The notes below the pieces were generated by a model. That model saw nothing but the letters and a program-made list of their open reading frames with translations. It searched no databases and was not told where the DNA came from. This document shows positions 1 through 64,000 of a stretch of DNA of 64,000 bases, in pieces. Positions within the stretch are counted from its first letter, which is position 1; every line of letters begins with the position of its first letter. A program made the translations under genes and the position numbers. This DNA comes from Catellatospora sp. IY07-71 (GTDB lineage: Bacteria; Actinomycetota; Actinomycetes; Mycobacteriales; Micromonosporaceae), in assembly GCF_018326265.1 (NCBI RefSeq), contig NZ_AP023360.1, positions 8,181,001 through 8,245,000 on the forward strand. Reading direction: 5' to 3'.

Positions 1-681
<681 letters not shown>

Positions 682-684
682 CCG

Positions 685-1986
685 ATGCGTGAGGCGCTGC
701 GCGGGCTCACCACCCGGGGCCGCTCCTTCCTCGCCGCCGGGACGGCCGCGCTGCTGTGCGCGCTCGCCCTCGGCGAGACGGACCTGATGCGGGTGGCGGT
801 GCTGCTGGTGGCGCTGCCGTTGATGGCGGCGCTGTACGTCGGCCGGGCGCGCTACAAGCTCGCCTGCTCGCGCAGCCTCGACCCGTACCGGGTGCAGGCC
901 GGGGGCAGCGCGCGGGTGCTGCTCCGGCTGCAGAACATGTCCCGCCTGCCCACCGGCACCCTGCTGCTGGAGGACCGGCTGCCGTACGCGCTGGGCAGCC
1001 GCCCGCGGCTGGTGCTGGAGAAGCTCGGCGCGCAGCAGGCCAGCTCGGTGGCGTACACGGTGCGCGCCGAGCTGCGCGGCCGCTACGAGGTGGGCCCGCT
1101 GACGCTGCGCATGACCGACCCGTTCGGCCTGTGCGAGCTGACCCGCTCGTTCCCCAGCTCGGACAAGCTCACCGTGATCCCGAACGTGGCGGCGCTGCAG
1201 CTGGTCCGGCTCGCCGGGGAGTACTCCGGCACCGGTGACAGCCGGGCCCGCTCGGTCGCCGTGCACGGCGAGGACGACGCGGCCACCCGGGAGTACCGCC
1301 GCGGCGACGACCTGCGCCGGGTGCACTGGCGCTCGACCGCCCGGGTCGGCGAGCTGATGGTGCGCCGCGAGGAGCAGCCCTGGGAGAGCCGGGCCACGGT
1401 CCTGCTCGACACCCGCCTGGGCGCGCACCGCGGCGAGGGCCCGACGGCCAGCTTCGAGTGGGCCGTGTCCGCCTCCGCCAGCATCGCGGTGCACCTGCGC
1501 CAGGCCGGCTACCGGCTGCGCCTGGTCACCGACGCGGGCGCCGACATCGACGCCACCGAGGGCACCGGCGACGGCATGCTGCTCGACCACCTGGCCGAGG
1601 TGAAGGCCACCCCGCGCGGCGACGTCGGCAGCCTGGTCGAGCACGTACGCCGCCGCGCCGACGGCGGCCTGGTCATCGCGGTGCTGGGCCTGCTCACGCC
1701 GGAGGAGGCCCGGCTGCTGTCCGCCCTGCGCAGCAGCGGCACCACCTGCATCGCGTTCTTCATGGACACCAGCACCTGGCTGAACCTGCCCGCGCCGGCC
1801 CGTGCCGCGGCCGAGCAGGAGCACGCGGCGGCGGCGCTGGCGCTGCTGCACGGCGGCTGGCGCGTGGTCAAGGTCAAGCACGGCGACCTGCTGCCGTCGC
1901 TGTGGCCGCAGGCGGCCCGCGGCCAGCAGGGCTTCGCCGTACGCGCGGCCATGGCCGAGACCGTCACCATGGGAGGCGGCCGATGA
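685..1986 (+). CDS. DUF58 domain membrane protein
   Basis: A protein of 433 residues with two hydrophobic helices near the N-terminus (about residues 13-53), then a beta-rich segment and the DUF58 signature around residues 195-240 (EYRRGDDLRRVHW, then LMVRREE). DUF58 proteins resemble VWA-type domains and are paired with MoxR ATPases. The gene is co-transcribed with the MoxR gene (3-base gap) and overlaps the next gene through ATGA. The biochemical function of the family is not established; the family call rests on the RRGDDLRRVHW motif and on the neighbours. Confidence 0.9.
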   Translation: MREALRGLTTRGRSFLAAGTAALLCALALGETDLMRVAVLLVALPLMAALYVGRARYKLACSRSLDPYRVQAGGSARVLLRLQNMSRLPTGTLLLEDRLPYALGSRPRLVLEKLGAQQASSVAYTVRAELRGRYEVGPLTLRMTDPFGLCELTRSFPSSDKLTVIPNVAALQLVRLAGEYSGTGDSRARSVAVHGEDDAATREYRRGDDLRRVHWRSTARVGELMVRREEQPWESRATVLLDTRLGAHRGEGPTASFEWAVSASASIAVHLRQAGYRLRLVTDAGADIDATEGTGDGMLLDHLAEVKATPRGDVGSLVEHVRRRADGGLVIAVLGLLTPEEARLLSALRSSGTTCIAFFMDTSTWLNLPAPARAAAEQEHAAAALALLHGGWRVVKVKHGDLLPSLWPQAARGQQGFAVRAAMAETVTMGGGR

Positions 1987-4442
1987 ACGCACGACGCCAT
2001 CTGGGCCTGGTCGCGGCCGGGGCCACGCTGCTGGCCTCCGCGCCGATCTCGGCGATCTTCTCCGGCTGGACCTGGCTGTTCGAGGGCGGGCTGATGATCG
2101 CCCTGGTGTGCGGGGCGGCGCTGGGCGCCCGCTCGCTGCGCGGGCGGCTGTGGGCGCAGCTGCTGGCCATGCTCGCCGCCCTGCTCGTCGGCCTGACCTG
2201 GCTCTACGGCGAGGGGACCGGCATCATCGGGCTGATCCCGACCCCGGACACGTTCGCCCACTTCGGACAGCTGTTCGCGCAGGCCGGGGAGGAGGTGCAG
2301 AAGAGCTTCGTGCCGGTGCCCGACCTGGAGGGCCTGCTGTTCATCAGCGCGCTGGGCATGGGCTCGGTGGCGATCCTGGTCGACTTCTGCGCGGTCGGCC
2401 TGCGCCGGCCGGCCCTGGCCGGGCTGCCCATGCTCGCCATCTACTCGGTGCCGGTGGCGGTCTACCTCGACTCGATCTCGCCGATCCCGTTCGTGATCGG
2501 CGCGGTCGGCTTCCTGTGGCTGCTGGTCAGCGACAACGTCGACCGGGTGCGCCGCTTTGGCCGCCGGTTCACCGGGGAGGGCCGCGGCGTCGACGTCTGG
2601 GAGCCGTCGCCGCTGGCGGCGGCCGGGCGGCGGCTGTCGGTGATCGGCGTGCTGATCGCGGTGGCGCTGCCGCTGGCGGTGCCCGCCATGAGCGCCGGCT
2701 TCCTGGGCGAGCTCGGCACCGGCCAGGGCCTCGGCCAGGCCGGCAAGGGCACCCGCGGCAGCGGCCAGGTGGACCTGTTCGCCGAGCTGAGCGGCAAGCT
2801 CAAGCAGGCCGACACGCAGGACATGGTGAAGGTCACCACCAACGACCCGAACCCGTTCTACATGCGCTTCGGCGTGGCCGACCTGGCCGGCGGCAACGGC
2901 TTCACCGCCGGGCACCCGGCGGGCCAGCCGGTCGGCGACCAGCTGCCCGGCCCCTCCGGGCTCAACCTCGGCGCGGTGAAGAACGTCCGGGCCACGGCGG
3001 CGGTGGAGATCACCGATGCGTACAACATGCCGCTGCTGCCGGTGTACGCCGCGCCGGTGTCGATGCGCGGCCTCGACGCGGCCTGGAGTTACGACCCGGA
3101 CCGGCAGGTCGTCTTCTCGCAGAAGGCCAACTCGGCCGGGCGCGCCTACGAGTTCGACTACGTCCGGGCCGAGTTCACCCCGGACCAGCTGCGCGCGGCC
3201 ACCACGCTGACCGACGCGGACCCCACGCACCGCATCTACAGCGAGGTCCCCGCGGTGTCGCAGGTCAAGACGCTGGTGGACCGGCTGATCGCGGGCAAGG
3301 ACAACGACTACGACCGGGTCCGGGCGCTCTACGACTACTTCTCCGTCAAGAACGACTTCGCCTACGACGTCAGCGCCCCGGCCGGCACCAGCGGCCAGGC
3401 CATCGTCGACTTCCTGGAGGGCAAGCGCGGCTTCTGCGAGCAGTACGCGGCGGCGCTGGCCTGGATGGTGCGCACGGCGGACATCCCGGCCCGGGTGGCG
3501 TTCGGTTTCACGCTGGGCGGCGCCCCGGTCGACGGCCGGCGGGTGCTGACCAACCGCAACCTGCACGCCTGGACCGAGGTGTACTTCGCCGGCTTCGGCT
3601 GGGTGCCGTTCGACGCCACCCCGTCGACGTACGTGCTCGGCTCGGTGCCCACCGCGTGGGCGCCGAACGTGGACGCCCCGGAGGAGACCCCGGGCGGCCC
3701 GCAGCCGTCGCTGAGCCCCGGCGCCACCACCGGCCCGAACGGTGAGGGCGGCCCGACTCGCGATCCGATCGACCCGGACGGCGGCGCGGCCGGCCTGCCG
3801 GCCATCACCGAGCAGCTGCCGGTCTGGGTCTGGTGGGCGCTGGGCGGCGGGCTGGTGCTGGTGGTGCTGCTGGTGGCACCGGCGTTGCGGCGGATCTCGT
3901 TGCGCCGCCGCCGTGGGGCCCGCGCCGCGCAGGCCCACGCTGACGGCGACCTCGCCCAGGTGCGCCCGGCCGCGCCCGGCCCGGTCATGACCGTCACCGG
4001 CGACGCCGTCGGCGCCCGGGAGCAGGCCCACGCCGCGTGGGACGAGCTCATCGACACGATGATCGACTACCGGCTGGCGGTGGACCCGGCGGAGACGCCG
4101 CGGGCCACCGTGGAGCGGCTGGTCAGCACCACGCTGCCCGGCTCGGCCGCCGCCGAGCAGGCACGGCTGCTCGGCACGGCCGAGGAGCGCGCCCGCTACG
4201 CGCCGGTGCCGCTGGCCGGGGACCGGCTGACCGCCGCGGTCCGCGAGGTGCGCCGGGCGATCGCCGGCCAGGCGGGACGGCGTGCCCGGCTCAGCGCCGT
4301 GCTGATGCCGGCGTCGGTGCTGCTGCGCTGGCGCAACGCCGGATACACCGCGCTCACCACGCTGTCGGCCTGGACGGCGGCGGCCAGCGGCACGGCCAAG
4401 CGGGTGCTGCGGCCGCTGCGGCCCCGGCGGCTGCTGCGCTGA
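1983..4442 (+). CDS. Transglutaminase-like TgpA family membrane protein with DUF4129 tail
   Basis: The ATG at 1983 overlaps the preceding TGA, giving 819 residues. The first 220 or so residues form several membrane helices. A periplasm-side transglutaminase core follows with a complete triad: Cys485 in GKRGFCEQYA, His528 in LHAWTEVYF and Asp544 in VPFDATP. A Gly/Pro linker, one more helix near 612-635 and a DUF4129-type C-terminal segment (AWDELIDTMIDYRLA) follow. The family is TgpA-like, of unknown substrate, and usually sits with MoxR and DUF58 as here. An upstream in-frame extension exists but would run through the DUF58 gene, so the ATGA start is preferred. A hairpin terminator lies 22 bases after the stop. 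Confidence 0.9.
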   Translation: MNARRHLGLVAAGATLLASAPISAIFSGWTWLFEGGLMIALVCGAALGARSLRGRLWAQLLAMLAALLVGLTWLYGEGTGIIGLIPTPDTFAHFGQLFAQAGEEVQKSFVPVPDLEGLLFISALGMGSVAILVDFCAVGLRRPALAGLPMLAIYSVPVAVYLDSISPIPFVIGAVGFLWLLVSDNVDRVRRFGRRFTGEGRGVDVWEPSPLAAAGRRLSVIGVLIAVALPLAVPAMSAGFLGELGTGQGLGQAGKGTRGSGQVDLFAELSGKLKQADTQDMVKVTTNDPNPFYMRFGVADLAGGNGFTAGHPAGQPVGDQLPGPSGLNLGAVKNVRATAAVEITDAYNMPLLPVYAAPVSMRGLDAAWSYDPDRQVVFSQKANSAGRAYEFDYVRAEFTPDQLRAATTLTDADPTHRIYSEVPAVSQVKTLVDRLIAGKDNDYDRVRALYDYFSVKNDFAYDVSAPAGTSGQAIVDFLEGKRGFCEQYAAALAWMVRTADIPARVAFGFTLGGAPVDGRRVLTNRNLHAWTEVYFAGFGWVPFDATPSTYVLGSVPTAWAPNVDAPEETPGGPQPSLSPGATTGPNGEGGPTRDPIDPDGGAAGLPAITEQLPVWVWWALGGGLVLVVLLVAPALRRISLRRRRGARAAQAHADGDLAQVRPAAPGPVMTVTGDAVGAREQAHAAWDELIDTMIDYRLAVDPAETPRATVERLVSTTLPGSAAAEQARLLGTAEERARYAPVPLAGDRLTAAVREVRRAIAGQAGRRARLSAVLMPASVLLRWRNAGYTALTTLSAWTAAASGTAKRVLRPLRPRRLLR

Positions 4443-4464
4443 CCGGCCGCCGCGTACGGCATGC

Positions 4465-4500
4465 GGCGGGCCGCTCCGAGATCACTCGGAGCGGCCCGCC
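4465..4500. terminator. Bidirectional hairpin terminator
   Basis: A perfect 16-bp GC-rich stem (4465-4480 and 4485-4500) with an ATCA loop lies between the convergent transglutaminase and DUF3040 genes. There is no T-run, as is common in actinomycetes. It can serve both strands. Confidence 0.8.
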
Positions 4501-4549
4501 TCATGTGGTTCAGGTTGTTCCGGGCCGGCACCCACCACCGGCGCCGGGA

Positions 4550-4936
4550 TCAGCGATCGAAGTCGCCCCGCTCGCGCCACCGGTTCTCCAGGCGGTCGAT
4601 GACCCCGCCGTTGCCGCGACGGGTCCGCCGGGTGGCGGTGCCGCCGACGGAGCGCAGCTCGGCGGTCTGGCTGCGCTTGTGCGCCAGCATCCAGAACGCC
4701 GCCGCGCCGAGCATCAGCACGAACCCGACCACCCCGAGCCACAGCTTGGAGCTGTCGGCGACGCCGTACACCACCAGGCCGAGGCCGGCGAGGATGAGCA
4801 CCGCGGAGACGATGATGCGCCGGCGGGCGTGGAACTTCGGGTCGCTGTGGCGGACGGCCGAAGCGAACTTCGGGTCTTCGGACAGCGACCGCTCGATCTG
4901 CTCGAACAGCCTCTGCTCGTGCTCGGATAGCGGCAC
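4550..4936 (-). CDS. DUF3040 family membrane protein
   Basis: A GTG start preceded by GGAGGAG gives 128 residues. The N-terminus MPLSEHEQRLFEQIERSL and the next phrase (EDPKFA) are the DUF3040 signature; two adjacent membrane helices follow (about residues 40-83) and then a basic tail. Rv2169c of M. tuberculosis belongs to this family, as I recall, and occupies the matching place in the gene order. Function is unknown. It is transcribed towards the terminator at 4465-4500 and away from dinB, which lies upstream on the same strand about 130 bases away. Confidence 0.88.
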   Translation of the reverse strand: MPLSEHEQRLFEQIERSLSEDPKFASAVRHSDPKFHARRRIIVSAVLILAGLGLVVYGVADSSKLWLGVVGFVLMLGAAAFWMLAHKRSQTAELRSVGGTATRRTRRGNGGVIDRLENRWRERGDFDR

Positions 4937-5064
4937 GGCTCTCCTCCCCGGTCCGCCAGGTCGGGCGGTCTTGGTGCTGAGGGTGCGACAGGGCGCCGAT
5001 TCCCCAGCAGAAGATCGCCAAACCGTGAATACGTGTTGCAGCCGGACGACTGCTACCCGTCAGT

Positions 5065-6372
5065 CTACGAGGGCGTGGGCGGGTCGGAAAGCGGGACGAC
5101 CATGCCCGGAGCGGGATTTTGTGGCAGTGGCCGGGCCGCGCCGGAAGAACGCCGGGTCGTACCGAGCAGACTGGCCGGACGGACGGCGCCCCGGCCGAAC
5201 CGGGCGATGACCGCGTCGCTGGCCACCTCGGCCTCCCGCCAGCCGTCCTCGGCCTCGCCGAGCGCCAGCTGCCGCACCGCTCCCTCGGCCGCCAGCAGCC
5301 CCTCCAGGCGCACCCCCACCAGGCGGATGCGCTGCTGGGCTCGCACCGCCTCGAAAAGCTCCCAGGCGGTGGACATGATCTCGTGCGCCACGTCGGTCGG
5401 GCCGGGCAGCGTGCGGGACCGCGAAATGGTCCGGAAGTCGGCGAACCGCACCTTGATCGACACGGTGCGACCGGCCTGGCCCGAGGCACGGGCCCGCGCC
5501 GCGACCTTCTGCGCCAGCGCCAGCAGCATCTTGCGCAGCTGCTCCGGATCGCCCAGGTCGGTGTCGAAGGTGACCTCGGCCCCGATCGACTTCTCCTGGT
5601 GCTCCGTGCTGACCTGGCGCTGATCCCGCCCCCAGGCCAGCTCGTGCAGGTGCGCGGCCATGGCCTGGCCCACCGCCGCGCGCAGCAGGCCCGGCCCGGC
5701 GTGCGCCACGTCGGCGACGGTGCGCATCCCCAGCCGGCGCAGCGACTCCTCGGTGCGCTCGCCCACGCCCCACAGCACCGACACCGGCAGCGGGTGCAGG
5801 AACTTCAGCGCCCGGTCCGCCGGGATCACCAGCAGGCCGTCCGGCTTGGCCCGGGTCGAGCCCAGTTTGGCCAGGAACTTGTTCGGCGCGACGCCGATCG
5901 AGCAGGTCAGCTGCTGCTCCTGCGCGATGCGGCGGCGGATCAGCGCGGCGATCTCGGCGGGCCGGCCGAACAGGCGGCGGCTGCCCGACACGTCGAGGAA
6001 CGCCTCGTCCACCGACAGCGGCTCCACCAGCGGCGTGATGTCGCGGAACACCGCCATCACGGCCCGGGACGCCTGCGCGTACGCCTCCATGTCGGGCGGG
6101 ATGAAGATCGCCTGCGGGCAGCGCGCCCGAGCCATCGCAGTGGGCATGGCGCTGCGCACGCCGTACTCCCGCGCCTCGTAGCTGGCCGAGGAGACGACGC
6201 CACGCCCGCCCGTGCCGCCCACCACCACCGGCAGACCGCGCAGCTCAGGACGCCTGCGCACCTCCACCGAGGCGAAGAACGCGTCCATGTCGATGTGCAG
6301 GAACGGGCAGCCGGAATCGTCGCCGTCCGGCCCGAAGCCCTTCGGCGCGCCACCACCCGAGGCACGTCCCAC
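5065..6372 (-). CDS. dinB: DNA polymerase IV (Y-family translesion polymerase)
   Basis: A protein of 435 residues. HIDMDAFFASVE carries the first metal-binding Asp (Asp28) and the adjacent phenylalanines expected at the steric gate; PLSVDEAFLDVSG supplies Asp122 and Glu123. The helix-hairpin-helix (WGVGERTEESLRRLG) and little-finger regions follow in the normal order. All catalytic carboxylates are present, unlike in the ImuB gene at 14174. The GTG start lacks a good ribosome site, so the first twenty or so residues are uncertain. No LexA box is visible directly upstream. The C-terminus ends in a Pro-rich tail and I do not recognise a clear clamp-binding motif. Confidence 0.95.
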   Translation of the reverse strand: MGRASGGGAPKGFGPDGDDSGCPFLHIDMDAFFASVEVRRRPELRGLPVVVGGTGGRGVVSSASYEAREYGVRSAMPTAMARARCPQAIFIPPDMEAYAQASRAVMAVFRDITPLVEPLSVDEAFLDVSGSRRLFGRPAEIAALIRRRIAQEQQLTCSIGVAPNKFLAKLGSTRAKPDGLLVIPADRALKFLHPLPVSVLWGVGERTEESLRRLGMRTVADVAHAGPGLLRAAVGQAMAAHLHELAWGRDQRQVSTEHQEKSIGAEVTFDTDLGDPEQLRKMLLALAQKVAARARASGQAGRTVSIKVRFADFRTISRSRTLPGPTDVAHEIMSTAWELFEAVRAQQRIRLVGVRLEGLLAAEGAVRQLALGEAEDGWREAEVASDAVIARFGRGAVRPASLLGTTRRSSGAARPLPQNPAPGMVVPLSDPPTPS

Positions 6373-6420
6373 GCGACGACGGTACCGCCCCGGTCCGACA
6401 CCTGGGCCGCACGGCGCTGG

Positions 6421-7563
6421 TCAGGAGCGATAAAGCAGGACCGGGATGCGCATCTCGGCCTCGGTGAGCGAGCCGTGCATGGCGACCAGGCGGGCGACCG
6501 ACGGCGCGTCGGTGGCGGTGGCCAGCACCGCCCAGTTGTCGCGGCAGACCGCCACCACGTCGCCGAGCCGGGCCGCGTGCCGCGCGTCCATCGGGCCGTA
6601 CCAGCCGGTGGCGATCGCCTCGTCCCGGGTGCCGATCCAGGCGGCGTGCCCGGCCAGCTCCCGCCATGCGGCGGCGACGTCGGCTGCGGCGCCGGGCTCG
6701 GTGTGCAGGTAGCGGACCCGCGGTTCGCCGGTGACGACGCGCACCCCGGCGGCGAGGGCGGGGTCGGCGTGCACGTCGACGCGGCGGTCGAGCGGCACGT
6801 CCAGCTGGCCGTGGTCGGCGGTGACCAGCAGCGCCGCGTCCTCGGGCAGCCCGCCGACCAGCCGGGCCAGCAGCGCGTCCACCTCCGCCGCGGCGTCGGC
6901 CCACTGCGCCGAGGTCAGCCCGTGCCCGTGCCCGGCCTTGTCGAGCTGCGGGTGGTAGCCGTACACCAGCGCGGGCGGGGCGGCCTCCTTGAGCGCGCCG
7001 AGCATCCCGGCGGCCAGCTCGTCCGCGTCGGCGGCGGGCAGGTAACGGGCGCCGTCGGTCGTCGCCACGGTGAGCCCGCTGCCGGCGTACTCCGGCCGGT
7101 TGACCACGGCCACGTCGATGCCGGCGGCGGCCGCGGCCCGGTAGCGCGGCGGGACGGGCACCCACTGCCGAGGCGGCGGGTCGTCGGCCCACAGGGTGTG
7201 GTTGAGCACCCGGCCGGTGCCCGGCACGATCGTGTTGAACGCGAGCACCCCGTGCGCGCCCGGCAGCGCCCCGGTGGCCAGGCTGACCAGGCTGGTCGGC
7301 GTGGTGGAGGGGAAGCCGCAGGTGGTGCGCAGCGCGGTGCCCAGCTCGCCGCGCAGGGTGGCCGCGATCACCGGCCCGACCTCGGCCAGCGCGGGCAGCT
7401 GGTGCCAGCCCATGCCGTCGACCAGCAGCACCGCGACCCGGCGTACGCCGTCGAGGCGCGCGGCCAGGCCCAGCGGATCGGCGTGCGGCAGGCCGAGCGC
7501 GGCCAGCGCCCCCGGCAGCACGTCGGCGAGCGTGCCCCGCGGGTAGTCCGGTGCGACGAACAC
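6421..7563 (-). CDS. Alkaline phosphatase superfamily protein (nucleotide pyrophosphatase/phosphodiesterase type)
   Basis: The start is taken as GTG at 7563, which has GGGAGG five bases upstream; an ATG further up would run into the methyltransferase gene. The product is 380 residues. Metal and catalytic elements of the superfamily are present in order: VLLVDGMGW (Asp), FPSTTPTSL (nucleophilic Thr region), YHPQLDKAGHGHG, TADHGQ and MHGSLTEAEMRIPV. No signal peptide or membrane helix is seen, so a cytoplasmic phosphodiesterase or phosphatase is likely; the substrate is not predictable. It lies 20 bases downstream of the methyltransferase on the same strand. Confidence 0.85.
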   Translation of the reverse strand: MFVAPDYPRGTLADVLPGALAALGLPHADPLGLAARLDGVRRVAVLLVDGMGWHQLPALAEVGPVIAATLRGELGTALRTTCGFPSTTPTSLVSLATGALPGAHGVLAFNTIVPGTGRVLNHTLWADDPPPRQWVPVPPRYRAAAAAGIDVAVVNRPEYAGSGLTVATTDGARYLPAADADELAAGMLGALKEAAPPALVYGYHPQLDKAGHGHGLTSAQWADAAAEVDALLARLVGGLPEDAALLVTADHGQLDVPLDRRVDVHADPALAAGVRVVTGEPRVRYLHTEPGAAADVAAAWRELAGHAAWIGTRDEAIATGWYGPMDARHAARLGDVVAVCRDNWAVLATATDAPSVARLVAMHGSLTEAEMRIPVLLYRS

Positions 7564-7583
7564 GGGCGCCTCCCGGGCCGTGG

Positions 7584-8339
7584 TCAGTGGGCGGCGGGCC
7601 CGCGGCGGCGGGCCAGCAGGTGCAGCTGGGTGGCGACGTCGCGGTACGGCGGCAGGGCGGCCGCGGCGAGTTCGAACGCGAGCAGCGACTCCGGGTCGGC
7701 GTCGGCGATCACCCCGGGCACCAGGTCGGCGACGACGCGCACGCCGTGCGTCTGCTCCACCCTCAGCCCGGCGCCGGACAGCAGCTCCCCGGCCATGTCC
7801 AGGTCGAAGCGGCGGCGCGCGGTGTCCCGGCCGGCGGTCCGGGCGGCGGGGTCGTGCAGCAGGTCGGTGGCGGCCTTCCACTGCCCGGCCGTGGCGCGGG
7901 AGAGCACCGCCGCGGCGCGGTTGGCGACCAGCACGCTGGCGGCGCCGCCGGGGCGCAGGGCGTCGTGCAGCGCCTGCGCGACGGCGGCGGGGTCGTCCAC
8001 CACCTCCAGCACGGCGTGGCACAGCACCAGGTCGGCGGCGGCGGGCGGGACCAGGTCGCCGAGCGAGTCGGCGTCGCCCTGCAGCGCGTGCACGCGGTCG
8101 GCGACCCCGGCGTCGGTGGCCCGGCGCAGCAGCGAGGCCAGCGCGTCCGGGCTCGGGTCGACGACGGTCACCGTGTGCCCGGCCTCCGCCAGGGGCACCG
8201 CGAAGCCGCCGGTGCCCCCGCCCACGTCGACCACGCTGAGCGGGCGGCCGTCCTGCCCGGCCAGCTCGCCGCGCAGCACGGACCAGATCACGGCGGTACG
8301 GGGGCCCGCGATGCGGGCGTGCGCCACTGTTCGCTCCAC
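7584..8339 (-). CDS. Class I SAM-dependent methyltransferase
   Basis: A protein of 251 residues with the Rossmann motif I VVDVGGGTGGFAVPLAEAG, motif II acidic end (VTVVDPSPDAL), an LQGDADSLGD segment and a VLCHAVLEVVDDP motif IV/V region. This fits a small-molecule methyltransferase of the UbiE/BioC type, but the substrate cannot be told. It is followed at 20 bases by the phosphodiesterase gene and preceded by the PASTA lipoprotein gene on the same strand (27-base gap), suggesting one transcription unit. Confidence 0.88.
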   Translation of the reverse strand: MERTVAHARIAGPRTAVIWSVLRGELAGQDGRPLSVVDVGGGTGGFAVPLAEAGHTVTVVDPSPDALASLLRRATDAGVADRVHALQGDADSLGDLVPPAAADLVLCHAVLEVVDDPAAVAQALHDALRPGGAASVLVANRAAAVLSRATAGQWKAATDLLHDPAARTAGRDTARRRFDLDMAGELLSGAGLRVEQTHGVRVVADLVPGVIADADPESLLAFELAAAALPPYRDVATQLHLLARRRGPAAH

Positions 8340-8366
8340 GCCGCCGAGCCTATCGGCAGACCGGCC

Positions 8367-9089
8367 TCATGTGCGCACTCCATAACCCGCGCCGGATCCC
8401 CGCTCGATCACGAGCGCGCCCTCGTAGCGCTTCATGAGCTGCTCGGTCTCCTCGTCGGTGAGGTCGGCCGACAGCCGCAGCGCGCACGAGGCCGGATCCA
8501 CCTGGGTGCTGAACTTCAGCTCGCCCGCGCGGGGCAGGAAGTCGCGCCGGTGCAGTTCTATCTGGACCTGCTCCAGGTCCACCCGGGACCGGGGGCAGGA
8601 GACGACCCGGTACTGCTTGACCTTGATGAACTTGCGGGCGCCCTCGATGACGGCGCCGGAGTCGGGACCCTGCTGGTACACCGAGAGCACGAGGGTGCGG
8701 TCCGAGCTGAGGGTCGAGCCGAGGAAGACCTCGTGGTTGCCGCGGATGTAGTCGTCGAGGTTCTTCGGCGCGCCGGCCACGACGACGCGGACCACCGAGC
8801 CCGCCGCGGCGATCGTGCCGGGCGGCGGGTCGGTGACGGCGACGGTGCCGGGCTCCAGCAGCAGGCCCGGCTCATACCTGATGAGCGCGACCAGGCCGGC
8901 GGCCGGGAACTCCTTCTCGACGAGGTCGACGCTCTTGTTGGTCAGGTCGGGCACGCGCGCCGTGGGCCCCGTGGACGGCGACGGCGGCGGAGGGATCTCC
9001 GCCGGGGGCACCTGCGCGGCGCAGGCGCCGAGCGCGCCCGCGCACACCAGCGCGGCCGCCCGCGCCGCCCAGTTCGCCGATCCGCCCAT
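8367..9089 (-). CDS. PASTA-domain lipoprotein
   Basis: The ATG at 9089 is chosen because a lipoprotein signal follows directly (residues 1-23, lipobox LGAC with Cys23) and GAGG lies six bases upstream; the frame continues upstream without support. The product is 240 residues. After a Pro-rich spacer, residues about 45-110 form one PASTA domain (RVPDLTNKSVDLVEKEFPAA, then DPPPGTIAAAG). The C-terminal 120 residues are unrecognised. PASTA domains bind muropeptides or cell-wall glycans, so an outer-face envelope role is inferred. A Ser/Thr kinase with four PASTA domains is encoded at 29811. Confidence 0.82.
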   Translation of the reverse strand: MGGSANWAARAAALVCAGALGACAAQVPPAEIPPPPSPSTGPTARVPDLTNKSVDLVEKEFPAAGLVALIRYEPGLLLEPGTVAVTDPPPGTIAAAGSVVRVVVAGAPKNLDDYIRGNHEVFLGSTLSSDRTLVLSVYQQGPDSGAVIEGARKFIKVKQYRVVSCPRSRVDLEQVQIELHRRDFLPRAGELKFSTQVDPASCALRLSADLTDEETEQLMKRYEGALVIERGSGAGYGVRT

Positions 9090-9141
9090 GTCATGCCTCA
9101 CTTCTCTCAGCCCCCGCCCGGTCTGCTCAGTTGGAGGGCGC

Positions 9142-9174
9142 CGGCACGGCACGGGTTCCCCCCGCGCCGTGCCG
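9142..9174 (-). terminator. Hairpin terminator of the S1 protease gene
   Basis: Arms at 9142-9150 and 9166-9174 pair perfectly, with a further CGGG/CCCG pairing inside after one unpaired base on each side. It begins 11 bases beyond the protease stop codon. There is no clear U-tract. Confidence 0.6.
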
Positions 9175-9184
9175 TTCTTCCGGG

Positions 9185-10465
9185 TCAGCTCGTCAGCACG
9201 CTCACGCCGAGGTAGGACTCGATGCTGGTCAGGTGCTCGGCCAGCACGGAGGTGCAGGAGCTGGACGAGCAACCGATGATCATGGCGACGGCGGTGGCGT
9301 TGCTCGTGCCGGTCCGGATGTAGACGGGGCCGCCGGAGTCGCCGTTCTTCACGATGACGTCACCGCCCCGGTTGCCCTGCATCAGGCCGTACGTGCAGCC
9401 GTCCGCCGCGCACAGCACGCCCTGCAGCGAGTTCACCGAGATGCCGCAGGTGGCCTTGGTGACCATGCCGCTCAGGCAGACCGAGTCGCCGATCACCGGG
9501 TTGCGCTTGGCGGTGACGAAACGCTCCGTCGGGCAGCACGGATCGGTGTGGATCTTGTTGTCGTACGTCTCCGCCGACGAGCTGACGAACATGATGTCGT
9601 ACGCCGGGTAGTTGGTCTCACCCGAGGCCGCGCCCCAGTACTGCGTCGAGGAGTAGATGCTCTGGCCGTTGCTGAAGCAGTGCGCGGCGGTGGTGCCGCC
9701 GATCCGGCCGTCGCTGCGCCGCGCGATGAAGCCGCTGGTGCAGGTGTTCGTCGCCCCGGAGCCGGCCCGCAGCCCGGCCCCGCCGAAGTGGGGCTCGCCG
9801 TCGTTGAGGCGGCCGGTGCGCGCGGCCCCGTCGAGGGTCACCTCCGCCACGTCGCCGAGCGTGTCCCGCAGCGCCTGGGCCGCCTCGGGGTAGGCGGGGT
9901 CGAAGGAGACCCGGTAGCGGGAGTCGGCGGCGTCGAGGTAGTAGCTGAACGTCGCGGCGGCCGCGTCCGGGTGCCAGGCGCGCGCGAACAGCAGCTCGTC
10001 GGCGGCGATCAGGCGGTCCGCCGAGAAGCAGCCGACCTTGACCTCCGTCGCGGCGACGGCGGCGTCGCGCGCGACCGGCGCGGCGGCGATCCGGGCGCCG
10101 AGCTCCTTGGCGCGCCCGCTCGCCTCGGGGGTCACCACGAGCGTGACCGTGCGGGTGTTGTGGTCGATCGCGCTGCCGACCAGGCCGCGGCGCAGCGTGT
10201 CCGCGACGCGCTGCTTGCCGTCCGGGATGCCGAACGCCGCCTGCGCCGCCTGCTGGACCGCGAGGTTGGCCTGCTGGGCCGGGGCAGAGTCGAGCCACTG
10301 CAGGTAGGCGGGGGCCCCGTCGGCCGTGCGCGCGGCGCGCAGCGCGGGCTCGGGCGCGGCGACCCGGCAGTCGGCGATGGGCGGCGCCGCCTGCGCGGGC
10401 AGCGAGGTGACGAGGGTGGCCAGCATCAGCCCGCAGCCGGCGACGGCGAGCAGCGACTTTCGCAT
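9185..10465 (-). CDS. Secreted trypsin-like S1 serine protease with propeptide
   Basis: A protein of 426 residues starting at ATG 10465, where a classical signal peptide begins (residues 1-27, cleavage near PAQAA). A propeptide of about 210 residues precedes the protease core. The triad is complete: His262 in GGTTAAHC, Asp290 in YPAYDIMF and Ser377 in KNGDSGGPVY. Paired cysteines in the core fit disulfides of an extracellular enzyme. The architecture resembles alpha-lytic protease and streptogrisin zymogens, which need the propeptide for folding. The gene is followed by a hairpin at 9142-9174. Confidence 0.9.
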   Translation of the reverse strand: MRKSLLAVAGCGLMLATLVTSLPAQAAPPIADCRVAAPEPALRAARTADGAPAYLQWLDSAPAQQANLAVQQAAQAAFGIPDGKQRVADTLRRGLVGSAIDHNTRTVTLVVTPEASGRAKELGARIAAAPVARDAAVAATEVKVGCFSADRLIAADELLFARAWHPDAAAATFSYYLDAADSRYRVSFDPAYPEAAQALRDTLGDVAEVTLDGAARTGRLNDGEPHFGGAGLRAGSGATNTCTSGFIARRSDGRIGGTTAAHCFSNGQSIYSSTQYWGAASGETNYPAYDIMFVSSSAETYDNKIHTDPCCPTERFVTAKRNPVIGDSVCLSGMVTKATCGISVNSLQGVLCAADGCTYGLMQGNRGGDVIVKNGDSGGPVYIRTGTSNATAVAMIIGCSSSSCTSVLAEHLTSIESYLGVSVLTS

Positions 10466-10576
10466 CCGATGTCCGTTCGTCCCAGGGGTGATGGGTCTTG
10501 GGAACGGTATCGGCAGAAACAGGTCCACACAAGACGTTCTCACGTCCTTTACGGACCCGTGGTAATCAGCGCGCTA

Positions 10577-13500
10577 CTAACGGAAGTCGCGGGAGGCGGC
10601 CGGGGTGGCCACCGGCAGCGGTGCGAGCTGGTCCGCGACCAGGTTGCGTACTCCCGAAGCGGACTCCAGCCGCCCGCGCACCAGCAGCGCCGCGCTGGAC
10701 CGGGCCACCGTCCGGTGGCGCTGCCAGAGCCCCGGCGAGCAGACCACGTTGAGCATCCCGGTCTCGTCCTCCAGGTTCAGGAAGGTCACCCCGCCCGCGG
10801 TGGCCGGCCGCTGCCGGTGCGTGACCAGCCCGCCGACCAGCACCCGCGACCCGTGCTCGACGCCGGTCAGCCGCGAGATCGGCAGCGCGCCCCGCACGGT
10901 GAGCCGCTCCCGGACCAGCCGGATCGGATGGTCGTCCGGGGACAGCCCGGTCGCCCACACGTCGGCGACCAGCCGGTCCACGTCCTCCATGCCGGGCAGC
11001 ACCGGCGCGTGCACTCCGACGACCGTGCCCGGCAGCCGGTCCGGGGTGTCGGTGGCCGCCGCGCCCGCCGCCCACAGCGCGGCACGCCGGTCCAGCCCGA
11101 AGCAGGCGAAGGCGTCCGCGGTGGCCAGCGCCTCCAGTTGAGGCGCGGTCAGGCCGGTGCGCCGGGCCAGGTCGGTCATGTCCGCGTACGCCCCGCCCCG
11201 CGCCCGCTCCTCGACGATCCGTTTCGCGACGTCCTCACCCAGCGTGCGCACGCTGTCCAGGCCCAGCCGCACGGCCGGGCCGCCCAGCCCCCACTGCGAC
11301 GGCTGCTCCCCCGGCAGGCTGCCCGAACGATCCCCCGGTGCCCACTCCAGCCCGGCCTTGACCGGGCTCGCGTTCACGTCCGGGCGGCGCACCCGCACCC
11401 CGTGCCGCCGGGCGTCGTCGACCAGCGACTGCGGCGAGTAGAAGCCCATCGGCTGCGCGCCGAGCAGCGCCGCGCAGAACGCCGCCGGGTGGTAGCGCTT
11501 GAGCCAGGCGCTGGCGTACACCAGATAGGCGAAGCTCATCGCGTGGCTCTCCGGGAAACCGTAGTTGGCGAACGCGGCCAGCTTGGCGAAGATGTCCTCG
11601 GCCAGCGCGCCCTCGATCCCGTTGCGGGCCATGCCCTCGAAGAGCCGGCCGCGCAGCCGCTCCATCCGGTCCATCGAGCGCTTCGAGCCCATGGCGCGGC
11701 GCAGCTGGTCGGCCTCCACCGGGGTGAAGTCGGCGACATCGATGGCCAGCTGCATCATCTGCTCCTGGAACAGCGGCACGCCCAGCGTCCGGGCCAGCGA
11801 GTTGTGCATGCGCGGGTGCGGGATGTCCACCGGCTCCTGCCCGTTCTTGCGCCGGATGAACGGGTGCACCGAGCCGCCCTGGATCGGGCCGGGCCGGATC
11901 AGCGCCACCTCCACCACCAGGTCGTAGAAGCGCTCCGGGCGCAGCCGGGGCAGCGTCGACATCTGCGCGCGGCTCTCCACCTGGAACACCCCGACCGTGT
12001 CGGCGCGGCACAGCATCGCGTACACCTCGGGATCGTCGGGCTTGAGATCGCCGAGGTCCAGCTCCTGCCCGAGGAAGTCGAAGGCGTAGTGCAGCGCCGA
12101 CAGCATGCCCAGGCCCAGCAGGTCGAACTTGACCAGGTCGACCGCGGCGCAGTCGTCCTTGTCCCACTGCAGCACCGTGCGGCCGGGCATGCGCGCCCAC
12201 TCCACCGGGCACACCTCGATGATCGGCCGGTCGCAGATGACCATGCCGCCGGAGTGGATGCCCAGGTGCCGCGGGGCGGCCAGCAGCTCGTTGGCGTACT
12301 CCAGCACGTGCGGCGGGATCCCGTCGACGTCCCCCGCGGACACCGCGCTCCACCGGTCGATCTGCTTGCTCCAGGCGTCCTGCTGCCCTGCGGAGAAGCC
12401 GAACGCGCGCGCCACGTCCCGCACCGCCGAGCGCGGCCGGTACGAGATCACGTTGGCGACCTGCGCGGTGTGCCGCCGGTCGTAGCGCCGGTAGACGTAC
12501 TGGATGACCTCCTCCCGCCGGTCGGACTCGATGTCCACGTCGATGTCGGGCGGACCGTCGCGCTCCGGGGCCAGGAAGCGCTCGAACAGCAGCCCGCCCT
12601 CGCCGCCGACCGGGTCCACATTGGTGATGCGCAGCGCGTAGCAGACCGCCGAGTTCGCCGCCGACCCCCGCCCCTGGCAGTAGATGTCCGCCTCCCGGCA
12701 GAACCGGACGATGTCCCACACCACCAGGAAGTAGCCGGGGAACTCCAGCTGCTCGATCATCCGCAGCTCGTGCTCGATCCGCTCGTACGCCTCCGGGTAC
12801 GCCTCGCGCGGCCCGTAGCGCTCGGCCGCCCCTTCCAGCGTCCGCGCCCGCAGGAACGCCACCTCGTCCACCCGGTCGCCCGGCGGATCGGTGAACGGCG
12901 GCAGCTTCGGCGCCACCAGGCGCAGGTCGAAGGCCAGCTCCCGGCCCAGCTCCGCGGCGTACGCCACCGCGCCCCGGGCCAGCGGGTGCGGCATCGCCGC
13001 GAACCGGGCCGCCATCTCCGCGCCCGAGCGCAGGTGCGCCGTGGCCGCCGCGGGCAGGTGCCCGTCGATCTGGTCCAGGCTGGTCCGGGCGCGCACCGCC
13101 GCGGTCACCGTGGCCAGCCGCCGCCGCGCCGGGTGGTGGTAGTGCACGTTGTTGCTGGCGGCCACGCGCAGCCCGGCCCGCGCCGCCAGCCCGCACAGCG
13201 CGTCGTTGCGGTCCCCGTCGTACGGGTCGGCATGGTCGATCAGCTCCACCACCACGTTCTCCGCGCCGAACAGGGCCGCCAGCCGGTCCAGCTCCCGCGC
13301 CGCCGCGTCCACCCCGTCGGTGAGCAGCGCCCGCGGCACCGCCCCCTTGCGGCACCCGGTGAGGATCACGGCGCTTTGCTGGAGGGTCTCGGCGATCTTC
13401 TCCAGCTCGTACTTCGGGCGGCCCTTCTCACCGCCTTCGAGGTGCGCCTCGGACAGGGCTCGAGCCAGGTTCGCGTACCCCTGCGGCCCCCGCGCCAGCA

Positions 13501-13963
13501 CCAGCAGGTGGGTGCCCGCGGGATCGGGCGCGCCCCCGCCCCGCGGCACCCCCGCCAGGTTCAGCTCCGCCCCGAACACGGTGGGCAGCCCGTGCTCCCG
13601 CGCCGCCTCCGCGAACCGCACCACCCCGTAGAGCCCGTCGTGATCGGTGACCGCCAGCGCCTCCAGCCCCAGCCGCACCGCCTCCGCGACCAGCTCCTCC
13701 GGATCACTCGCCCCGTCCAGAAAGCTGAAGTTGGTATGGCAGTGCAGCTCCGCATACGGCACCACGTCCCGCGGCCGCTCGACCCGCTCCGCCCGATAAG
13801 GCTCCCGCTTCCGCGAGAACCCCGGCCCGTCACCCCCGTCAGCCACCGCCAGCGGATCGACCACCAGGCCGCCCCGCATCCGCCGCTCCAGCTCCCCCCA
13901 CGGCAGCTGCCCCTGACCGTCAAACCCCACTCGAACAACTGTACTAACCCCACCCCACCCCAC
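10577..13963 (-). CDS. dnaE2: Error-prone DNA polymerase III alpha subunit DnaE2
   Basis: A protein of 1128 residues. The GTG at 13963 has AGGAGG seven bases upstream. A PHP domain opens near residue 72 (AELHCHTNFSFLDGAS); the polymerase palm carries PPDIDVDIESDRR near residue 470; the tail has an OB-fold (VLVGGLVTHRQRPATAGG). This is DnaE2, the catalytic subunit of the actinobacterial mutasome, which works with ImuA' and ImuB on damaged templates. It is the last gene of the HEPN-imuA-imuB-dnaE2 unit, separated from imuB by a 162-bp palindromic element. Codons in the first 150 bases are unusually G-rich compared with the rest of the gene, an effect seen next to other palindromes in the window. 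Confidence 0.95.
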   Translation of the reverse strand: MGWGGVSTVVRVGFDGQGQLPWGELERRMRGGLVVDPLAVADGGDGPGFSRKREPYRAERVERPRDVVPYAELHCHTNFSFLDGASDPEELVAEAVRLGLEALAVTDHDGLYGVVRFAEAAREHGLPTVFGAELNLAGVPRGGGAPDPAGTHLLVLARGPQGYANLARALSEAHLEGGEKGRPKYELEKIAETLQQSAVILTGCRKGAVPRALLTDGVDAAARELDRLAALFGAENVVVELIDHADPYDGDRNDALCGLAARAGLRVAASNNVHYHHPARRRLATVTAAVRARTSLDQIDGHLPAAATAHLRSGAEMAARFAAMPHPLARGAVAYAAELGRELAFDLRLVAPKLPPFTDPPGDRVDEVAFLRARTLEGAAERYGPREAYPEAYERIEHELRMIEQLEFPGYFLVVWDIVRFCREADIYCQGRGSAANSAVCYALRITNVDPVGGEGGLLFERFLAPERDGPPDIDVDIESDRREEVIQYVYRRYDRRHTAQVANVISYRPRSAVRDVARAFGFSAGQQDAWSKQIDRWSAVSAGDVDGIPPHVLEYANELLAAPRHLGIHSGGMVICDRPIIEVCPVEWARMPGRTVLQWDKDDCAAVDLVKFDLLGLGMLSALHYAFDFLGQELDLGDLKPDDPEVYAMLCRADTVGVFQVESRAQMSTLPRLRPERFYDLVVEVALIRPGPIQGGSVHPFIRRKNGQEPVDIPHPRMHNSLARTLGVPLFQEQMMQLAIDVADFTPVEADQLRRAMGSKRSMDRMERLRGRLFEGMARNGIEGALAEDIFAKLAAFANYGFPESHAMSFAYLVYASAWLKRYHPAAFCAALLGAQPMGFYSPQSLVDDARRHGVRVRRPDVNASPVKAGLEWAPGDRSGSLPGEQPSQWGLGGPAVRLGLDSVRTLGEDVAKRIVEERARGGAYADMTDLARRTGLTAPQLEALATADAFACFGLDRRAALWAAGAAATDTPDRLPGTVVGVHAPVLPGMEDVDRLVADVWATGLSPDDHPIRLVRERLTVRGALPISRLTGVEHGSRVLVGGLVTHRQRPATAGGVTFLNLEDETGMLNVVCSPGLWQRHRTVARSSAALLVRGRLESASGVRNLVADQLAPLPVATPAASRDFR

Positions 13964-13983
13964 CTCCCACCCTCCTCTACCGC

Positions 13984-14145
13984 GTTGATCATGAACTTAA
14001 GTGCGTGTTCGACGGCGTGTCGCACCCCCGATACCGTGATCAACACCGCCGACAGAGCGCCCAGCACCGGCCGAGGGAGCCCGAAACGATCACGGGCGCA
14101 GGGTTGCGACACACCGCCGAACACGTCTCCAAGTTCATGATCAAC
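13984..14145. repeat. Palindromic element, family 1, copy A (long form)
   Basis: The outer 15 bases are perfect inverted repeats (GTTGATCATGAACTT at 13984-13998, complement at 14131-14145). The similarity continues imperfectly for about 60 bases on each side (shared GTGTTCG, GTGTCGCA and GTGATC blocks), so the whole 162 bp can fold as one long hairpin. It fills the gap between imuB and dnaE2. Related copies lie at 39466-39521 and 55100-55218. Confidence 0.85.
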
Positions 14146-14173
14146 CCACAGGAAGAGGGGCCGCGGGGTGCGG

Positions 14174-15703
14174 TCAGTCGAAGTGGAGGGTGATGGTCCA
14201 GTGGCCGGCGGTGAGGGTGAGGAGGATGGCGCGGCCGGTGGACAGGAGGACCTGGAGGCGGGCGGCGCGGTGGGCGCGGCGGGAGTCCCACCACTGCTCG
14301 TCCACGGGCCAGGGACCGGCCCAGCCGGTGACCTCGGCCGTTCTGCCGTCGAGCACCAGGAATGCCGGGTCGGCGCTGAGCTCCAGGCGGGCGGTGATGC
14401 GCACCTCCTCGCCGCCGGCGGCGAGCAGCCGGGCGGGCTGCGGCTCGACCAGGACCACGGCGGGCGCGGGCGGGGGCAGCCGGCCGGGCCACGGGCCGTC
14501 GGGGCGCACCGGCACCCGCTCGTCCCCCCACGGCACCAGGGTGGCCTGTTCACCGGGGTCGCGCCCGCCGCCGAGCACCGCGGTCAGCACCGCTTCGGGG
14601 CCGAGGATGCCCTGCACCCGGTGCAGCGCGCGGTGCGCGCGGTCCCGCTCGGCGCCGACGTCGCCCCACAGCCCGGCCTGCAGGCCCGCCTGGCGCACCA
14701 GCCCGTCGGGGACCAGCCGCAGCGCGGCGATCCCGGCGGTCATCCGGCGCTGGGTGATCCAGCCCTCCAGCTGCCAGCGGGTGCGGTCGGCGATGGCGTG
14801 GGCGGTGAGTACGCCGTCGTGGCGCCATACCCGGTGCAGCTCGCGGCCGTCGGCGGTGACCGCGCCGATCTCCAGCCGGGTGGCCGCCAGGCCGTGCGCG
14901 GCGAGCCGTTCGTGCAGCTGCTCGGCCAGCGCGCGGGCGGCGAACGCGGCGGTGTCGACCCGGTCGACCGGTTCGTCGTAGCGCTCCTCGACCTCCAGCT
15001 CGGGCGGGGCCTGGCGGACCGCGAGCGGCCGGTCGTCGCGGCCCGCGGCCAGCCGCTGGGCCAGCGCCGCGTCGAGCCCGAACCGCGCCAGCACGTCACT
15101 GGGCGGCAGGGCCGCGAAATCACCCAGCGTGTGTACGCCGAGCCGGCGCAGCAGGCTGGTCAGCTGCGGCCGGTCCAGGGTGCTGACCGGCATCGCGGCC
15201 AGGAAGGAGGCGGTCTGCCCCGGGGCGACGATCCGGCCGGCCCGGGCGGCCAGCAGCGCGGCGAAGGCGCCGTCGGCGACGCCGAGCTGCGCCTCGACCC
15301 CGCACTCCTGCGCGACCTGCTCGACGATGCGCTCGGCGGCGGCCTCCTCGCCGCCGAAGTAGCGGGCCGGGCCGCGCGCCGCGAACGCGCAGACGCCCGC
15401 GCGCACCACCGCCACCGAGGCGGCGATCTCCTCGACGGCGGCGAGCACGGGCTCGAAGGCGCGTATGTCGCGCACCGGGTCGTAGTCCACCACGATCACC
15501 TGCGGGCACCGGCTCTGCGCCTCACGTTTGCGCAGACCGCGGCGTACACCCTCGGCACGCGCGGCGGCGGAGGAGGCGATCACCCGGTTGGCGTGCAGCA
15601 CCGCGACGGGCCGGTGTGCGGGCACCCCGTCCATCAGGTCGGCGGCGATGACCGGCCAGTCCGGACACCAGACGAGCATGGTCCGCTGGGCGGCGTCGCC
15701 CAT
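14174..15703 (-). CDS. imuB: ImuB: Y-family polymerase homologue lacking catalytic carboxylates
   Basis: A protein of 509 residues, overlapping the previous gene by ATGA. The fold is Y-family (LVWCPDWPVIAADL, VIASSAAARAEGVRRGLRK, a thumb with LRRLGVHTLGDFA), but the positions of the DinB acidic residues are altered: MDMD is replaced by CPDW and the SVDEAF equivalent by an Ala/Arg-rich stretch. In mycobacteria ImuB is catalytically inactive and bridges DnaE2, ImuA' and the sliding clamp; the same adaptor role is inferred here. The last 100 bases use nearly only C-ending codons, next to the palindrome at 13984. Confidence 0.88.
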   Translation of the reverse strand: MGDAAQRTMLVWCPDWPVIAADLMDGVPAHRPVAVLHANRVIASSAAARAEGVRRGLRKREAQSRCPQVIVVDYDPVRDIRAFEPVLAAVEEIAASVAVVRAGVCAFAARGPARYFGGEEAAAERIVEQVAQECGVEAQLGVADGAFAALLAARAGRIVAPGQTASFLAAMPVSTLDRPQLTSLLRRLGVHTLGDFAALPPSDVLARFGLDAALAQRLAAGRDDRPLAVRQAPPELEVEERYDEPVDRVDTAAFAARALAEQLHERLAAHGLAATRLEIGAVTADGRELHRVWRHDGVLTAHAIADRTRWQLEGWITQRRMTAGIAALRLVPDGLVRQAGLQAGLWGDVGAERDRAHRALHRVQGILGPEAVLTAVLGGGRDPGEQATLVPWGDERVPVRPDGPWPGRLPPPAPAVVLVEPQPARLLAAGGEEVRITARLELSADPAFLVLDGRTAEVTGWAGPWPVDEQWWDSRRAHRAARLQVLLSTGRAILLTLTAGHWTITLHFD

Positions 15704-16623
15704 CAGGACGCCTGGCCGAGCGGGACCGACCGCAGATGGCCACGGGTCCGGCCCTCATGGCGCGGGGTCCGGCCGGGCGGCGACACCGCGACCGGCTCCG
15801 GCCGGCCGGCCGGGCCGGAGGGCGTGGGCAGGCCGTCCGGCCCGGCCGAGTCGGGCGCTCCGGCCGGGCCGGACGCGGCGGCCACCCCGAGCGGCCCGGA
15901 CGCGGCGGGCAGCCCTGGCGGGCCGGACGCGGCGGGCAGCCCGAGCGGCCCGGACGGGGCGGGCAGCCACATGGTGACCCGTCGGGGGCGGGCGGCGGCG
16001 CCCTTGCCGCGGGCGGTGACGCTCAGCTCGCGGCAGCGCAGCCGGCCGTGACCCCGGCCCAGGCCGAGCCAGGCGCCCGCGACCGGGGAGAGCACCACGT
16101 CGGCGCCGTCCCAGTCGCCGAACGGGACCAGCACGCTGCCGCGCTGCCGGGCACGAGCGGCCAGCTGCCGGCGTACGGACGCCGCGACCGGCCCGGTCGG
16201 CGCGGCGACCACCACGTCGAAGCCGTCGAGCAGCGCGCCGGTCACCGTCGTCCACTGGGGACCGGGGTGCGGCACCAGGGCCAGCCGGTCCAGGACGATG
16301 CCGAACTCGGCGGCGGCGGCCAGACCCAGCGTCGGCAGCCCGACCACCGCGCACCAGGAGCCCGCGGACGAGGCGGCCGACAGCAGCGCCAGCAGCAGCG
16401 AGGTCGCTCCGCCGCAACCGGGCCCGCCCGAGGGCGCCACGGCGACGGTGCTGCCGCGGCGCAGGCCGTGTCCGGGAAGGAGTTCGCGCAGCTCGGGCAG
16501 GACCGGCAGCAGCCGGTCGACGCCCAGGCCGGCCAGCTCATCGGTGAGGTCGCTGGCTCGCCGCACCGATGCGTGCTGCAACTCCATTGACCGGGCCGCC
16601 TTCAGCCCCGTCATGGCGGTCAT
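15703..16623 (-). CDS. imuA: ImuA-like mutasome accessory protein with Gly/Pro-rich repeat tail
   Basis: About 306 residues; the start may be ATG 16623 or the second Met at 16614. The first 230 residues resemble the RecA-like ImuA family (GLRRGSTVAVAPSGG, VVAAPTGPVAASVRRQLAAR). The P-loop position reads PSGGPGCGGATS with no invariant Lys, so ATP binding may be lost. The C-terminal 70 residues are a run of nine-residue repeats of the type SGPLGLPAA, encoded by a 27-bp tandem repeat. The assignment depends mainly on position: the gene overlaps imuB by ATGA and lies upstream of dnaE2. Confidence 0.75.
   Translation of the reverse strand: MTAMTGLKAARSMELQHASVRRASDLTDELAGLGVDRLLPVLPELRELLPGHGLRRGSTVAVAPSGGPGCGGATSLLLALLSAASSAGSWCAVVGLPTLGLAAAAEFGIVLDRLALVPHPGPQWTTVTGALLDGFDVVVAAPTGPVAASVRRQLAARARQRGSVLVPFGDWDGADVVLSPVAGAWLGLGRGHGRLRCRELSVTARGKGAAARPRRVTMWLPAPSGPLGLPAASGPPGLPAASGPLGVAAASGPAGAPDSAGPDGLPTPSGPAGRPEPVAVSPPGRTPRHEGRTRGHLRSVPLGQAS
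15805..15962 (-). repeat. 27-bp tandem repeat coding the ImuA Gly/Pro/Ala tail
   Basis: Five to six degenerate units encode SGPLGLPAA, SGPPGLPAA, SGPLGVAAA, SGPAGAPDS and related peptides. The units look collagen-like but do not keep a strict Gly-X-Y period. Copy number probably varies between strains. Confidence 0.7.
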
Positions 16624-16663
16624 CCCCCCGTGTCGTACGTGGATACGGTCGTGCGCTGCCGGC

Positions 16664-16730
16664 GATGATCGGTGTCTCGTGTCAGAACCTGCGGCCAGGC
16701 CCCACGTTCTGACACGAACCAGCGATCTTC
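16664..16730. repeat. Palindromic element, family 2, copy 1
   Basis: Arms 16664-16688 and 16706-16730 match at 21 of 25 positions, with the core TCGTGTCAGAAC perfectly paired. It occupies the gap between the HEPN gene and imuA. Other copies: 23141-23206, 23252-23324 and 42301-42371. Confidence 0.82.
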
Positions 16731-16734
16731 ACCG

Positions 16735-17160
16735 TCAACCCGCGAGCGCGGGCTGGATCGCGAGGTCCAGCGCCTCCTGCACCAGGTCGACGAAGTAGCC
16801 GGCCTGCAGCAGCAGCGCGTCGGCCTCCTCGGCGGTGACCCGGGCGATGCCGGCCTCGGCGGCGGACCGCTTGGCCGCGCCGGAGGAGAACAGGGACGAC
16901 CAGGCGCTCATCTCGGGAGCGACCATGGACAGCAGCACCCACACGCTGGTGATCTGCCTGCGGCGGGCCGGGGCGGGCATGGCCCGGGCCGCGATCACGG
17001 CGGCGGCGGCGCGCAGCGCGGCGAGGTGGGCGGTGGCGTAGCGCTGCGCGGGTCCATCGGTGTCGCGGGCCTCGGCGAGTCCGCGCCGGGCGAGGACGAT
17101 CAGCTCGATCGGGGTGCGGTGCGGCAGCACGTGGGCCGGCACCTTCGTCGTGGCGTTCAT
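16735..17160 (-). CDS. SAV_6107-type HEPN domain protein, first gene of SOS mutasome operon
   Basis: A protein of 141 residues; ATG 17160 follows an AGGAGGAG site. It is almost wholly helical, with a HEPN-like four-helix pattern (TPIELIVLARRGLAEA, YATAHLAALRAAAAVIAAR, AGYFVDLVQEALDLA). This matches the small actinobacterial family I know as SAV_6107-like HEPN proteins. Its role is unknown; I do not see the RxxxxH ribonuclease motif of toxic HEPN proteins, so an active nuclease is doubtful. It is the first gene after a LexA-controlled promoter (17511-17539) and precedes imuA, imuB and dnaE2 on the same strand, so a part in damage tolerance is inferred. Confidence 0.75.
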   Translation of the reverse strand: MNATTKVPAHVLPHRTPIELIVLARRGLAEARDTDGPAQRYATAHLAALRAAAAVIAARAMPAPARRRQITSVWVLLSMVAPEMSAWSSLFSSGAAKRSAAEAGIARVTAEEADALLLQAGYFVDLVQEALDLAIQPALAG

Positions 17161-17482
17161 GTCGGCGGCTCCTCCTCGTTCGGCTGTCACCAGCGGGACC
17201 TCATGACCGTCGCCTACCCGTATGACAGGTCTGGCGACCGTCCCTTGCCGAGCCACGGAGGAAGAACGTGGTGTAGCGCTCGCCGGCCGGGCGTGGAGCT
17301 TCCCCACGCCACACCCGGACCGGCTCGCCGGTCGGGCGGCCACCCGCTGCCCGGGGGTCGATGGGCAGCGAGCGGCTCCCGCCTGGTGGTCGCCCGGAGC
17401 CGCGAATCTCCGGTGACCTGGGCCGATGTCGCGAGCAACGGCCCGGGGGCTCGCGTCGCGAACCGCTCCCCCCGAATGATGA
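17161..17482 (-). other. Long 5' leader of the SOS operon, no gene seen
   Basis: About 320 bases lie between the LexA boxes and the HEPN start. I find no open frame with a convincing start or family. The stretch would be transcribed as an untranslated leader if the promoter at 17511-17539 is the one used. Confidence 0.5.
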
Positions 17483-17498
17483 TCGAACACTTGTCCGA
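17483..17498. promoter_or_regulatory. LexA (SOS) box 1
   Basis: TCGAACACTTGTCCGA matches the actinobacterial consensus TCGAAC-N4-GTTCGA at 11 of 12 specified bases. It lies just downstream of the expected transcription start of the minus-strand promoter. Confidence 0.75.
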
Positions 17499-17506
17499 AC
17501 AACGAG

Positions 17507-17522
17507 TAGAACGTTAGTTCGA
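17507..17522. promoter_or_regulatory. LexA (SOS) box 2
   Basis: TAGAACGTTAGTTCGA matches TCGAAC-N4-GTTCGA at 11 of 12 specified bases and covers the -10 hexamer of the minus-strand promoter. It is eight bases from box 1. Confidence 0.78.
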
Positions 17523-17539
17523 AAAAACCCGGTTGTAAA
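17511..17539 (-). promoter_or_regulatory. SOS promoter for HEPN-imuA-imuB-dnaE2
   Basis: On the minus strand, TTTACA (17534-17539), 17 bases, then TAACGT (17511-17516). The two LexA boxes overlap the -10 and the start region, the usual layout of a LexA-repressed promoter. A plus-strand alternative (TTGTCC-N17-TTAGTT) also overlaps the boxes and could serve the EamA gene. Confidence 0.65.
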
Positions 17540-17589
17540 CCCTGACCCGCCGGGTAAGGACCGAATGCTGATACGCACATGACACCAGG

Positions 17590-17595
17590 TAGCCT
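17590..17595 (+). promoter_or_regulatory. -10 element of leaderless EamA gene
   Basis: TAGCCT ends six bases before the GTG start at 17602 and there is no Shine-Dalgarno sequence, so transcription probably begins at the start codon. Confidence 0.5.
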
Positions 17596-17601
17596 TGACC
17601 G

Positions 17602-18618
17602 GTGCCGTTCCGTCCCCGGCCCGCTCTGGGCATCGTCATGGTCGCGCTGGCCAGCCTGCTGTTCGCCGTCAACGGCACCGTCTCCAAGCTGATCCTGCGC
17701 GCCGGGGTCGGCGCGCCCGACCTCACCACGCTGCGCGCCGTGGGCGCCTGCGCGGGCCTGCTCGTGCTCGGCGCGGTGCTGCGTCCCGGGCTGCGCCGCT
17801 TCACCGTCACCGCACGGCAGCTGCCGCTGCTGATCGCGTACGGCCTGACCGGTTTCCTGCTCGTGCCGATGCTCTACTTCGTGGCCATCGCCCGGCTGCC
17901 GGTGGGCGTCGCGCTGCTGTTCGAGTACACCGCGCCGCTGTTCGTGGCGCTGTGGGCGCGCTTCGGCCAGCGCCACCGGGTGCGCCCCCGGCTGTGGGCG
18001 GGCCTGCTGCTGTGCCTGGCCGGGCTGGCCTGCGTCGCCGAGGTGTGGGGCGCGCTCAGCCTCGACGGCCTCGGCGTGGCGGCCGCGCTCGGCGCCGCCG
18101 TGCTGCTCGCCGCGTACTTCGTGCTCGGCGCGCAGGGCGTGGCCGACCGGGACACCGTCTCCCTGACCGGCTGGGCGTTCGGCGTGTCGGCCCTGGCCGG
18201 GCTGCTGTTCCGGCTGCTCGGCGGCGCCGCGCCGGACTGGTCCGCGCTGGCCGGGCAGACCGCCGGCGGCACGCCGCTCTGGCTGCTCGTCGCCTACCTG
18301 CTGGTGCTCGGCACCATCGTGCCGTACCTGCTGATCGCCGGCTCGCTGCGGCACCTGCCCGCCACCAGCGTGGGCATCCTCGGCATGATCGAGCCGGTGC
18401 TCGCCGCCGGGGTCGCCTGGCTCACCCTCGGCGAGCTGCTCAACCCGGCCCAGCTGGCCGGCGGTGCGCTGCTGCTCACCGGCGTCGCGCTCGCCGAGAC
18501 GGCCCGGGTGCCCGTGGCGGCGGTGACCGAGCCGGTGCCGCTGGGGCGCGATCCGCTGGGGCAGAATGAGGCCCATGCTGTCGCACCCGAACGTGAGCGC
18601 AGTCCAGCACGCGCTTGA
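17602..18618 (+). CDS. EamA/DMT-family inner-membrane transporter
   Basis: A protein of 338 residues with ten hydrophobic helices arranged as two five-helix EamA repeats. The second repeat ends in the family-typical SVGILGMIEPVLAAGVAWL and LGELLNPAQLAGGALLL. Drug/metabolite exporters of this type move amino acids or small metabolites; the substrate is unknown. The GTG start appears leaderless. The 3' end overlaps the YbaK gene by about 44 bases in another frame. Confidence 0.9.
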   Translation: MPFRPRPALGIVMVALASLLFAVNGTVSKLILRAGVGAPDLTTLRAVGACAGLLVLGAVLRPGLRRFTVTARQLPLLIAYGLTGFLLVPMLYFVAIARLPVGVALLFEYTAPLFVALWARFGQRHRVRPRLWAGLLLCLAGLACVAEVWGALSLDGLGVAAALGAAVLLAAYFVLGAQGVADRDTVSLTGWAFGVSALAGLLFRLLGGAAPDWSALAGQTAGGTPLWLLVAYLLVLGTIVPYLLIAGSLRHLPATSVGILGMIEPVLAAGVAWLTLGELLNPAQLAGGALLLTGVALAETARVPVAAVTEPVPLGRDPLGQNEAHAVAPERERSPARA

Positions 18619-19063
18619 CGCCGCCGACGCCCACGACCACACCGGCGCGGGCTGCCGCGTGATCGTTCTGGCGGACGGCGTGCACACCGCCGCCGCGGCC
18701 GCGGCGGCGCTCGGGGTCGAGCCGGCCCAGATCGCGAACTCGCTGATCTTCGAGGTCGACGGCGAACCGCTGCTCGTGCTGACCTCCGGCGGCCACCGGG
18801 TGGACACCGCCAAGGTCGCCGCCGATCTCGGCGTGGCGAAGCTGCGCCGGGCCACGCCGGAGTTCGTCCGGGAGCACACCGGCCAGGTCATCGGCGGGGT
18901 CGCCCCGCTCGGCCACCCCAAGCCGGTGCGCACCCTGATCGACGTGGCGCTGGCCGCGTACGACCAGATCTGGGCCGCGGGCGGGGTGCCCCAGGCCGTC
19001 TTCCCGATCACCTATCCGGAGCTGCTGCGGGTCACGTCGGCGACGCCGGCGGAGGTCGCATGA
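18575..19063 (+). CDS. YbaK/EbsC-type aminoacyl-tRNA deacylase
   Basis: About 162 residues from ATG 18575 (ATG 18566 would add three). The YbaK fold is evident: QIANSLIFEVDGEPLLVLTSG, DTAKVAADLG, VIGGVAPLGHPKPVRTLID. The conserved Lys and the GGVAPLGH loop of the editing pocket are present. Such proteins hydrolyse mischarged tRNAs (Cys-tRNA(Pro), Ala-tRNA(Pro)). It overlaps both neighbours and is part of the EamA-YbaK-GNAT unit. Confidence 0.9.
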   Translation: MLSHPNVSAVQHALDAADAHDHTGAGCRVIVLADGVHTAAAAAAALGVEPAQIANSLIFEVDGEPLLVLTSGGHRVDTAKVAADLGVAKLRRATPEFVREHTGQVIGGVAPLGHPKPVRTLIDVALAAYDQIWAAGGVPQAVFPITYPELLRVTSATPAEVA

Positions 19064-19611
19064 GGCTGGTCCCCTGGACGCCGGACGATCTCGCCCGGCG
19101 CATGGACGACGTGCTGTCCGTGTTCGGCGAGGCGATGTCGTACCAGCCTCCGGCGCTGGCCGTGCGGCGCGGTTACATCAGCACCCACCTGCAGCGGCCG
19201 CACTTCCGCGCGATCGCCAGCGTGAGCACCGCGGGCCACCTGCTCGGCTTCGCGTACGGCTACCACTCCGAACCCGGCCAGTGGTGGCACGACCAGGTGA
19301 GCGCGGTGCTGGACGGGCCCGCGCGGCAACGCTGGCTGGCCGACTGCTTCGAGGTCGTGGAGCTGCACGTACGCCCCTCCGCCCAGGGGCACGGCCTGGG
19401 TGAGGCGCAGCTGCGGGCGCTGCTGGCGATGACCCCGGCGGCGACCACGCTGCTGTCCACCCCCGAGGCCGACGAGCAGGCCTCCCGCGCCTGGCGCCTC
19501 TACCGCCGCACCGGCTTCGAGGACGTCTCCCGCCACCTCCTCTTCCCCGGCGACCCCCGCCCCTTCGCCGTCCTCGGCCGAGACCTCCCCCTCCCCTTCC
19601 CCCAGCCTTGA
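19060..19611 (+). CDS. GNAT-family N-acetyltransferase
   Basis: A protein of 183 residues starting within the ATGA of the YbaK stop. VVELHVRPSAQGHGLGEAQL is GNAT motif A with an acetyl-CoA binding loop; a C-terminal ASRAWRLYRRTGFEDV is the usual motif B. The position resembles that of Rv2170 in M. tuberculosis, also an acetyltransferase. The acceptor is unknown. The last 80 bases are very C-rich, next to the palindrome at 19651. Confidence 0.88.
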   Translation: MRLVPWTPDDLARRMDDVLSVFGEAMSYQPPALAVRRGYISTHLQRPHFRAIASVSTAGHLLGFAYGYHSEPGQWWHDQVSAVLDGPARQRWLADCFEVVELHVRPSAQGHGLGEAQLRALLAMTPAATTLLSTPEADEQASRAWRLYRRTGFEDVSRHLLFPGDPRPFAVLGRDLPLPFPQP

Positions 19612-19650
19612 CCGTCCGCCCCTCGACCTTGCCCGTCCGGCCTCGGCCTT

Positions 19651-19725
19651 GATCGTCCGACTTGCCAGGCAGGTGGGCGTATCTTGGCCGCTCATTCGCC
19701 CGTCTGCCAGGCAAGTCGAGTGATC
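19651..19725. repeat. Palindromic element, family 5
   Basis: 29-base arms (19651-19679 and 19697-19725) begin with GATC and share CGACTTGCC, GGCAG and GGGCG; about 24 of 29 positions pair. It lies between convergent genes and may terminate both. Three imperfect direct repeats of the form CTTGAYCGTCCG precede it (19608-19660). Confidence 0.75.
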
Positions 19726-19770
19726 TTGGCCGGGACGGCGGCGCCTGCGATGGGCGGCGATGGGCGGCGG

Positions 19771-20481
19771 TCAGGTGAGGACCTTGCGGACCACGGTGAG
19801 GAGCCGGCCGAGGCCGAGGACGGCGAGGGAGAACCAGAGGACCAGGACCATGGTGACGATGCCGGCGGCGAGATCGGCGCCGACCTGGGCGGTCGCGGCG
19901 GCGGCGAGCAGCAGGGCGAGCAGGGTCAGCCAGGCCCGGGTGGGCCGGTCGCCGATCGTCGCCGAACCCGCCGCCCGCAGGCCCACCGCCCCGGCCCGCG
20001 CCCGGATGTACTCGTGCAGCCACACCATCGCCGCGCAGGCCAGCAGGAGGGTCCGCTGGGCGCCGACCCCGGCCAGCGCGACCAGCCAGCACGCCTCGGT
20101 CAGCCGGTCGAGCAGGCTGCGGTAGAACGAGCCGAGGCGGCTGGTCCGGCCCAGCAGCACCGACAGCGTCTGCCCGATCGTGTCCGCAGCCAGGCCGAGC
20201 AGCAGGAACAGCGCCGCCAGCGCGGGCCACGAGCCACCGCGCACCGCGCACAGCGGCACCAGCAGCGCGCAGGCCACCGCCACCGTCATCGCGTACGCGG
20301 GCCGCGCGCCGAACCGGGCCAGCACCCCGCCGACCCGGAACGCGGCCCGCAGCCACTTGCGCAGCAGCGGCCCGGCATGGCGCGGGTCGTAGCCGTCGTG
20401 CGAGCCGGACCAGCCGGCGACGTATCCGTCCCAGCTCATCCTCGCCGTCGGGGTAGGTGTCGGGGTCGTCGGCGCCGTCAT
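19771..20481 (-). CDS. CDP-alcohol phosphotransferase-like membrane protein with degenerate motif
   Basis: A protein of 236 residues with about six membrane helices and GGAG before ATG 20481. The family motif D-x2-D-G-x2-A-R-x8-G-x3-D-x3-D is recognisable by alignment (LGLAADTIGQTLSV, then SRLGSFYRSLLDRLTE) but only the first and last Asp are kept. The second Asp is Ile, the Ala-Arg pair is Ser-Val, and the third Asp is Arg121. Catalysis as a phospholipid synthase is therefore doubtful. It lies 46 bases downstream of metF on the same strand. Confidence 0.65.
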   Translation of the reverse strand: MTAPTTPTPTPTARMSWDGYVAGWSGSHDGYDPRHAGPLLRKWLRAAFRVGGVLARFGARPAYAMTVAVACALLVPLCAVRGGSWPALAALFLLLGLAADTIGQTLSVLLGRTSRLGSFYRSLLDRLTEACWLVALAGVGAQRTLLLACAAMVWLHEYIRARAGAVGLRAAGSATIGDRPTRAWLTLLALLLAAAATAQVGADLAAGIVTMVLVLWFSLAVLGLGRLLTVVRKVLT

Positions 20482-20527
20482 GCTCCACTCCCGGTCCGCC
20501 TGCTCGGGCAGGCCACCCGGGTGGGAG

Positions 20528-21445
20528 CTACACCGTCGCGCCCACCCGCAGCCGCTGCCACACCTCACGGGTGGCCGTCGACCGGTTCAACGTGATGAAG
20601 TGCAGCCCGGGTGCGCCCTCGGCCAGCAGCTTCACGCTCAGCTCGGTGGCCACCTCCACGCCGATGGCGCGCACCGCCCGCGGATCGTCGGCGACGGCGC
20701 GCAGCCGCTCGGCCAGGTCCGCCGGGAACGCCGCGCCGGACAGCTGCGCCATGCGCTCGATCTGGCTGACGTTGGTGACCGGCATGATGCCCGGGATGAT
20801 CGGCACGTGGCAGCCCGCGCCCGCCGCCGCGTCGCGCAGCCGGGCCCAGTCCTGCCAGTCGAAGAAGAACTGCGTGATGGCGTAGTCCGCGCCCGCGCGG
20901 CACTTGCGTACGAAGTGGTGCACGTCCGAGCCGAGGTCGGGCGAGCGCGGGTGCTTCTCCGGGAACGCGGCCACGCCCACGCAGTAGTCGCCGCTCTCCT
21001 TCAGCAGCCGCACCAGGTCCTCGGCGTAGTGCAGACCCTGCGGGTGCGCCACCCACTCCGCCTGCGGGTCGCCCGGCGGGTCGCCGCGCAGCGCCAGCAC
21101 GTTGCGCACGCCCGCGTCCGAGTAGTGCCCGATGACGTGCCGCAGCTCGGCCACCGAGTGGTTCACCGCGGTCAGGTGACCCAGCGGCAGCAGCGTGGTC
21201 TCGGTGGCGATGCGCTCGGTGAGCTGCACGGTGGTGCCCCGGGTGCTGCCGCCCGCGCCGTACGTGATGGAGACGAAGGACGGCTGCAGCGACTCCAGCT
21301 CCCGGATCGCCTGCCACAGCAGGCGCTCGCCGTCGGCGGTCTTGGGCGGGAAGAACTCGAACGAGAACGTCGGCTCCCCAGAGCTGAGCAGCTCGCGCAC
21401 GGTCGGGCGGGGTCCCGGCATGGTCGATGGGGCACGCAGCGTCAC
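20528..21445 (-). CDS. metF: 5,10-methylenetetrahydrofolate reductase
   Basis: About 305 residues from GTG 21445, or 297 from ATG 21421. The TIM-barrel MTHFR signatures are clear: [45 protein letters not shown] and a PIIPGIMPV loop. The enzyme reduces methylene-THF to methyl-THF for methionine synthesis. I favour GTG because a TAGAGT hexamer lies seven bases before it, matching the leaderless pattern of other genes here. A paralogous MTHFR occupies the same position (Rv2172c) in the mycobacterial order. Confidence 0.93.
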
Positions 21446-21452
21446 CCTCCCG

Positions 21453-21458
21453 ACTCTA
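21453..21458 (-). promoter_or_regulatory. -10 element of metF
   Basis: TAGAGT on the minus strand, seven bases before the GTG at 21445. GGGAGG abuts the GTG too closely to act as a ribosome site. Confidence 0.45.
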
Positions 21459-21506
21459 ATGTCCGATCCCCGCGCGGTCCGCCTCGTCCCAGTTCGTGGT
21501 GCACGC

Positions 21507-21857
21507 CTACTCGTGATCATGCTCACCGGCCCCGTCCGTCGCAGCCGTCTGCGCGGCCGGCCCGCCGGGGAACCACCACTCCTCGCCGTCGAGGAGCCAA
21601 TCCGCCGCCACCACCGCCGCACCGCGGCCGCCGACCGGGACGCGGCACGAGACGAGCAGGCCCCGCTCGGCATAACCCCGAGCCGAACAAGGCCACACCT
21701 GGTCGCAGGCGTTGCAGCGGTGAACGGGCGGACGGAACCCCGCGCCCGGCACGTGATCGTGCAGCAGCCGCGCGGCCAGCCGCCACAGCAGCGGCTGCGG
21801 CACGTCCTCCGGCGGGTCCAGCGGCGGGTTCTCCCAGTCGACCGTCGACAGCTTCAT
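21507..21857 (-). CDS. Small cysteine-containing protein, possible zinc ribbon
   Basis: A protein of 116 residues; ATG 21857 with GGGAGGG just upstream. Not recognised as a named family. Cys48, Cys51, Cys57 and Cys71 ([12 protein letters not shown] and a later SCRV) could bind one metal ion. The C-terminus is acidic and the N-terminus Pro-rich. It lies downstream of a GntR gene on the same strand, with GntR-like palindromic operators between, so it is probably a target of that regulator. Confidence 0.7.
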
Positions 21858-22051
21858 CGCGCCCTCCCCAGGTGCACGCGGACAGGTGCCGGGGCGGCGC
21901 GAGCCGATGGGAGAAGGCACGCCGCCCCGGCGGCTCGCGACCGGCCTCGGGAGTCGTCACCAGCGCGAGCACGTTCATCGAACCGCGGAGAAGCCCTCTT
22001 GGGAGGGGCCAGCCGCAGATTCGCAGGGGCCAGACCGCCCCTGCTCGTTAC

Positions 22052-22207
22052 CTATCGCCTGAGCAGCGACGACACACCCCATGGCACATCGGGGCGCAAC
22101 TGTCGCCGCAGGTCAGGTGCTGTCAATACACGCCGGCCGGGTTCCTGCGAGCAGGCGCCTGGCACAGGCGACTCGGTGTTTGGAAACGTCGCCATGTATC
22201 GGCACAC
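22052..22207 (-). CDS. Possible 51-residue ORF under the GntR operators
   Basis: GTG 22207 has a strong AAGGAGG eight bases upstream, which is the main support. The product has no recognised domain and is basic at its C-terminal half (RRQLRPDVPWGVSSLLRR). It is the first ORF after the paired operators at 22255-22286. It could be a leader peptide or a real small protein. Confidence 0.4.
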   Translation of the reverse strand: MCRYMATFPNTESPVPGACSQEPGRRVLTAPDLRRQLRPDVPWGVSSLLRR

Positions 22208-22254
22208 GAGACCACCCTCCTTTGTGGACGCCGGCACAAAGGAGCCAGCCAGAA

Positions 22255-22286
22255 CTGTTCGGAACAGTCAACCGCTGTTCCGAACA
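22255..22286. promoter_or_regulatory. Tandem GntR-type operators
   Basis: CTGTTCGGAACAG (22255-22267) and CTGTTCCGAACA (22275-22286) are two near-identical palindromes 20 bases apart. A third copy of the core is at 23059-23067, in front of the GntR gene. Inferred binding sites for the adjacent GntR protein. Confidence 0.6.
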
Positions 22287-22293
22287 TCCGTCG

Positions 22294-23037
22294 TCAGGCG
22301 GGGAAGGAGTAGGTCAGCTCGTAGGCGTCCGAGTCCAGGACCATGCGGTTCACCTCGACGCAGCGATCACCCGCGTGGGCGTAGCGAGTGATCTCCAGCA
22401 CTCGCGAGCCGTCGACCGCGAGTTCGAGAGCGGCAGCCTCCTCCGGCAATGGGCTGCGGCCCACGATCCGCTCCGTGAAATGACTCGGGGCCAGTCCCTG
22501 TTCGGCCAGGCGAGCGTAGATGCCACCTGCTCCGGCGTCCGTGTGCTCGATCCGCGTTCCGCGCGTCAGCTCGGTCGGCAGGTAGGAGGTGGCCAGTTGC
22601 ACCACCCTTTCCTCGACCACGAACCGTCGCGCCCGCGACAGGACCGGTGCACCGGGTGCGATACCCAGCGCACCAGCCACGAAGTCGGGTGCAGGGACGT
22701 CACCGATGACGACATCGACGGTCCGTGTCCGAGGACCGGTGTCGTGATCCTGGACCGATGCGCCCTGACGCCACCGGGCCTGGGCCAACCGGCCTGGCGA
22801 GCTGCGCACTATGCGTTCGAAGCGGCGGACATACGTGCCCGCACCGGGTCGGGACACCACAAGACCGTCCGTACGCAGGACATCCAGCGCACGGGTCGCG
22901 ATGCTCGTGGCCACGCCATAACGCGCGGCGATCTCCCTCAATGAGGGCAGCTGGGCGCCTTCGGCGAGCTCACCGCTCAGGATGAGCTCCCGCAACCGAT
23001 CCGCCACTCGCCGGTATGCCGGCTGCTCGCCCGCCAT
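22294..23037 (-). CDS. GntR-family regulator, HutC/UTRA subfamily
   Basis: A protein of 247 residues. The winged helix is at residues 8-70 (YRRVADRLRELILSGELAEG, then LPSLREIAARYGVATSIATR) and a UTRA ligand domain fills about 95-240 (APVLSRARRFVVEERVVQLA, YLPTELTRGT). Such proteins are repressors released by small metabolites; the ligand is unknown. The palindromes at 23059 and 22255-22286 suggest control of its own gene and of the small ORFs downstream. Confidence 0.9.
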   Translation of the reverse strand: MAGEQPAYRRVADRLRELILSGELAEGAQLPSLREIAARYGVATSIATRALDVLRTDGLVVSRPGAGTYVRRFERIVRSSPGRLAQARWRQGASVQDHDTGPRTRTVDVVIGDVPAPDFVAGALGIAPGAPVLSRARRFVVEERVVQLATSYLPTELTRGTRIEHTDAGAGGIYARLAEQGLAPSHFTERIVGRSPLPEEAAALELAVDGSRVLEITRYAHAGDRCVEVNRMVLDSDAYELTYSFPA

Positions 23038-23058
23038 CGCGCAGGAGCACCCTCCGTC

Positions 23059-23067
23059 GTTCGGAAC
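23059..23067. promoter_or_regulatory. GntR-type operator upstream of the GntR gene
   Basis: GTTCGGAAC, flanked by AG on the right as in the two sites at 22255-22286; 22 bases before the GntR start codon, consistent with autoregulation. Confidence 0.5.
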
Positions 23068-23140
23068 AGTCGCACTCTACGACACACCGATCCCGAACGA
23101 TCTCTCTCCGAATCCGGCCGAACGTCGCGGCGCCCGGGTG

Positions 23141-23206
23141 GAGATCGCTGTTTCGTGTCGAAAGGTGAGGTCACAGCGCAGGTTCTGACACGAGACGCCG
23201 ATCATC
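23141..23206. repeat. Palindromic element, family 2, copy 2
   Basis: Left arm 23141-23160 (GAGATCGCTGTTTCGTGTCG) pairs imperfectly with 23182-23206, whose complement begins GATGATCGGCGTCTCGTGTC. Confidence 0.75.
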
Positions 23207-23251
23207 GACCGGCTCCACCGCCGACTCGGCCCCGCCGTCGGCGAGTACGCC

Positions 23252-23324
23252 CGCGAAGATCGCTGTCTCGTGTCGGGAAGTGGGCTCTGAGCTCACCTTT
23301 GGACACGAGACAGCGATCTTCGCG
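23252..23324. repeat. Palindromic element, family 2, copy 3 (perfect arms)
   Basis: Perfect 23-bp arms at 23252-23274 and 23302-23324, with core GATCGCTGTCTCGTGTC and a 27-base spacer. The best conserved copy of the family, and 45 bases from copy 2. Confidence 0.85.
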
Positions 23325-23454
23325 GCGAGCGGCGCCGGCGGCGGCGCGGGTTGTCGTACGGGACCGGTAGAACCGGATCGGCGCATGGGGGCCTGCGCCG
23401 AGCCGGGGGTCGGCCGTTGTCACGTGTCGCCGTGGGACGAGCCGGGAGGCCGCC

Positions 23455-24777
23455 ATGCCCCGTCCGCCGCTGGGCAGACTGATCGCCGAGACCCGCCGGA
23501 GCCGGGGGTACAGCCAGACCCGGCTGGCCGCGCTGCTGTGCGCCGCCGCAGGCGCCGCGACCGTCACCCGGCACGAGGTGAGCCGCTGGGAGCGGGGCGA
23601 GCGGCTGCCCGGCGGGCAGTGGCTGGCCTGGCTGGCGCTCGTGCTCGACCTGCCGCCCGCCCTGCTCGCCGCCGGCGCCCGCCCCGCGCCCAGCCCGGCC
23701 CCGCTGGACGCCGTCGACCAGCTCTGCCGGCTGGCCGAGCGCTGGCTGCGCGAGAGCGCGGACCGCTCCCCGCCGCCCGGCGAGCCGGCCGCGCCCGGCT
23801 TCCGGCCCGGCCCGGCCGGGGACCGGTCCGCGCGGGACGGTTCGCCGGCGGAGGCGACCGGCTTGTTCGAGGCCGGGGCCGTCCGGCCTCTCCTCGCCGA
23901 GCTACGGCGCATGGACGACCTGGTGGGCGGGGCGGATCTGGCGCCGGTGGCGCACCGGCGGTGGCGGCAGGCCGCGTCCCGCCTGCGCCGGGCGCGGGGC
24001 GCGGACCGGCGGCGGTTGCTGCGACCCGCCGCCGAGCTGGCGCAGCTGGCCGGGTGGACGGCCGGCGACGCTGGGGACCAGGCCGCGGCGCTGCGGGCGT
24101 ACCGTGCGGGCCTGCTGCTGGCCGCCGAGGCCGGTGACGCGGCCCTCGGCGCGCACCTGCTGGGCGGAGCGAGCCACCTGCTCGCCGAGGCGCGGCCCCG
24201 GGCGGCCTGGCAGCTGGCCCGGATCGGCGCGGCGGGGGCACGCCGCGGGGGAACGCCGGGCCTGCGCGCCCTGCTCGCGCACCGCGCGGCGCTGGCCGCG
24301 GCGAGGTGCGCGGACGGGAGCGCCGCCGCGCAGTCGCTGCTGGTCGCCCAGCGGCTCGGCGAGCGGCTCATCCCGGCGGCCGAGCCGTCCTGGCTGTACT
24401 GGCTGGATCAGGCCGAGCTGGCCGCGATGACGGGCCGCTGCCTGGTGCTGCTGGACCGGCCGCTGCGGGCGCTGCCGCTGCTGGACGGCGCGGCGGCCCG
24501 GTGGCGCGGCCAGCCGCGCACGGCGGCCGTGTACGCGGGATGGCGGGCGCGGGCGCTGCTCGGCATCGGGGAGGTGGAGCAGGCGTGCGCGGCCGGCGGG
24601 GACGCGGCGATCGAGGCGGTGCGCTCGGGCTCGGTGCGGGCGGCGGAGCAGACCCGCGAGCTGTCGGCGCGGCTGGCCCGGCGCCGGCACATCCCGGCGG
24701 TACATGACCTGAGTGAGCTGATCAGGCAGCTCATGTCATACCTCCCGGGGTCATCGACGGCAGGTGGCGTGAACTAA
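23455..24777 (+). CDS. XRE-type helix-turn-helix protein with alpha-helical repeat body
   Basis: A protein of 440 residues. Residues 5-65 form a Cro/CI-type helix-turn-helix (GRLIAETRRSRGYSQTRLAA, HEVSRWERGERLPGG). The remaining 370 residues are Ala/Leu/Arg-rich helices with TPR-like spacing, as in the large actinobacterial group of XRE-TPR regulators. No enzymatic motif is seen. Its stop TAA is also the start of the -10 hexamer of the next gene. Target and signal are unknown. Confidence 0.8.
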   Translation: MPRPPLGRLIAETRRSRGYSQTRLAALLCAAAGAATVTRHEVSRWERGERLPGGQWLAWLALVLDLPPALLAAGARPAPSPAPLDAVDQLCRLAERWLRESADRSPPPGEPAAPGFRPGPAGDRSARDGSPAEATGLFEAGAVRPLLAELRRMDDLVGGADLAPVAHRRWRQAASRLRRARGADRRRLLRPAAELAQLAGWTAGDAGDQAAALRAYRAGLLLAAEAGDAALGAHLLGGASHLLAEARPRAAWQLARIGAAGARRGGTPGLRALLAHRAALAAARCADGSAAAQSLLVAQRLGERLIPAAEPSWLYWLDQAELAAMTGRCLVLLDRPLRALPLLDGAAARWRGQPRTAAVYAGWRARALLGIGEVEQACAAGGDAAIEAVRSGSVRAAEQTRELSARLARRRHIPAVHDLSELIRQLMSYLPGSSTAGGVN

Positions 24778-24780
24778 GTT
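24775..24780 (+). promoter_or_regulatory. -10 element of prenyl synthase gene
   Basis: TAAGTT ends six bases before ATG 24787, with no ribosome site, so the transcript is probably leaderless. The hexamer overlaps the upstream stop codon. Confidence 0.5.
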
Positions 24781-24786
24781 CGTGCT

Positions 24787-25857
24787 ATGACCATTCACCC
24801 GGTGGACCGTGCCGCGCTGCGCCCGCGGGTCGAGAAGGCGCTCGCCGTCTTCCTCGCCGACCGCCGGGAGCACATGGCGGACATCGACACCGGCCTCGCG
24901 CCGATGGCCGACGCGGTGGAGTCGTTCGTGCTGGGCGGCGGCAAGCGGCTGCGCCCCGCGTTCGCGTACTGGGGTTACCGGGGCGCGGGCGGGGAGGACC
25001 GCGACGAGGTGGTGACCGCGCTCGCGTCGCTGGAGCTGGTGCAGGCCAGCGCGCTGATGCACGACGACCTGATGGACGCCTCCGACACCCGGCGCGGCGA
25101 GCCCGCCGTGCACCGCAGGTTCGCCATGCTGCACGACCGGGCGGGCTGGCAGGGCGGCGCGGACGGGTTCGGCGCCGCGGCGGCGATCCTGCTCGGCGAC
25201 CTGTGCCTGGTCTGGTCCGACGAGCTGCTGCACGCCAGCGGGCTGGACCCGGTGACGGTCGCCCGGGCGCGGCCGGTGTTCGACCTGATGCGCACCGAGG
25301 TCATGATCGGGCAGTACCTGGACGTGCTGACCCAGGCGTCTGCGGACACCTCGGTGCAGCGCGCCTCGCAGGTGGCGCGGTTCAAGTCGGCGAAGTACAC
25401 CGTCGAGCATCCGCTGCTGCTGGGCGCCGCGCTGGCGGACGCCCCGGCCGAGCTGAGCGCGGCGTACTCGGCGTTCGGCCTGCCGCTGGGCGAGGCCTTC
25501 CAGCTGCGCGACGACGTGCTCGGCGTGTTCGGCGACCCGGCCGCGACCGGCAAGCCGGCCGGGGACGATCTGCGCGAGGGCAAGCGGACGTACCTGATCG
25601 CGATGGCGCTGACCCATGCCGCTCCGGCCGACCGGGACACCCTCGCGGCCGCGCTGGGCCGGGCCGACCTGGACGAGGGCGGCGTGGCGCAGCTGCGCCG
25701 GATCATCACCGAGTCGGGCGCGCTGGCCCGCACCGAGTCGTACATCGCGGAGCTGACCACGGCGGCGCTGACCGCGCTGGACGCCGCGCCGGTCGAGCCG
25801 GAGCCGGCTGACATGCTGCGTGAGCTGGCCGACGCCGCGGTCCGGCGCGCTGCCTGA
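24787..25857 (+). CDS. Polyprenyl (geranylgeranyl-type) diphosphate synthase
   Basis: A protein of 356 residues. The first Asp-rich motif DDLMD is at 93-97 within SALMHDDLMDASDTRRG; the second is the variant DDVLGVFGD at 242-250; GGGKRLRPAF binds isopentenyl diphosphate. It condenses IPP units into C15-C20 chains. The gene corresponds in position to idsA2 (Rv2173). Nearby lycopene cyclase genes may draw on its product, but no phytoene synthase or desaturase is in the window. The 3' end meets the RNase gene tail to tail with one base between. Confidence 0.93.
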   Translation: MTIHPVDRAALRPRVEKALAVFLADRREHMADIDTGLAPMADAVESFVLGGGKRLRPAFAYWGYRGAGGEDRDEVVTALASLELVQASALMHDDLMDASDTRRGEPAVHRRFAMLHDRAGWQGGADGFGAAAAILLGDLCLVWSDELLHASGLDPVTVARARPVFDLMRTEVMIGQYLDVLTQASADTSVQRASQVARFKSAKYTVEHPLLLGAALADAPAELSAAYSAFGLPLGEAFQLRDDVLGVFGDPAATGKPAGDDLREGKRTYLIAMALTHAAPADRDTLAAALGRADLDEGGVAQLRRIITESGALARTESYIAELTTAALTALDAAPVEPEPADMLRELADAAVRRAA

Positions 25858-25858
25858 G

Positions 25859-26299
25859 TCAGCGCTGCACCTGCCGGAAGCTCTCGTAGTGGTCGGCGGT
25901 GTAGTAGAGGTCGCCGTCGCGCCCGGCGACCAGCCGCCGCGCGCCGCGGTCGCGTGAGCCGGGCGTGGGCACCGTGTACTCGCGGTAGTAGCCGCGCGGC
26001 TGCTTGGGCAGGATGCCCTCCAGGTTGCCGAACACGGTCCCGTCCTTGTCGTACGGGAACGGCCCGCCCGCGTCGATCAGCGCGACGGTCGCCACCGCCT
26101 CCTTGGGCAGCTGGTCCAGCCGCACCGTGGGCAGCCCCGACACCGGCGTCTGCGCGGCCGTGGCGGCGGGCGCGCCGCCTTCCGAGCCGGGTTGCATGGT
26201 GGTCCGCGCGCAGAAGCCGACCAGCGCCATGAGCGCCACGAGCAGCACCGCCGCCACGGCGGCGATGACGATGTTGCGCCGTGTCCCGAGCCTGTCCAC
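25859..26299 (-). CDS. Membrane-tethered guanyl-specific ribonuclease (RNase Sa/T1 type)
   Basis: A protein of 146 residues. One N-terminal helix (about 10-30) anchors it; the last 85 residues closely follow RNase Sa. Glu94 (NLEGILP), Arg118 and Arg122 (PGSRDRGARR) and His137 (YYTADHYESF) match the four catalytic positions of RNase Sa (Glu54, Arg65, Arg69, His85). It should cleave RNA after G outside the membrane. No barstar-like inhibitor is seen nearby, in keeping with an exported enzyme. Confidence 0.88.
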   Translation of the reverse strand: MDRLGTRRNIVIAAVAAVLLVALMALVGFCARTTMQPGSEGGAPAATAAQTPVSGLPTVRLDQLPKEAVATVALIDAGGPFPYDKDGTVFGNLEGILPKQPRGYYREYTVPTPGSRDRGARRLVAGRDGDLYYTADHYESFRQVQR

Positions 26300-26355
26300 A
26301 CGAGGAGTGTGCGGCGTCGCGCAGTACCGATCAAGGACCGTGGAATCATCATCGG

Positions 26356-28086
26356 GTGCTCCCCCGCCACGCCACGACCCGGGCCGCCGTCGCCCTCGGC
26401 TGCGTCTCCGGCGTGCTGCTGGCCGGGTCGGCGTTCCTGGCGGGCGCGCTGCCGGGCGGCGACCCGGGCCCCGGCCTGCGGCTGGGCGGGTTCGGCGCGG
26501 TCCCGGCGGGTTTTCTCGCGGGCCTGCTCTGCTGGCTGCTCGGCCTGTCCGGCTGGACGGCCGCCTGGTGGCAGCTCGGCCGCCTCCTTCCCCAGGTCCA
26601 AGCTCCCGTCATGCCGCTGGAGCAGCATCGCCGGAGCCTGGAGCACAGCCGGGCACAGCCGGGCGGGGATGCCGGGGTCGGCGTGTCGGCCGGGCGGGTC
26701 CTGCTGATCGGGGCGGCGTGGGCGGCGCCGCTGCTGGTCGCGCCGCCGCTGGGCAGCCGGGATGTGTATGCGTACGCCTGCCAGGGCTGGCTGTGGCGCG
26801 CGGGGGTGGACCCCTACGCGCTGGGCGTCGCCGACGGCGGCTGCCCCTGGAGCGCGGCCGTCCCCGAACTGTGGTGGCACACCCCCACCCCCTACGGCCC
26901 CGCGGCCGTCGTCCTGTCCGGCGCGGTGACCTGGCTCGGCGGCCTGCTCGGCGCGCTCGGCGGCCTCCGCCTGCTCGCCGTCGCCGCCCTCGCCCTGCTC
27001 GCCGCCACCCTGCCCACCGTGGCCCGCGCCTGCGGCGTCCCCGTCCCCGCCGCCTACTGGCTCGCCCTGCTCACCCCCCTCACCGCCGTCCACGCCCTCT
27101 CCGCCGCCCACAACGACGTCATCGTCGCCGCCCTCACCCTCACCGCCCTGGCGCTGTCCCTCACCGGACCCCGCCAAGATCGTGTCGATCTTGCACGAAG
27201 TGTTGCCCATTCGCCCGTTTCACCCGTGTCGTCCCCACATCCCGCGCAAGATCAACGCACCGTGCCCGCCGCCGCCGACTCGGCCCGGCCCGAGACCCGC
27301 GAGCGCCGTGAGGGCGGCGGCAGTTTCGGGGAAACTGCAGCCGACGACGTCTCGATGAGTGCAGTTTCCCCGAAACTGCACCCCGGCCTCGGGCTCCGGG
27401 GCGGGGCGGGGGTGGGGGTGGGGGCGGCGCTGGCGGGGTTGGCCGTCGCGGGGGCGGTGGGGGTGAAGGTGACGGCGGTGGTGGTGGTGCCGTTCGTGTT
27501 GGTGCTGCTGGGGCGGCGATGGTGGGTCGGGGCGGTGGCCGGGGTCGGCGGGTTTGCGCTGTTCAGCGTGGTGAGCGGGTTGGGGCTGGGGTGGGTCGGA
27601 GCGCTCAGGGGCACGGGGGAGCTGGCGCAGTGGAGTTCGCCGCCGACGGCGGTGGGGATGACCGTGGGGTATCTGCTGCGGGGTGTGGGGCTGGGCGAGT
27701 GGTCGGGCGCGGCGGTGACCGTGGCTCGGGTGCTGGGGGTGCTGGTGTTGGCCGGGATCGGGCTGGTCGCACTGCGGCACGCGTGGCGGCATCGGGGGCA
27801 GGCGCGGGTGGTGGTGCTCGCCTGCGGGTGGGTGATGGCGGCGACGGCGCTGCTCGGGCCGGTGTTCTATCCGTGGTACGCGGTGGCGCCGCTGGCGGTG
27901 CTGGCGGCGGCCGAGACCGACGCGCGGCGGCGGCGGTGGCTGGCCCTGGCGGCGGCCGGGTGCGCGTTCCTGACGCTGCCCAACGGGCTCGGGGTGCCGG
28001 TGCTGACCAAGGCGGTGGGCGCGGTCGCGGTCACGGCCGCGCTGATCGCCGCCGCCGTCCGGTCCAGACCCAGAGCGAGAGCGTGA
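26356..28086 (+). CDS. mptA: Polyprenol-phosphomannose-dependent alpha-1,6-mannosyltransferase, MptA/MptB family
   Basis: A GT-C membrane enzyme of 576 residues from GTG 26356. Signatures: LGSRDVYAYACQGWLWRAG in the first loop (catalytic Asp region), WHTPTPYGP, and SAAHNDVIVAAL near 250. It extends mannan cores of lipoglycans from C35/C50-P-mannose. Position between idsA2- and Rv2175c-like genes favours MptA. Between the helix ending near residue 272 and the next helix near 357 lies an odd hydrophilic segment of about 85 residues carrying two palindromic DNA elements; relatives normally have a short loop here. Base use flips from C-rich to G-rich across that segment. The 3' end overlaps the lycopene cyclase gene by 56 bases. 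Confidence 0.85.
   Translation: MLPRHATTRAAVALGCVSGVLLAGSAFLAGALPGGDPGPGLRLGGFGAVPAGFLAGLLCWLLGLSGWTAAWWQLGRLLPQVQAPVMPLEQHRRSLEHSRAQPGGDAGVGVSAGRVLLIGAAWAAPLLVAPPLGSRDVYAYACQGWLWRAGVDPYALGVADGGCPWSAAVPELWWHTPTPYGPAAVVLSGAVTWLGGLLGALGGLRLLAVAALALLAATLPTVARACGVPVPAAYWLALLTPLTAVHALSAAHNDVIVAALTLTALALSLTGPRQDRVDLARSVAHSPVSPVSSPHPAQDQRTVPAAADSARPETRERREGGGSFGETAADDVSMSAVSPKLHPGLGLRGGAGVGVGAALAGLAVAGAVGVKVTAVVVVPFVLVLLGRRWWVGAVAGVGGFALFSVVSGLGLGWVGALRGTGELAQWSSPPTAVGMTVGYLLRGVGLGEWSGAAVTVARVLGVLVLAGIGLVALRHAWRHRGQARVVVLACGWVMAATALLGPVFYPWYAVAPLAVLAAAETDARRRRWLALAAAGCAFLTLPNGLGVPVLTKAVGAVAVTAALIAAAVRSRPRARA
27187..27253. repeat. Palindromic element, family 3, inside mptA
   Basis: 67 bp, GATCTTGCACGAAGTGTTGC to the matching GCGCAAGATC end. 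It has the same length as the intergenic copy at 33519-33585 and shares its central GTGTCGTCCCCACA. It is translated within MptA (about residues 278-300). Confidence 0.8.
27320..27379. repeat. Palindromic element, family 4, inside mptA
   Basis: 60 bp with perfect 20-base arms (GCAGTTTCGGGGAAACTGCA at 27320-27339 and its complement at 27360-27379) and a 20-base spacer. The sister copy is at 63782-63841. Translated in frame as about residues 322-342 of MptA. Confidence 0.85.
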
Positions 28087-28339
28087 ACAGCACCAGCGCG
28101 AAGCCGAACACCAGGTCCTCGACGGGGGCGTACGCCACGCGCAGGCCGGTGATCGCCTCCGGCGCGTAGCGGACCACCCCGCGCCCGGTCAGGATGCCGT
28201 TGGAGAGCAGCTGGAACAGCAGCACGATCGGGTACGTCGCCCAGAACGCCAGGCTCGCCAGCAGCCGGGTGCGCAGCACGAACAGGTCGACCGCGACCGC
28301 CCCGGCCAGCCCCAGCAGGGCCGCCACGGTGTACGTCAC
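28031..28339 (-). CDS. crtYd: Lycopene cyclase domain protein, second subunit (CrtYd-like)
   Basis: A protein of 102 residues from GTG 28339, overlapping the first subunit by GTGA. Three membrane helices and the family-type PVEDLVFGFALVLFTLSLWV near the end. Heterodimeric lycopene cyclases of actinomycetes close the ends of lycopene or related C40/C50 carotenoids. The last 56 bases overlap the opposite-strand mptA gene. Confidence 0.82.
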   Translation of the reverse strand: MTYTVAALLGLAGAVAVDLFVLRTRLLASLAFWATYPIVLLFQLLSNGILTGRGVVRYAPEAITGLRVAYAPVEDLVFGFALVLFTLSLWVWTGRRRRSARP

Positions 28340-28653
28340 GATCGCCCGTACCTGGCCAGCACGGTGCGGACCGCCTCGTAGCCCAGGATCGCGCACAGCG
28401 GCACGACCAGGAAGAACAGCAGCTCCTCCAGCGGCATCCCGCCGGGCAGCCAGACGCCCAGCACCTGCGCGTGGTCGAAGCTCCAGTGCCCGGCCGCGAT
28501 CGCGGCGAGGTCCCAGGCGACGAACACGGCCAGCACCGGCACGGCGACCAGCAGCAGCCGCCGCCACTGGCGCAGCACGCCCACCCGCAGCACCGGCTCC
28601 AGCCACAACGCGCACAGCAGGCAGCCGAGCAGCACCGCGAGGTAGGCGTACAC
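28336..28653 (-). CDS. crtYc: Lycopene cyclase domain protein, first subunit (CrtYc-like)
   Basis: A protein of 105 residues with three membrane helices and the conserved acidic motif GGMPLEELLFFLVVP, thought to protonate the substrate. It pairs with the overlapping CrtYd gene. It begins two bases after the Rv2175c-like stop, so the three genes form one minus-strand unit. Confidence 0.85.
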   Translation of the reverse strand: MYAYLAVLLGCLLCALWLEPVLRVGVLRQWRRLLLVAVPVLAVFVAWDLAAIAAGHWSFDHAQVLGVWLPGGMPLEELLFFLVVPLCAILGYEAVRTVLARYGRS

Positions 28654-28655
28654 GG

Positions 28656-29021
28656 TCAGAAGGCCACGGCCTGCGCGCGGCGCTTGACCTCACGTGCCTT
28701 GTCGCCGCCGAGCGCCGCGGCGGGCGTCCCCGGAAGCGTGTCGTCGGCGGTGTAGAGCCACCGGACCGCCTCATCGTCGTTGTACCCGGCGTCGCGCAGC
28801 AGATTCAGGACGCCGGGGAGGTGCTTGAGCACGGTGTCGTTCGCCACCAGCTCCGCCGGCACCTGGCGCACGCCCTCGTGGCGCACCGCCAGCAGCGAAC
28901 CGTCCTTGATCAGCTGGTGCACCTTGATGATCGACAGCCCGAGCCGCTCGGCCACGTCCGGCAGGGTCAGCCAGCTGGTGGGTGCGTCGGTCGTCGAATG
29001 CGCAGTTTCGGCCACCTCCAC
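28656..29021 (-). CDS. Rv2175c-family DNA-binding protein
   Basis: A protein of 121 residues: a short Thr-rich N-terminus, a winged-helix segment (TLPDVAERLGLSIIKVHQLI) and the family-specific C-terminal domain (LPGVLNLLRDAGYNDDEAV). In M. tuberculosis Rv2175c binds DNA and is phosphorylated on an N-terminal Thr by its neighbour PknL. A PASTA kinase gene lies 790 bases away here, and the Thr residues near positions 6-15 are candidates for the same control. Confidence 0.88.
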   Translation of the reverse strand: MEVAETAHSTTDAPTSWLTLPDVAERLGLSIIKVHQLIKDGSLLAVRHEGVRQVPAELVANDTVLKHLPGVLNLLRDAGYNDDEAVRWLYTADDTLPGTPAAALGGDKAREVKRRAQAVAF

Positions 29022-29099
29022 ACCTTGCCACGTCGCCGGCCGGGCTCACCACCGCATCCCCGACCCGGGCGGCTCCGTGGCCGTGGAAAGGACCCTCGG

Positions 29100-29729
29100 A
29101 TGAATCCCTGGCACCTGATCAAGCGCGAGATCGACGGCGCGGTCCGCTCGCTGCGCTACGACCTGGCGCGGCGCCGGATGAACGACGAGACGGTGATCAT
29201 GCCGGTGCTCGGCGACGAGCCGCCGCGCCCCACCACCCGGCACCGCGCGGTGCTGGCGACGGGGGCGATGCTGCTCGCCTCGGTGGGGGTGGGCGGCTAC
29301 TACGCCGTCACCGCCGGGGTGGACGCGCTGCTCGGCGACGACCGGGTGCCCGGCGCGCTGCCGCGGGTGCCCGCACCGGCGTCGTCCCCGGCGCCGGTGC
29401 CCTGGCGCCAGGCCGGGGCGATGCCCAGCCCGACCGCGGCGCGGGACGTGCCCGCCGCCGTCGTGTCGACCACTCCCTCCCCGCGCCGCTCGCCGTCGCC
29501 GAGCCCGTCGGCGTGCGACTGCGAGGCCACGCCCACGCCGTCCGCGTCCGCCTCCCCGTCTCCGTCGCCCTCCCCTTCCCCCTCGCCGAGCCCGTCGCCC
29601 AGCCCCAGCCCGTCCGCCTCGCCGTCGACGCCGGCCGCGGCGTCCGCCTCAGCGGTGGTGACGCCCGACACGCCGGGACCGGCGCAGGAGAGCTCACCAG
29701 CCGCCACGCGTACGCCCGACATCGCCTGA
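29100..29729 (+). CDS. Single-pass membrane protein with long Ser/Pro tail
   Basis: A protein of 209 residues; ATG 29100 follows GAAAGGA. One membrane helix (about 45-67) separates a basic cytoplasmic N-terminus from an extracellular Ser/Pro/Ala tail containing an unbroken run of Ser-Pro pairs (about residues 147-175). The tail looks like a wall-spanning or glycosylated spacer. No domain is recognised. It lies upstream of the PASTA kinase gene on the same strand. Confidence 0.72.
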   Translation: MNPWHLIKREIDGAVRSLRYDLARRRMNDETVIMPVLGDEPPRPTTRHRAVLATGAMLLASVGVGGYYAVTAGVDALLGDDRVPGALPRVPAPASSPAPVPWRQAGAMPSPTAARDVPAAVVSTTPSPRRSPSPSPSACDCEATPTPSASASPSPSPSPSPSPSPSPSPSPSASPSTPAAASASAVVTPDTPGPAQESSPAATRTPDIA

Positions 29730-29796
29730 CATGCGGAAACCGCAGGTCGCGGCACGGTCGCACGCGCGGGTGTACGGCTTGGGCCCACGTCTGACT

Positions 29797-29802
29797 TAGA
29801 CT
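29797..29802 (+). promoter_or_regulatory. -10 element of the PASTA kinase gene
   Basis: TAGACT ends eight bases before ATG 29811 with no ribosome site between, indicating a leaderless transcript. Confidence 0.5.
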
Positions 29803-29810
29803 GCGCTGCG

Positions 29811-31805
29811 ATGAACACTCAGACCGCCGATCCGCTGCTCGGCTCACTCGTCGACGGGCGCTACCGCATCCGCGGTCGCGTGGCCCGTGGTGGCATGGCG
29901 ACGGTCTACACAGCGGTAGACGAGCGCCTGGAGCGCACGGTCGCGCTCAAGATCATTCACCCGGCCCAGGTGCGCGACGCCGCGGGCCAGGCGTTCAGCC
30001 TCGACCGCTTCACCGACGAGGCCAAGACGATCGCCCGGCTCACCCACCCGAACGTGGTCGCCGTCTACGACCAGGGCACCCACGCGGGCCTGCCGTATCT
30101 GGTGATGGAGTACGTGCGCGGCCGCACGCTGCGCGACATCCTCGCCGAGCGCCGCCGGCTCAGCCCGGTCGAGGCGCTGGCCCTGATGGAGCAGGTGCTG
30201 TCGGCGCTGGGCGCGGCGCACCGCGCCGGGCTGGTGCACCGCGACGTCAAGCCGGAGAACGTGCTGGTCGCCGAGGCGCCCAGCGGCGGCGGCCAGAACC
30301 TGGTCGACGCGGTGGCCAAGGTGGCCGACTTCGGCCTGGCCCGCGCGGTCGAGGCGAGCGCCGACGACCCGTCCGGCGGCCAGCTCATGGCCACCGTCGC
30401 CTACGTCGCGCCGGAGCTGGTCACCGACGGCCACGCCGACCCGCGCAGCGACGTCTACAGCGCCGGGATCGTGCTGTTCGAGATGCTGACCGGCCGCGTG
30501 CCGTACGACGGCGAGCGGCCCGTCGAGGTGGCCTGGCAGCACGTGGACCGGGACGTGCCGCCGCCGTCGCGGATCGTGGCGGGGCTGCCCCCGGTGCTGG
30601 ACGAGCTGGTCGCGTCGGCGACCCGGCGGTCCCCCGGCCAGCGCCCCACCGACGCCGGCGCGCTGCTCAGCGCCGTGCAGGCGGCGCGGGAGAGCGTGAC
30701 CCAGAACACTAACGCGGCCACCCAGCTGCTGCGCCCGGTCGCGCAGGACACCGTGGTGGTCAACCACGTGGTGCCCGGCGAGCGCCCGTCGTGGGCCCGC
30801 CTGCCCGGCGCGCAGCCCGCGCCGCGCTCCCGGCGCCGCAGCCCGGCTCCGGCCGCCCCGGTCGGCCTGCTGGACCAGCTCAAGCAGCGCTACCAGCAGA
30901 CGATGGCCGATCCCCGCGGGCGGCTGGCGCTCATGTCGGGCGCGGTGGTGCTGGCCCTGCTGGTGCTGACCGGCGGCTGGTGGCTCGGCTGGGGCCGCTA
31001 CGAGGTGACCCCCCAGCTGGTGAACCTGACCCAGGAGCAGGCCGAGGCGACGCTGCGCGCGGCCGGGCTGCAGGTGGTGTACGGCGACCCGCAGTTCCGC
31101 GAGGACGTGCCCAAGGACGTCGTGCTGGTGCAGGATCCGCCCCCCGGCGAGCGCGTGGTGCGCGGCGGCGCGGTGCGGCTGATCCTGTCCAAGGGCGCCG
31201 AGCGCTACCTGGTGCCCGACGTGTCGGGCAAGACCTGGGACCTGGCGCTCACCGACCTGCAGGCGGAGCCGTTCAAGTTCAAGGTGGTCAAGGCGGGCGA
31301 ACGCTACGACGACCTCATCCCGAAGAACACCGTGCTGGACACCGACCCGAAGGCGGGCAGTGAGGTGCCGCCGGGCACCGAGATCAAGGTGATCGTCAGC
31401 AAGGGCCGCGCGCCGCTGACCGTGCCGTTCGTCGAGGGCAAGTCGCTGGCCGAGGCCACGAAGACGCTGCAGGACATGGGCCTGCGGGTGGTCGTGGAGC
31501 GGGTGCAGTCCGACAAGCCGTACGACGTGGTGGTCAAGCAGGACCCGCCCAACGGCACCGGCGTGGAGAAGAACGCCGCGGTGACCCTGCAGGTCAGCGA
31601 CAACCAGAGCCTCAGGGCGATGCCGGAGGTGCGCAACGCGCGCTGCGGCGACGCCGAGGGCCTGCTGGCCTCGATGGGGCTGCAGGTGGAGGTGCGCGGC
31701 GTGCTCGGCGACAAGAACTGGTTCAAGGTCGTCAACCAGGACCCGCAGCCGAACACCCCCGTGCAGCAGGGCCAGCACGTGATCATCGATTGCCAGTTGG
31801 GATGA
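29811..31805 (+). CDS. PASTA-domain Ser/Thr protein kinase at the PknL locus
   Basis: A protein of 664 residues. Kinase domain: glycine loop GRVARGGMATVY, Lys47 (VALKII), HRD at 143-145, DFG at 173-175. A Pro-rich juxtamembrane region leads to a helix at about 370-392, then four PASTA repeats (starting near 400, 463, 532 and 602). All catalytic residues are present. Extracellular PASTA repeats sense muropeptides. The neighbours match M. tuberculosis pknL, yet as I recall PknL has no PASTA repeats, so this is either an ancestral form or a domain swap. Its stop overlaps the endonuclease IV start. Confidence 0.93.
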   Translation: MNTQTADPLLGSLVDGRYRIRGRVARGGMATVYTAVDERLERTVALKIIHPAQVRDAAGQAFSLDRFTDEAKTIARLTHPNVVAVYDQGTHAGLPYLVMEYVRGRTLRDILAERRRLSPVEALALMEQVLSALGAAHRAGLVHRDVKPENVLVAEAPSGGGQNLVDAVAKVADFGLARAVEASADDPSGGQLMATVAYVAPELVTDGHADPRSDVYSAGIVLFEMLTGRVPYDGERPVEVAWQHVDRDVPPPSRIVAGLPPVLDELVASATRRSPGQRPTDAGALLSAVQAARESVTQNTNAATQLLRPVAQDTVVVNHVVPGERPSWARLPGAQPAPRSRRRSPAPAAPVGLLDQLKQRYQQTMADPRGRLALMSGAVVLALLVLTGGWWLGWGRYEVTPQLVNLTQEQAEATLRAAGLQVVYGDPQFREDVPKDVVLVQDPPPGERVVRGGAVRLILSKGAERYLVPDVSGKTWDLALTDLQAEPFKFKVVKAGERYDDLIPKNTVLDTDPKAGSEVPPGTEIKVIVSKGRAPLTVPFVEGKSLAEATKTLQDMGLRVVVERVQSDKPYDVVVKQDPPNGTGVEKNAAVTLQVSDNQSLRAMPEVRNARCGDAEGLLASMGLQVEVRGVLGDKNWFKVVNQDPQPNTPVQQGQHVIIDCQLG

Positions 31806-32674
31806 CGGACACGGTGAGCGACGACGTGACGCGCCCGGCCGGCGCGGTGGGCGCGCACGCGCCCGTGGCCGGCGGCCTGGCCAAGGCCGCCCTGCCCTAC
31901 CTCGACAAGGTCGGCGCCACGGCGGTGCAGGTGTACGTCGGCAATCCGCGCGGCTGGGCGCGCCCGCCCGGCGATCCGGCGCAGGACGCGCTGTTCGTCG
32001 CGGGCTGCCACACCCGGGCCGTCCCGGCGTTCGTGCACGCCTCGCTGCTGGTGAACGTGGGCTCCCCCACCGCCGCGACGGTCGAGCAGTCCCGTGAGGT
32101 GCTGGCGCACGCGCTGCTGCGGGCCGCCGCGATCGGCGCGGGCGGGGTGGTGTTCCACGCCGGCTCCGCGGTCGACGCCGAGCACACCCCGGCGGCGCTG
32201 CGGCAGGTGCGCGAGGTGCTGCTGCCCCTGCTGGACGCGCTGCCGGACGACGGGCCGCGGTTGCTCGTCGAGCCCAGTGCGGGCGGCGGGCGCTCGCTGG
32301 CGGCCCGTGTCGAGGACCTGGGGCCGTACCTGGACGCGGTGGACCGCCACCCCCGCCTCGGGGTGTGCTTCGACACCTGCCACGCCTGGGCGGCCGGGCA
32401 CGACCTGGCCAAGCCGGGCGGCATGACGCTGACGCTGGACACGCTGGTGGAGGTGTGCGGCCCCGGGCGGCTGGGGCTGGTGCACGCCAACGACTCCAAG
32501 GATCCGGTGGGGTCCACCCGCGACCGGCACGAGGCCATCGGCAAGGGCCTCATCGGGGCCGACGCGTTCGCGGAGATGTTCCGCCATCCCGCGCTCGCGG
32601 GCGTCCCGGTGGTCGTCGAGACGCCGGGTGAGACGCACGCCGCTGACATTTCCCTGCTCAGGGGCTTGCGCTAG
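31802..32674 (+). CDS. nfo: Deoxyribonuclease IV (AP endonuclease)
   Basis: A protein of 290 residues starting in the ATGA overlap with the kinase gene. The TIM-barrel AP-endonuclease-2 signatures and zinc ligands are present: VFHAGSAVD, LLVEPSAGGGRS, GVCFDTCHAWAAGHD, LVHANDSKDPVGSTRDRHE and VVVETPGE. It nicks 5' to abasic sites in base excision repair. Co-translation with a wall-sensing kinase is probably incidental. Confidence 0.93.
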   Translation: MTDTVSDDVTRPAGAVGAHAPVAGGLAKAALPYLDKVGATAVQVYVGNPRGWARPPGDPAQDALFVAGCHTRAVPAFVHASLLVNVGSPTAATVEQSREVLAHALLRAAAIGAGGVVFHAGSAVDAEHTPAALRQVREVLLPLLDALPDDGPRLLVEPSAGGGRSLAARVEDLGPYLDAVDRHPRLGVCFDTCHAWAAGHDLAKPGGMTLTLDTLVEVCGPGRLGLVHANDSKDPVGSTRDRHEAIGKGLIGADAFAEMFRHPALAGVPVVVETPGETHAADISLLRGLR

Positions 32675-32683
32675 CAGAATCCT

Positions 32684-32717
32684 TTAGGGCACCCTTACTG
32701 AGGCAAGGCTTGCTTCA
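32684..32717. promoter_or_regulatory. Iron-box-like operator (IdeR/DmdR type) upstream of bfd-bfr
   Basis: TGAGGCAAGGCTTGCTTCA (32699-32717) is a 19-bp dyad with eight of nine pairs matching; it agrees with the IdeR consensus TTAGGTTAGGCTAACCTAA at 12 of 19 positions. An overlapping half-site TTAGGGCACCCTTA lies at 32684-32697. Iron-dependent control of the following iron-storage genes is the likely role. Confidence 0.5.
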
Positions 32718-32756
32718 CCGGCAGCCTCACTCCTCCAGTGCCGAAGGGTCCCTGCT

Positions 32757-32945
32757 GTGTTCGTGTGTATCTGTGAACGGGTTCGTGAGTGCGAAGTGCG
32801 CTCGGTGATCCGCGCGGGCGCGCGCTGCGAGGACTCCGTCGGCGAGGCCTGCGGGGCGGGCACGGGCTGCGGCTCCTGCCTCGACCGCATCTGCGACCTG
32901 ATCGACGAGGAGAACGCCGACACGCTGCTGCCAATCGCGGCATAA
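32757..32945 (+). CDS. bfd: Bacterioferritin-associated ferredoxin
   Basis: A protein of 62 residues from GTG 32757. Cys4 and Cys6 (VCIC) and Cys38 and Cys41 (GTGCGSC) are the four [2Fe-2S] ligands of the Bfd fold. Bfd reduces ferric iron inside bacterioferritin so that it can be released. The bacterioferritin gene follows 58 bases downstream, and an iron-box-like dyad lies 40 bases upstream. Confidence 0.88.
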   Translation: MFVCICERVRECEVRSVIRAGARCEDSVGEACGAGTGCGSCLDRICDLIDEENADTLLPIAA

Positions 32946-33003
32946 CCGGACAAGGCGCGTAGATTTACCCCCTATAACGTTTCCCATGGGGGGTTTCTTC
33001 ACC

Positions 33004-33483
33004 ATGCAAGGCGACGCCCGCGTCATAGAGTTCCTCAACGAGCAGCTGACCGCGGAGCTCACCGCGATCAACCAGTACTGGATGCACTACCGCATGCAGG
33101 AGAACTGGGGCTACACCAAGCTCGCGAAGTACACCCGGCACGAGTCCATCGACGAGATGAAGCACGCTGACCGGCTCGCCGAGCGCATCCTGTTCCTCGA
33201 CGGGCTGCCCAACTTCCAGAAGCTGGGCGTGCTGCGGATCGGCGAGACCGTCAAGGAGCAGTTCCAGTGCGACATGAAGATCGAGATCGAGGCGGTCGAG
33301 CGGCTGCGCCTGGGCATCGAGTACATGCGCTCGGTCGGTGACGTGACCTCGGCGAACATCTTCGAGGAGATCCTCGCCGACGAGGAGCACCACATCGACT
33401 ACCTGGAGACCCAGCTGGGCCTCATCGAGAGCCTCGGCGAGGCCCTCTACCTCCAGAACGTCACCGAGCACCCAGAGCCGTAG
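33004..33483 (+). CDS. bfr: Bacterioferritin
   Basis: A protein of 159 residues starting at ATG 33004 (MQGDARVIEFLNEQLT, the standard N-terminus); an ATG at 32986 lacks support. Ferroxidase ligands Glu18, Glu51, His54, Glu94, Glu127 and His130 and the haem ligand Met52 all fall at their usual numbers. It stores iron as a haem-containing 24-mer. A TATAAC hexamer at 32973-32978 may give the gene its own promoter in addition to the bfd one. Confidence 0.96.
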   Translation: MQGDARVIEFLNEQLTAELTAINQYWMHYRMQENWGYTKLAKYTRHESIDEMKHADRLAERILFLDGLPNFQKLGVLRIGETVKEQFQCDMKIEIEAVERLRLGIEYMRSVGDVTSANIFEEILADEEHHIDYLETQLGLIESLGEALYLQNVTEHPEP

Positions 33484-33518
33484 CCGCTCCGCCGCTCCGC
33501 CGCTCCGCCGCTTGCGTC

Positions 33519-33585
33519 GATCTTGCGCGAACTGTTGCCTATCTGCCCGATTCAGGCGTGTCGTCCCCACAGTTCGCGCAAGATC
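33519..33585. repeat. Palindromic element, family 3, intergenic copy
   Basis: 67 bp with perfect 17-base arms (GATCTTGCGCGAACTGT at 33519-33535, complement at 33569-33585). It lies between the convergent bfr and threonine aldolase genes, four bases from the latter's stop, and may terminate both. A CCGCTCCG tandem repeat precedes it at 33484-33512. Confidence 0.85.
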
Positions 33586-33588
33586 GGC

Positions 33589-34620
33589 TCAGTTGGCGAG
33601 CAGCGGGCCCAGCACCGCGATGGCGCGGTCCACCGCGGCGTCGTCGGCGTCGAGGTGGGTGATGAGGCGGACGGTACGCGGCGCGATGACGCTGACCAGC
33701 ACTCCCTGCTCCCGGGCCCGCCCGGCCAGCCCGTGCGCGTCGAGCGCGGTCTTGCTCAGGTCGAGCAGCACGAGGTTGGTGCGCACCCGGTCGGCGTCGA
33801 CCACGCCGTAGGGCGCGAGCGCGTCGGCCAGCCGCCGGGCGCGGGCGTGGTCGTCGGCGAGCCGGTCGATGTGGTGCTCCAGGGCGTACAGGCCGGCCGC
33901 GGCGAGGATGCCGGCTTGGCGCATCCCGCCGCCCATGCGCTTGCGGATCCAGCGCGCCTTGGCGATGTCCTCGGCGCCGCCCACCACCACCGAGCCGACC
34001 GGCGCGCCGAGGCCCTTGGACAGGCAGACCGACATCGTGTCGAACAGCGCGCCGTACTCGGCCAGCGGCACCCCGTCGGCGACGTGCGCGTGCCAGATGC
34101 GGGCGCCGTCGCAGTGCAGCGCCACCCCCGCCGCGTCGGCGACACCGCGCAGCGCGCGCAGCGTGTCGAGCCCGATCACCACGCCGCCCGCCATGTTGTG
34201 CGTCTGCTCCACCGCGATCGCGCGCGTCGGCACGGCCCAGTAGCCGTCCGGGCGGATCATCGAGGCGATCACGTCCACGTCGAGCTGGCCACCGGCGTTG
34301 GGCCAGGTCCGGGTGGAGATGCCGCCGATGGCCGCGGCGGCGCCGAACTCGTACGTCACCACGTGCGCGTTCGCGTCGCACAGCAGCTCCTGCGCGGGCG
34401 GCACGACCAGCTGCAGCGCGATCTGGTTGGCCATCGAGCCGCTCGGCGCGAACAGCGCCGCCTCGTGCCCGAACAGCTGCGCCACCCGCTGCTCCAGCGC
34501 GATGACCGTGGGGTCCTCGCCGTACACGTCGTCACCGACCTCGGCGGCCGCCATCGCCGCCCGCATCGCGGCGGTCGGCCTGGTCACGGTGTCGCTGCGA
34601 AGATCAACCATCTGCGTCAT
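33589..34620 (-). CDS. ltaE: Low-specificity L-threonine aldolase
   Basis: A protein of 343 residues of the PLP fold-type I beta-eliminating lyase group. N-terminal [19 protein letters not shown], the [11 protein letters not shown] loop, [11 protein letters not shown] and the PLP lysine in [13 protein letters not shown] are all typical. It splits threonine (and allo-threonine) to glycine and acetaldehyde. Confidence 0.92.
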
Positions 34621-34685
34621 GCCTCGTTCCTACCTCATCGGCAAGGGTGACCAGAAGGGGGGCAGCGCTCCGTGTCACGGACCGC

Positions 34686-34691
34686 TACGCT
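34686..34691 (+). promoter_or_regulatory. -10 element of the first paralogous membrane protein gene
   Basis: TACGCT, then GCGCGCC and ATG 34699. The same hexamer and spacing recur before 35348. Confidence 0.5.
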
Positions 34692-34698
34692 GCGCGCC

Positions 34699-35280
34699 AT
34701 GGCATCCATCCCCGTCACCGCCGGTGAGGTGACCAAGTCGGCCCGCCTGCTGCTCGGGCTCCTCGGCGTGATCATGCTCGCGCTGCTGTCCTGGCAGGTC
34801 GTGGCCCTGGGCTACCGGCTGGAGACCGGGTCGTTCGGCGGGGGCGGCGCCGACGCGCAGGCGTCGCAGGACGTGACGGGCGCGTTCGTGCGCTACGACT
34901 ACACCGCCGAGCGCAGCTACGAGCTGTACTTCACGGTGCGCAACCCGGACCGGCTGCCGGTGCGCATCGACGGCATCGACGAGGACCGGCTGCCCGGCCT
35001 GCGGCTGGAGCGGCTCTCGATGATGCGGGAGGGCCCCGGCTGCTGCACCGCGGAGCGCGCGACGCCGTTCCGGCCGGTGCGCCTCGACGCGGGCGAGGAG
35101 ATCTACCTGTACGCGACGTTCCGGATGGACAGCCCGGCGAGCACCACGGCCTGCGCCAGCCAGACCTGGTCGTCCGTGCCGGTGCGGTTCTCGGTGCTCG
35201 GCACCCCCCGCCACCAGCAGGTGCCGCTGCTCGCCACGCTGGTGATCCAGTTGGCCCCCGGCACGGCCTGCGCGGTCTGA
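34699..35280 (+). CDS. Membrane-anchored protein of unknown function, paralogue 1
   Basis: 193 residues from ATG 34699; a GTG at 34672 has an AAGGGGGG site and is the alternative start. One membrane helix (about residues 15-35) precedes an extracellular domain with beta-strand character ([20 protein letters not shown]) and paired cysteines. Its domain resembles that of the next gene (FRPVRL/FQPVEI, VRFSVLG/VRYTVLG), so the two are paralogues. No named family is recognised. Confidence 0.7.
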
Positions 35281-35334
35281 TCGGGCAACGACCCCGCGAG
35301 ACCGCACCGGAAAGTGGCGTTTGCCGATCGCCGC

Positions 35335-35340
35335 TACGCT
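35335..35340 (+). promoter_or_regulatory. -10 element of the second paralogous membrane protein gene
   Basis: TACGCT, then GCGCGGC and GTG 35348; near-duplicate of the element at 34686. Confidence 0.5.
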
Positions 35341-35347
35341 GCGCGGC

Positions 35348-36037
35348 GTGACTCCAACGGGGACCGACCCGAACCTGCGCCATGCCGATCCCTCCGATGC
35401 CGCCCCGAAGCAGGCGGCGGGCGCCACCCCCGTCGCGGCACCGCCGGATGCCGTTGCACCGCCTGCGGTGGCAGGCGCCGCGCGCCGGTTCCAGCCGCTG
35501 CTGATCGCGCTGGCCGCCGCGTTGTTCGCGGTGGCGATCGTCGGGGTCTGGCAGGTCGTGGCGGCGCCGCGGCAGGCCGAGGCGGCACGCCACCGCCTGG
35601 CGGACGGCTACCACCTGGTGGCCGGCGGATACTTCAGCGGCTCCGAGCACGAGGAGCACCGCGCTGGCGGTGTCACGGAGGTGCGCTTCCGGTGGGACGA
35701 AAGCGTGCTGCACACGTTCGCCTTCTCGCTGGACAACCCCGGCGGACACCCGGTCGTTGTAGAGGAGGTCAGCCGCGACCCGGGCATGTTCCGCATCGTC
35801 GACGTGGAGGTGAGCACCCCGGGCGGACGCCGGCCGTTCCAGCCGGTGGAGATCGCCCCCGGCCGCCATCTGGTGCTGGTGCTGACGCTGCGCACCGAGG
35901 CGCCCTCCGGCGGCCCCTGTGCCCGAGCATGGACCGAGACGCTGCTGGTGCGGTACACCGTGCTGGGTGTCTCCCGGTCGGAGCCGGTGCAGACCCGCCA
36001 GGTGATCGGCTTCCAGGTGCCCGGCGAGAGCTGCTGA
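35348..36037 (+). CDS. Membrane-anchored protein of unknown function, paralogue 2
   Basis: A protein of 229 residues from GTG 35348. A Pro/Ala-rich cytoplasmic N-terminus, a helix at about 53-73 and an extracellular beta domain (FSLDNPGGHPVVVEEVS) related to that of the gene at 34699. The duplicated promoter and similar domain layout point to tandem duplication followed by divergence. Possible partners at the outer membrane face; function unknown. Confidence 0.7.
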   Translation: MTPTGTDPNLRHADPSDAAPKQAAGATPVAAPPDAVAPPAVAGAARRFQPLLIALAAALFAVAIVGVWQVVAAPRQAEAARHRLADGYHLVAGGYFSGSEHEEHRAGGVTEVRFRWDESVLHTFAFSLDNPGGHPVVVEEVSRDPGMFRIVDVEVSTPGGRRPFQPVEIAPGRHLVLVLTLRTEAPSGGPCARAWTETLLVRYTVLGVSRSEPVQTRQVIGFQVPGESC

Positions 36038-36091
36038 TCCGCGGTGCCCCGGAGGAGGAGGCCGCCGCGCGGCCCCTCCCCCGGGCACAGG

Positions 36092-37543
<1,452 letters not shown>

Positions 37544-37634
37544 TCACGCGCCCGCACCCGACGTGGTCGCATCCCAAAATCGGCGCCTCGGCCCCGGCCC
37601 GGTCTGCGGCGCAACCCGAGATCGTTGATCAGGC

Positions 37635-38159
37635 ATGAGCGAAGGCGACGCCGCGATCGTGACCCTGCCGCGAACGGCCGACTACACCCTGCACCGCACG
37701 GTGCCCGACATCGACCTCGAAGGGCACGTCGTGCCGGGCCTGACCGGAGAGTTCTACCGGCGGCCGGAGGGCGCGGTCACGGCCACCGTGGGCCTCTACC
37801 GCTACCGGGACGCCGAGCTGTTCATGGCCTGGGGATACGTGGGCGAGGAGCACTGCCGGTGGACCGCGTACCGGCGGCCGGACGGCGCCTGGACCGCGCC
37901 CCACGCGGGCTGCCCGCGCGTACGCCGCCGCGGCGAGCTGCTGGAGCTGGACCTGGACGGCGAGCTGGTGGCCCTGCACGCGGCCGCCCGGTCCGGGGCG
38001 ACCGGACCGGGCGGCGGTTGTGCGGCACCGCCGCCGGCCGTCCGCGACTCGTCGCACACGACCGACAGCGGGTCCATGGCTGCCGGAGCGCTCCGGCAGC
38101 GGATCTCTCAGCCGGCGGACTCGACGGCCGCGGCGGCGTGGGCCTCACGCCGGACGTAG
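37635..38159 (+). CDS. Hypothetical protein
   Basis: A protein of 174 residues, not recognised. The first 115 residues look folded (DYTLHRTVPDIDLEGHVVPG, GLYRYRDAELFMAWGYVGEE), the rest is Gly/Pro/Ala-rich and probably disordered. The 3' end overlaps the convergent membrane-protein gene by 52 bases. No ribosome site is evident before ATG 37635. Confidence 0.55.
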   Translation: MSEGDAAIVTLPRTADYTLHRTVPDIDLEGHVVPGLTGEFYRRPEGAVTATVGLYRYRDAELFMAWGYVGEEHCRWTAYRRPDGAWTAPHAGCPRVRRRGELLELDLDGELVALHAAARSGATGPGGGCAAPPPAVRDSSHTTDSGSMAAGALRQRISQPADSTAAAAWASRRT

Positions 38160-38476
38160 ACGATCGAGGTCGCCGTGATGGCGAGGCTGGTGAGCAGCGC
38201 CGCGGCGTGCAGCGCGGGGTCGGGAATGGGCACGAACGCCAGCACTCCCGCGGGGATCTGGACCAGGCCGATCAGCAGCAGCAGCGCTGCCGAGCGGTGG
38301 CCGCGGGACCAGGCGAAGGCCGTCCACACCGGAGCGGTGACGACCGCGAGGGTGAGCACGTCGAGGATGGCGTGCAGCACGGGGTTGGTGACCCGGTCGT
38401 GCGCGTACGCGTAGGCCGGGGTCGAGATCACGAGGGCGGCGAGGACTGTCCCGATGACTGTGGCGGCGCGTCTCAT
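38108..38476 (-). CDS. Small multi-pass membrane protein
   Basis: A protein of 122 residues; ATG 38476 with AAGGAG seven bases upstream. A signal-anchor helix (1-23) is followed by three more hydrophobic helices and a short charged tail. No family recognised. It is separated from proC by a hairpin terminator, so it is likely expressed on its own. Confidence 0.7.
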   Translation of the reverse strand: MRRAATVIGTVLAALVISTPAYAYAHDRVTNPVLHAILDVLTLAVVTAPVWTAFAWSRGHRSAALLLLIGLVQIPAGVLAFVPIPDPALHAAALLTSLAITATSIVYVRREAHAAAAVESAG

Positions 38477-38571
38477 GGCCGTCTCCTTGGGCTGTGGCTC
38501 CTTGGAGCTGCGGACGGAGTTCGTGCAAACTCCCTGAATCGAGCCTAAGTCGACGGTCCGAACAGCAGGAA

Positions 38572-38603
38572 CCCCCACAGGCATGAATGAGCCTGTGGGG
38601 GTG
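38572..38603. terminator. Hairpin terminator after proC
   Basis: ACCCCCACAGGC (38572-38583) pairs perfectly with GCCTGTGGGGGT (38592-38603), 8-base loop; 30 bases beyond the proC stop. Confidence 0.75.
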
Positions 38604-38632
38604 ACCCGGTCACGCGTTCGTGTTGTTCGTGG

Positions 38633-39439
38633 TCAGGAGGCCTGGTCGGCGATCTCCCTGGCCCGGTCCCGGGCCGCTTCGAGGGCCGCCAGCAGCGCCG
38701 CGCGTACGCCGTGGTTCTCCAGCTCGCGGATGGCGGAGATGGTGGTGCCGGCGGGCGAGGTGACCGCCTCGCGCAGCTTCACCGGGTGCTCCCCCGAGTC
38801 GCGCAGCATGATGGCCGAGCCGATCGCGGTCTGCACGATGAGGTCGTGCGCCACCTGGCGCGGCAGCCCCAGCAGGATGCCCGCGTCGGTCATCGCCTCG
38901 ACCAGGAAGTAGAAGTACGCCGGGCCGGAGCCGGACAGCGCGGTGACCGCGTCCTGCTGGCTCTCCGGCACCCGGATGGTGCGGCCCAGCGGCGAGAACA
39001 GCTCCTCGGCCACGGCCAGGTGCTCGGCCGTGGCGTGCGGCCCGGCCGAGATCGCGGTCATCGCCTCGTCGACCAGCGCCGGCGTGTTCGTCATGACCCG
39101 GACCACGGGCGTGCCCTCGGCCAGCCACTTGGTGAAGAACGAGGTGGGCAGGCCGGCACACAGCGAGATCACCAGCTTGCCCGCCGGGATCTGCGGCCCC
39201 AGCTCGGCCAGCAGCACACCCGCGTCCTGCGGCTTCACCGCGATGGCGACCACGTCGGCGGCCTCGACCGCCTCGGCGTTGGCCAGCACCCGGATGCCGT
39301 ACCGGTTGCGCAGCTGCTCCGCCCGCTCCTCCCGCCGCGCCGTCGCCACGATCTGATCCACCGGCCACCCGGCCTTGACCAGACCCGACAGCAGCACCTC
39401 ACCGATCTTTCCCGCCCCGATGACAGCAACGGTGTACAC
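38633..39439 (-). CDS. proC: Pyrroline-5-carboxylate reductase
   Basis: A protein of 268 residues from GTG 39439 (GGGGAGA upstream). N-terminal NAD(P) motif VAVIGAGKIGEVLLSG, VVRVMTNTPALVDEAMTAIS, and the C-terminal dimer signature VTALSGSGPAYFYFLVEA with TSPAGTTISAI. It carries out the last step of proline synthesis. The first 100 bases use mainly G-ending codons, next to the palindrome at 39466. Confidence 0.94.
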   Translation of the reverse strand: MYTVAVIGAGKIGEVLLSGLVKAGWPVDQIVATARREERAEQLRNRYGIRVLANAEAVEAADVVAIAVKPQDAGVLLAELGPQIPAGKLVISLCAGLPTSFFTKWLAEGTPVVRVMTNTPALVDEAMTAISAGPHATAEHLAVAEELFSPLGRTIRVPESQQDAVTALSGSGPAYFYFLVEAMTDAGILLGLPRQVAHDLIVQTAIGSAIMLRDSGEHPVKLREAVTSPAGTTISAIRELENHGVRAALLAALEAARDRAREIADQAS

Positions 39440-39465
39440 GTCTCCCCTAACCCTCCGAAGGGGTC

Positions 39466-39521
39466 GATCATGAACTTAAGGGTGCCGACACACCGTCGAA
39501 CACGCACTTAAGTTCATGATC
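39466..39521. repeat. Palindromic element, family 1, copy B (short form)
   Basis: Perfect 15-base arms: GATCATGAACTTAAG (39466-39480) and its complement (39507-39521). The interior matches the right arm of copy A (GACACACCG, CGAACACG), so it looks like an internal deletion product. Lies between pfkA and proC. Confidence 0.85.
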
Positions 39522-39536
39522 AACCAAGGAGAGGAC

Positions 39537-40562
39537 TCAGCCGAAGAAGGCCTCGGCCTCGGTGTAGCGGTGCGGGGGGACGACCTTGAGTTCGCGGGTC
39601 GCCTCGATGAGGGGGACTCGGACGATTTCGGTGCCGCGGAGGGCGACCATCTTGCCGAAGTCGCCCTCGTGGACGGCGTCGATGGCGTGCAGGCCGAAGC
39701 GGGTGGCCAGGACGCGGTCGAAGGCGGTGGGGGTGCCGCCGCGCTGGGTGTGGCCCAGGACGACCGCGCGGGCCTCCTTGCCGGTGCGCTTCTCGAGCTG
39801 GTCGGCGAGCCAGTTGCCGATGCCGCCCAGGCGGACGTGGCCGAAGGCGTCCAGCTCGCCGTTCAGGGTGATCATGTCGCCGTCGGTGGGCATGGCGCCC
39901 TCGGAGATCACGATGATCGGCGAGTAGTTCGTCTTGAACCGGGTCTCCACGTGCTCGACGACCTTGTCCAGGTCGAACTTCTGCTCGGGGAGCAGGATCA
40001 CGTTGGCGCCGCCGGCCAGGCCCGCGTGCAGCGCGATCCAGCCCGCGTGGCGGCCCATGACCTCGACGACCACGGTGCGGTGGTGCGACTCGGCGGTGGT
40101 GTGCAGCCGGTCGATCGCCTCCATGGCGATGTTGACCGCGGTGTCGAAGCCGAACGTGAAGTCGGTCGCGCCGAGGTCGTTGTCGATGGTCTTCGGCACG
40201 CCGACGACGTTGACGCCGAGATCCGTCAGCTTGGTCGCGACGCCGAGGGTGTCCTCGCCGCCGATCGCGACCAGCGCGTCGATCCCCATGCTCGCCAGGT
40301 TGTCCTTGATCCGCTCCACACCGTTCTCGATCTTGAACGGGTTGGTGCGGGAGGAACCCAGGATGGTGCCGCCGCGCGGCAGGATGCCACGGACCTCCGG
40401 AATGCCCAGCGGGCGGGTGATGCCCTCCAGCGGGCCCTTCCAGCCGTCGCGGAACCCGACGAACTCGTGCCCGTAGGTGCCCACGCCCTTGCGGACCACG
40501 GCGCGGATGACCGCGTTGAGACCGGGGCAGTCGCCGCCGCCGGTGAGTACGCCGATACGCAT
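39537..40562 (-). CDS. pfkA: Phosphofructokinase with pyrophosphate-type active-site residues
   Basis: A protein of 341 residues; ATG 40562 with GGGAGG eight bases upstream. The family is clear (GGGDCPGLNAVIR, TIDNDLGATDFTFGFDTA, MGRHAGWIALHAGLA). Residues at the donor site read GGEDT (Asp104) and PKTIDND (Lys124), in E. coli numbering. ATP-dependent enzymes have Gly at both positions; Asp104 plus Lys124 is the pattern of pyrophosphate-dependent enzymes. It should therefore make fructose 1,6-bisphosphate reversibly with PPi, although databases often label such proteins ATP-PFK. Confidence 0.9.
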   Translation of the reverse strand: MRIGVLTGGGDCPGLNAVIRAVVRKGVGTYGHEFVGFRDGWKGPLEGITRPLGIPEVRGILPRGGTILGSSRTNPFKIENGVERIKDNLASMGIDALVAIGGEDTLGVATKLTDLGVNVVGVPKTIDNDLGATDFTFGFDTAVNIAMEAIDRLHTTAESHHRTVVVEVMGRHAGWIALHAGLAGGANVILLPEQKFDLDKVVEHVETRFKTNYSPIIVISEGAMPTDGDMITLNGELDAFGHVRLGGIGNWLADQLEKRTGKEARAVVLGHTQRGGTPTAFDRVLATRFGLHAIDAVHEGDFGKMVALRGTEIVRVPLIEATRELKVVPPHRYTEAEAFFG

Positions 40563-40865
40563 TTTCTCGTCCTCCCGATTACGGGTAGTCAGTTGCCGGG
40601 CCCCGGGAGACGAGTGATCACGGCTACGTTGCCGGCCGGGGCGGGCCGCAAATGCGCACTGTACTGGCCGCACCGGGGATAGGCCAGCACGCCCCGCGGG
40701 TATCCCGACGTGGGGGCGCGCCGCCGCTCACCAGCGGCCGCAACAGTGTCGTCATAGCCAGGTTACCCGTGCGTGACGGCACCCCGGCACCCCGGGCCGG
40801 GACGCGCCGGGCCGTCACCGCGGCTTCACGCCCCGTCCATCTCGGTGAACCCGGCGGGCGGGCCC
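40563..40865. other. Intergenic region upstream of pfkA, nothing recognised
   Basis: About 300 bases between the RNase AS stop and the pfkA start, both on the minus strand. It must hold the pfkA promoter, but no clear hexamer pair, operator or RNA structure stands out. Confidence 0.4.
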
Positions 40866-41369
40866 TCAGCCCTTACGCGCCGTCATGGTGCGCCAGCGGG
40901 CGAGGTTGTGCCGGGCGTCCACCAGCGCGTCGTGCCGCGACGACGCCGCCTCGGGCAGCGCCGGGCGTCCCCGCTCGTCCCACAGCTGGCGCAGCTCCTT
41001 GGTGAAGCGTGGGATCGGCCGGGGCAGCGCCACCATCGCACCCCACAGCTGCGCCAGCGCCACATGGTCGTACGCGCCGTACCAGGCCCACAGCTCGATG
41101 CTCTCGTGCGGGCGGCCCTGTAGCGGCTCGGTCAGGAACGCCAGCAGGTCCGTCCGGATGCGCTCGCGCGAGCGCCACGCCTTGTCCGCCGGGGACGGCA
41201 GCAGGTTCAGCACGTTCTCGCGCACCCACGGAATCGCCTTGCCCGGGTCGAACTCCGTGGACACCGCGTAGAACTCCCGGCCGTGCTCGTCCACCACGCC
41301 GATCGAGACCAGGTCGATGGTGACTCCGTCCTCGATGAACTCGCAGTCGTAGAAATAGCGGTACGCCAT
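40866..41369 (-). CDS. RNase AS, poly(A)-specific 3'-exoribonuclease
   Basis: A protein of 167 residues (ATG 41369, GGGGGAG upstream). DEDDh residues: Asp8 and Glu10 (FYDCEF), Asp101 (GAYDHVAL), His146 and Asp151 ([11 protein letters not shown]). It matches Rv2179c, an exoribonuclease that trims adenylate-rich 3' ends, and follows the DAHP synthase in the same general order. It is divergent from the DUF1028 gene, with 42 bases between the starts. Confidence 0.9.
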
Positions 41370-41398
41370 CCGAACCCGTCTCCCCCTCCGCGACGCCC

Positions 41399-41404
41399 TA
41401 CCCT
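41399..41404 (+). promoter_or_regulatory. -10 element of the DUF1028 gene
   Basis: TACCCT, then GAGCGCC and ATG 41412; leaderless pattern. Confidence 0.5.
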
Positions 41405-41411
41405 GAGCGCC

Positions 41412-42236
41412 ATGACGTTCTCGATCGTCGCGCGCTCGGCCGACGGGGTCGCACACGGGGTCGCCGTGGCCAGTAAGTTCCTCGCCGCCGGGGCGGTCGT
41501 GCCCGCGGCCGAGGCCGGGGTGGGCGCGCTGGCCACCCAGTCCTACGCCAACCTGGCCTACCGGCCGCAGGGGCTGGCGATGCTGCGTACCGGCACCCTG
41601 GCGGCCGACGTGGTCGCCGGGCTCACCGCCGCCGACCCGGGGCGGGCCCAGCGGCAGCTCGGCGTGGTCGGCGCCGCGGGCGACGGCGCCACCTTCACCG
41701 GCACCGGCTGCCACGCCTGGGCCGGGGGTGTCACCGGCGACGGGTACGCGATCCAGGGCAACATCCTGGCCGGACCCGAGGTCGTCGCCGCCATGGAGCA
41801 GGCCTGGCTGGCCTCGGACCCGGCCGCCCCGCTCGCCGCGCGCCTGCTGGCCGCGCTACGGGCCGGGGACGCCGCCGGCGGTGACCGCCGGGGCCGGCAG
41901 AGCGCCGCGGTGTACGTCGTCGCGCCCGGACAGGGTTACGGCGGCACCAGCGACGTGCTGGTGGACCTGCGCGTCGACGACCACCCCGACCCCTGCGCCG
42001 AGCTCGCCCGGCTGCTGGACGTGCACACGCTGCTGTTCGGCAAGCCCGACCCGGACACCCTGCTGCCGCTCGACGGCGCGCTCGCCGACGAGGTGCGCGC
42101 GCTGCTGGCGGCGCGCGGCCACGCCCACTCCGATCTCGACACCGCCCTGGCCGACTGGGCCGGCATCGAGAACCTGGAGGAACGCATGGTCCCCGGCCAC
42201 CTCGACCCCCTGGTCCTGGCCCACCTCCGCACCTGA
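41412..42236 (+). CDS. DUF1028 family protein
   Basis: A protein of 274 residues beginning [20 protein letters not shown], with [20 protein letters not shown] and [11 protein letters not shown], the DUF1028 core. The start resembles Ntn-hydrolase-like folds; the activity is unproven. The C-terminal 70 residues match the putative peptidoglycan-binding extension found in many members ([17 protein letters not shown]). The 3' end is C-rich ahead of the palindrome at 42301. Confidence 0.88.
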
Positions 42237-42300
42237 CCACCAGCCGCCCGCCACTGGCCCGGTCCGGTCCGAGGCCAGCCGGCCAGCCGACCGCCAGCCG

Positions 42301-42371
42301 GTGATGATCGCGGTTTCGTGTCCAAACGCGTGGCCAGGACCCAGGTTCTGACACGAGATCGCGATCATCAC
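42301..42371. repeat. Palindromic element, family 2, copy 4
   Basis: Arms 42301-42322 and 42350-42371 pair at 20 of 22 positions (outer GTGATGATCGCG perfect). Lies between convergent genes. Confidence 0.82.
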
Positions 42372-42435
42372 GAGCGGCGCACGGCCCGCTTAGCTCGGCC
42401 AGCCCGGCTCGGCGCGTAGCCGAGGCCGGTGGGCC

Positions 42436-43326
42436 TCAGCCGAGCAGGGCCGCGCGGGCCTGGTCCAGGCCCGCCCGACCACGCTCCACTGCCGCCGGGT
42501 CCACCTCTGCCGCCGTGCAGCCGGTCAGTACGCGTGCGCAGGCGTCGGCCTCGGCGGCCCAGCAGAACCGGAGCATGGTGTCCAGGCTGCCCTCGATCTC
42601 GGCGACCGGCACGGCGCCCGTAGCGGTGTACGCGGCCAGCAGCTCCCGGGCCCGCTCCGGCCCGCCCGCGTGCCGCACCGCGGCGGCGAGGTCGTACACC
42701 AGCGGTCCGGACAGCACCGAGCCCCAGCTGACCAGCCCGATCCGGCCGGTGTCCGGGTCGAGCCGGAAGGCGGCCGGACGGGGATCGCCGTGCAGCGTGC
42801 CCACCGTGAGCCGGTCGGTGACCTGGAGCTTGGTCATCGCGTGCACCGCACGGGCGACGGCCGGGCCGAGCCATGCCGCCACCGCGAGATGGGGCGCGTC
42901 GGAGCGCAGCCCGTGCCAGGCGGGCAGCCCGGCATGGTGGAAACCGGCCAGTGCCCGGTGCGCGGCTCCCAGGCGGTCGCCCCACCACTGCTGGTCGACC
43001 GGGTCGGCTCCGTCGAGCGGCCGGCCGGGCACGTATTCCAGCAGCGCGAGCAGCCGGTCGCCGACGGGCACGCACAGCGCCCCGTCAGCCGCGCGGACGG
43101 GCGCGCCCGCGTCGTGGCCCTGCCGGGCGAGATGTTCGGCGGCGGCGAGCCCGGCCTCGAACCGGGCCCGGTCCACGGCCGGGACCAGCGCCGCCACGTA
43201 CCGGCGGCCACCCGCCACGACCGACCCGGCCGAGCCGGCCGTCCCACCGTCCAGTGGAGTGCAGCCGTCCGGCTGAAGGTGCCATGCGGTACGAAGCGCG
43301 GTGCGGATCGTATCGTCAGCCAGCAC
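42436..43326 (-). CDS. APH-fold phosphotransferase-like protein, probably inactive
   Basis: A protein of 296 residues from GTG 43326. The aminoglycoside-phosphotransferase fold is visible (LLALLEYVPGRPLDG, LGAAHRALAGFH, TLHGDPRPAAF, SGPLVYDLAAAV). In the catalytic loop the Asp of HGD (Asp181) is kept, but the metal-binding Asn is Ala186 and the DxW Asp is Ser200. It is likely a pseudo-kinase or uses a changed mechanism. The start appears leaderless (GATAAT six bases upstream). Confidence 0.68.
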   Translation of the reverse strand: MLADDTIRTALRTAWHLQPDGCTPLDGGTAGSAGSVVAGGRRYVAALVPAVDRARFEAGLAAAEHLARQGHDAGAPVRAADGALCVPVGDRLLALLEYVPGRPLDGADPVDQQWWGDRLGAAHRALAGFHHAGLPAWHGLRSDAPHLAVAAWLGPAVARAVHAMTKLQVTDRLTVGTLHGDPRPAAFRLDPDTGRIGLVSWGSVLSGPLVYDLAAAVRHAGGPERARELLAAYTATGAVPVAEIEGSLDTMLRFCWAAEADACARVLTGCTAAEVDPAAVERGRAGLDQARAALLG

Positions 43327-43332
43327 GGGCGG

Positions 43333-43338
43333 ATTATC
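43333..43338 (-). promoter_or_regulatory. -10 element of the APH-like gene
   Basis: GATAAT on the minus strand, six bases before GTG 43326. Confidence 0.45.
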
Positions 43339-43525
43339 ACATGTGCATGCGCGGTGTCGTATCCGTCGCGGGTGTCTGCGATACGGCAGATCTGTCGATG
43401 GACACTCGACGATGGAGACCCACGGAGTGGACGTGGCGGCTCGCTCAAGCGATGATCTGTCCAGGGTTCGCCGACCGCCACGACCGTGTGCGTCGGTGGG
43501 GGTGGGAAACGGAAGGGGTTAGGCG

Positions 43526-44218
43526 GTGGAGATTCGCATTCCGGATGCCGCGGACGCGCTCACCGGGGTGGACATGTTCGCTGGTCTGGAGCCTGAGGTG
43601 CGGCAGCGGGTGATCGCCGCGGCGGTGCCGCGCACCTTCCGCAAGGGGCAGCTGCTGTTCGTGGAGAACGACCCCGGCGAGTCGCTCATCGTGCTGAAGC
43701 GGGGATCGGTGGCCATCTTCCGCACCTCCCCCACCGGCGAGCGGGCGGTGCTGTCGGTGCTGCGCCCGCCGGACGTGCTGGGTGAGGTGTCCCTTCTGGA
43801 CGGTTCGGCTCGCTCGGCGTCCTGCGAGGCGCTGGAGGACTGCACCGCGCTGGCGCTGTCCCGGGGCGCCTTCATGGAGCTGGTGCACTCGAACCCGCGC
43901 ATCCTCGACGCGGTCATGCGCTCGCTGGGCGCGCTGATCCGGCGGCTGACCGAGCAGAACGCCGACCACGTCTTCCTCGACCTGCCCGGCCGTGTCGCCA
44001 AGACGCTGGTCCGGCTGGCCGGGGAGAGCCAGGCGCCGATGATCACGATCGAGCTGAACCAGAGCCAGCTGGCCGAGATGGCGGGCGGCTCGCGGCAGAG
44101 CGTGAACCAGGCGATCGGCTCCTTCGCCAGCCGCGGCTGGCTGCGCACGGAGGGCCGCCGCATCGTCGTCATGGACGTCCCCGCCCTGCGCCGCCGCGCA
44201 GGCATGACCGACCGCTGA
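43526..44218 (+). CDS. Crp/Fnr-family transcriptional regulator
   Basis: A protein of 230 residues from GTG 43526 (GGAAGG upstream). Cyclic-nucleotide-binding fold at about 15-125 (FRKGQLLFVENDPGESLIVL, LGEVSLLDGSARSASC) and a Crp-type winged helix at 165-215 (LNQSQLAEMAGGSRQSVNQA). No Fnr-type cysteine cluster. The phosphate-binding motif (GEVSLLDGSARSAS) supports nucleotide binding. The large class III cyclase at 46672 could supply the ligand. Confidence 0.9.
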   Translation: MEIRIPDAADALTGVDMFAGLEPEVRQRVIAAAVPRTFRKGQLLFVENDPGESLIVLKRGSVAIFRTSPTGERAVLSVLRPPDVLGEVSLLDGSARSASCEALEDCTALALSRGAFMELVHSNPRILDAVMRSLGALIRRLTEQNADHVFLDLPGRVAKTLVRLAGESQAPMITIELNQSQLAEMAGGSRQSVNQAIGSFASRGWLRTEGRRIVVMDVPALRRRAGMTDR

Positions 44219-44243
44219 CGCGTCGGTCCCATCGCACGGCTCT

Positions 44244-44288
44244 TGAAGACCTGCGGCCGCAGACACCCGCTGCGGCCGCAGGTCTTCA
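44244..44288. terminator. Hairpin terminator after the Crp gene
   Basis: Perfect 19-bp stem (44244-44262 with 44270-44288), 7-base loop, 25 bases after the stop codon. Confidence 0.8.
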
Positions 44289-44337
44289 GGCGTTGTGGCC
44301 GGAGTGCGGCACGGGGCGAAGAGCTGTACTGAACCGC

Positions 44338-44366
44338 TTTACCTCGCGGACACGCGGCCCTAGTAT
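44338..44366 (+). promoter_or_regulatory. Promoter of the mannanase gene
   Basis: TTTACC (44338-44343), 17-base spacer, TAGTAT (44361-44366). The start point would fall inside or just after the operator at 44366-44379. Confidence 0.65.
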
Positions 44367-44379
44367 GGGAGCGCTTCCA
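44366..44379. promoter_or_regulatory. CebR-type (LacI family) operator
   Basis: TGGGAGCGCTTCCA differs from the Streptomyces CebR consensus TGGGAGCGCTCCCA at one base. It overlaps the end of the -10 hexamer, so a repressor there would block initiation. The repressor gene is not in the window. Confidence 0.72.
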
Positions 44380-44448
44380 TTGACGTCCGTTCGCACCGCC
44401 CGATGTGCCCGCATCGTTGTGGACGGACGCTTTCCCCGAGGAGTCTCC

Positions 44449-46116
44449 ATGTCCCGTTCCCCACGGCGCGCGCTGCTGGCCGCGCTGGCGGCGGTCACGG
44501 CCACGCTGGCCCTGGCGCTGCCGTTCGTCGGGTCCCCCGCCGCGCAGGCGGCCGACCCGCGCGACAGCTTCGTCACCCGGTGCGGCATCCGGTTCTGCCT
44601 GGACGGCAAGCCGTTCTACTTCGCCGGCACCAACACCTACGACGTGTTCACGTTCGGCTACGACTGGCTGCCCGGCGAGCAGTACGTCGACAAGGCGAAG
44701 ATCGACGCCCACATGACCCGGCTGCAGAACGACCAGGTGTCGGTGCTGCGGCTGTGGATGTTCAGCCACGAGGACTGGATGGGCTTCGAGGCGGCCGAGG
44801 GCGTCTACACCGAGGAGGCGTTCATCCTCTTCGACTACGTGATCAAGTCCGCCCGCGAGCACAACATCCGGCTCATCCCCGTCTTCGAGAACTTCTGGGA
44901 GGCGTACGGCGGCATCGACAAGCGTCTCGCGTGGGAGGGCCTGCCCGGCGGCTACGCCAACCGCTGGCGCTTCTTCAACAAGACCGCCTGTCCGGGCTGC
45001 TTCACGCAGTACAAGAACTACGTCACCAAGGCGCTGAGCCGGACCAACTCCTTCACCGGCGTGGCCTGGAAGAACGATCCCACGATCCTGGCCTGGGAGC
45101 TCATGAACGAGCCCCGCTACCCCGACGCCACGCCCAACGAGAACACCACCGGCACCACCCTGCGGGCGTGGGTCGACGAGATGGGCGCGCTGGTCAAGAG
45201 CCTGGACCCGAACCACCTGCTGGGTACGGGCCAGGAGGGCCAGGAGACGAAGTACGGCTACGGCGGCGACTCCGGCGGCCCGTGGACCTACATCCAGTCC
45301 TCGCCGTACATCGACTTCACCTCGGGGCACATGTACCCGACCGAGGGCTGGGCCGGGCTGAACTTCACCACCGCGCGGGCGCTGCTGCGGCGCTGGATCA
45401 GCGACGCGCACACCGTCGTCGGCAAGCCGTTCTTCCTCGGCGAGTGGAACGTGCACGACGACAAGACGCAGTGGTGGACCGAGATGTACGCCGAGATGGA
45501 GGCCTCCGGCGGCGACGGCGACGCGTTCTGGTGGTTCCCGGCGAACGGCAACTGCGGCGGCTTCGACTCCGGTGAGGGCTGCCCGGAGCACGCGGTGTTC
45601 CGGCAGCACTCGCTGAACATGAAGGCCAAGAGCGGGGTCGTCGACCCGTCGCCCAGCGTCAGCCCGTCGCGTTCGGCGAGCCCGTCGCCGTCGGCCAGCC
45701 CGAGCCGCAGCACCAGCCCCTCGCCGAGCGCGTCGCCGAGCCGCAGCACGAGCCCCTCGCCGAGCACCAGCCCGAGCGCGTCGCCGAGCCCGCAGAGCGG
45801 GACGAGCTGCCGGGCGGTGTACCGCGTGGACAACTCGTGGCCCAACGGCTACAACGCCTCGCTGGTGGTGACCAACACCGGCAGCACCACGTTCAGCAAC
45901 TGGGTGCTGACCTTCACGCTGGGCAGCGGCCAGGTGATCGTCAACGGCTGGAACGGCACCTTCGTCACCAGCGGCGCGAACGTGACGGTGACCGCACCCG
46001 GCTGGGCGCCGCACCTCGCGCCCGCGCAGAGCTGGACGGTCAGCTTCACCGGCTCGGGGCCGTCCACCGCGCCGACCAACGTGAAACTCAACGGGGTGGC
46101 CTGCACCGCGAGCTGA
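44449..46116 (+). CDS. Secreted GH5 beta-mannanase-type hydrolase with CBM2
   Basis: A protein of 555 residues; ATG 44449 with GAGGAG. Signal peptide 1-34 (cleavage after AQA). Catalytic GH5 domain at about 38-400: FAGTNTYDVFTFGYDW, acid/base Glu221 in ELMNEPRYPD, nucleophile Glu332 in FFLGEWNVH. A Ser/Pro/Arg linker (about 405-450) leads to a family-2 carbohydrate-binding module (455-555). The GTNTYDVF start resembles GH5 subfamily 7 mannanases; endoglucanase is the alternative. The CebR-like operator suggests induction by cello-oligosaccharides. Confidence 0.9.
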   Translation: MSRSPRRALLAALAAVTATLALALPFVGSPAAQAADPRDSFVTRCGIRFCLDGKPFYFAGTNTYDVFTFGYDWLPGEQYVDKAKIDAHMTRLQNDQVSVLRLWMFSHEDWMGFEAAEGVYTEEAFILFDYVIKSAREHNIRLIPVFENFWEAYGGIDKRLAWEGLPGGYANRWRFFNKTACPGCFTQYKNYVTKALSRTNSFTGVAWKNDPTILAWELMNEPRYPDATPNENTTGTTLRAWVDEMGALVKSLDPNHLLGTGQEGQETKYGYGGDSGGPWTYIQSSPYIDFTSGHMYPTEGWAGLNFTTARALLRRWISDAHTVVGKPFFLGEWNVHDDKTQWWTEMYAEMEASGGDGDAFWWFPANGNCGGFDSGEGCPEHAVFRQHSLNMKAKSGVVDPSPSVSPSRSASPSPSASPSRSTSPSPSASPSRSTSPSPSTSPSASPSPQSGTSCRAVYRVDNSWPNGYNASLVVTNTGSTTFSNWVLTFTLGSGQVIVNGWNGTFVTSGANVTVTAPGWAPHLAPAQSWTVSFTGSGPSTAPTNVKLNGVACTAS

Positions 46117-46118
46117 CC

Positions 46119-46160
46119 GGATACGACAGGGGCGGGCCGCGGCCCGCCCCTGTCGTATCC
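46119..46160. terminator. Perfect 42-bp palindromic terminator
   Basis: Every base from GGATACGACAGGGGCGGGCC (46119-46138) pairs with the mirror half. It follows the mannanase stop by two bases and faces the convergent small gene at 46189. Confidence 0.82.
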
Positions 46161-46188
46161 CAACGTGCTCACCCACCCGCGGCGCGGG

Positions 46189-46473
46189 TCACGGCTCCGG
46201 GTCGGGCTCCGGCTCCGGCTCCGGGTCGCCCGAACCCGGCGATCCGGGGCCGACCCAGCCGTTCTGCTCGATCGGCTCGTCGTCCTTCGGCGGGGCGCCG
46301 GGGCCGACCCACGCGCTCGACTCCACCGTTGGCTTGGGTGCCTCGGTCATGTTCTCCACCACTCCCTGCTCTTCCAGCTCGGCGAGGGTGACCGCGTCGA
46401 TGTCCACAAGCTCGCCCACGCCGTGTGCGATCCCGAAGGGATCGGTCCAGGCGAGCGCCAGTCGCACCAACAT
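46189..46473 (-). CDS. Small protein with two WVGPG repeats and acidic tail
   Basis: 94 residues from ATG 46473 (GGGAGG upstream). The N-terminal half (GELVDIDAVTLAELEEQGVV) recalls a short element of small phage-type proteins. The C-terminal half holds two copies of a motif, SSAWVGPGAP and QNGWVGPGSP, spaced 25 residues apart, then a run of Pro-Glu pairs. No family is recognised. The repeat-bearing C-terminus behind a conserved-looking N-terminus is also the layout of some peptide precursors, but no modifying enzyme is adjacent. Confidence 0.6.
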   Translation of the reverse strand: MLVRLALAWTDPFGIAHGVGELVDIDAVTLAELEEQGVVENMTEAPKPTVESSAWVGPGAPPKDDEPIEQNGWVGPGSPGSGDPEPEPEPDPEP

Positions 46474-46671
46474 CGCTTTCGGCCTCCCACGCACGACCAT
46501 CGATCGGTTAACGACCACACGAAACCGCGGCTCCGGGCCGCGGTCTGTCAGTGCACGAAACTCTAACCGCGCGGCGGTGTTGGCGCGGGCCCCTTGTCGC
46601 GTTAGCTACAGCGGTAAGGAAACAGCCCTGGGGGTCGGGCCATACTGGACCTCCGGCGACCTGGCGGAGAC

Positions 46672-49600
46672 GTGAACACCCCAACCTGCGCGCACTGCTC
46701 CCGCGCAGCCGGCCCGGACGACAGGTTCTGCGGCGGCTGCGGGGCCAGCCTCACGCCACCTTGCGTCCACTGCGGACGTACGGTGGCCTTCGGCGACCTC
46801 TTCTGCACCGGCTGCGGCAACCCGGTGTCGGCCGCGCAGGCCGCGCCGCGGCGCGAGGACCGCCGCCAGGTCAGCGTGCTCTTCGTGGACATGGTCGGCT
46901 TCACCGCGTACGCCGAGCAGTCGGACCCGGAGCAGGTGCGCACCCTGCAGCAGGAGTATTTCGCCGCCGTCCGCCAGGTGGTCCGCCAGCACGGCGGGGT
47001 GGTGGAGAAGTACATCGGCGACGCGGTGATGGCCATCTTCGGCGCGCCGGTCGCCACCGAGACCGACGCGCTGCGCGCGGTGCGGGCCGGGCTGGAGGCG
47101 CAGCGGGTGCTGGGCCGCGGCCGGCTGGCCGACGCGGCGACCTTCCGGGCCGGGGTCGCCACCGGCGAGGCGCTGGTCGACGTGAGCGCCGCGCGGGACG
47201 GCGGGCAGGCCATCGTGGCCGGTGACGTGGTCAACACGGCGGCCCGGCTGCAGGCCGCGGCGCCGGCCGGCGGGGTGCTGGTGTGCGCCGAGACCGCCGC
47301 GGTCACCGCCGCCGACATCGAGTACGACGAGCAGGCGCCGCAGACGCTGAAGGGCCGCAGCACCAGCAGCCGGGTGTTCCTGGCCGTGGCGGCGCGGCTG
47401 CAGCGGCGCGACCGCGACGAGTCCACCCCGATGGTCAACCGCGACCACGAGCGCGGGCTGATGGTCACCGCGCTGCACCGGACCATCCGCGACCGCAGCC
47501 CGCAGCTGGTCACCGTGTTCGGCCCGGCCGGCATCGGCAAGAGCCGGCTGCTGCGGGAGCTGGCCCGGCACGCCGAGCGCATCCCGGACACCACCGTGTG
47601 CTGGCGGGTCGGCCACTGTCCGCCGTTCGGCGAGAACGTGACGTACGCCGCGCTGGCGGAGATCGTCAAGGCGCAGGTGGGCATCCTCGACACCGACGAC
47701 GAGGCGACCGCCCGCGCCCGGCTGGACAGCACGCTGCGCGCCATGTGCGGCGAGCAGGAGGCGGCCCGGCTCGGCGACGCGCTCGGCCCGCTGGTCGGCC
47801 TGCCCGGCGCGGGCCTCACCCCGGCCGAGACGGAGTCGGCCTGGCGGCGCTTCCTGCTGGCGATGACCACCGCCAACCCGACCGTGCTGGTCTTCGAGGA
47901 CATGCACTGGGCCGACGAGGCGATGCTGCGCTTCGTGGAGATGCTCGGCAGCATCGGCCCGGGGGTGCCGCTGCTCGTCGTCGCGACCGCGCGGCCGGAG
48001 CTGCGCGAGCGGCGGCCGGGCTGGACCAGCGCGGTCAGCGGCGCGGTGTCGGTGTCGCTGGGCCCCATGCACGACGAGCACATCGCCGCCATGTACCGGC
48101 TGATGTTCGGCCAGGCCGTGTTCCCCGCCGCCGGGGTCGCGCCGCTGGTCGAGCTGGCCGGCGGCAACCCGCTCTACGCCCACGAGTTCGTCCGCATGCT
48201 GGTCGAGCGGGGCGAGCTGCGCCCGGTCGGCGGCAACTGGGCGCTGGCCGCCGACGGCGACACCACGCCGATGCCGCAGACCGTGCAGGCGGTCATCGCC
48301 AACCGCCTGGACCTGCTCGACGCCACCGACCGCTCGGTGCTGCAGGCGGGCGCGGTGGTGGGCAACCAGTTCTGGCCGGGCGCGGTGGCCGCCGCGCTGG
48401 GCATCCCGGTCGACGTGGTGACCCGCTCGCTGCAGCGGCTGCAGCAGCGGGACCTCGTCGCCGAGCACCCGACCTCGGCGATGGCCGGCGAGCCGGAGTA
48501 CGCCTTCCGGCACGTGCTGGTCCGGGACGTCTGCTACCAGCGGCTGCCCCGCTCGGAGCGGGTGACCCGGCACGAGCGCACCGCGGACTGGCTGGAGCAG
48601 ATCACCGACAACCGGGTCACCGACCTGGCCGAGGTGCTGGCCAACCACCGCTGGGCGGCCCACGAGATCGCGCGCACGCTGGGCATGGACCCGGAGCCGT
48701 ACGCCCCGGCCGCGCGCGCCGCCCTGCACCGTGCCGCGCGGCGCGCGTACGCCCTGCACGCGCTGGACACCGCGAGCACGCTGGTCGACCGGGCGCTGAG
48801 CCTGAAGCTGGCGCACGATCCGCTGCTGGAGCTGTTCGCCGCCGAGCTGTCGCTGTTCCGGTCGGGTGAGACGTTCCTGGAGAGCGGCGGCCTGCAGCGG
48901 CTCGGCGAGCTGGCCGAGGAGCTGGACGCCCTCGGCGACCGGGCCGGGGCCGCTCGCGCGCTCACCCTGCTCGGCACGGCTGCCTGGGGGCGGGCCGACC
49001 GGGCCGCGACCCTGTCCTACCTGGACGCCGCCGTCGAGCGCTACGAGGAGCTGCCCGAGACCCTGGAGAAGGCCGAGGCGCTGCTCGAACTGGCCCGGGT
49101 GCACATGATGAACTACGAGACCGAGCCCGCCATCGCCGCCGCCGAGGCCGCGGCCGACATCGCCGACCGGCTCGGGCTGGCCGAGGTGCATGCCAACGCC
49201 CGCATCACCTCCGCGACCGCGCGCTACATCGCGGGCGACCCGACCGGGTTCAGCGAGCTGGAGCTGCTCACCGAGCACTGCCGCGACCAGCGGCTCACCA
49301 GCCGCCGCCGGGTGGTGCAGAACTTCGCCTGGGCCTGCCTGGAGGAGGGCGACCTGCGCCGGCACTACCGGCTCCTGGCCGAGCAGCGCACCGTCGACGT
49401 GGCGGGCGGCCTGAGCCTCGCCACCAACTTCCACGGCGACGCCGCCGAGGCGTACTTCGCCGGTGACTGGGACACCCAGGTGCGCGTGATCGGCGAGACG
49501 ATGCGCGCCAACGCCGCCGAGTGGGACGCGACCTCGGTGCTGACCTCGTCCTGGATCCTGGTGCTGCGCGGCGAGGAGCCCGACGACGACGCCATCGAGA

Positions 49601-50058
49601 AGGTGCTCTACTACGCCCGGCGCAGCGGCTTCCACCGGGTGCTGCGCGGCGCGGCGGCGCACGCCGCGCTGTGCCGGGCGCTGCAGGGCCGGGCCGAGGA
49701 GGCCGCCGCGCTGCTGGCCGAGCTGGACACCGACTGGCAGGCCCGGGTGATGCTGCCGTTCGGCGAGTGGGTCGCCGCGGCCGGGCACGCCGCCACGGTG
49801 CTCGGCGACGGCGCCCTGGAGCAGGTGCGCACGATGCTGGGCCGCTCACCGCGGCGAACGCCCTGGGTGCGGGCGGCCCTGGCCACGGTCTCCGGCGATC
49901 ACGCGGCGGCGGCGGCGCACTTCGCCCGGATCGGCGACGCCAGCGACCGCATGCTGTCGCTGGCCTGGGCGGCGCGGGCCGGGCAGCTCGACCAGGCGGG
50001 GCAGGCGGAGCTGCGCGAGTTCGCCGACCGCAACCGCGCTTCGGGGCTGCTCAGCTGA
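46672..50058 (+). CDS. Class III adenylate cyclase with zinc ribbons, AAA/STAND ATPase and TPR-like tail
   Basis: A protein of 1128 residues from GTG 46672. Two zinc ribbons (Cys6/9/20/23 and Cys31/34/45/48) precede a cyclase domain (about 65-240): metal Asp73 in FVDMVGFT and Asp117 in EKYIGDAVMAIFG, base-binding Lys113, transition-state Asn188 and Arg192 in GDVVNTAARLQ. All are present, so cAMP synthesis is expected. An ATPase with Walker A GPAGIGKS (285-292) and Walker B VLVFEDMHWAD (near 407) follows, then 500 residues of TPR-like helices. Large regulators of this design integrate nucleotide and protein signals. Confidence 0.9.
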   Translation: MNTPTCAHCSRAAGPDDRFCGGCGASLTPPCVHCGRTVAFGDLFCTGCGNPVSAAQAAPRREDRRQVSVLFVDMVGFTAYAEQSDPEQVRTLQQEYFAAVRQVVRQHGGVVEKYIGDAVMAIFGAPVATETDALRAVRAGLEAQRVLGRGRLADAATFRAGVATGEALVDVSAARDGGQAIVAGDVVNTAARLQAAAPAGGVLVCAETAAVTAADIEYDEQAPQTLKGRSTSSRVFLAVAARLQRRDRDESTPMVNRDHERGLMVTALHRTIRDRSPQLVTVFGPAGIGKSRLLRELARHAERIPDTTVCWRVGHCPPFGENVTYAALAEIVKAQVGILDTDDEATARARLDSTLRAMCGEQEAARLGDALGPLVGLPGAGLTPAETESAWRRFLLAMTTANPTVLVFEDMHWADEAMLRFVEMLGSIGPGVPLLVVATARPELRERRPGWTSAVSGAVSVSLGPMHDEHIAAMYRLMFGQAVFPAAGVAPLVELAGGNPLYAHEFVRMLVERGELRPVGGNWALAADGDTTPMPQTVQAVIANRLDLLDATDRSVLQAGAVVGNQFWPGAVAAALGIPVDVVTRSLQRLQQRDLVAEHPTSAMAGEPEYAFRHVLVRDVCYQRLPRSERVTRHERTADWLEQITDNRVTDLAEVLANHRWAAHEIARTLGMDPEPYAPAARAALHRAARRAYALHALDTASTLVDRALSLKLAHDPLLELFAAELSLFRSGETFLESGGLQRLGELAEELDALGDRAGAARALTLLGTAAWGRADRAATLSYLDAAVERYEELPETLEKAEALLELARVHMMNYETEPAIAAAEAAADIADRLGLAEVHANARITSATARYIAGDPTGFSELELLTEHCRDQRLTSRRRVVQNFAWACLEEGDLRRHYRLLAEQRTVDVAGGLSLATNFHGDAAEAYFAGDWDTQVRVIGETMRANAAEWDATSVLTSSWILVLRGEEPDDDAIEKVLYYARRSGFHRVLRGAAAHAALCRALQGRAEEAAALLAELDTDWQARVMLPFGEWVAAAGHAATVLGDGALEQVRTMLGRSPRRTPWVRAALATVSGDHAAAAAHFARIGDASDRMLSLAWAARAGQLDQAGQAELREFADRNRASGLLS

Positions 50059-50081
50059 GGATCCTCTGCTTGGATGGGCCG

Positions 50082-50585
50082 ATGCCTGAGCTGGTGCCGC
50101 CCACCCCGCGGGTCCGCGACTCGTTCCTGACCGCCGTCGAGGAGTACCTGGCCGAGGACACCTACCTGCGCACCCGCTACGGCGACGTGCCCGCGGAGGG
50201 GTTCGACCGCCATCTGGAGCAGCTGGCGGCGGAGGCCACCGAGTGGTCGCCGCTGCGGCGCCGGTCGGTGGCGCGCACCACGCTGTGGTGGGTCGAGGGC
50301 ACCGTCTTCCTCGGCGAGATCCGCATTCGGCACCGGCTGACCGACAACTCGCGGCGCGAGGGCGGCCACATCGGCTACGACGTGCGCCCGTCGGCGCGGG
50401 GCCGGGGCCACGCGCGGGCGATGCTGGCCGCCGCGCTGCCGGTGGCGGCCGGGCTGGGCATCGAGTGCGCGCTGCTCACCGTCGAGGCCGGGAACACCCC
50501 GTCGCGCCGGATCATCGAGGGTGCGGGCGGCCTGCTCTGGCAGACCGAGGGCACCCGGCTGCGCTACTGGCTGCCGACCCGCTGA
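50082..50585 (+). CDS. GNAT-family N-acetyltransferase
   Basis: A protein of 167 residues from ATG 50082. GGHIGYDVRPSARGRGHARA is GNAT motif A and ALLTVEAGNTPSRRIIEGAGG motif B. The TLWWVEGTVFLGEIRIRHRL strand pair is typical of the subgroup. The acceptor is unknown. It lies 23 bases after the cyclase gene and ends one base before the convergent acyltransferase stop. Confidence 0.88.
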   Translation: MPELVPPTPRVRDSFLTAVEEYLAEDTYLRTRYGDVPAEGFDRHLEQLAAEATEWSPLRRRSVARTTLWWVEGTVFLGEIRIRHRLTDNSRREGGHIGYDVRPSARGRGHARAMLAAALPVAAGLGIECALLTVEAGNTPSRRIIEGAGGLLWQTEGTRLRYWLPTR

Positions 50586-51344
50586 TCAGGCCGCCGCCGG
50601 GACGTTCTTGACCTTCACGGCGTAGACGTCGACGTACTCGCGGCCGGACAGCTCCATCACCTCGTACATGATCTCGTCGGTGATGGCGCGCTCGACGAAG
50701 CGGTCCCCCGCCATCCCGGCGTACCGGGAGAAGTCCAGGGGGCGGCCGAAGCGCAGCCGCACTTTCATGATCTTCGGGATGAGCTTGCCGGAGGGCTGCA
50801 CCTTGTCGGTGTTGAGCACCGCCACCGGGACCACCGGGGCGCCGCTCTCCAGCGCCAGCCGGGCCACCCCGGTCTTGCCCCGGAACAGCCGGCCGTCGGG
50901 CGAGCGGGTGCCCTCGGGATAGATGCCCGCGATGTTCCCGCCGCGCAGCACGCGCAACTGCGTGTTCAGCGCGGCCTGGGCGGCCCGGCCGCCGGAGCGG
51001 TCCACGGGGATGGTGCCGGTGCCCACGAAGAACATCTTCTGCAGCCTGCCCTTGATCCCCTTCCCGGTGAAGTACTCCGCCTTCGCCACGAAGGTGACCT
51101 TCCGCTTCACCACGAGCGGGATGAAGATGGAGTCGGAGAAGGAGAGGTGGTTGCTCGCGAGGATGGCCGCGCCCTCGCCGGGCACGTTCTCCAGGCCTTC
51201 GACCTGCGGCCTGAAGATCAACCGCAGCAGCGGGCCGAGGAAGATGTATTTCAGCAGCCAGTAGAACACTGGGTCCCGTCCAAGTCGATCGGCGTACGTG
51301 GGGTGACTGCGCTGATACCGGCTCGGGGCGGCCCGCCGGGACAT
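50586..51344 (-). CDS. Lysophospholipid (1-acylglycerol-3-phosphate) acyltransferase
   Basis: A protein of 252 residues. Motif I NHLSFSD (His66, Asp71), motif II region FFVGTGTIPVDRSGG, motif III GIYPEGTRSPDG and motif IV VPVAVLN are in the right order. A hydrophobic N-terminal helix attaches it to the membrane. It acylates lysophosphatidic acid or a related lipid. Rv2182c is the likely positional counterpart. Confidence 0.92.
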   Translation of the reverse strand: MSRRAAPSRYQRSHPTYADRLGRDPVFYWLLKYIFLGPLLRLIFRPQVEGLENVPGEGAAILASNHLSFSDSIFIPLVVKRKVTFVAKAEYFTGKGIKGRLQKMFFVGTGTIPVDRSGGRAAQAALNTQLRVLRGGNIAGIYPEGTRSPDGRLFRGKTGVARLALESGAPVVPVAVLNTDKVQPSGKLIPKIMKVRLRFGRPLDFSRYAGMAGDRFVERAITDEIMYEVMELSGREYVDVYAVKVKNVPAAA

Positions 51345-51464
51345 GCCGTGGGTGTGGCATACGCCGCAGAGCCTACTGCCGGAACACCCGGTTCACGTGT
51401 CAGGATTTGATGCGGTGCCCACCGGCCCCGCCACGACCCCCCATCCCGCTGAGGAGAGTGCCAG

Positions 51465-52034
51465 GTGCCAGCCACGGACGACCCGGACCGGACGCCGGAA
51501 CCCGCGCGCCCCGGGCCCGGCAACGAGGCGACGCCGGAGCAGGTGGACGCGGAGTTCGCCCGCATCGTCGCCGGCTTCGACACCCCGGTGGCGACCCCCA
51601 CCTGGCCCGCGACCGAGGAGCAGACCGGCTCCCCCGCGCCCGCCGGGCCGGTGTGGCCGGCCCGCGGCCCGATCCTCAACCGGGGCGGCCCGACCGGCGA
51701 CCCGAGGGCCGTCGGCCCCGACGACCCGTCGCTGCTGGACTCGCTCGACACGTTCGGCGGCGGGCTGCCCGACGACACGCCCGACGAGTTCGTGCCACCG
51801 CCGCCCCCGCCGCTGCCCCGCGTCCCGTTCGGGGCCATCGTCGCAGTGCTGGCCATCATCTTCGGCTTCGTGCTGTTCTTCGACACTCGGTTGCTGCCCT
51901 TGAACGTCAACGATCGGGTGAGCATGCTGCTCGCGCTGATCTGCATCCTGGGTGGGGCCACCGCGCTGATCATGCGGCTGCGCCCCGGGGACGAGGATGA
52001 CGAGCTGCCGCCCGACGACGGCGCGGTGGTCTGA
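51465..52034 (+). CDS. Membrane protein with Pro-rich cytoplasmic region
   Basis: A protein of 189 residues from GTG 51465 (GAGGAG upstream). An acidic, Pro-rich N-terminal 115 residues is followed by two closely spaced helices (about 120-140 and 146-166) and an acidic tail. The N-terminal phrase EQVDAEFARIVAGFD is shared by a conserved actinobacterial family of unknown function, as far as I can tell. Confidence 0.72.
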   Translation: MPATDDPDRTPEPARPGPGNEATPEQVDAEFARIVAGFDTPVATPTWPATEEQTGSPAPAGPVWPARGPILNRGGPTGDPRAVGPDDPSLLDSLDTFGGGLPDDTPDEFVPPPPPPLPRVPFGAIVAVLAIIFGFVLFFDTRLLPLNVNDRVSMLLALICILGGATALIMRLRPGDEDDELPPDDGAVV

Positions 52035-52035
52035 A

Positions 52036-52119
52036 GGAGCCCGTCGAAGCGGCCGCTCGGTGTTACAGCCGGAGCGCAGCGCAGGCTGTAACACCGATTA
52101 AGGCCGCGTAGCGGGCTCC
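52036..52119. repeat. Bipartite inverted repeat (family 6) between convergent genes
   Basis: Outer 8 bp (GGAGCCCG), middle 6 bp (GCGGCC) and inner 13 bp (CGGTGTTACAGCC) pair, with unpaired bases between and a 13-base loop. It begins two bases after the plus-strand stop, so it can terminate both genes. Confidence 0.75.
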
Positions 52120-52126
52120 GCATGAC

Positions 52127-52909
52127 TCACGCCGACTTCTCCAGCCAGTCCAGGATCGCGTCGATCGGCTCGCGCCAGCGCGCGTCCAGCATGAGGTCGT
52201 GCCCCATGCCCGGGAACAGCAGCGGGGCCCCGCCGTAGGCGCGTGCCACCCGGCGCAGCGCCGCGTCGGACACGATGCGGTCGTCCGGACTGCCCACCAC
52301 CAGCACCGGCGGGTCGCCCACCGGCGCCTGCGGGGTCCGGCCGCGCAGCAGCTGCCACTGGGCGCGGGTCGAGGCACGGCCCAGCCGGGTGGCGTACCCG
52401 CGCGCGGCGTTGGCCGGCAGCTCGCGGCTGAACAGCTGCCCGGCGGGCAGGCGCAGGCCCCCGCCGAACAGGGCCGGCAGGGACAGCATGGGGTTGCGCA
52501 GCGCGGTGCCCGCCCCGCCGAAGACCGGCGACAGCAGCACCGCCGCGCGGGCCGGGTAGCGGGCCAGCGCATGCGCCGTGACCAGGGCACCCGCCCCGTG
52601 TCCCACGATCACCGCGCGCCGCGGCAGCGACGCCGCGACCTGGGCCACATCGTGGGCGTACGCCCGCAGCGTCGCCTTCGGCGCCGCCGCGCTCTCGCCG
52701 TGCCCGCGCAGGCTCACCGCGTACGCCGGGAAGCCGCGGTCGGCGGCGTGCTCCAGCCAGTGCTCGGCGAACACCCACGCGCCGTGGCCGAAGCCGGGCA
52801 CGAACAGCAGCGGCGGCCTGCCCTCGTCCACCTCGGGGGTGGCGCGGCGCACCTCGCGCCGGGCCGGCGCGACGGGGAACGCCCACTCGCGGGTGCGGAT
52901 GACCTTCAC
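52127..52909 (-). CDS. Alpha/beta-hydrolase-fold protein lacking the nucleophile
   Basis: A protein of 260 residues from GTG 52909. The fold is clear (LLFVPGFGHGAWVF, YAVSLRGHGES, VLVVGSPDDRIVSD, FPGMGHDLMLD). The nucleophile elbow, normally G-x-S-x-G, reads GHGAG (103-107), so Ser is replaced by Gly105; the Asp and His of the triad remain. Simple esterase activity is not expected. Its start overlaps the FMO stop by GTGA, so the two proteins are translationally coupled and may work together. Confidence 0.82.
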   Translation of the reverse strand: MKVIRTREWAFPVAPARREVRRATPEVDEGRPPLLFVPGFGHGAWVFAEHWLEHAADRGFPAYAVSLRGHGESAAAPKATLRAYAHDVAQVAASLPRRAVIVGHGAGALVTAHALARYPARAAVLLSPVFGGAGTALRNPMLSLPALFGGGLRLPAGQLFSRELPANAARGYATRLGRASTRAQWQLLRGRTPQAPVGDPPVLVVGSPDDRIVSDAALRRVARAYGGAPLLFPGMGHDLMLDARWREPIDAILDWLEKSA

Positions 52910-54321
52910 TTCACGGCCCCCTCAAGGCTGAGCTCGTCGAGCAGGCGCTGGATGGCCTTGAGATAGACGGTGTGGCTGATCTCGAACCAGTGCCGCGAGG
53001 TGCCCTGCACCTTCGCCCCGGTCCACCTCCGGTCCAGCTCCGCCTCCAGCCGCCGCTGCACCGCCACCGCCTTGGCCGGCGCGGCCTCGCGCACGCGCAG
53101 CAGCCGGGCGAACGCCACCATCTGCCAGTGCACCAGCGGGAACAGCCCGGAGTCGGGCTGCAGCAGCCCGGCCACGGCCAGGGTGGGCAGCCGCTTCGGG
53201 AAGGCGTGCATGGCCAGCCGCGGGCGGCCCTGCGCGTCGACGCCGAGCAGGTTGCCGTCGATGAACTCGAACACCGGGTGGTAGCCGGTGGCCAGCACCA
53301 CCAGGTCCGGCTCGATGACCTCGCCGCCCTTGAGCTCCACGCTGTTGCGGTGGAAGCGGGCGATGTCCGGCACCGGGGTCACCGCGCCGTGGCCCAGGTA
53401 GTAGACCAGCTGGCTGTTGGTGATGGTGTGCGTCTCGAAGATCTTGTGGTCGGGCTTGGGCAGGCCGAACCGGGTCAGGTCGCCGACCGTCGTCTTGAGC
53501 GTGCGGTGGGCGATGAGCTGGCGCAGCCGCAGCGGCAGGCGCAGCCACAGCATCGTGTCGTTCACCTGGTCGGCGGGTCGGCCCAGGGTGTACTTGGGGG
53601 TGTACCAGTAGCCGCGGCGGCTGGAGTGCCAGCACTTGGCGGCCTGCTGGGCGGCCTCCACCGCGATGTCGCATCCGGTGTTGCCCGCGCCGACCACGAG
53701 CACCTTCTTGCCGCGCAGCTGCGCCGCGTCCTTGAACTGGGCGGCGTGGATCACCTCGCCCTTGAAGTCCGCCAGGCCCTCGTACTCCGGGCGCTTGGGC
53801 GACCAGTTGTGCCCGTTGGCGATGACCACCGCGGCGTAGCGGTGGATGCGCTCGCCGCCGTACCCGCCGGTGCTGCGCGTGGTGACATCCCAGCGGTCGC
53901 CCTCGGCCGGCTCCACCTTGACCACCTCGGTGCCGAACCAGATGTGCGGCTTGAGGTCGAAGTGGTCGGCGTAGTGCTCCAGGTACTCCAGCACCTGGGT
54001 GTGCTTGGGGTAGTCCGCCCAGCTGTCCGGCATCGGGAAGTCCGGGAACTGGCTGAACGGCTTCGACGAGATCAGGTGCGTGCTCGCGTACACCGGGCTG
54101 CGGTCGTGCCGCCAGTTCCAGGCGCCGCCGACGCTGGTCTCACGCTCGTAGCAGTCGACGCCGAACCCCTGCTCCTTGAGGTTCTTCATCGCGGTCAGCC
54201 CGCTGGGGCCCGCGCCGATGACGCACACCGTGCCGCTGCGGTCGTAGACCGGCCACCCGTCGCGCCATGCGGTCGCCGGACCGCCCGATTCGGGGTCGCC
54301 GTAGCCGGCTGAGTACGTCAC
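52906..54321 (-). CDS. Flavin-containing monooxygenase
   Basis: A protein of 471 residues from GTG 54321 (GGAGG six bases upstream). FAD motif VCVIGAGPSGLTAMK (36-41), FMO fingerprint DFKGEVIHAAQF near 190, NADPH motif VLVVGAGNTGCD near 210, and the ATGYHP motif. It oxygenates N, S or ketone substrates using NADPH and O2. Coupled by overlap to the hydrolase-like gene downstream. Confidence 0.9.
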   Translation of the reverse strand: MTYSAGYGDPESGGPATAWRDGWPVYDRSGTVCVIGAGPSGLTAMKNLKEQGFGVDCYERETSVGGAWNWRHDRSPVYASTHLISSKPFSQFPDFPMPDSWADYPKHTQVLEYLEHYADHFDLKPHIWFGTEVVKVEPAEGDRWDVTTRSTGGYGGERIHRYAAVVIANGHNWSPKRPEYEGLADFKGEVIHAAQFKDAAQLRGKKVLVVGAGNTGCDIAVEAAQQAAKCWHSSRRGYWYTPKYTLGRPADQVNDTMLWLRLPLRLRQLIAHRTLKTTVGDLTRFGLPKPDHKIFETHTITNSQLVYYLGHGAVTPVPDIARFHRNSVELKGGEVIEPDLVVLATGYHPVFEFIDGNLLGVDAQGRPRLAMHAFPKRLPTLAVAGLLQPDSGLFPLVHWQMVAFARLLRVREAAPAKAVAVQRRLEAELDRRWTGAKVQGTSRHWFEISHTVYLKAIQRLLDELSLEGAVK

Positions 54322-54393
54322 TCACGACCTCCACCACTCGTAAGACCCAGAGCATCTTTCCCGTTTACGGCGGAGCTTGTCCAGCGTGAGTTG

Positions 54394-55068
54394 CTATGCG
54401 AGGTCCACGAGGATCGGGTAGTGGTCGCTGGCCCGGTCCGCGTCCGGGGTGTCGACCACCCGGTACTCCCGCACCTCCAGGCGCGGGTCGACGAGCAGCG
54501 CGTCGATGCGGCGGGTCGGGTTCGGCACGGGGAACGTGGCCCGGTCCGCCAGCCCGGCGACCGCCGCGGCGTCGGCCAGCCGATCGGTGAGCAGCGGCCA
54601 GCAGCCGCCGTCCGGGCACTCGTTGAGGTCCAGCCCCACGATCACGGGGTCGGCCAGCGCGTCGATCGCGGGCTTGAGCAGCGCGGCCTGCCCGGGGCGC
54701 TCCTCGTCGTCGGTGGACAGGTGCGTGCCGACCACGGCGAAGGGGACGCGCCCCGGCACCTCCAACCGCGTGAACACCGCGCCCCGCATGTGCCGTCCGG
54801 GGGTCAGCGGGTAGCGCATGCACCACTGGTCGAGCACGCGTACCCGCAGATTTGTCATGATCACGTTACCGAGGCTGGGCATCCCACCCGCGGCCATGTA
54901 CATCCCGAACGAGTGCGCCAGGTCCGCGCACTTCGTGCGCCACCGCCACCGCCGCGGCGCCTCCTGCACGATCAGCACGTCCGGCGCCAGCCCCCGCACC
55001 ACCCGCGCCAAGGCCCCGAGATCATCCCGCAGCGAATGCACGTTGTACGAAACCACCCGCACCGACAT
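54394..55068 (-). CDS. Endonuclease/exonuclease/phosphatase-family protein
   Basis: 224 residues from ATG 55068 (MSVRVVSYNVHSL; an upstream ATG adds four). Metal and catalytic sites: SYNVHSL (Asn), IVQEAP (Glu), VGTHLS (His), VIVGLDLNECPD (Asp, Asn) and ASDHYPI (Asp-His). Could cleave nucleic acid, phosphoinositide or other phosphoesters; no export signal. The 5' codons are G-rich next to the palindrome at 55100. Confidence 0.85.
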   Translation of the reverse strand: MSVRVVSYNVHSLRDDLGALARVVRGLAPDVLIVQEAPRRWRWRTKCADLAHSFGMYMAAGGMPSLGNVIMTNLRVRVLDQWCMRYPLTPGRHMRGAVFTRLEVPGRVPFAVVGTHLSTDDEERPGQAALLKPAIDALADPVIVGLDLNECPDGGCWPLLTDRLADAAAVAGLADRATFPVPNPTRRIDALLVDPRLEVREYRVVDTPDADRASDHYPILVDLA

Positions 55069-55099
55069 GCCGCCCAGCATGCCCCACCCGCCACACGGC

Positions 55100-55218
55100 G
55101 ATCATGAACTTATGTCAGCGACACGCCGTCGAGCCGTTCGGAACATGGTTCGTCCCGGCGCGCCGCCGCTCTCGCGACGCGCCAAGGGACTCACCACGTT
55201 CCGCATAAGTTCATGATC
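55100..55218. repeat. Palindromic element, family 1, copy C
   Basis: Perfect 15-base arms GATCATGAACTTATG (55100-55114) and its complement (55204-55218) with an 89-base interior; the left part of the interior shares GCGACACGCCGTCGA with the other copies. Lies between glucokinase and the endonuclease-family gene. Confidence 0.82.
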
Positions 55219-55233
55219 AACACATGTCTGCTG

Positions 55234-56178
55234 CTACTGGCGGGCCAGGTCGGCGGCGCCGATGAGGCCTGCGGTGTTGCCCATCTTGGCGGCGCGGAGC
55301 TCGGCCACCGGGAGGCGGCCGCGCTGGGCGAGGCTGTCCAGGTAGGACTGGCGGGCGGGGGTCATCAGGAGGTCGCCGGCGTCGATGACGCCGCCGCCCA
55401 CCACGAGGACCTGGGGGTCGAGGATCTGGACCAGGTCGGCCAGGCCCTGGCCGAGCCAGTAGCCGATCTGGCCGAACGCGTCGATCGCGATCTCGTCGCC
55501 GGCCTGCGCCGCCGAGGTCACGATCGGGCCGGTGATGTTCTCGACCTTGCCTTCGGCCTTGTCGAGCAGCAGCTTGGCGCGCTCGGGCTCGGCCTGGGCA
55601 CCCGCCCGCGCGAAGCGGACCAGGGCGTTGCCGCTGGCGTACTGCTCGATGCAGCCGTGCCGGCCGCAGCCGCACACGTGCCCGTCGGGCACCGCCAGCA
55701 TGTGACCGATCTCCGCCGCGATGCCGTGCGCGCCGCGGACCAGGCCGCCGCCGAGCACGATGCCGCCGCCGATGCCGGTGCCGACGGTGAACATCACCAT
55801 CGAGTCCTCGGCGTCGGCCGCCGCGCCGTAGCGGAACTCCGCCCACGCCGCCACGTTCGCGTCGTTCTCCACCACCACGGGGAGGTTCACCGCCTTGGCG
55901 ACGTAGTCCCGCAGCGGCTCGTCACGCCAGGCCAGGTTCGGTGCGAACAGCACCGTCGACCGGGTCGCGTCAATCCATCCGGCGGCGCCGATGCCGACCG
56001 CGTCCACCCTGTGCTCGGTGGACAGATCCTTCACCACATCGATGATCACGTCCCGGGTCGCGGCGACGTCGCCGGCCGGGGTGTCGCGACGGCTCGTCGC
56101 GATCACGGTGCCGTCAGGATCGACCACACCGCCGAGCACCTTGGTGCCACCGATGTCCACGCCGATGGTGAGTGCCAC
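55234..56178 (-). CDS. glkA: ROK-family glucokinase
   Basis: A protein of 314 residues from GTG 56178 (AAGGAAGG eight bases upstream). ATP loop GVDIGGTKVLGGVV, catalytic Asp in VVENDANVAAWAE, EIGHM and the zinc motif CGCGRHGCIEQYASG identify a ROK glucokinase. In Streptomyces the homologue also mediates carbon catabolite repression. Confidence 0.94.
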   Translation of the reverse strand: MALTIGVDIGGTKVLGGVVDPDGTVIATSRRDTPAGDVAATRDVIIDVVKDLSTEHRVDAVGIGAAGWIDATRSTVLFAPNLAWRDEPLRDYVAKAVNLPVVVENDANVAAWAEFRYGAAADAEDSMVMFTVGTGIGGGIVLGGGLVRGAHGIAAEIGHMLAVPDGHVCGCGRHGCIEQYASGNALVRFARAGAQAEPERAKLLLDKAEGKVENITGPIVTSAAQAGDEIAIDAFGQIGYWLGQGLADLVQILDPQVLVVGGGVIDAGDLLMTPARQSYLDSLAQRGRLPVAELRAAKMGNTAGLIGAADLARQ

Positions 56179-56298
56179 GGCCGAACCCTTCCTTGCTGGG
56201 CTTGCCGGCGGTGACGCTTTGGGGTGCCACGCCGTTCTCTGGGCATCACCCTAACGCCGCGACCGGCCCCGGCGAGCGTCGCCCGGCGAAGATCGCCG

Positions 56299-56775
56299 TC
56301 ACAGCTCCGCGGGCGGGTGCGGTTCGGCCTTGCGAACGGCTTTCTTAGCTGCCTTAACCGGGGGCTGTGACGCGGTGGTTTCCGGTTCGGAAACATCGGG
56401 TGTCGGCTTCGCGACAGCCTTCTTGACGATTTTCTTGGCGACCTTCTTGACAACAGGCGCGGTACGCGGCTCGGCGTCTCCCTCGGCCGCGGTGGCGTCA
56501 CTCCAGGCGGCATCCCCCGGCCGGTGCGTGGAGACGGCGCGCAGGAAGCTGGCCAGCCCGGCGGCCAAGTCGCCGGCGCCGGTGGCCACCCGCTCGACCA
56601 GCTCCGGGTCGGGATCGCGCACCGCGGCGATCACCTTGCAGAGTGGACAGATGCAGCACTCGGCCGAGCCGGTGGAGATGTGCGGGTTGGCGTTGGCGGC
56701 CAGCGTCGCGGCGGCGAGCACCGCCGCCACCAGCCGCTCCGCCTCCTCGCGGGCGGTGCCCGGTGACATGTCCAT
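56299..56775 (-). CDS. DUF5304-like protein with Lys/Ala-rich tail
   Basis: A protein of 158 residues. Residues 1-95 are helical and carry a cysteine group (ECCICPLCKVIAAVRDPDPE); the rest is a basic, low-complexity tail with a KKVAKKIVKKAVAK stretch reminiscent of histone-like tails. The helical part matches the DUF5304 proteins found next to SRPBCC genes in actinomycetes. It starts two bases after the SRPBCC stop. Confidence 0.75.
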   Translation of the reverse strand: MDMSPGTAREEAERLVAAVLAAATLAANANPHISTGSAECCICPLCKVIAAVRDPDPELVERVATGAGDLAAGLASFLRAVSTHRPGDAAWSDATAAEGDAEPRTAPVVKKVAKKIVKKAVAKPTPDVSEPETTASQPPVKAAKKAVRKAEPHPPAEL

Positions 56776-56777
56776 GC

Positions 56778-57218
56778 TCAGGCCTCGACCTGCTTCTTGA
56801 GCTCCTTGAGGGCGGTATCCATGATCGCCTTCTCCGCCTTCTTCTTGAACATGCCCAGCATGCCGATCGACAGGTCCACCGACAGCGTGTAGGTCACCGT
56901 GCAGGTGCCGTCCCCGTTGTCCACGATGTCGTACGAGCCGTCCTGCGCCTTCTGCATCTTCGACGGCGCGACCAGGTGCCACTCGATCCGCGAGATGTCC
57001 TCGGCGTAGTCGTAGTGCAGCGTGTACTCGTCCTGCACGATGCCCGCGTCGATGACGAAGCGCACGGTGGCCGGGTAGCCGTCCTCGTACTCCTCCAGCA
57101 CCTCCGCGGCCTTGATGGCCTGGGTCCACCGGGGATACGACGGGTAGTCGCAGATGACCTCGGCGATGCGGGCCGGGTCGGCGTTGATGACGATCGACTG
57201 GGAGGAGGAATCCGCCAT
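56778..57218 (-). CDS. SRPBCC-family protein
   Basis: A protein of 146 residues with the START-like fold (SIVINADPARIAEVICDY, YPRWTQAIKAAEVLEEYEDG, and a long C-terminal helix). Such proteins bind lipid or polyketide-like ligands. Rv2185c is the probable positional counterpart. The start appears leaderless (TAGCCT seven bases upstream). Operon with the DUF5304-like gene. Confidence 0.88.
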   Translation of the reverse strand: MADSSSQSIVINADPARIAEVICDYPSYPRWTQAIKAAEVLEEYEDGYPATVRFVIDAGIVQDEYTLHYDYAEDISRIEWHLVAPSKMQKAQDGSYDIVDNGDGTCTVTYTLSVDLSIGMLGMFKKKAEKAIMDTALKELKKQVEA

Positions 57219-57225
57219 GACCAGC

Positions 57226-57231
57226 AGGCTA
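57226..57231 (-). promoter_or_regulatory. -10 element of the SRPBCC gene
   Basis: TAGCCT on the minus strand, then GCTGGTC and ATG 57218. Confidence 0.5.
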
Positions 57232-57421
57232 CCTGTACATGGTCACCGGGGTCCGACCCGCCACGGCGGGCGGCGCGCCGGACCGCGCTCGCCCGTCCGA
57301 AGCAGGACAGCGTTTGCAGGACCGCGGGGCCGACGTTCTACAGTGCCGGGGACGGCCGTGGCGTTTCGCCGACGGCCGGCGCGGGCGCGCCGGATGCCCG
57401 CACGAGCAGTCCAAGGAGCGC

Positions 57422-59209
57422 ATGGTGCGGCAGTTTTCGCAGGCCCCGGCGGTGACGATCGATGACACGGCTCGCCTGACCGACCCCGTGTGGGACAACG
57501 CGGCACAGACGCCCCAGCTGGTGCAGTTCTCCCGCCGCACCGCGACCGGCTTCGATGACATCACCAGCGAGCAGTTCCACGCCGAGGTCGTGGCGCTGGC
57601 CCGTGGCCTGGTGGCGTCCGGCGTGCAGCCCGGTGACCGCGTCGGCCTGATGAGCAAGACGCGTTACGAGTGGACGCTCATCGACTACGCGATCTGGGCC
57701 TGCGGCGCGGTCACCGTGCCCATCTACGAGACCTCCAGCACCGAGCAGGTGCAGTGGATCCTCGCCGACTCGGGCGCGGTCGGCTGTTTCACCGAGACCG
57801 CCGAGCACTCGGCGACCGTGCGCGCGGCCGCGCCGGCCCTGGCCCGCCTCTGGGAGATCGACGGCGGCGACCTGCCCACCCTGGTCACCCTCGGCGCGTC
57901 GGTGGACCCCGCCGAGATCGACGTGCGCCGCAAGTCCGGCAGCGCGGACGACCCGGCGACCATCGTCTACACCTCGGGCACCACCGGCCGCCCGAAGGGC
58001 TGCGTGCTGACGCACCGCAACATGCTCTCCGACATCGGCAACGCCATCCCGGCGCTGGACGTGCTGTTCCACGAGGGCGCCTCGACTGTGCTGTTCCTGC
58101 CGCTGGCCCACGCGTTCGCGCGGCTGCTGCAGCTCGGCGTGGTGGCCGGCCGGGTGAAGACCACGCACACCGCCGACGTGAAGAACCTGGTCGCCGACCT
58201 GACCGCGTTCCGGCCCACGTTCCTGCTGAGCGTGCCGCGGGTGTTCGAGAAGGTCTACAACAGCGCCCGGCAGAAGGCGCACAGCGGCGGCAAGGGCGCG
58301 ATCTTCGACCGGGCCGAGGCCGTCGCGATCGCGTACAGCAAGGCCCTGCAGACCCCCGGCGGGCCGGGCCTGGGCCTGAAGCTGCGCCACACGGTCTTCG
58401 ACAAGCTGGTGTACGGCAAGCTGCGGGCGGCCCTGGGCGGCCGGTGCCACAGCGCCATCTCCGGCGGCGCGCCGCTGGGCGACCGGCTGGGCCACTTCTT
58501 CCGCGGCGTGGGCCTCAACGTGCTGGAGGGCTACGGGCTGACCGAGACGTCGCCCGCGATCACCTTCAACCGGGCGAGCGCGCAGCGCATCGGCACGGTC
58601 GGGCAGCCGCTGCCGGGGGTGACCATCGCCATCGCCGACGACGGCGAGATCCTGGCCCGCGGCGAGGTGATCTTCCCCGGCTACTGGAACAACCCGGCCG
58701 CCACCGCCGAGGCCATCGACGCCGAGGGCTGGTTCCACACCGGTGACCTGGGCTCGCTGGACGCCGACGGCTTCCTGAGCATCACCGGCCGCAAGAAGGA
58801 GATCATCGTGACGGCCGGCGGCAAGAACGTCGCCCCGGCCGTGCTGGAGGACCGGGTCCGCGCCCACGCGCTGGTCAGCCAGTGCATGGTGGTGGGCGAC
58901 CGGCAGCCGTTCATCGCGGCGCTGGTCACCATCGACCCGGAGGCGCTGCCGGCCTGGCTCGCCGAGCGCGGCCGGCCGGAGACGGCGATGGCCGAGCTGC
59001 GCGAGGACCCGGACCTGCGCGCCGAGATCGAAGCCGCGGTCGCGGAGGCCAACAAGGCCGTCTCGCAGGCCGAGGGCATCAAGGTTTTTCGCATCCTGCC
59101 GCGTGACTTCACCGAGGCGACCGGGGAGCTCACCCCGTCGCTCAAGGTCAAGCGCGCGGTCGTGATGAAGGAGTACGCGGAGGAGATCGATGCCATCTAC
59201 CGCCGCTGA
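57422..59209 (+). CDS. Long-chain fatty acid-CoA ligase, FadD15 type
   Basis: A protein of 595 residues; ATG 57422 with AAGGAG five bases upstream. P-loop IVYTSGTTGRPKGCVLTH, GYGLTETSPAIT, and the C-terminal hinge TGDLGSLDADGFLSITGRKK ending in the AMP-forming lysine region. It activates fatty acids through acyl-AMP. Rv2187 (fadD15) is the likely counterpart. The last 20 bases overlap the histidine kinase gene. Confidence 0.93.
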   Translation: MVRQFSQAPAVTIDDTARLTDPVWDNAAQTPQLVQFSRRTATGFDDITSEQFHAEVVALARGLVASGVQPGDRVGLMSKTRYEWTLIDYAIWACGAVTVPIYETSSTEQVQWILADSGAVGCFTETAEHSATVRAAAPALARLWEIDGGDLPTLVTLGASVDPAEIDVRRKSGSADDPATIVYTSGTTGRPKGCVLTHRNMLSDIGNAIPALDVLFHEGASTVLFLPLAHAFARLLQLGVVAGRVKTTHTADVKNLVADLTAFRPTFLLSVPRVFEKVYNSARQKAHSGGKGAIFDRAEAVAIAYSKALQTPGGPGLGLKLRHTVFDKLVYGKLRAALGGRCHSAISGGAPLGDRLGHFFRGVGLNVLEGYGLTETSPAITFNRASAQRIGTVGQPLPGVTIAIADDGEILARGEVIFPGYWNNPAATAEAIDAEGWFHTGDLGSLDADGFLSITGRKKEIIVTAGGKNVAPAVLEDRVRAHALVSQCMVVGDRQPFIAALVTIDPEALPAWLAERGRPETAMAELREDPDLRAEIEAAVAEANKAVSQAEGIKVFRILPRDFTEATGELTPSLKVKRAVVMKEYAEEIDAIYRR

Positions 59210-60902
59210 GCGCCCCCGGCGCCGGCCCCGCATCCCCGCCTCGCAGCTGATGGCGATCGCCGTACGCGGCACCATGCTGCTGCTGGTCGGGGTGCTGATC
59301 TGGGTGGCCACCGGCGACCCGGCCGAGCTGCGCTGGGTCGCCCTGCTCGCGCTGGCCGCGCTGCCCGGGGTGCTCGCGCCCCGGCACCCGGTGGTCGCGC
59401 CGCTGGGCCGCTTCGCCGAGACCGTGCTGGTCGGCATGGGCGCGAGCGCCATCGCGGTCGCCGCCGACGCGGCCGGCACCGTGTCCGACGGGGTCGGCGC
59501 GTCCGCCGTGCTGCCGTACCTGGCCGTGCCGATCACCGCCGCGATGCTCAACAACCGCCCGCTGGAGTCGGCGGGGCTGCTCAGCATCGCCGCGCTGACC
59601 CTGACCGTGGCGGGCTGGCTGACCATCGCGCCCGAGGGGGTACGCCAGCTCAGCCAGTTCGGCTACCTGGCGGTGTGCGCGCAGTGGCTGATCCTGGCCG
59701 CGGTCGGCACCATCACCACCGGCGCCATGCAGCGGGCCGCGCTGATCCGCCGCACGCCCCAGCCCTACGCCGAGGCCACCCGCCTGCTCACCCAGCTGCG
59801 CCAGGTGGCCCGCCAGCTGCCCGGCGCCACCCTGGACCCGGGCAGTATCGCCGAGCACGTCATCGAGGAGATCCGCCCGATCGGCCGCCCGCAGCGGGCC
59901 GCGGTGCTCGCCGCCAGCGGCGCGGGCCGCCTGGTGGTGCTGGCGCAGTTCGGCGTGGAGGCCGACGACACCTCGACCCGGGCCGCCTGGGAGACCAGCC
60001 TGGACGCCGACTCGGCCATCGCCGACGCGTGGGCCAGCCAGCAGCCGCAGGTGTCCGGGCGCTCCCAGCTGCGCTCCTTCGAGCCGACCGGCCCGGTGTC
60101 CGCGCTGGTCGTGCCGCTGATCGCGGGCGTGCGCACGGTCGGCCTGGTGGCCCTGGAGCGCGACGGCACCAACCTCTTCCCGCCCCAGCTGACCGGCCGC
60201 ATCGTGGCCGCGGCCACCCCGGCGGCGCTGCGGCTGGAGGCCGCGCTGCTGTTCGAGGAGGTGCGCTCCATCGCCACCAACGAGGAGCGCCAGCGGCTGG
60301 CCCGCGAGATCCACGACGGCGTCGCCCAGGAGCTCGTGATGATCGGGTACGGCGTGGACAACGCGCAGGCCACGCTGCCCGAGGGGGCCGAGGACACGGC
60401 CGAGGAGCTGCGCGTGCTCCGCTCCGAGATCACCCGGGTGATCACCGAGCTGCGGCTGAGCCTGTTCGAGCTGCGCAGCGAGGTGGACCGGCACGGCGGC
60501 CTGACCGCGGCGATCGCCGAGTTCGCCCGCATCTCGGGCAACCAGGCCGGGCTGAAGGTGAACCTGTCGCTCGACGAGGCGGGCCGCCTGCCCGCCTCGA
60601 TCGAGTCGGAGCTGCTGCGTATCGCGCAGGAGGCGATCACCAACGCGCGCAAGCACGCCAACGCCGTCAACCTGTGGGTCACCTGCACCGTCGATCCCCC
60701 GTACGGTCTGATCGAGGTGTCCGACGATGGTCAAGGCATACCCGATGAGCGTACGGACGGACGCTACGGACTTGCGATCATGGCGGAGAGGGCGGAACGT
60801 ATCCGTGGCCGACTCGAGATTCGGCCTCGGGACCCGGTAGGGACCACGGTTGCCGTGGTCGTGGGCGGTTCCCCTCGACAAGAGGGCAGGGCGACGCGAT
60901 AA
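59190..60902 (+). CDS. NarL-type sensor histidine kinase with GAF domain
   Basis: A protein of 570 residues; ATG 59190 with GGAGGAG inside the preceding gene. About five helices in residues 20-190, a GAF domain at about 205-350, HisKA_3 with His375 (AREIHDGVAQELVMIGYG) and a HATPase (ITNARKHANAVNLWV, SDDGQGIPDE). It is followed by its response regulator. The signal is unknown. Confidence 0.92.
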   Translation: MPSTAAERPRRRPRIPASQLMAIAVRGTMLLLVGVLIWVATGDPAELRWVALLALAALPGVLAPRHPVVAPLGRFAETVLVGMGASAIAVAADAAGTVSDGVGASAVLPYLAVPITAAMLNNRPLESAGLLSIAALTLTVAGWLTIAPEGVRQLSQFGYLAVCAQWLILAAVGTITTGAMQRAALIRRTPQPYAEATRLLTQLRQVARQLPGATLDPGSIAEHVIEEIRPIGRPQRAAVLAASGAGRLVVLAQFGVEADDTSTRAAWETSLDADSAIADAWASQQPQVSGRSQLRSFEPTGPVSALVVPLIAGVRTVGLVALERDGTNLFPPQLTGRIVAAATPAALRLEAALLFEEVRSIATNEERQRLAREIHDGVAQELVMIGYGVDNAQATLPEGAEDTAEELRVLRSEITRVITELRLSLFELRSEVDRHGGLTAAIAEFARISGNQAGLKVNLSLDEAGRLPASIESELLRIAQEAITNARKHANAVNLWVTCTVDPPYGLIEVSDDGQGIPDERTDGRYGLAIMAERAERIRGRLEIRPRDPVGTTVAVVVGGSPRQEGRATR

Positions 60903-60955
60903 CGTGTGTCACCCGCGGCCAGCGTGCGCGGGTGCCAGAAGGGGAGTAAGCGGGC

Positions 60956-61627
60956 ATGTCCACCAGTACTGTGCCGACGGGGCGAACCAAGGTCCTTCTC
61001 GTCGACGACCACGACCTCATCCGCAAGGGGCTGCGCCACGCCTTCGAGCGGGACCGCCAGTTCGAGGTGGTCGGCGAGGCCAGCACCGCGGCCGAGGCGG
61101 TCCGCCAGGCCGGCGCCCTGCACCCCGACGTGGTCATCATGGACCTCCGCCTGCCCGACGGCAGCGGCCTGGAGGCCACCCGCACGCTGCGCAAGTCCAG
61201 CTCCACCATGGGCATCGTGGTGCTGACCATGTACGCGGGCGACGACCAGCTCTTCGGCGCCCTGGAGGCCGGTGCCAGCGCCTTCGTGCCGAAGACCGCC
61301 CCCGCGGACGAGGTCGTCGCCGCGGCCCGCCACGCCGCCTCCGCGCCCAGCGCGTTCACCGCGGCCGACCTGGCCGAGGCGATGAAGCGCCGGCTCACCC
61401 CGAGCGGCCCGCAGCTCAGCCCGCGCGAGGGCCAGGTGCTCAAGCTGCTCGCCGAGGGCATGAGCGTGTCCGGCATCGCCAAGCAGCTGTTCGTCAGCGA
61501 GTCGACGGCCAAGACGCACATCTCGAAGCTCTACGAGAAGCTGGGCGCCGCCAACCGGGCCCAGGCCCTGATGACCGCGCTGCGGCTCGGTCTGCTCCAG
61601 GCCCCCGACGCGCCGAACCTGTCCTGA
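60956..61627 (+). CDS. NarL/FixJ-family response regulator
   Basis: A protein of 223 residues (ATG 60956, AAGGGGAG upstream). Receiver: Asp17-Asp18, phospho-acceptor Asp63 (VVIMDLRLPDG) and Lys in FVPKTAP. LuxR-type helix-turn-helix at about 155-215 (LSPREGQVLKLLAEGMSVSG). Partner of the kinase 53 bases upstream. Confidence 0.94.
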   Translation: MSTSTVPTGRTKVLLVDDHDLIRKGLRHAFERDRQFEVVGEASTAAEAVRQAGALHPDVVIMDLRLPDGSGLEATRTLRKSSSTMGIVVLTMYAGDDQLFGALEAGASAFVPKTAPADEVVAAARHAASAPSAFTAADLAEAMKRRLTPSGPQLSPREGQVLKLLAEGMSVSGIAKQLFVSESTAKTHISKLYEKLGAANRAQALMTALRLGLLQAPDAPNLS

Positions 61628-62145
61628 TGGGTAGGCACGCACAGCCTGGCGGCGACGAGCTGCTCGTCGACTGGCGGACCGACCGGCTGGGCGCGGCCCG
61701 GCGCGGTGACAACCCCCTCGTGATGGCCAAGCTCAACAGCGGTTACGCCGTCTTCGGCGACACGCAGCACCTCCCTGGGTACTGCGTGCTGCTGTCCGAC
61801 GTGGACGGCGCCGACCACCTCACCGACCTGACCCGCGCCCAGCGCGCGGACTTCCTGGCCGACATGGGCCTGCTCGGTGAGGCGGTCTTCGCCGCCTGCA
61901 ACGGTTTCGACCCCGCGTTCCGCCGGCTCAACTACGAGATCCTCGGCAACTCGCTGCACCACCTGCACGCGCACATCCACCCGCGCTACTCGTGGGAGGC
62001 GCGCGAGTTCCGGGACGCGCCGGTCTGGCGCTACCCGAACGAGGTGCGCTTCGCCGAGGAGCACGACACCCTGGTCTCCCCCAAGGCCGAGGAGTACGAC
62101 CAGCTCCGCGAGGCGATCACCGCCGAGCTGACCCGCCTGGCCTGA
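61627..62145 (+). CDS. HIT-superfamily protein
   Basis: A protein of 172 residues whose ATG overlaps the regulator's stop (TGATG). The histidine triad HHLHAHIHPRY (His112, His114, His116, His118) and an N-terminal GYAVFGDTQHLPGYCVLL strand pair fit the HIT fold, acting as dinucleoside polyphosphate hydrolase or nucleotidyltransferase. It is translationally coupled to the two-component system. Confidence 0.85.
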   Translation: MGRHAQPGGDELLVDWRTDRLGAARRGDNPLVMAKLNSGYAVFGDTQHLPGYCVLLSDVDGADHLTDLTRAQRADFLADMGLLGEAVFAACNGFDPAFRRLNYEILGNSLHHLHAHIHPRYSWEAREFRDAPVWRYPNEVRFAEEHDTLVSPKAEEYDQLREAITAELTRLA

Positions 62146-62161
62146 GCCCGCACGACCCGGT

Positions 62162-62194
62162 GAGGGGCGCCCGATCACGGATCGGGCGCCCCTC
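62162..62194. terminator. Hairpin terminator after the HIT gene
   Basis: Perfect 15-bp stem GAGGGGCGCCCGATC (62162-62176) with its complement at 62180-62194, three-base loop. Confidence 0.8.
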
Positions 62195-62275
62195 GCGCTT
62201 TCCCGGTCCGGCTGGCAGCCGCCCTGGATCTATGGGACATTAGCGGAGGATCCCGCTGAAGGGCGGTGAGCCTTC

Positions 62276-63754
62276 ATGGGCGAGAAGGTGCAGCAGCACG
62301 TCTTCACCCGCGCGGACCGCGCGTCGTACCGGCAGAAGGTGCGCCGGTGCCTCGACGTGTTCGCGCTGATGCTGGGCGAATCCCAGTTCGAGTTCGAGCG
62401 CCCGCTCACCGGGCTGGAGATCGAGCTGAACCTCGTCGACGAGCAGGGCCTACCGTCCATGCGCAACGCCGACGTGCTCGCCGCCATCGCCGACCCGGCG
62501 TTCGTCACCGAACTCGGCCAGTTCAACATCGAGATCAACATCCCGCCGCGGGCGCTGGCCGGGGGCGGCCTGACCGCGTACGAGGAGCAGGTCCGGGCCA
62601 GTCTGAACGCGGCCGAGGGCAAGGCGCAGACCGTCGGCGCGCACACCGCGATGATCGGCATCCTGCCCACCCTGCGCCCGGAGAACCTGACCGAGTCCTC
62701 CCTGTCGGCCAATCCGCGCTACGCCCTGCTCAACGAGCAGGTGTTCGCATCCCGCGGGGAGGACCTGCACATCCGGATCGACGGGCCCGACCCGCTCGAC
62801 GTCACCGCCGACACCATCGCGCCCGAGGCGGCCTGCACCAGCGCCCAGCTGCACCTGCAGGTCAGCCCGGCCCAGTTCGGGGCGTACTGGAACGCCGCGC
62901 AGGCCATCGCGGGGGTGCAGCTGGCCATCGCGGCCAACTCGCCGTTCCTGTTCGGCCACGAGCTGTGGCACGAGACCCGCATCCCGCTGTTCAAGCAGGC
63001 CACCGACACCCGCCCCGAGGAGATCAAGTCCCAGGGGGTGCGCCCGCGCGTCTGGTTCGGCGAGCGCTGGATCACCTCGGTGTTCGACCTGTTCGAGGAG
63101 AACGTGCGCTACTTCCCGGCGCTGCTGCCGATCTGCACCGAGGACGACCCCGCCGACCAGCTCGCCGGTGGCGAGGTGCCCGAGCTGACCGAGCTGCGCC
63201 TGCACAACGGCACCATCTACCGCTGGAACCGGCCGGTGTACGACGTCGCCGACGGCATGCCGCACCTGCGGGTGGAGAACCGGGTGCTGCCCGCCGGGCC
63301 CACCGTCGTGGACATCATGGCCAACGCGGCGTTCTGGTTCGGCCTGGTGCGCACGCTGGCCGAGGGCGGCCTGCCGGTCTGGTCCCGGATGCCGTTCACC
63401 GCCGCCGACGAGAACTTCTACACCGGCGCGCGGCAGGGCATCCAGGCCCACCTGTTCTGGCCGGACCTGGGCTACCTCACCGCGTACGAGCTGGTGCTGC
63501 GGCGCCTGCTCCCGCTGGCCCACCAGGGCCTGGCGGCGTGGGGCGTGGACTCCCGCGAGCGCGACCGGCTGCTGGGCATCATCGAGCAGCGCTGCCTGCT
63601 CCGCCGCAACGGCGCGACCTGGCAGATCGACACGGTCCACCGCATGGAACGCCGCGGCCTCGAACGCCCCGACGCCCTACGCGAGATGCTCCTGCGCTAC
63701 ATGACCCACATGCACGCCAACCTCCCCGTCCACGAATGGCCCCGCGAGGAGTGA
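62276..63754 (+). CDS. Glutamate-cysteine ligase-like carboxylate-amine ligase (GCS2 type)
   Basis: A protein of 492 residues. GLEIELNLVDEQG carries the acidic metal ligands, ELGQFNIEINIPPRAL the second acidic group, and TSAQLHLQV plus LRVENRVLPAGPTV complete the GCS2 fold. The exact amine or amino-acid substrate is uncertain. In actinomycetes related enzymes act in ergothioneine or other gamma-glutamyl routes. The 3' end is C-rich beside the palindrome at 63782. Confidence 0.82.
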   Translation: MGEKVQQHVFTRADRASYRQKVRRCLDVFALMLGESQFEFERPLTGLEIELNLVDEQGLPSMRNADVLAAIADPAFVTELGQFNIEINIPPRALAGGGLTAYEEQVRASLNAAEGKAQTVGAHTAMIGILPTLRPENLTESSLSANPRYALLNEQVFASRGEDLHIRIDGPDPLDVTADTIAPEAACTSAQLHLQVSPAQFGAYWNAAQAIAGVQLAIAANSPFLFGHELWHETRIPLFKQATDTRPEEIKSQGVRPRVWFGERWITSVFDLFEENVRYFPALLPICTEDDPADQLAGGEVPELTELRLHNGTIYRWNRPVYDVADGMPHLRVENRVLPAGPTVVDIMANAAFWFGLVRTLAEGGLPVWSRMPFTAADENFYTGARQGIQAHLFWPDLGYLTAYELVLRRLLPLAHQGLAAWGVDSRERDRLLGIIEQRCLLRRNGATWQIDTVHRMERRGLERPDALREMLLRYMTHMHANLPVHEWPREE

Positions 63755-63781
63755 TCCCCGCCCCGGGGCCGGGGCCGGGCC

Positions 63782-63841
63782 GCAGTTTCGGGGAAAGTGC
63801 AGGTAAGACGGCGCTCTCTCGTGCACTTTCCCCGAAACTGC
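63782..63841. repeat. Palindromic element, family 4, intergenic copy
   Basis: 60 bp with perfect 20-base arms (GCAGTTTCGGGGAAAGTGCA at 63782-63801, complement at 63822-63841) and a 20-base spacer; same design as the copy inside mptA. Between convergent genes. Confidence 0.85.
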
Positions 63842-63882
63842 GCGCACGTCGCGAGCGGGCGCGGGGCGGGGTGGGGTGGGGG

Positions 63883-64000
63883 TCAGTCGGCGAGGAGGGT
63901 GCGGAGGCGGTGGGCCTGGAGGTCCCAGCCCCACTCCTGCTCGACCCAGGTGCGGCCGGCGGCGCCCATCTTGCGCCGCAGCGGCTCGTCGGTGAGGAGT
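63883..64000 (-). CDS. Glycosyltransferase family 4, C-terminal end (PimB-like)
   Basis: Partial; the gene continues beyond base 64000. The visible end reads TDEPLRRKMGAAGRTWVEQE, then WGWDLQAHRL and a short tail, the standard C-terminal helix of GT4 enzymes. Its place next to a FadD15-like gene matches pimB' (Rv2188c), a mannosyltransferase of phosphatidylinositol mannoside synthesis. Confidence 0.7.
   Translation of the reverse strand, partial: LLTDEPLRRKMGAAGRTWVEQEWGWDLQAHRLRTLLAD

What the first reader, a model, noticed from the sequence alone, without database searches (positions are those of the whole stretch)
27001..27600. Palindromic elements sit at local switches of strand composition
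For each element whose flanks I counted by hand, the plus strand is C-rich on the left and G-rich on the right, whatever the direction of the flanking genes. C:G counts are 100:38 (27001-27180) against 31:105 (27421-27600), both inside one gene; 64:28 against 25:66 around copy A at 13984 (13801-13920, 14161-14280); 59:27 against 32:50 around 39466 (39301-39420, 39541-39660); 59:33 against 34:56 around 55100 (54901-55020, 55261-55380). Codons entering the palindrome end in C and those leaving it end in G. Gene ends without an element are balanced (about 24:26 at 4381-4440). Diverging G-rich strands resemble a miniature replication-origin skew. This suggests recurrent repair synthesis, recombination or strand exposure starting from the hairpins.
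Basis: partly seen in the sequence, partly recalled or inferred. Interest (0 to 1): 0.85.

Follow-up and report, generated by a model that had tools for sequence, protein, structure and literature searches.

The report
Repeats that reshape neighbouring DNA composition
In this bacterium (genus Catellatospora), DNA beside several unrelated families of short palindromic repeats becomes C-rich on the strand that runs toward the repeat, and comparison with two sister species indicates that carrying the repeat drives this, which points to a local, strand-biased evolutionary process whose mechanism is not yet known.

Summary
All nine hand counts are exact. In 2 Mb of the 8.6 Mb Catellatospora chromosome, 207 sites with five unrelated palindromic repeat families show a C-rich to G-rich switch, positive at 194 of 207. 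Gene junctions without repeats average -0.03 to +0.03, and 18 strong non-family hairpins +0.025. Of 37 switches of 0.7 or more, 35 carry such a repeat. Aligned with two sister species, the skew follows the repeat: in carrier lineages G>C on the strand running toward it is 1.85x and C>G 0.52x the far rate at 4-fold sites; repeat-free lineages lack this. A fixation bias (S about 1.2) fits far better than extra mutation alone. Insertion preference, hairpins as such and a miniature origin are disfavoured. My preferred mechanism is inferred: breaks at repeats start strand invasion, and the mismatch nuclease NucS (present; MutS not found) tolerates C-C but not G-G, so C spreads. The stronger effect in genes transcribed into a repeat is not explained by this and favours an RNA-level rival.

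The parts
13982..14046 (+). family V element (core CATGAACTTA); skew L -0.40, R +0.29; flanking genes --
   Evidence: nhmmer E 4e-16
16659..16734 (+). family I element (core GTCTCGTGTC); no switch (L -0.01, R -0.01)
   Evidence: nhmmer E 5e-20; a counter-example
19651..19725 (-). family II element (core CTTGCCTGGCA); L -0.36, R +0.26; flanking genes +-
   Evidence: nhmmer E 7e-21
23251..23324 (+). family I element between divergent genes; weak switch (L -0.11, R +0.08)
   Evidence: nhmmer E 6e-18
26356..28086 (+). open reading frame (576 aa and stop; weak, sub-threshold Pfam match to glycosyltransferase family 87) that contains elements III and IV in frame; third-position G:C 5:39 before (aa 226-269) and 40:6 after (aa 349-395)
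   Evidence: aligned with orthologs from 10 relatives, one of them misframed and not used; E 0.0059, 16.8 bits, cut-off 25
27183..27257 (+). family III element (core CTTGCGCGAACTGT) inside the reading frame
   Evidence: nhmmer E 8e-15; the encoded peptide is present in orthologs from G002, G003, G004, G006 and G010 and absent in G001, G005, G008 and G009; a family III match also lies within the G007 ortholog
27320..27379 (-). family IV element (core CAGTTTCGGGG) inside the same frame; L -0.37, R +0.55
   Evidence: nhmmer E 1e-16; its peptide is seen in G000 and G002 and not in the other orthologs aligned
33514..33587 (+). family III element; almost no switch (L -0.03, R +0.07)
   Evidence: nhmmer E 1e-20
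39462..39525 (-). family V element; L -0.26, R +0.26; flanking genes --
   Evidence: nhmmer E 2e-16
42299..42374 (-). family I element; weak (L -0.18, R -0.04)
   Evidence: nhmmer E 6e-18
55097..55222 (-). family V element; L -0.27, R +0.15; flanking genes --
   Evidence: nhmmer E 7e-14
63782..63841 (-). family IV element; L -0.18, R +0.13; flanking genes +-
   Evidence: nhmmer E 2e-15
27001..27180 (.). left flank: plus strand C-rich (100 C : 38 G)
27421..27600 (.). right flank: plus strand G-rich (31 C : 105 G)

Best explanation
Supported by comparison: the bias is active in lineages that carry the repeat and absent in lineages that lack it, so it follows the repeat and is not a pre-existing target. 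Inferred mechanism: recurrent breaks or gaps at the repeats are resected, leaving 3'-ended strands that run toward the repeat; these invade a homologous chromosome copy, and the heteroduplex is screened by NucS, the mismatch nuclease of Actinobacteria. An invading G opposite G, or G or T opposite T or G, is rejected, while C opposite C and A opposite C are tolerated. The inward strand is therefore converted from keto (G, T) to amino (C, A) bases: biased gene conversion without a need for higher mutation. The confidence given is for this whole chain; for the first part alone (the element causes an ongoing strand-polar substitution bias) I would give 0.85.
For: Causation: orthologous columns with element versus empty site, F/G008: skew 0.203 vs 0.086 (0-120 bp), 0.092 vs -0.009 (120-250); variable columns G>C 176: C>G 62, but 768: 742 at 700-1200 bp. 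Polarised 4-fold changes at 36 loci, carrier lineages: G>C 125/480 within 200 bp vs 511/3621 far (x1.85), C>G 92/1352 vs 515/3926 (x0.52); repeat-free lineages 32/177 and 71/376, about equal rates, with C>G above its far rate (x1.36, p 0.02). Locus bootstrap 95% for the carrier ratios: 1.33-2.27 and 0.39-0.65. lnL (0-180 bp): null -549.5, G>C raised only -534.0, one-parameter fixation bias S=1.24 -508.5, free -508.5. Reciprocal test: at 12 repeats present in G003 and absent in F, the G003 lineage has G>C x1.90 and F x0.91. Other pairs: G>A x2.56, C>T x0.57 at third and noncoding sites. NucS is found in this genome, MutS is not. Of seven mismatches tested in M. smegmatis in vivo, NucS acted on G-T, G-G and T-T only; C-C, A-C and A-A were not cut by the archaeal enzyme in vitro (PMC11551767, passages read). 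NucS limits homeologous recombination (PMC8228993, passages read).
Against: No break, recombination or conversion was observed; every mechanistic step is inferred. From the rates I compute S of about 1.4 where the gene runs into the repeat and about 0.55 where it runs away, and coding sequence of divergent pairs shows little; symmetric conversion does not predict that. Noncoding flanks shift less (ln C/G 0.40-0.50 at 30-90 bp; 0.15 at 0-80 bp where the gene ends 80-160 bp away); slower noncoding turnover may explain it, untested. T>C (8/247 vs 29/559) does not rise as the NucS rule would have it; outbound R codons in + genes show A 0.14 (n=112) against 0.05, also unpredicted. C>A and A>C both rise, 3.3- and 3.5-fold. 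In the small outbound set of repeat-free lineages C>G is low too (5/76 vs 75/545). At private loci, counting all columns, the fall in C>G is not significant (x0.78, x0.82), and the F excess of G>C is not either (x1.16, p 0.26). Far-region rates are unbalanced in two classes of loci (F: 0.165 vs 0.094 and 0.158 vs 0.093). Near the repeat the usual dependence on the next base is lost rather than added to. PMC11551767 also reports that NucS loss changes transversion mutation rates little (2.4- and 3.6-fold). Bias strength does not track how well a copy matches its family.
Confidence: 0.33

Rival explanations
1. RNA-level selection: transcripts that run into the repeat are selected to be C-rich and G-poor before the hairpin, for instance as a Rho loading region or to keep the hairpin free of mispairing.
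For: Fixation bias is what selection would look like. The effect is strongest in genes transcribed into the repeat and weakest in divergent pairs. Gene ends without repeats are slightly C-rich too (ln C/G 0.17 at the last 40 codons vs 0.03 mid-gene).
Against: Non-family, terminator-like hairpins show no clear switch in any context. Tandem pairs show the switch on the side running away as well (outbound skew positive in 89 of 110). It is strong and symmetric inside a conserved reading frame. Untranslated flanks, where such selection would be freest, shift least. A rises relative to T, and the base before the site shows no preference for pyrimidine-C.
Confidence: 0.25
2. Strand-biased mutation: the strand running away from the repeat is single-stranded or resynthesised more often and loses C (to T by deamination, to G by misrepair).
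For: Polarity equals that of a leading strand; within 150 bp, 2-fold codons show T 0.22 and 0.09 vs about 0.035 on the outward coding strand and A 0.22 and 0.19 vs 0.05 on the inward coding strand. C>A and A>C are both raised in carrier lineages. Divergence over all columns is slightly higher near elements (F/G003 shared 0.132 at 0-60 bp vs 0.109 far), and F/G008 4-fold divergence at shared loci is 0.364 at 180-300 bp vs 0.291 far.
Against: Extra mutation alone cannot halve the reverse change C>G (lnL -534.0 vs -508.5). Closest to shared elements (0-90 bp) 4-fold divergence is not raised (F/G003 0.218 vs 0.246; F/G008 0.254 vs 0.291).
Confidence: 0.2
3. Insertion preference or common cause: repeats insert where a C-to-G switch already exists.
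For: Empty orthologous sites keep part of the skew (F/G008 4-fold C 0.63, G 0.31 vs 0.81, 0.15 at 0-90 bp; F/G003 empty sites 0.124 vs 0.176), close to what regression to the mean would give.
Against: Switches of 0.7 or more hardly exist without a repeat (35 of 37 have one; of the other two, one is the edge of a masked rRNA stretch and one looks, by eye, like half of a family III repeat; only 2 switches of the opposite sign). Shared, hence older, repeats have larger, not smaller, mean switches in all three genomes (0.356 vs 0.232, 0.358 vs 0.322, 0.289 vs 0.147; p 0.05, 0.35, 0.09). The bias persists at loci shared by F and G003 in both lineages (G>C 0.25 and 0.18 vs C>G 0.05 and 0.05).
Confidence: 0.06
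4. Ordinary effect of gene orientation or codon usage at convergent gene ends.
For: 61 of the 131 inverted repeats lie between convergent genes, and clean convergent junctions still have a small switch, +0.025.
Against: Tandem pairs with family I-V repeats show +0.31 and +0.36 against about 0 in controls; the switch also appears inside genes and fades in about 250 bp.
Confidence: 0.01

Closest known systems
REP / BIME elements and REP-associated (RAYT) transposases
   Same: short palindromic units, many copies, mostly between genes and often at gene 3' ends, limited to a narrow taxonomic group
   Different: seven families here without blastn similarity to each other; one Y1 transposase hit in the genome, with none of the families within 5 kb. 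PMC3733652 has no occurrence of 'skew' in its main text; other REP papers were seen only as listings. 12 E. coli K-12 REP clusters show the opposite sign (1 of 12 positive), persisting to 800 bp, which I attribute to G-rich E. coli coding strands
Biased gene conversion at recombination hotspots (gBGC, PRDM9-type; recalled, listings)
   Same: local, distance-limited fixation bias around a break-prone sequence
   Different: here the bias is strand-polar (C over G on one strand), not GC over AT; bacterial; recombination itself was not measured
Replication-origin or terminus GC skew (recalled)
   Same: outward strand G-rich (slightly T-rich) on both sides, as for diverging leading strands
   Different: range about 250-500 bp, hundreds of sites; origin features were not searched
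Rho-dependent terminators (C>G bubble, rut; recalled)
   Same: RNA entering the hairpin is C-rich and G-poor
   Different: also on the side running away and inside a reading frame; not seen at non-family hairpins

Membership tests
REP element with RAYT | high-copy short palindrome between genes | tested here: met
   10 to 83 hits per family in 2 Mb; 2 of 207 I-V sites lie inside a gene
REP element with RAYT | RAYT (Y1 tyrosine transposase) in the genome, flanked by the element | tested here: not met
   one Y1_Tnp hit (5919117-5919482, 150 aa frame), no family hit within 5 kb
REP element with RAYT | GTAG or CGTC tag at one foot of the palindrome | not tested
   CGTC occurs in some II, III and V copies by eye; no formal test
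MITE | terminal inverted repeats, target duplication, autonomous partner | not tested
   empty orthologous sites exist, but insertion junctions were not resolved
Rho-dependent terminator | C-rich, G-poor RNA before the end point | tested here: met
   inbound genes
Rho-dependent terminator | restricted to transcripts that end there | tested here: not met
   skew also on outbound sides and inside a reading frame
Biased gene conversion hotspot | favoured change raised and reverse change lowered by matching factors | tested here: met
   x1.85 and x0.52 at 4-fold sites, S=1.24 fits as well as free rates; weaker at private loci
Biased gene conversion hotspot | locally raised recombination | not testable with these tools
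   one genome per species; no population data
Biased gene conversion hotspot | effect independent of gene direction | tested here: not met
   inbound about twice outbound at 4-fold sites
Replication origin | skew extending far beyond the element | tested here: not met
   skew ends by about 250-300 bp in composition
Replication origin | initiator boxes, unwinding element | not tested
   not searched

The most novel reading that the evidence does not exclude
Mobile palindromic repeats act as hotspots of strand-polar biased gene conversion in a bacterium: the mismatch nuclease NucS, by rejecting G-G, G-T and T-T but not C-C or A-C heteroduplexes, turns each repeat into a point from which C spreads outward along the inward-running strand, changing codons of neighbouring genes and perhaps some amino acids.
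Probability: 0.3. Interest if true: 0.9.

Novelty: new variant of a known kind. Interest (0 to 1): 0.75.

Why it matters
It indicates that short repeats can set the direction of synonymous evolution of neighbouring genes in a bacterium, at hundreds of loci. That is a caution for reading codon usage, GC skew or C>G bubbles near gene ends as functional signals. If the conversion model holds, each repeat is a natural record of where bacterial chromosomes recombine and of what their mismatch repair rejects, which makes long-standing questions (how much gene conversion occurs in mycelial, multi-genome bacteria, and what NucS does in recombination) testable from sequence.

Tried and rejected
Gene orientation or codon usage alone: rejected by tandem pairs and controls. 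Hairpin as such: non-family inverted repeats show no clear switch (two -- cases of score 35+ average 0.206 because of one locus; only 2 of the 18 have loops over 16 bases, so long-loop hairpins are hardly tested). Flanks pairing with each other base by base: complementarity 0.3858 vs 0.3847 (SD 0.0018) in shuffled pairs. Dependence on element orientation: little in I-III, V, VI and VII; in IV 0.27 vs 0.56 for 11 and 9 copies. Known RNA family: none in the window at Rfam gathering scores. Replication direction: left and right amplitudes differ by about 0.04-0.06 in each block, partly the block's own skew; left open. Intactness of the copy: no significant correlation in six families. Insertion preference: kept at 0.06 because residual skew at empty sites fits it. 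Other families at orthologous sites: 2 of 23 (F/G003), 5 of 13 (F/G008), 4 of 12 (G003/G008) sites with an element in both; not interpreted. E. coli REPs as a generality test: 12 clusters in 400 kb with my pattern, opposite sign. Papers: the nine searches (two returned nothing) listed no paper that, by title and the start of its abstract, describes a skew switch at such repeats; passages of PMC3733652, PMC11551767 and PMC8228993 were read, no whole paper. Rows dropped: inverted repeats or hits near block ends (1.5 kb in most scripts); orthologous sites whose flanks did not align to within 600 bp of the element or were more than 2.5 kb apart; for polarised counts, sites not mapped in both relatives (36 of 51 F sites kept). 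Genes are my own calls from a codon score, not a published annotation.
Full report
SETTING. The window is G000:C1:8181001-8245000 of an 8,595,826-base single-contig genome. The nearest named relatives found are Catellatospora species (86% protein identity to C. bangladeshensis at the gene in question). I read 2 Mb of this genome as five 400-kb blocks and 400 kb each of two same-genus genomes, G003 and G008, around the orthologous gene. Both are collinear with block F, which holds the window, at 85% and 82.5% nucleotide identity of aligned parts. Genes are my own calls.

OBSERVATION. All nine counts are exact. An inverted-repeat finder gave 131 elements in 2 Mb and none in shuffled sequence. 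Averaged over them, GC skew is about -0.17 just left and +0.17 just right and returns to near zero by about 250 bp. By blastn the elements form seven families without similarity to each other, three pairs and 19 singletons. Profile searches of the 2 Mb gave these switches: I +0.186 (n=83, 69 positive), II +0.296 (43, 42 positive), III +0.412 (43 of 43), IV +0.397 (20, 19 positive), V +0.386 (34, 33 positive), VII +0.132 (82, 68 positive), VI +0.050 (10, 5 positive). Merging I-V gives 207 sites, 194 positive. Junctions free of all seven families and of inverted repeats average between -0.025 and +0.025. Scanning every position, 37 switches reach 0.7; 35 have a family I-V element within 150 bp. 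Of the other two, one is the edge of a masked rRNA stretch and one sits on what looks, by eye, like half of a family III element. Opposite switches reach 0.7 twice. At lower thresholds the excess is smaller: at 0.5-0.6, 29 of 41 positive switches have a family I-V element and there are 29 negative ones.

NOT THE HAIRPIN ITSELF. Inverted repeats of score 35 or more outside the families average +0.025 (n=18, 13 positive, any loop) against +0.255 for 104 family ones (96 positive). Weaker non-family hairpins between genes also lie near zero in each context, the largest positive value with ten or more cases being +0.076 (-- at score 26-30, n=14). Ordinary terminator-like hairpins thus do not carry the signal. 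Family VI, near-perfect palindromes with loops of 0-4 bases in the copies found as inverted repeats, shows little, but VI has no hit in the 800 kb of relatives and may be young.

CODON LEVEL. At 4-fold sites the strand running toward the element has C 0.74-0.80 and G 0.16-0.19 within 60 bp in inbound genes, against 0.52 and 0.44 far away. At 2-fold sites within 150 bp, where C and G cannot replace each other, A rises from 0.05 to 0.22 and 0.19 on the inward coding strand, and T rises from about 0.035 to 0.22 and 0.09 on the outward coding strand. The process therefore favours C and A over G, and less clearly over T, on the inward strand. In the gene containing elements III and IV, the six genes carrying the element III peptide (G000 and five relatives) have third-position G:C of 4-8: 35-39 before and 38-41: 3-9 after. 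Three orthologs without it (G005, G008, G009) have 13-16: 28-31 and 26-31: 15-17, a weaker switch in the same sense, and G001, which lacks that stretch, is intermediate at 11:31 and 34:8 (the G007 row was misframed and is not used).

EMPTY SITES. Of 51, 37 and 28 element sites in F, G003 and G008, those whose flanks could be mapped were compared column by column. Where the relative also has an element, skews at 0-120 bp are similar (F/G003 0.262 vs 0.250; F/G008 0.250 vs 0.181; G003/G008 0.241 vs 0.205). Where it is empty, the relative's skew is lower: F/G008 0.203 vs 0.086 (26 loci), G003/G008 0.261 vs 0.104 (19), G003/F 0.235 vs 0.111 (14), F/G003 0.176 vs 0.124 (25), G008/F 0.115 vs 0.010 (7), G008/G003 0.069 vs 0.016 (10). 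The residual at empty sites is about what regression to the mean would give under insertion preference, so this test alone is not decisive.

WHICH LINEAGE CHANGES. With three genomes, 4-fold changes can be assigned to the F or G003 lineage (36 loci). Where only F carries an element (13 loci, 0-180 bp), F shows G>C 0.233 and C>G 0.079 per site while G003 shows 0.171 and 0.176. Where F and G003 carry it (11 loci), both are biased: 0.250 and 0.052, and 0.176 and 0.052. Where all three carry it (8 loci): 0.222 and 0.052, and 0.211 and 0.094. Where F and G008 carry it and G003 does not (4 loci), F has 10/36 and 7/83 and G003 moves the other way, 2/27 and 24/99. Beyond 700 bp rates are 0.12-0.15 in the first two classes; in the last two they are uneven (F 0.165 vs 0.094 and 0.158 vs 0.093). 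At 12 loci where G003 has an element and F has none, over all columns, G003 is biased (G>C x1.90, C>G x0.82) and F is not (x0.91, x1.20); at 17 loci of the converse kind F is weakly so (x1.16, x0.78, neither significant; G>A x2.54, p 5e-5) and G003 shows a raised C>G (x1.52, p 0.0007). Insertion preference followed by relaxation predicts the opposite at shared loci. Shared elements have larger mean switches than private ones in all three genomes, though no single test passes 0.05.

FIXATION OR MUTATION. In carrier lineages G>C rises 1.85-fold and C>G falls to 0.52 at 4-fold sites. One parameter (scaled bias S=1.24) accounts for both; raising G>C alone is 25 log units worse. This is the signature of selection or biased conversion. 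Parsimony tends to inflate common-to-rare changes, which works against the result. Divergence gives no clear sign of hypermutation: at 0-90 bp of shared elements 4-fold divergence is below the far value (0.218 vs 0.246; 0.254 vs 0.291), but F/G008 rises to 0.364 at 180-300 bp and divergence over all columns is mostly slightly higher near elements.

MECHANISM. I prefer biased conversion after breaks at the repeats, filtered by NucS. The genome has a NucS hit (2438515-2438877) and no MutS hit. NucS of M. smegmatis acted on G-T, G-G and T-T among seven mismatches tested in vivo; the same paper notes that transversion mutation rates depend little on NucS (PMC11551767, passages). If the invading strand is the 3'-ended one, which runs toward the break, the rule predicts C over G, A over G, C over T and A over T on the inward strand. 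The first two are seen clearly; C over T only as fewer C>T (x0.57), while T>C does not rise; the T/A pair is too sparse. Against it: at 4-fold sites the bias is stronger in genes that run into the element (S about 1.4, my arithmetic) than in those running away (about 0.55), and coding sequence of divergent pairs shows little beyond 90 bp. Outbound genes show strong skew mainly when the element lies within 20 bp of the start (8 sides). Transcription through the element may therefore matter, and RNA-level selection stays a serious rival. C>A and A>C are both raised about threefold in carrier lineages and not in repeat-free ones; I cannot explain this.

DISTRIBUTION. Families I and III matched 6 of 121 Micromonosporaceae genomes searched, all six in the window's genus (one query sequence per family at E 1e-6; the profile still finds family I copies in G008). 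Switches also occur around elements in G003 and G008. Twelve E. coli REP clusters do not show the switch. Other actinobacterial genera were not tested.

VERDICT. Observation confirmed; causal role of the repeats well supported; cause as hairpins or origins not supported; mechanism open, with strand-polar biased conversion the leading inference.

Noticed in passing
window 27183-27379: Elements III and IV lie in frame inside a conserved gene (weak glycosyltransferase 87 match), so the frame reads through them, adding a stretch that several orthologs lack in whole or in part.
   Followed up: partly
flanks of elements, block F vs G003 and G008: C>A and A>C changes on the inward strand are both raised about threefold near elements in carrier lineages and not in repeat-free ones; G>T and T>G are not significantly raised in carriers. 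No explanation.
   Followed up: partly
inbound genes, 0-150 bp from elements: The usual dependence of C/G at 4-fold sites on the next base disappears near elements; C:G is about 3.3-4.6 in all four contexts.
   Followed up: no
G000, family VII (82 hits in 2 Mb): A further repeat family, core GGGCACCTTC, with a weaker switch (+0.13 overall; +0.17 to +0.20 in ++, -- and +- contexts), also present in G003 (10 hits) and G008 (3 hits).
   Followed up: partly
G000:C1 family VI (10 hits in 2 Mb): Near-perfect palindromes with core CAACTTCTGGG, little switch, and no hit in 800 kb of two relatives; possibly a recent expansion or a regulatory site.
   Followed up: no
G000:C1:4380706: One of the 37 strongest switches without a detected element; the sequence holds what looks like half of a family III element between overlapping convergent gene calls.
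   Followed up: no
G000:C1:5919117-5919482: The only Y1 (IS200-like) transposase hit in the genome, with none of the repeat families within 5 kb.
   Followed up: partly
G000:C1:7290117-7290284: A second, weak NucS_C-domain match (27 bits) inside a 370-aa open frame.
   Followed up: no
genes without elements: Last 40 codons are slightly C-ending (ln C/G 0.17) compared with mid-gene (0.03).
   Followed up: no
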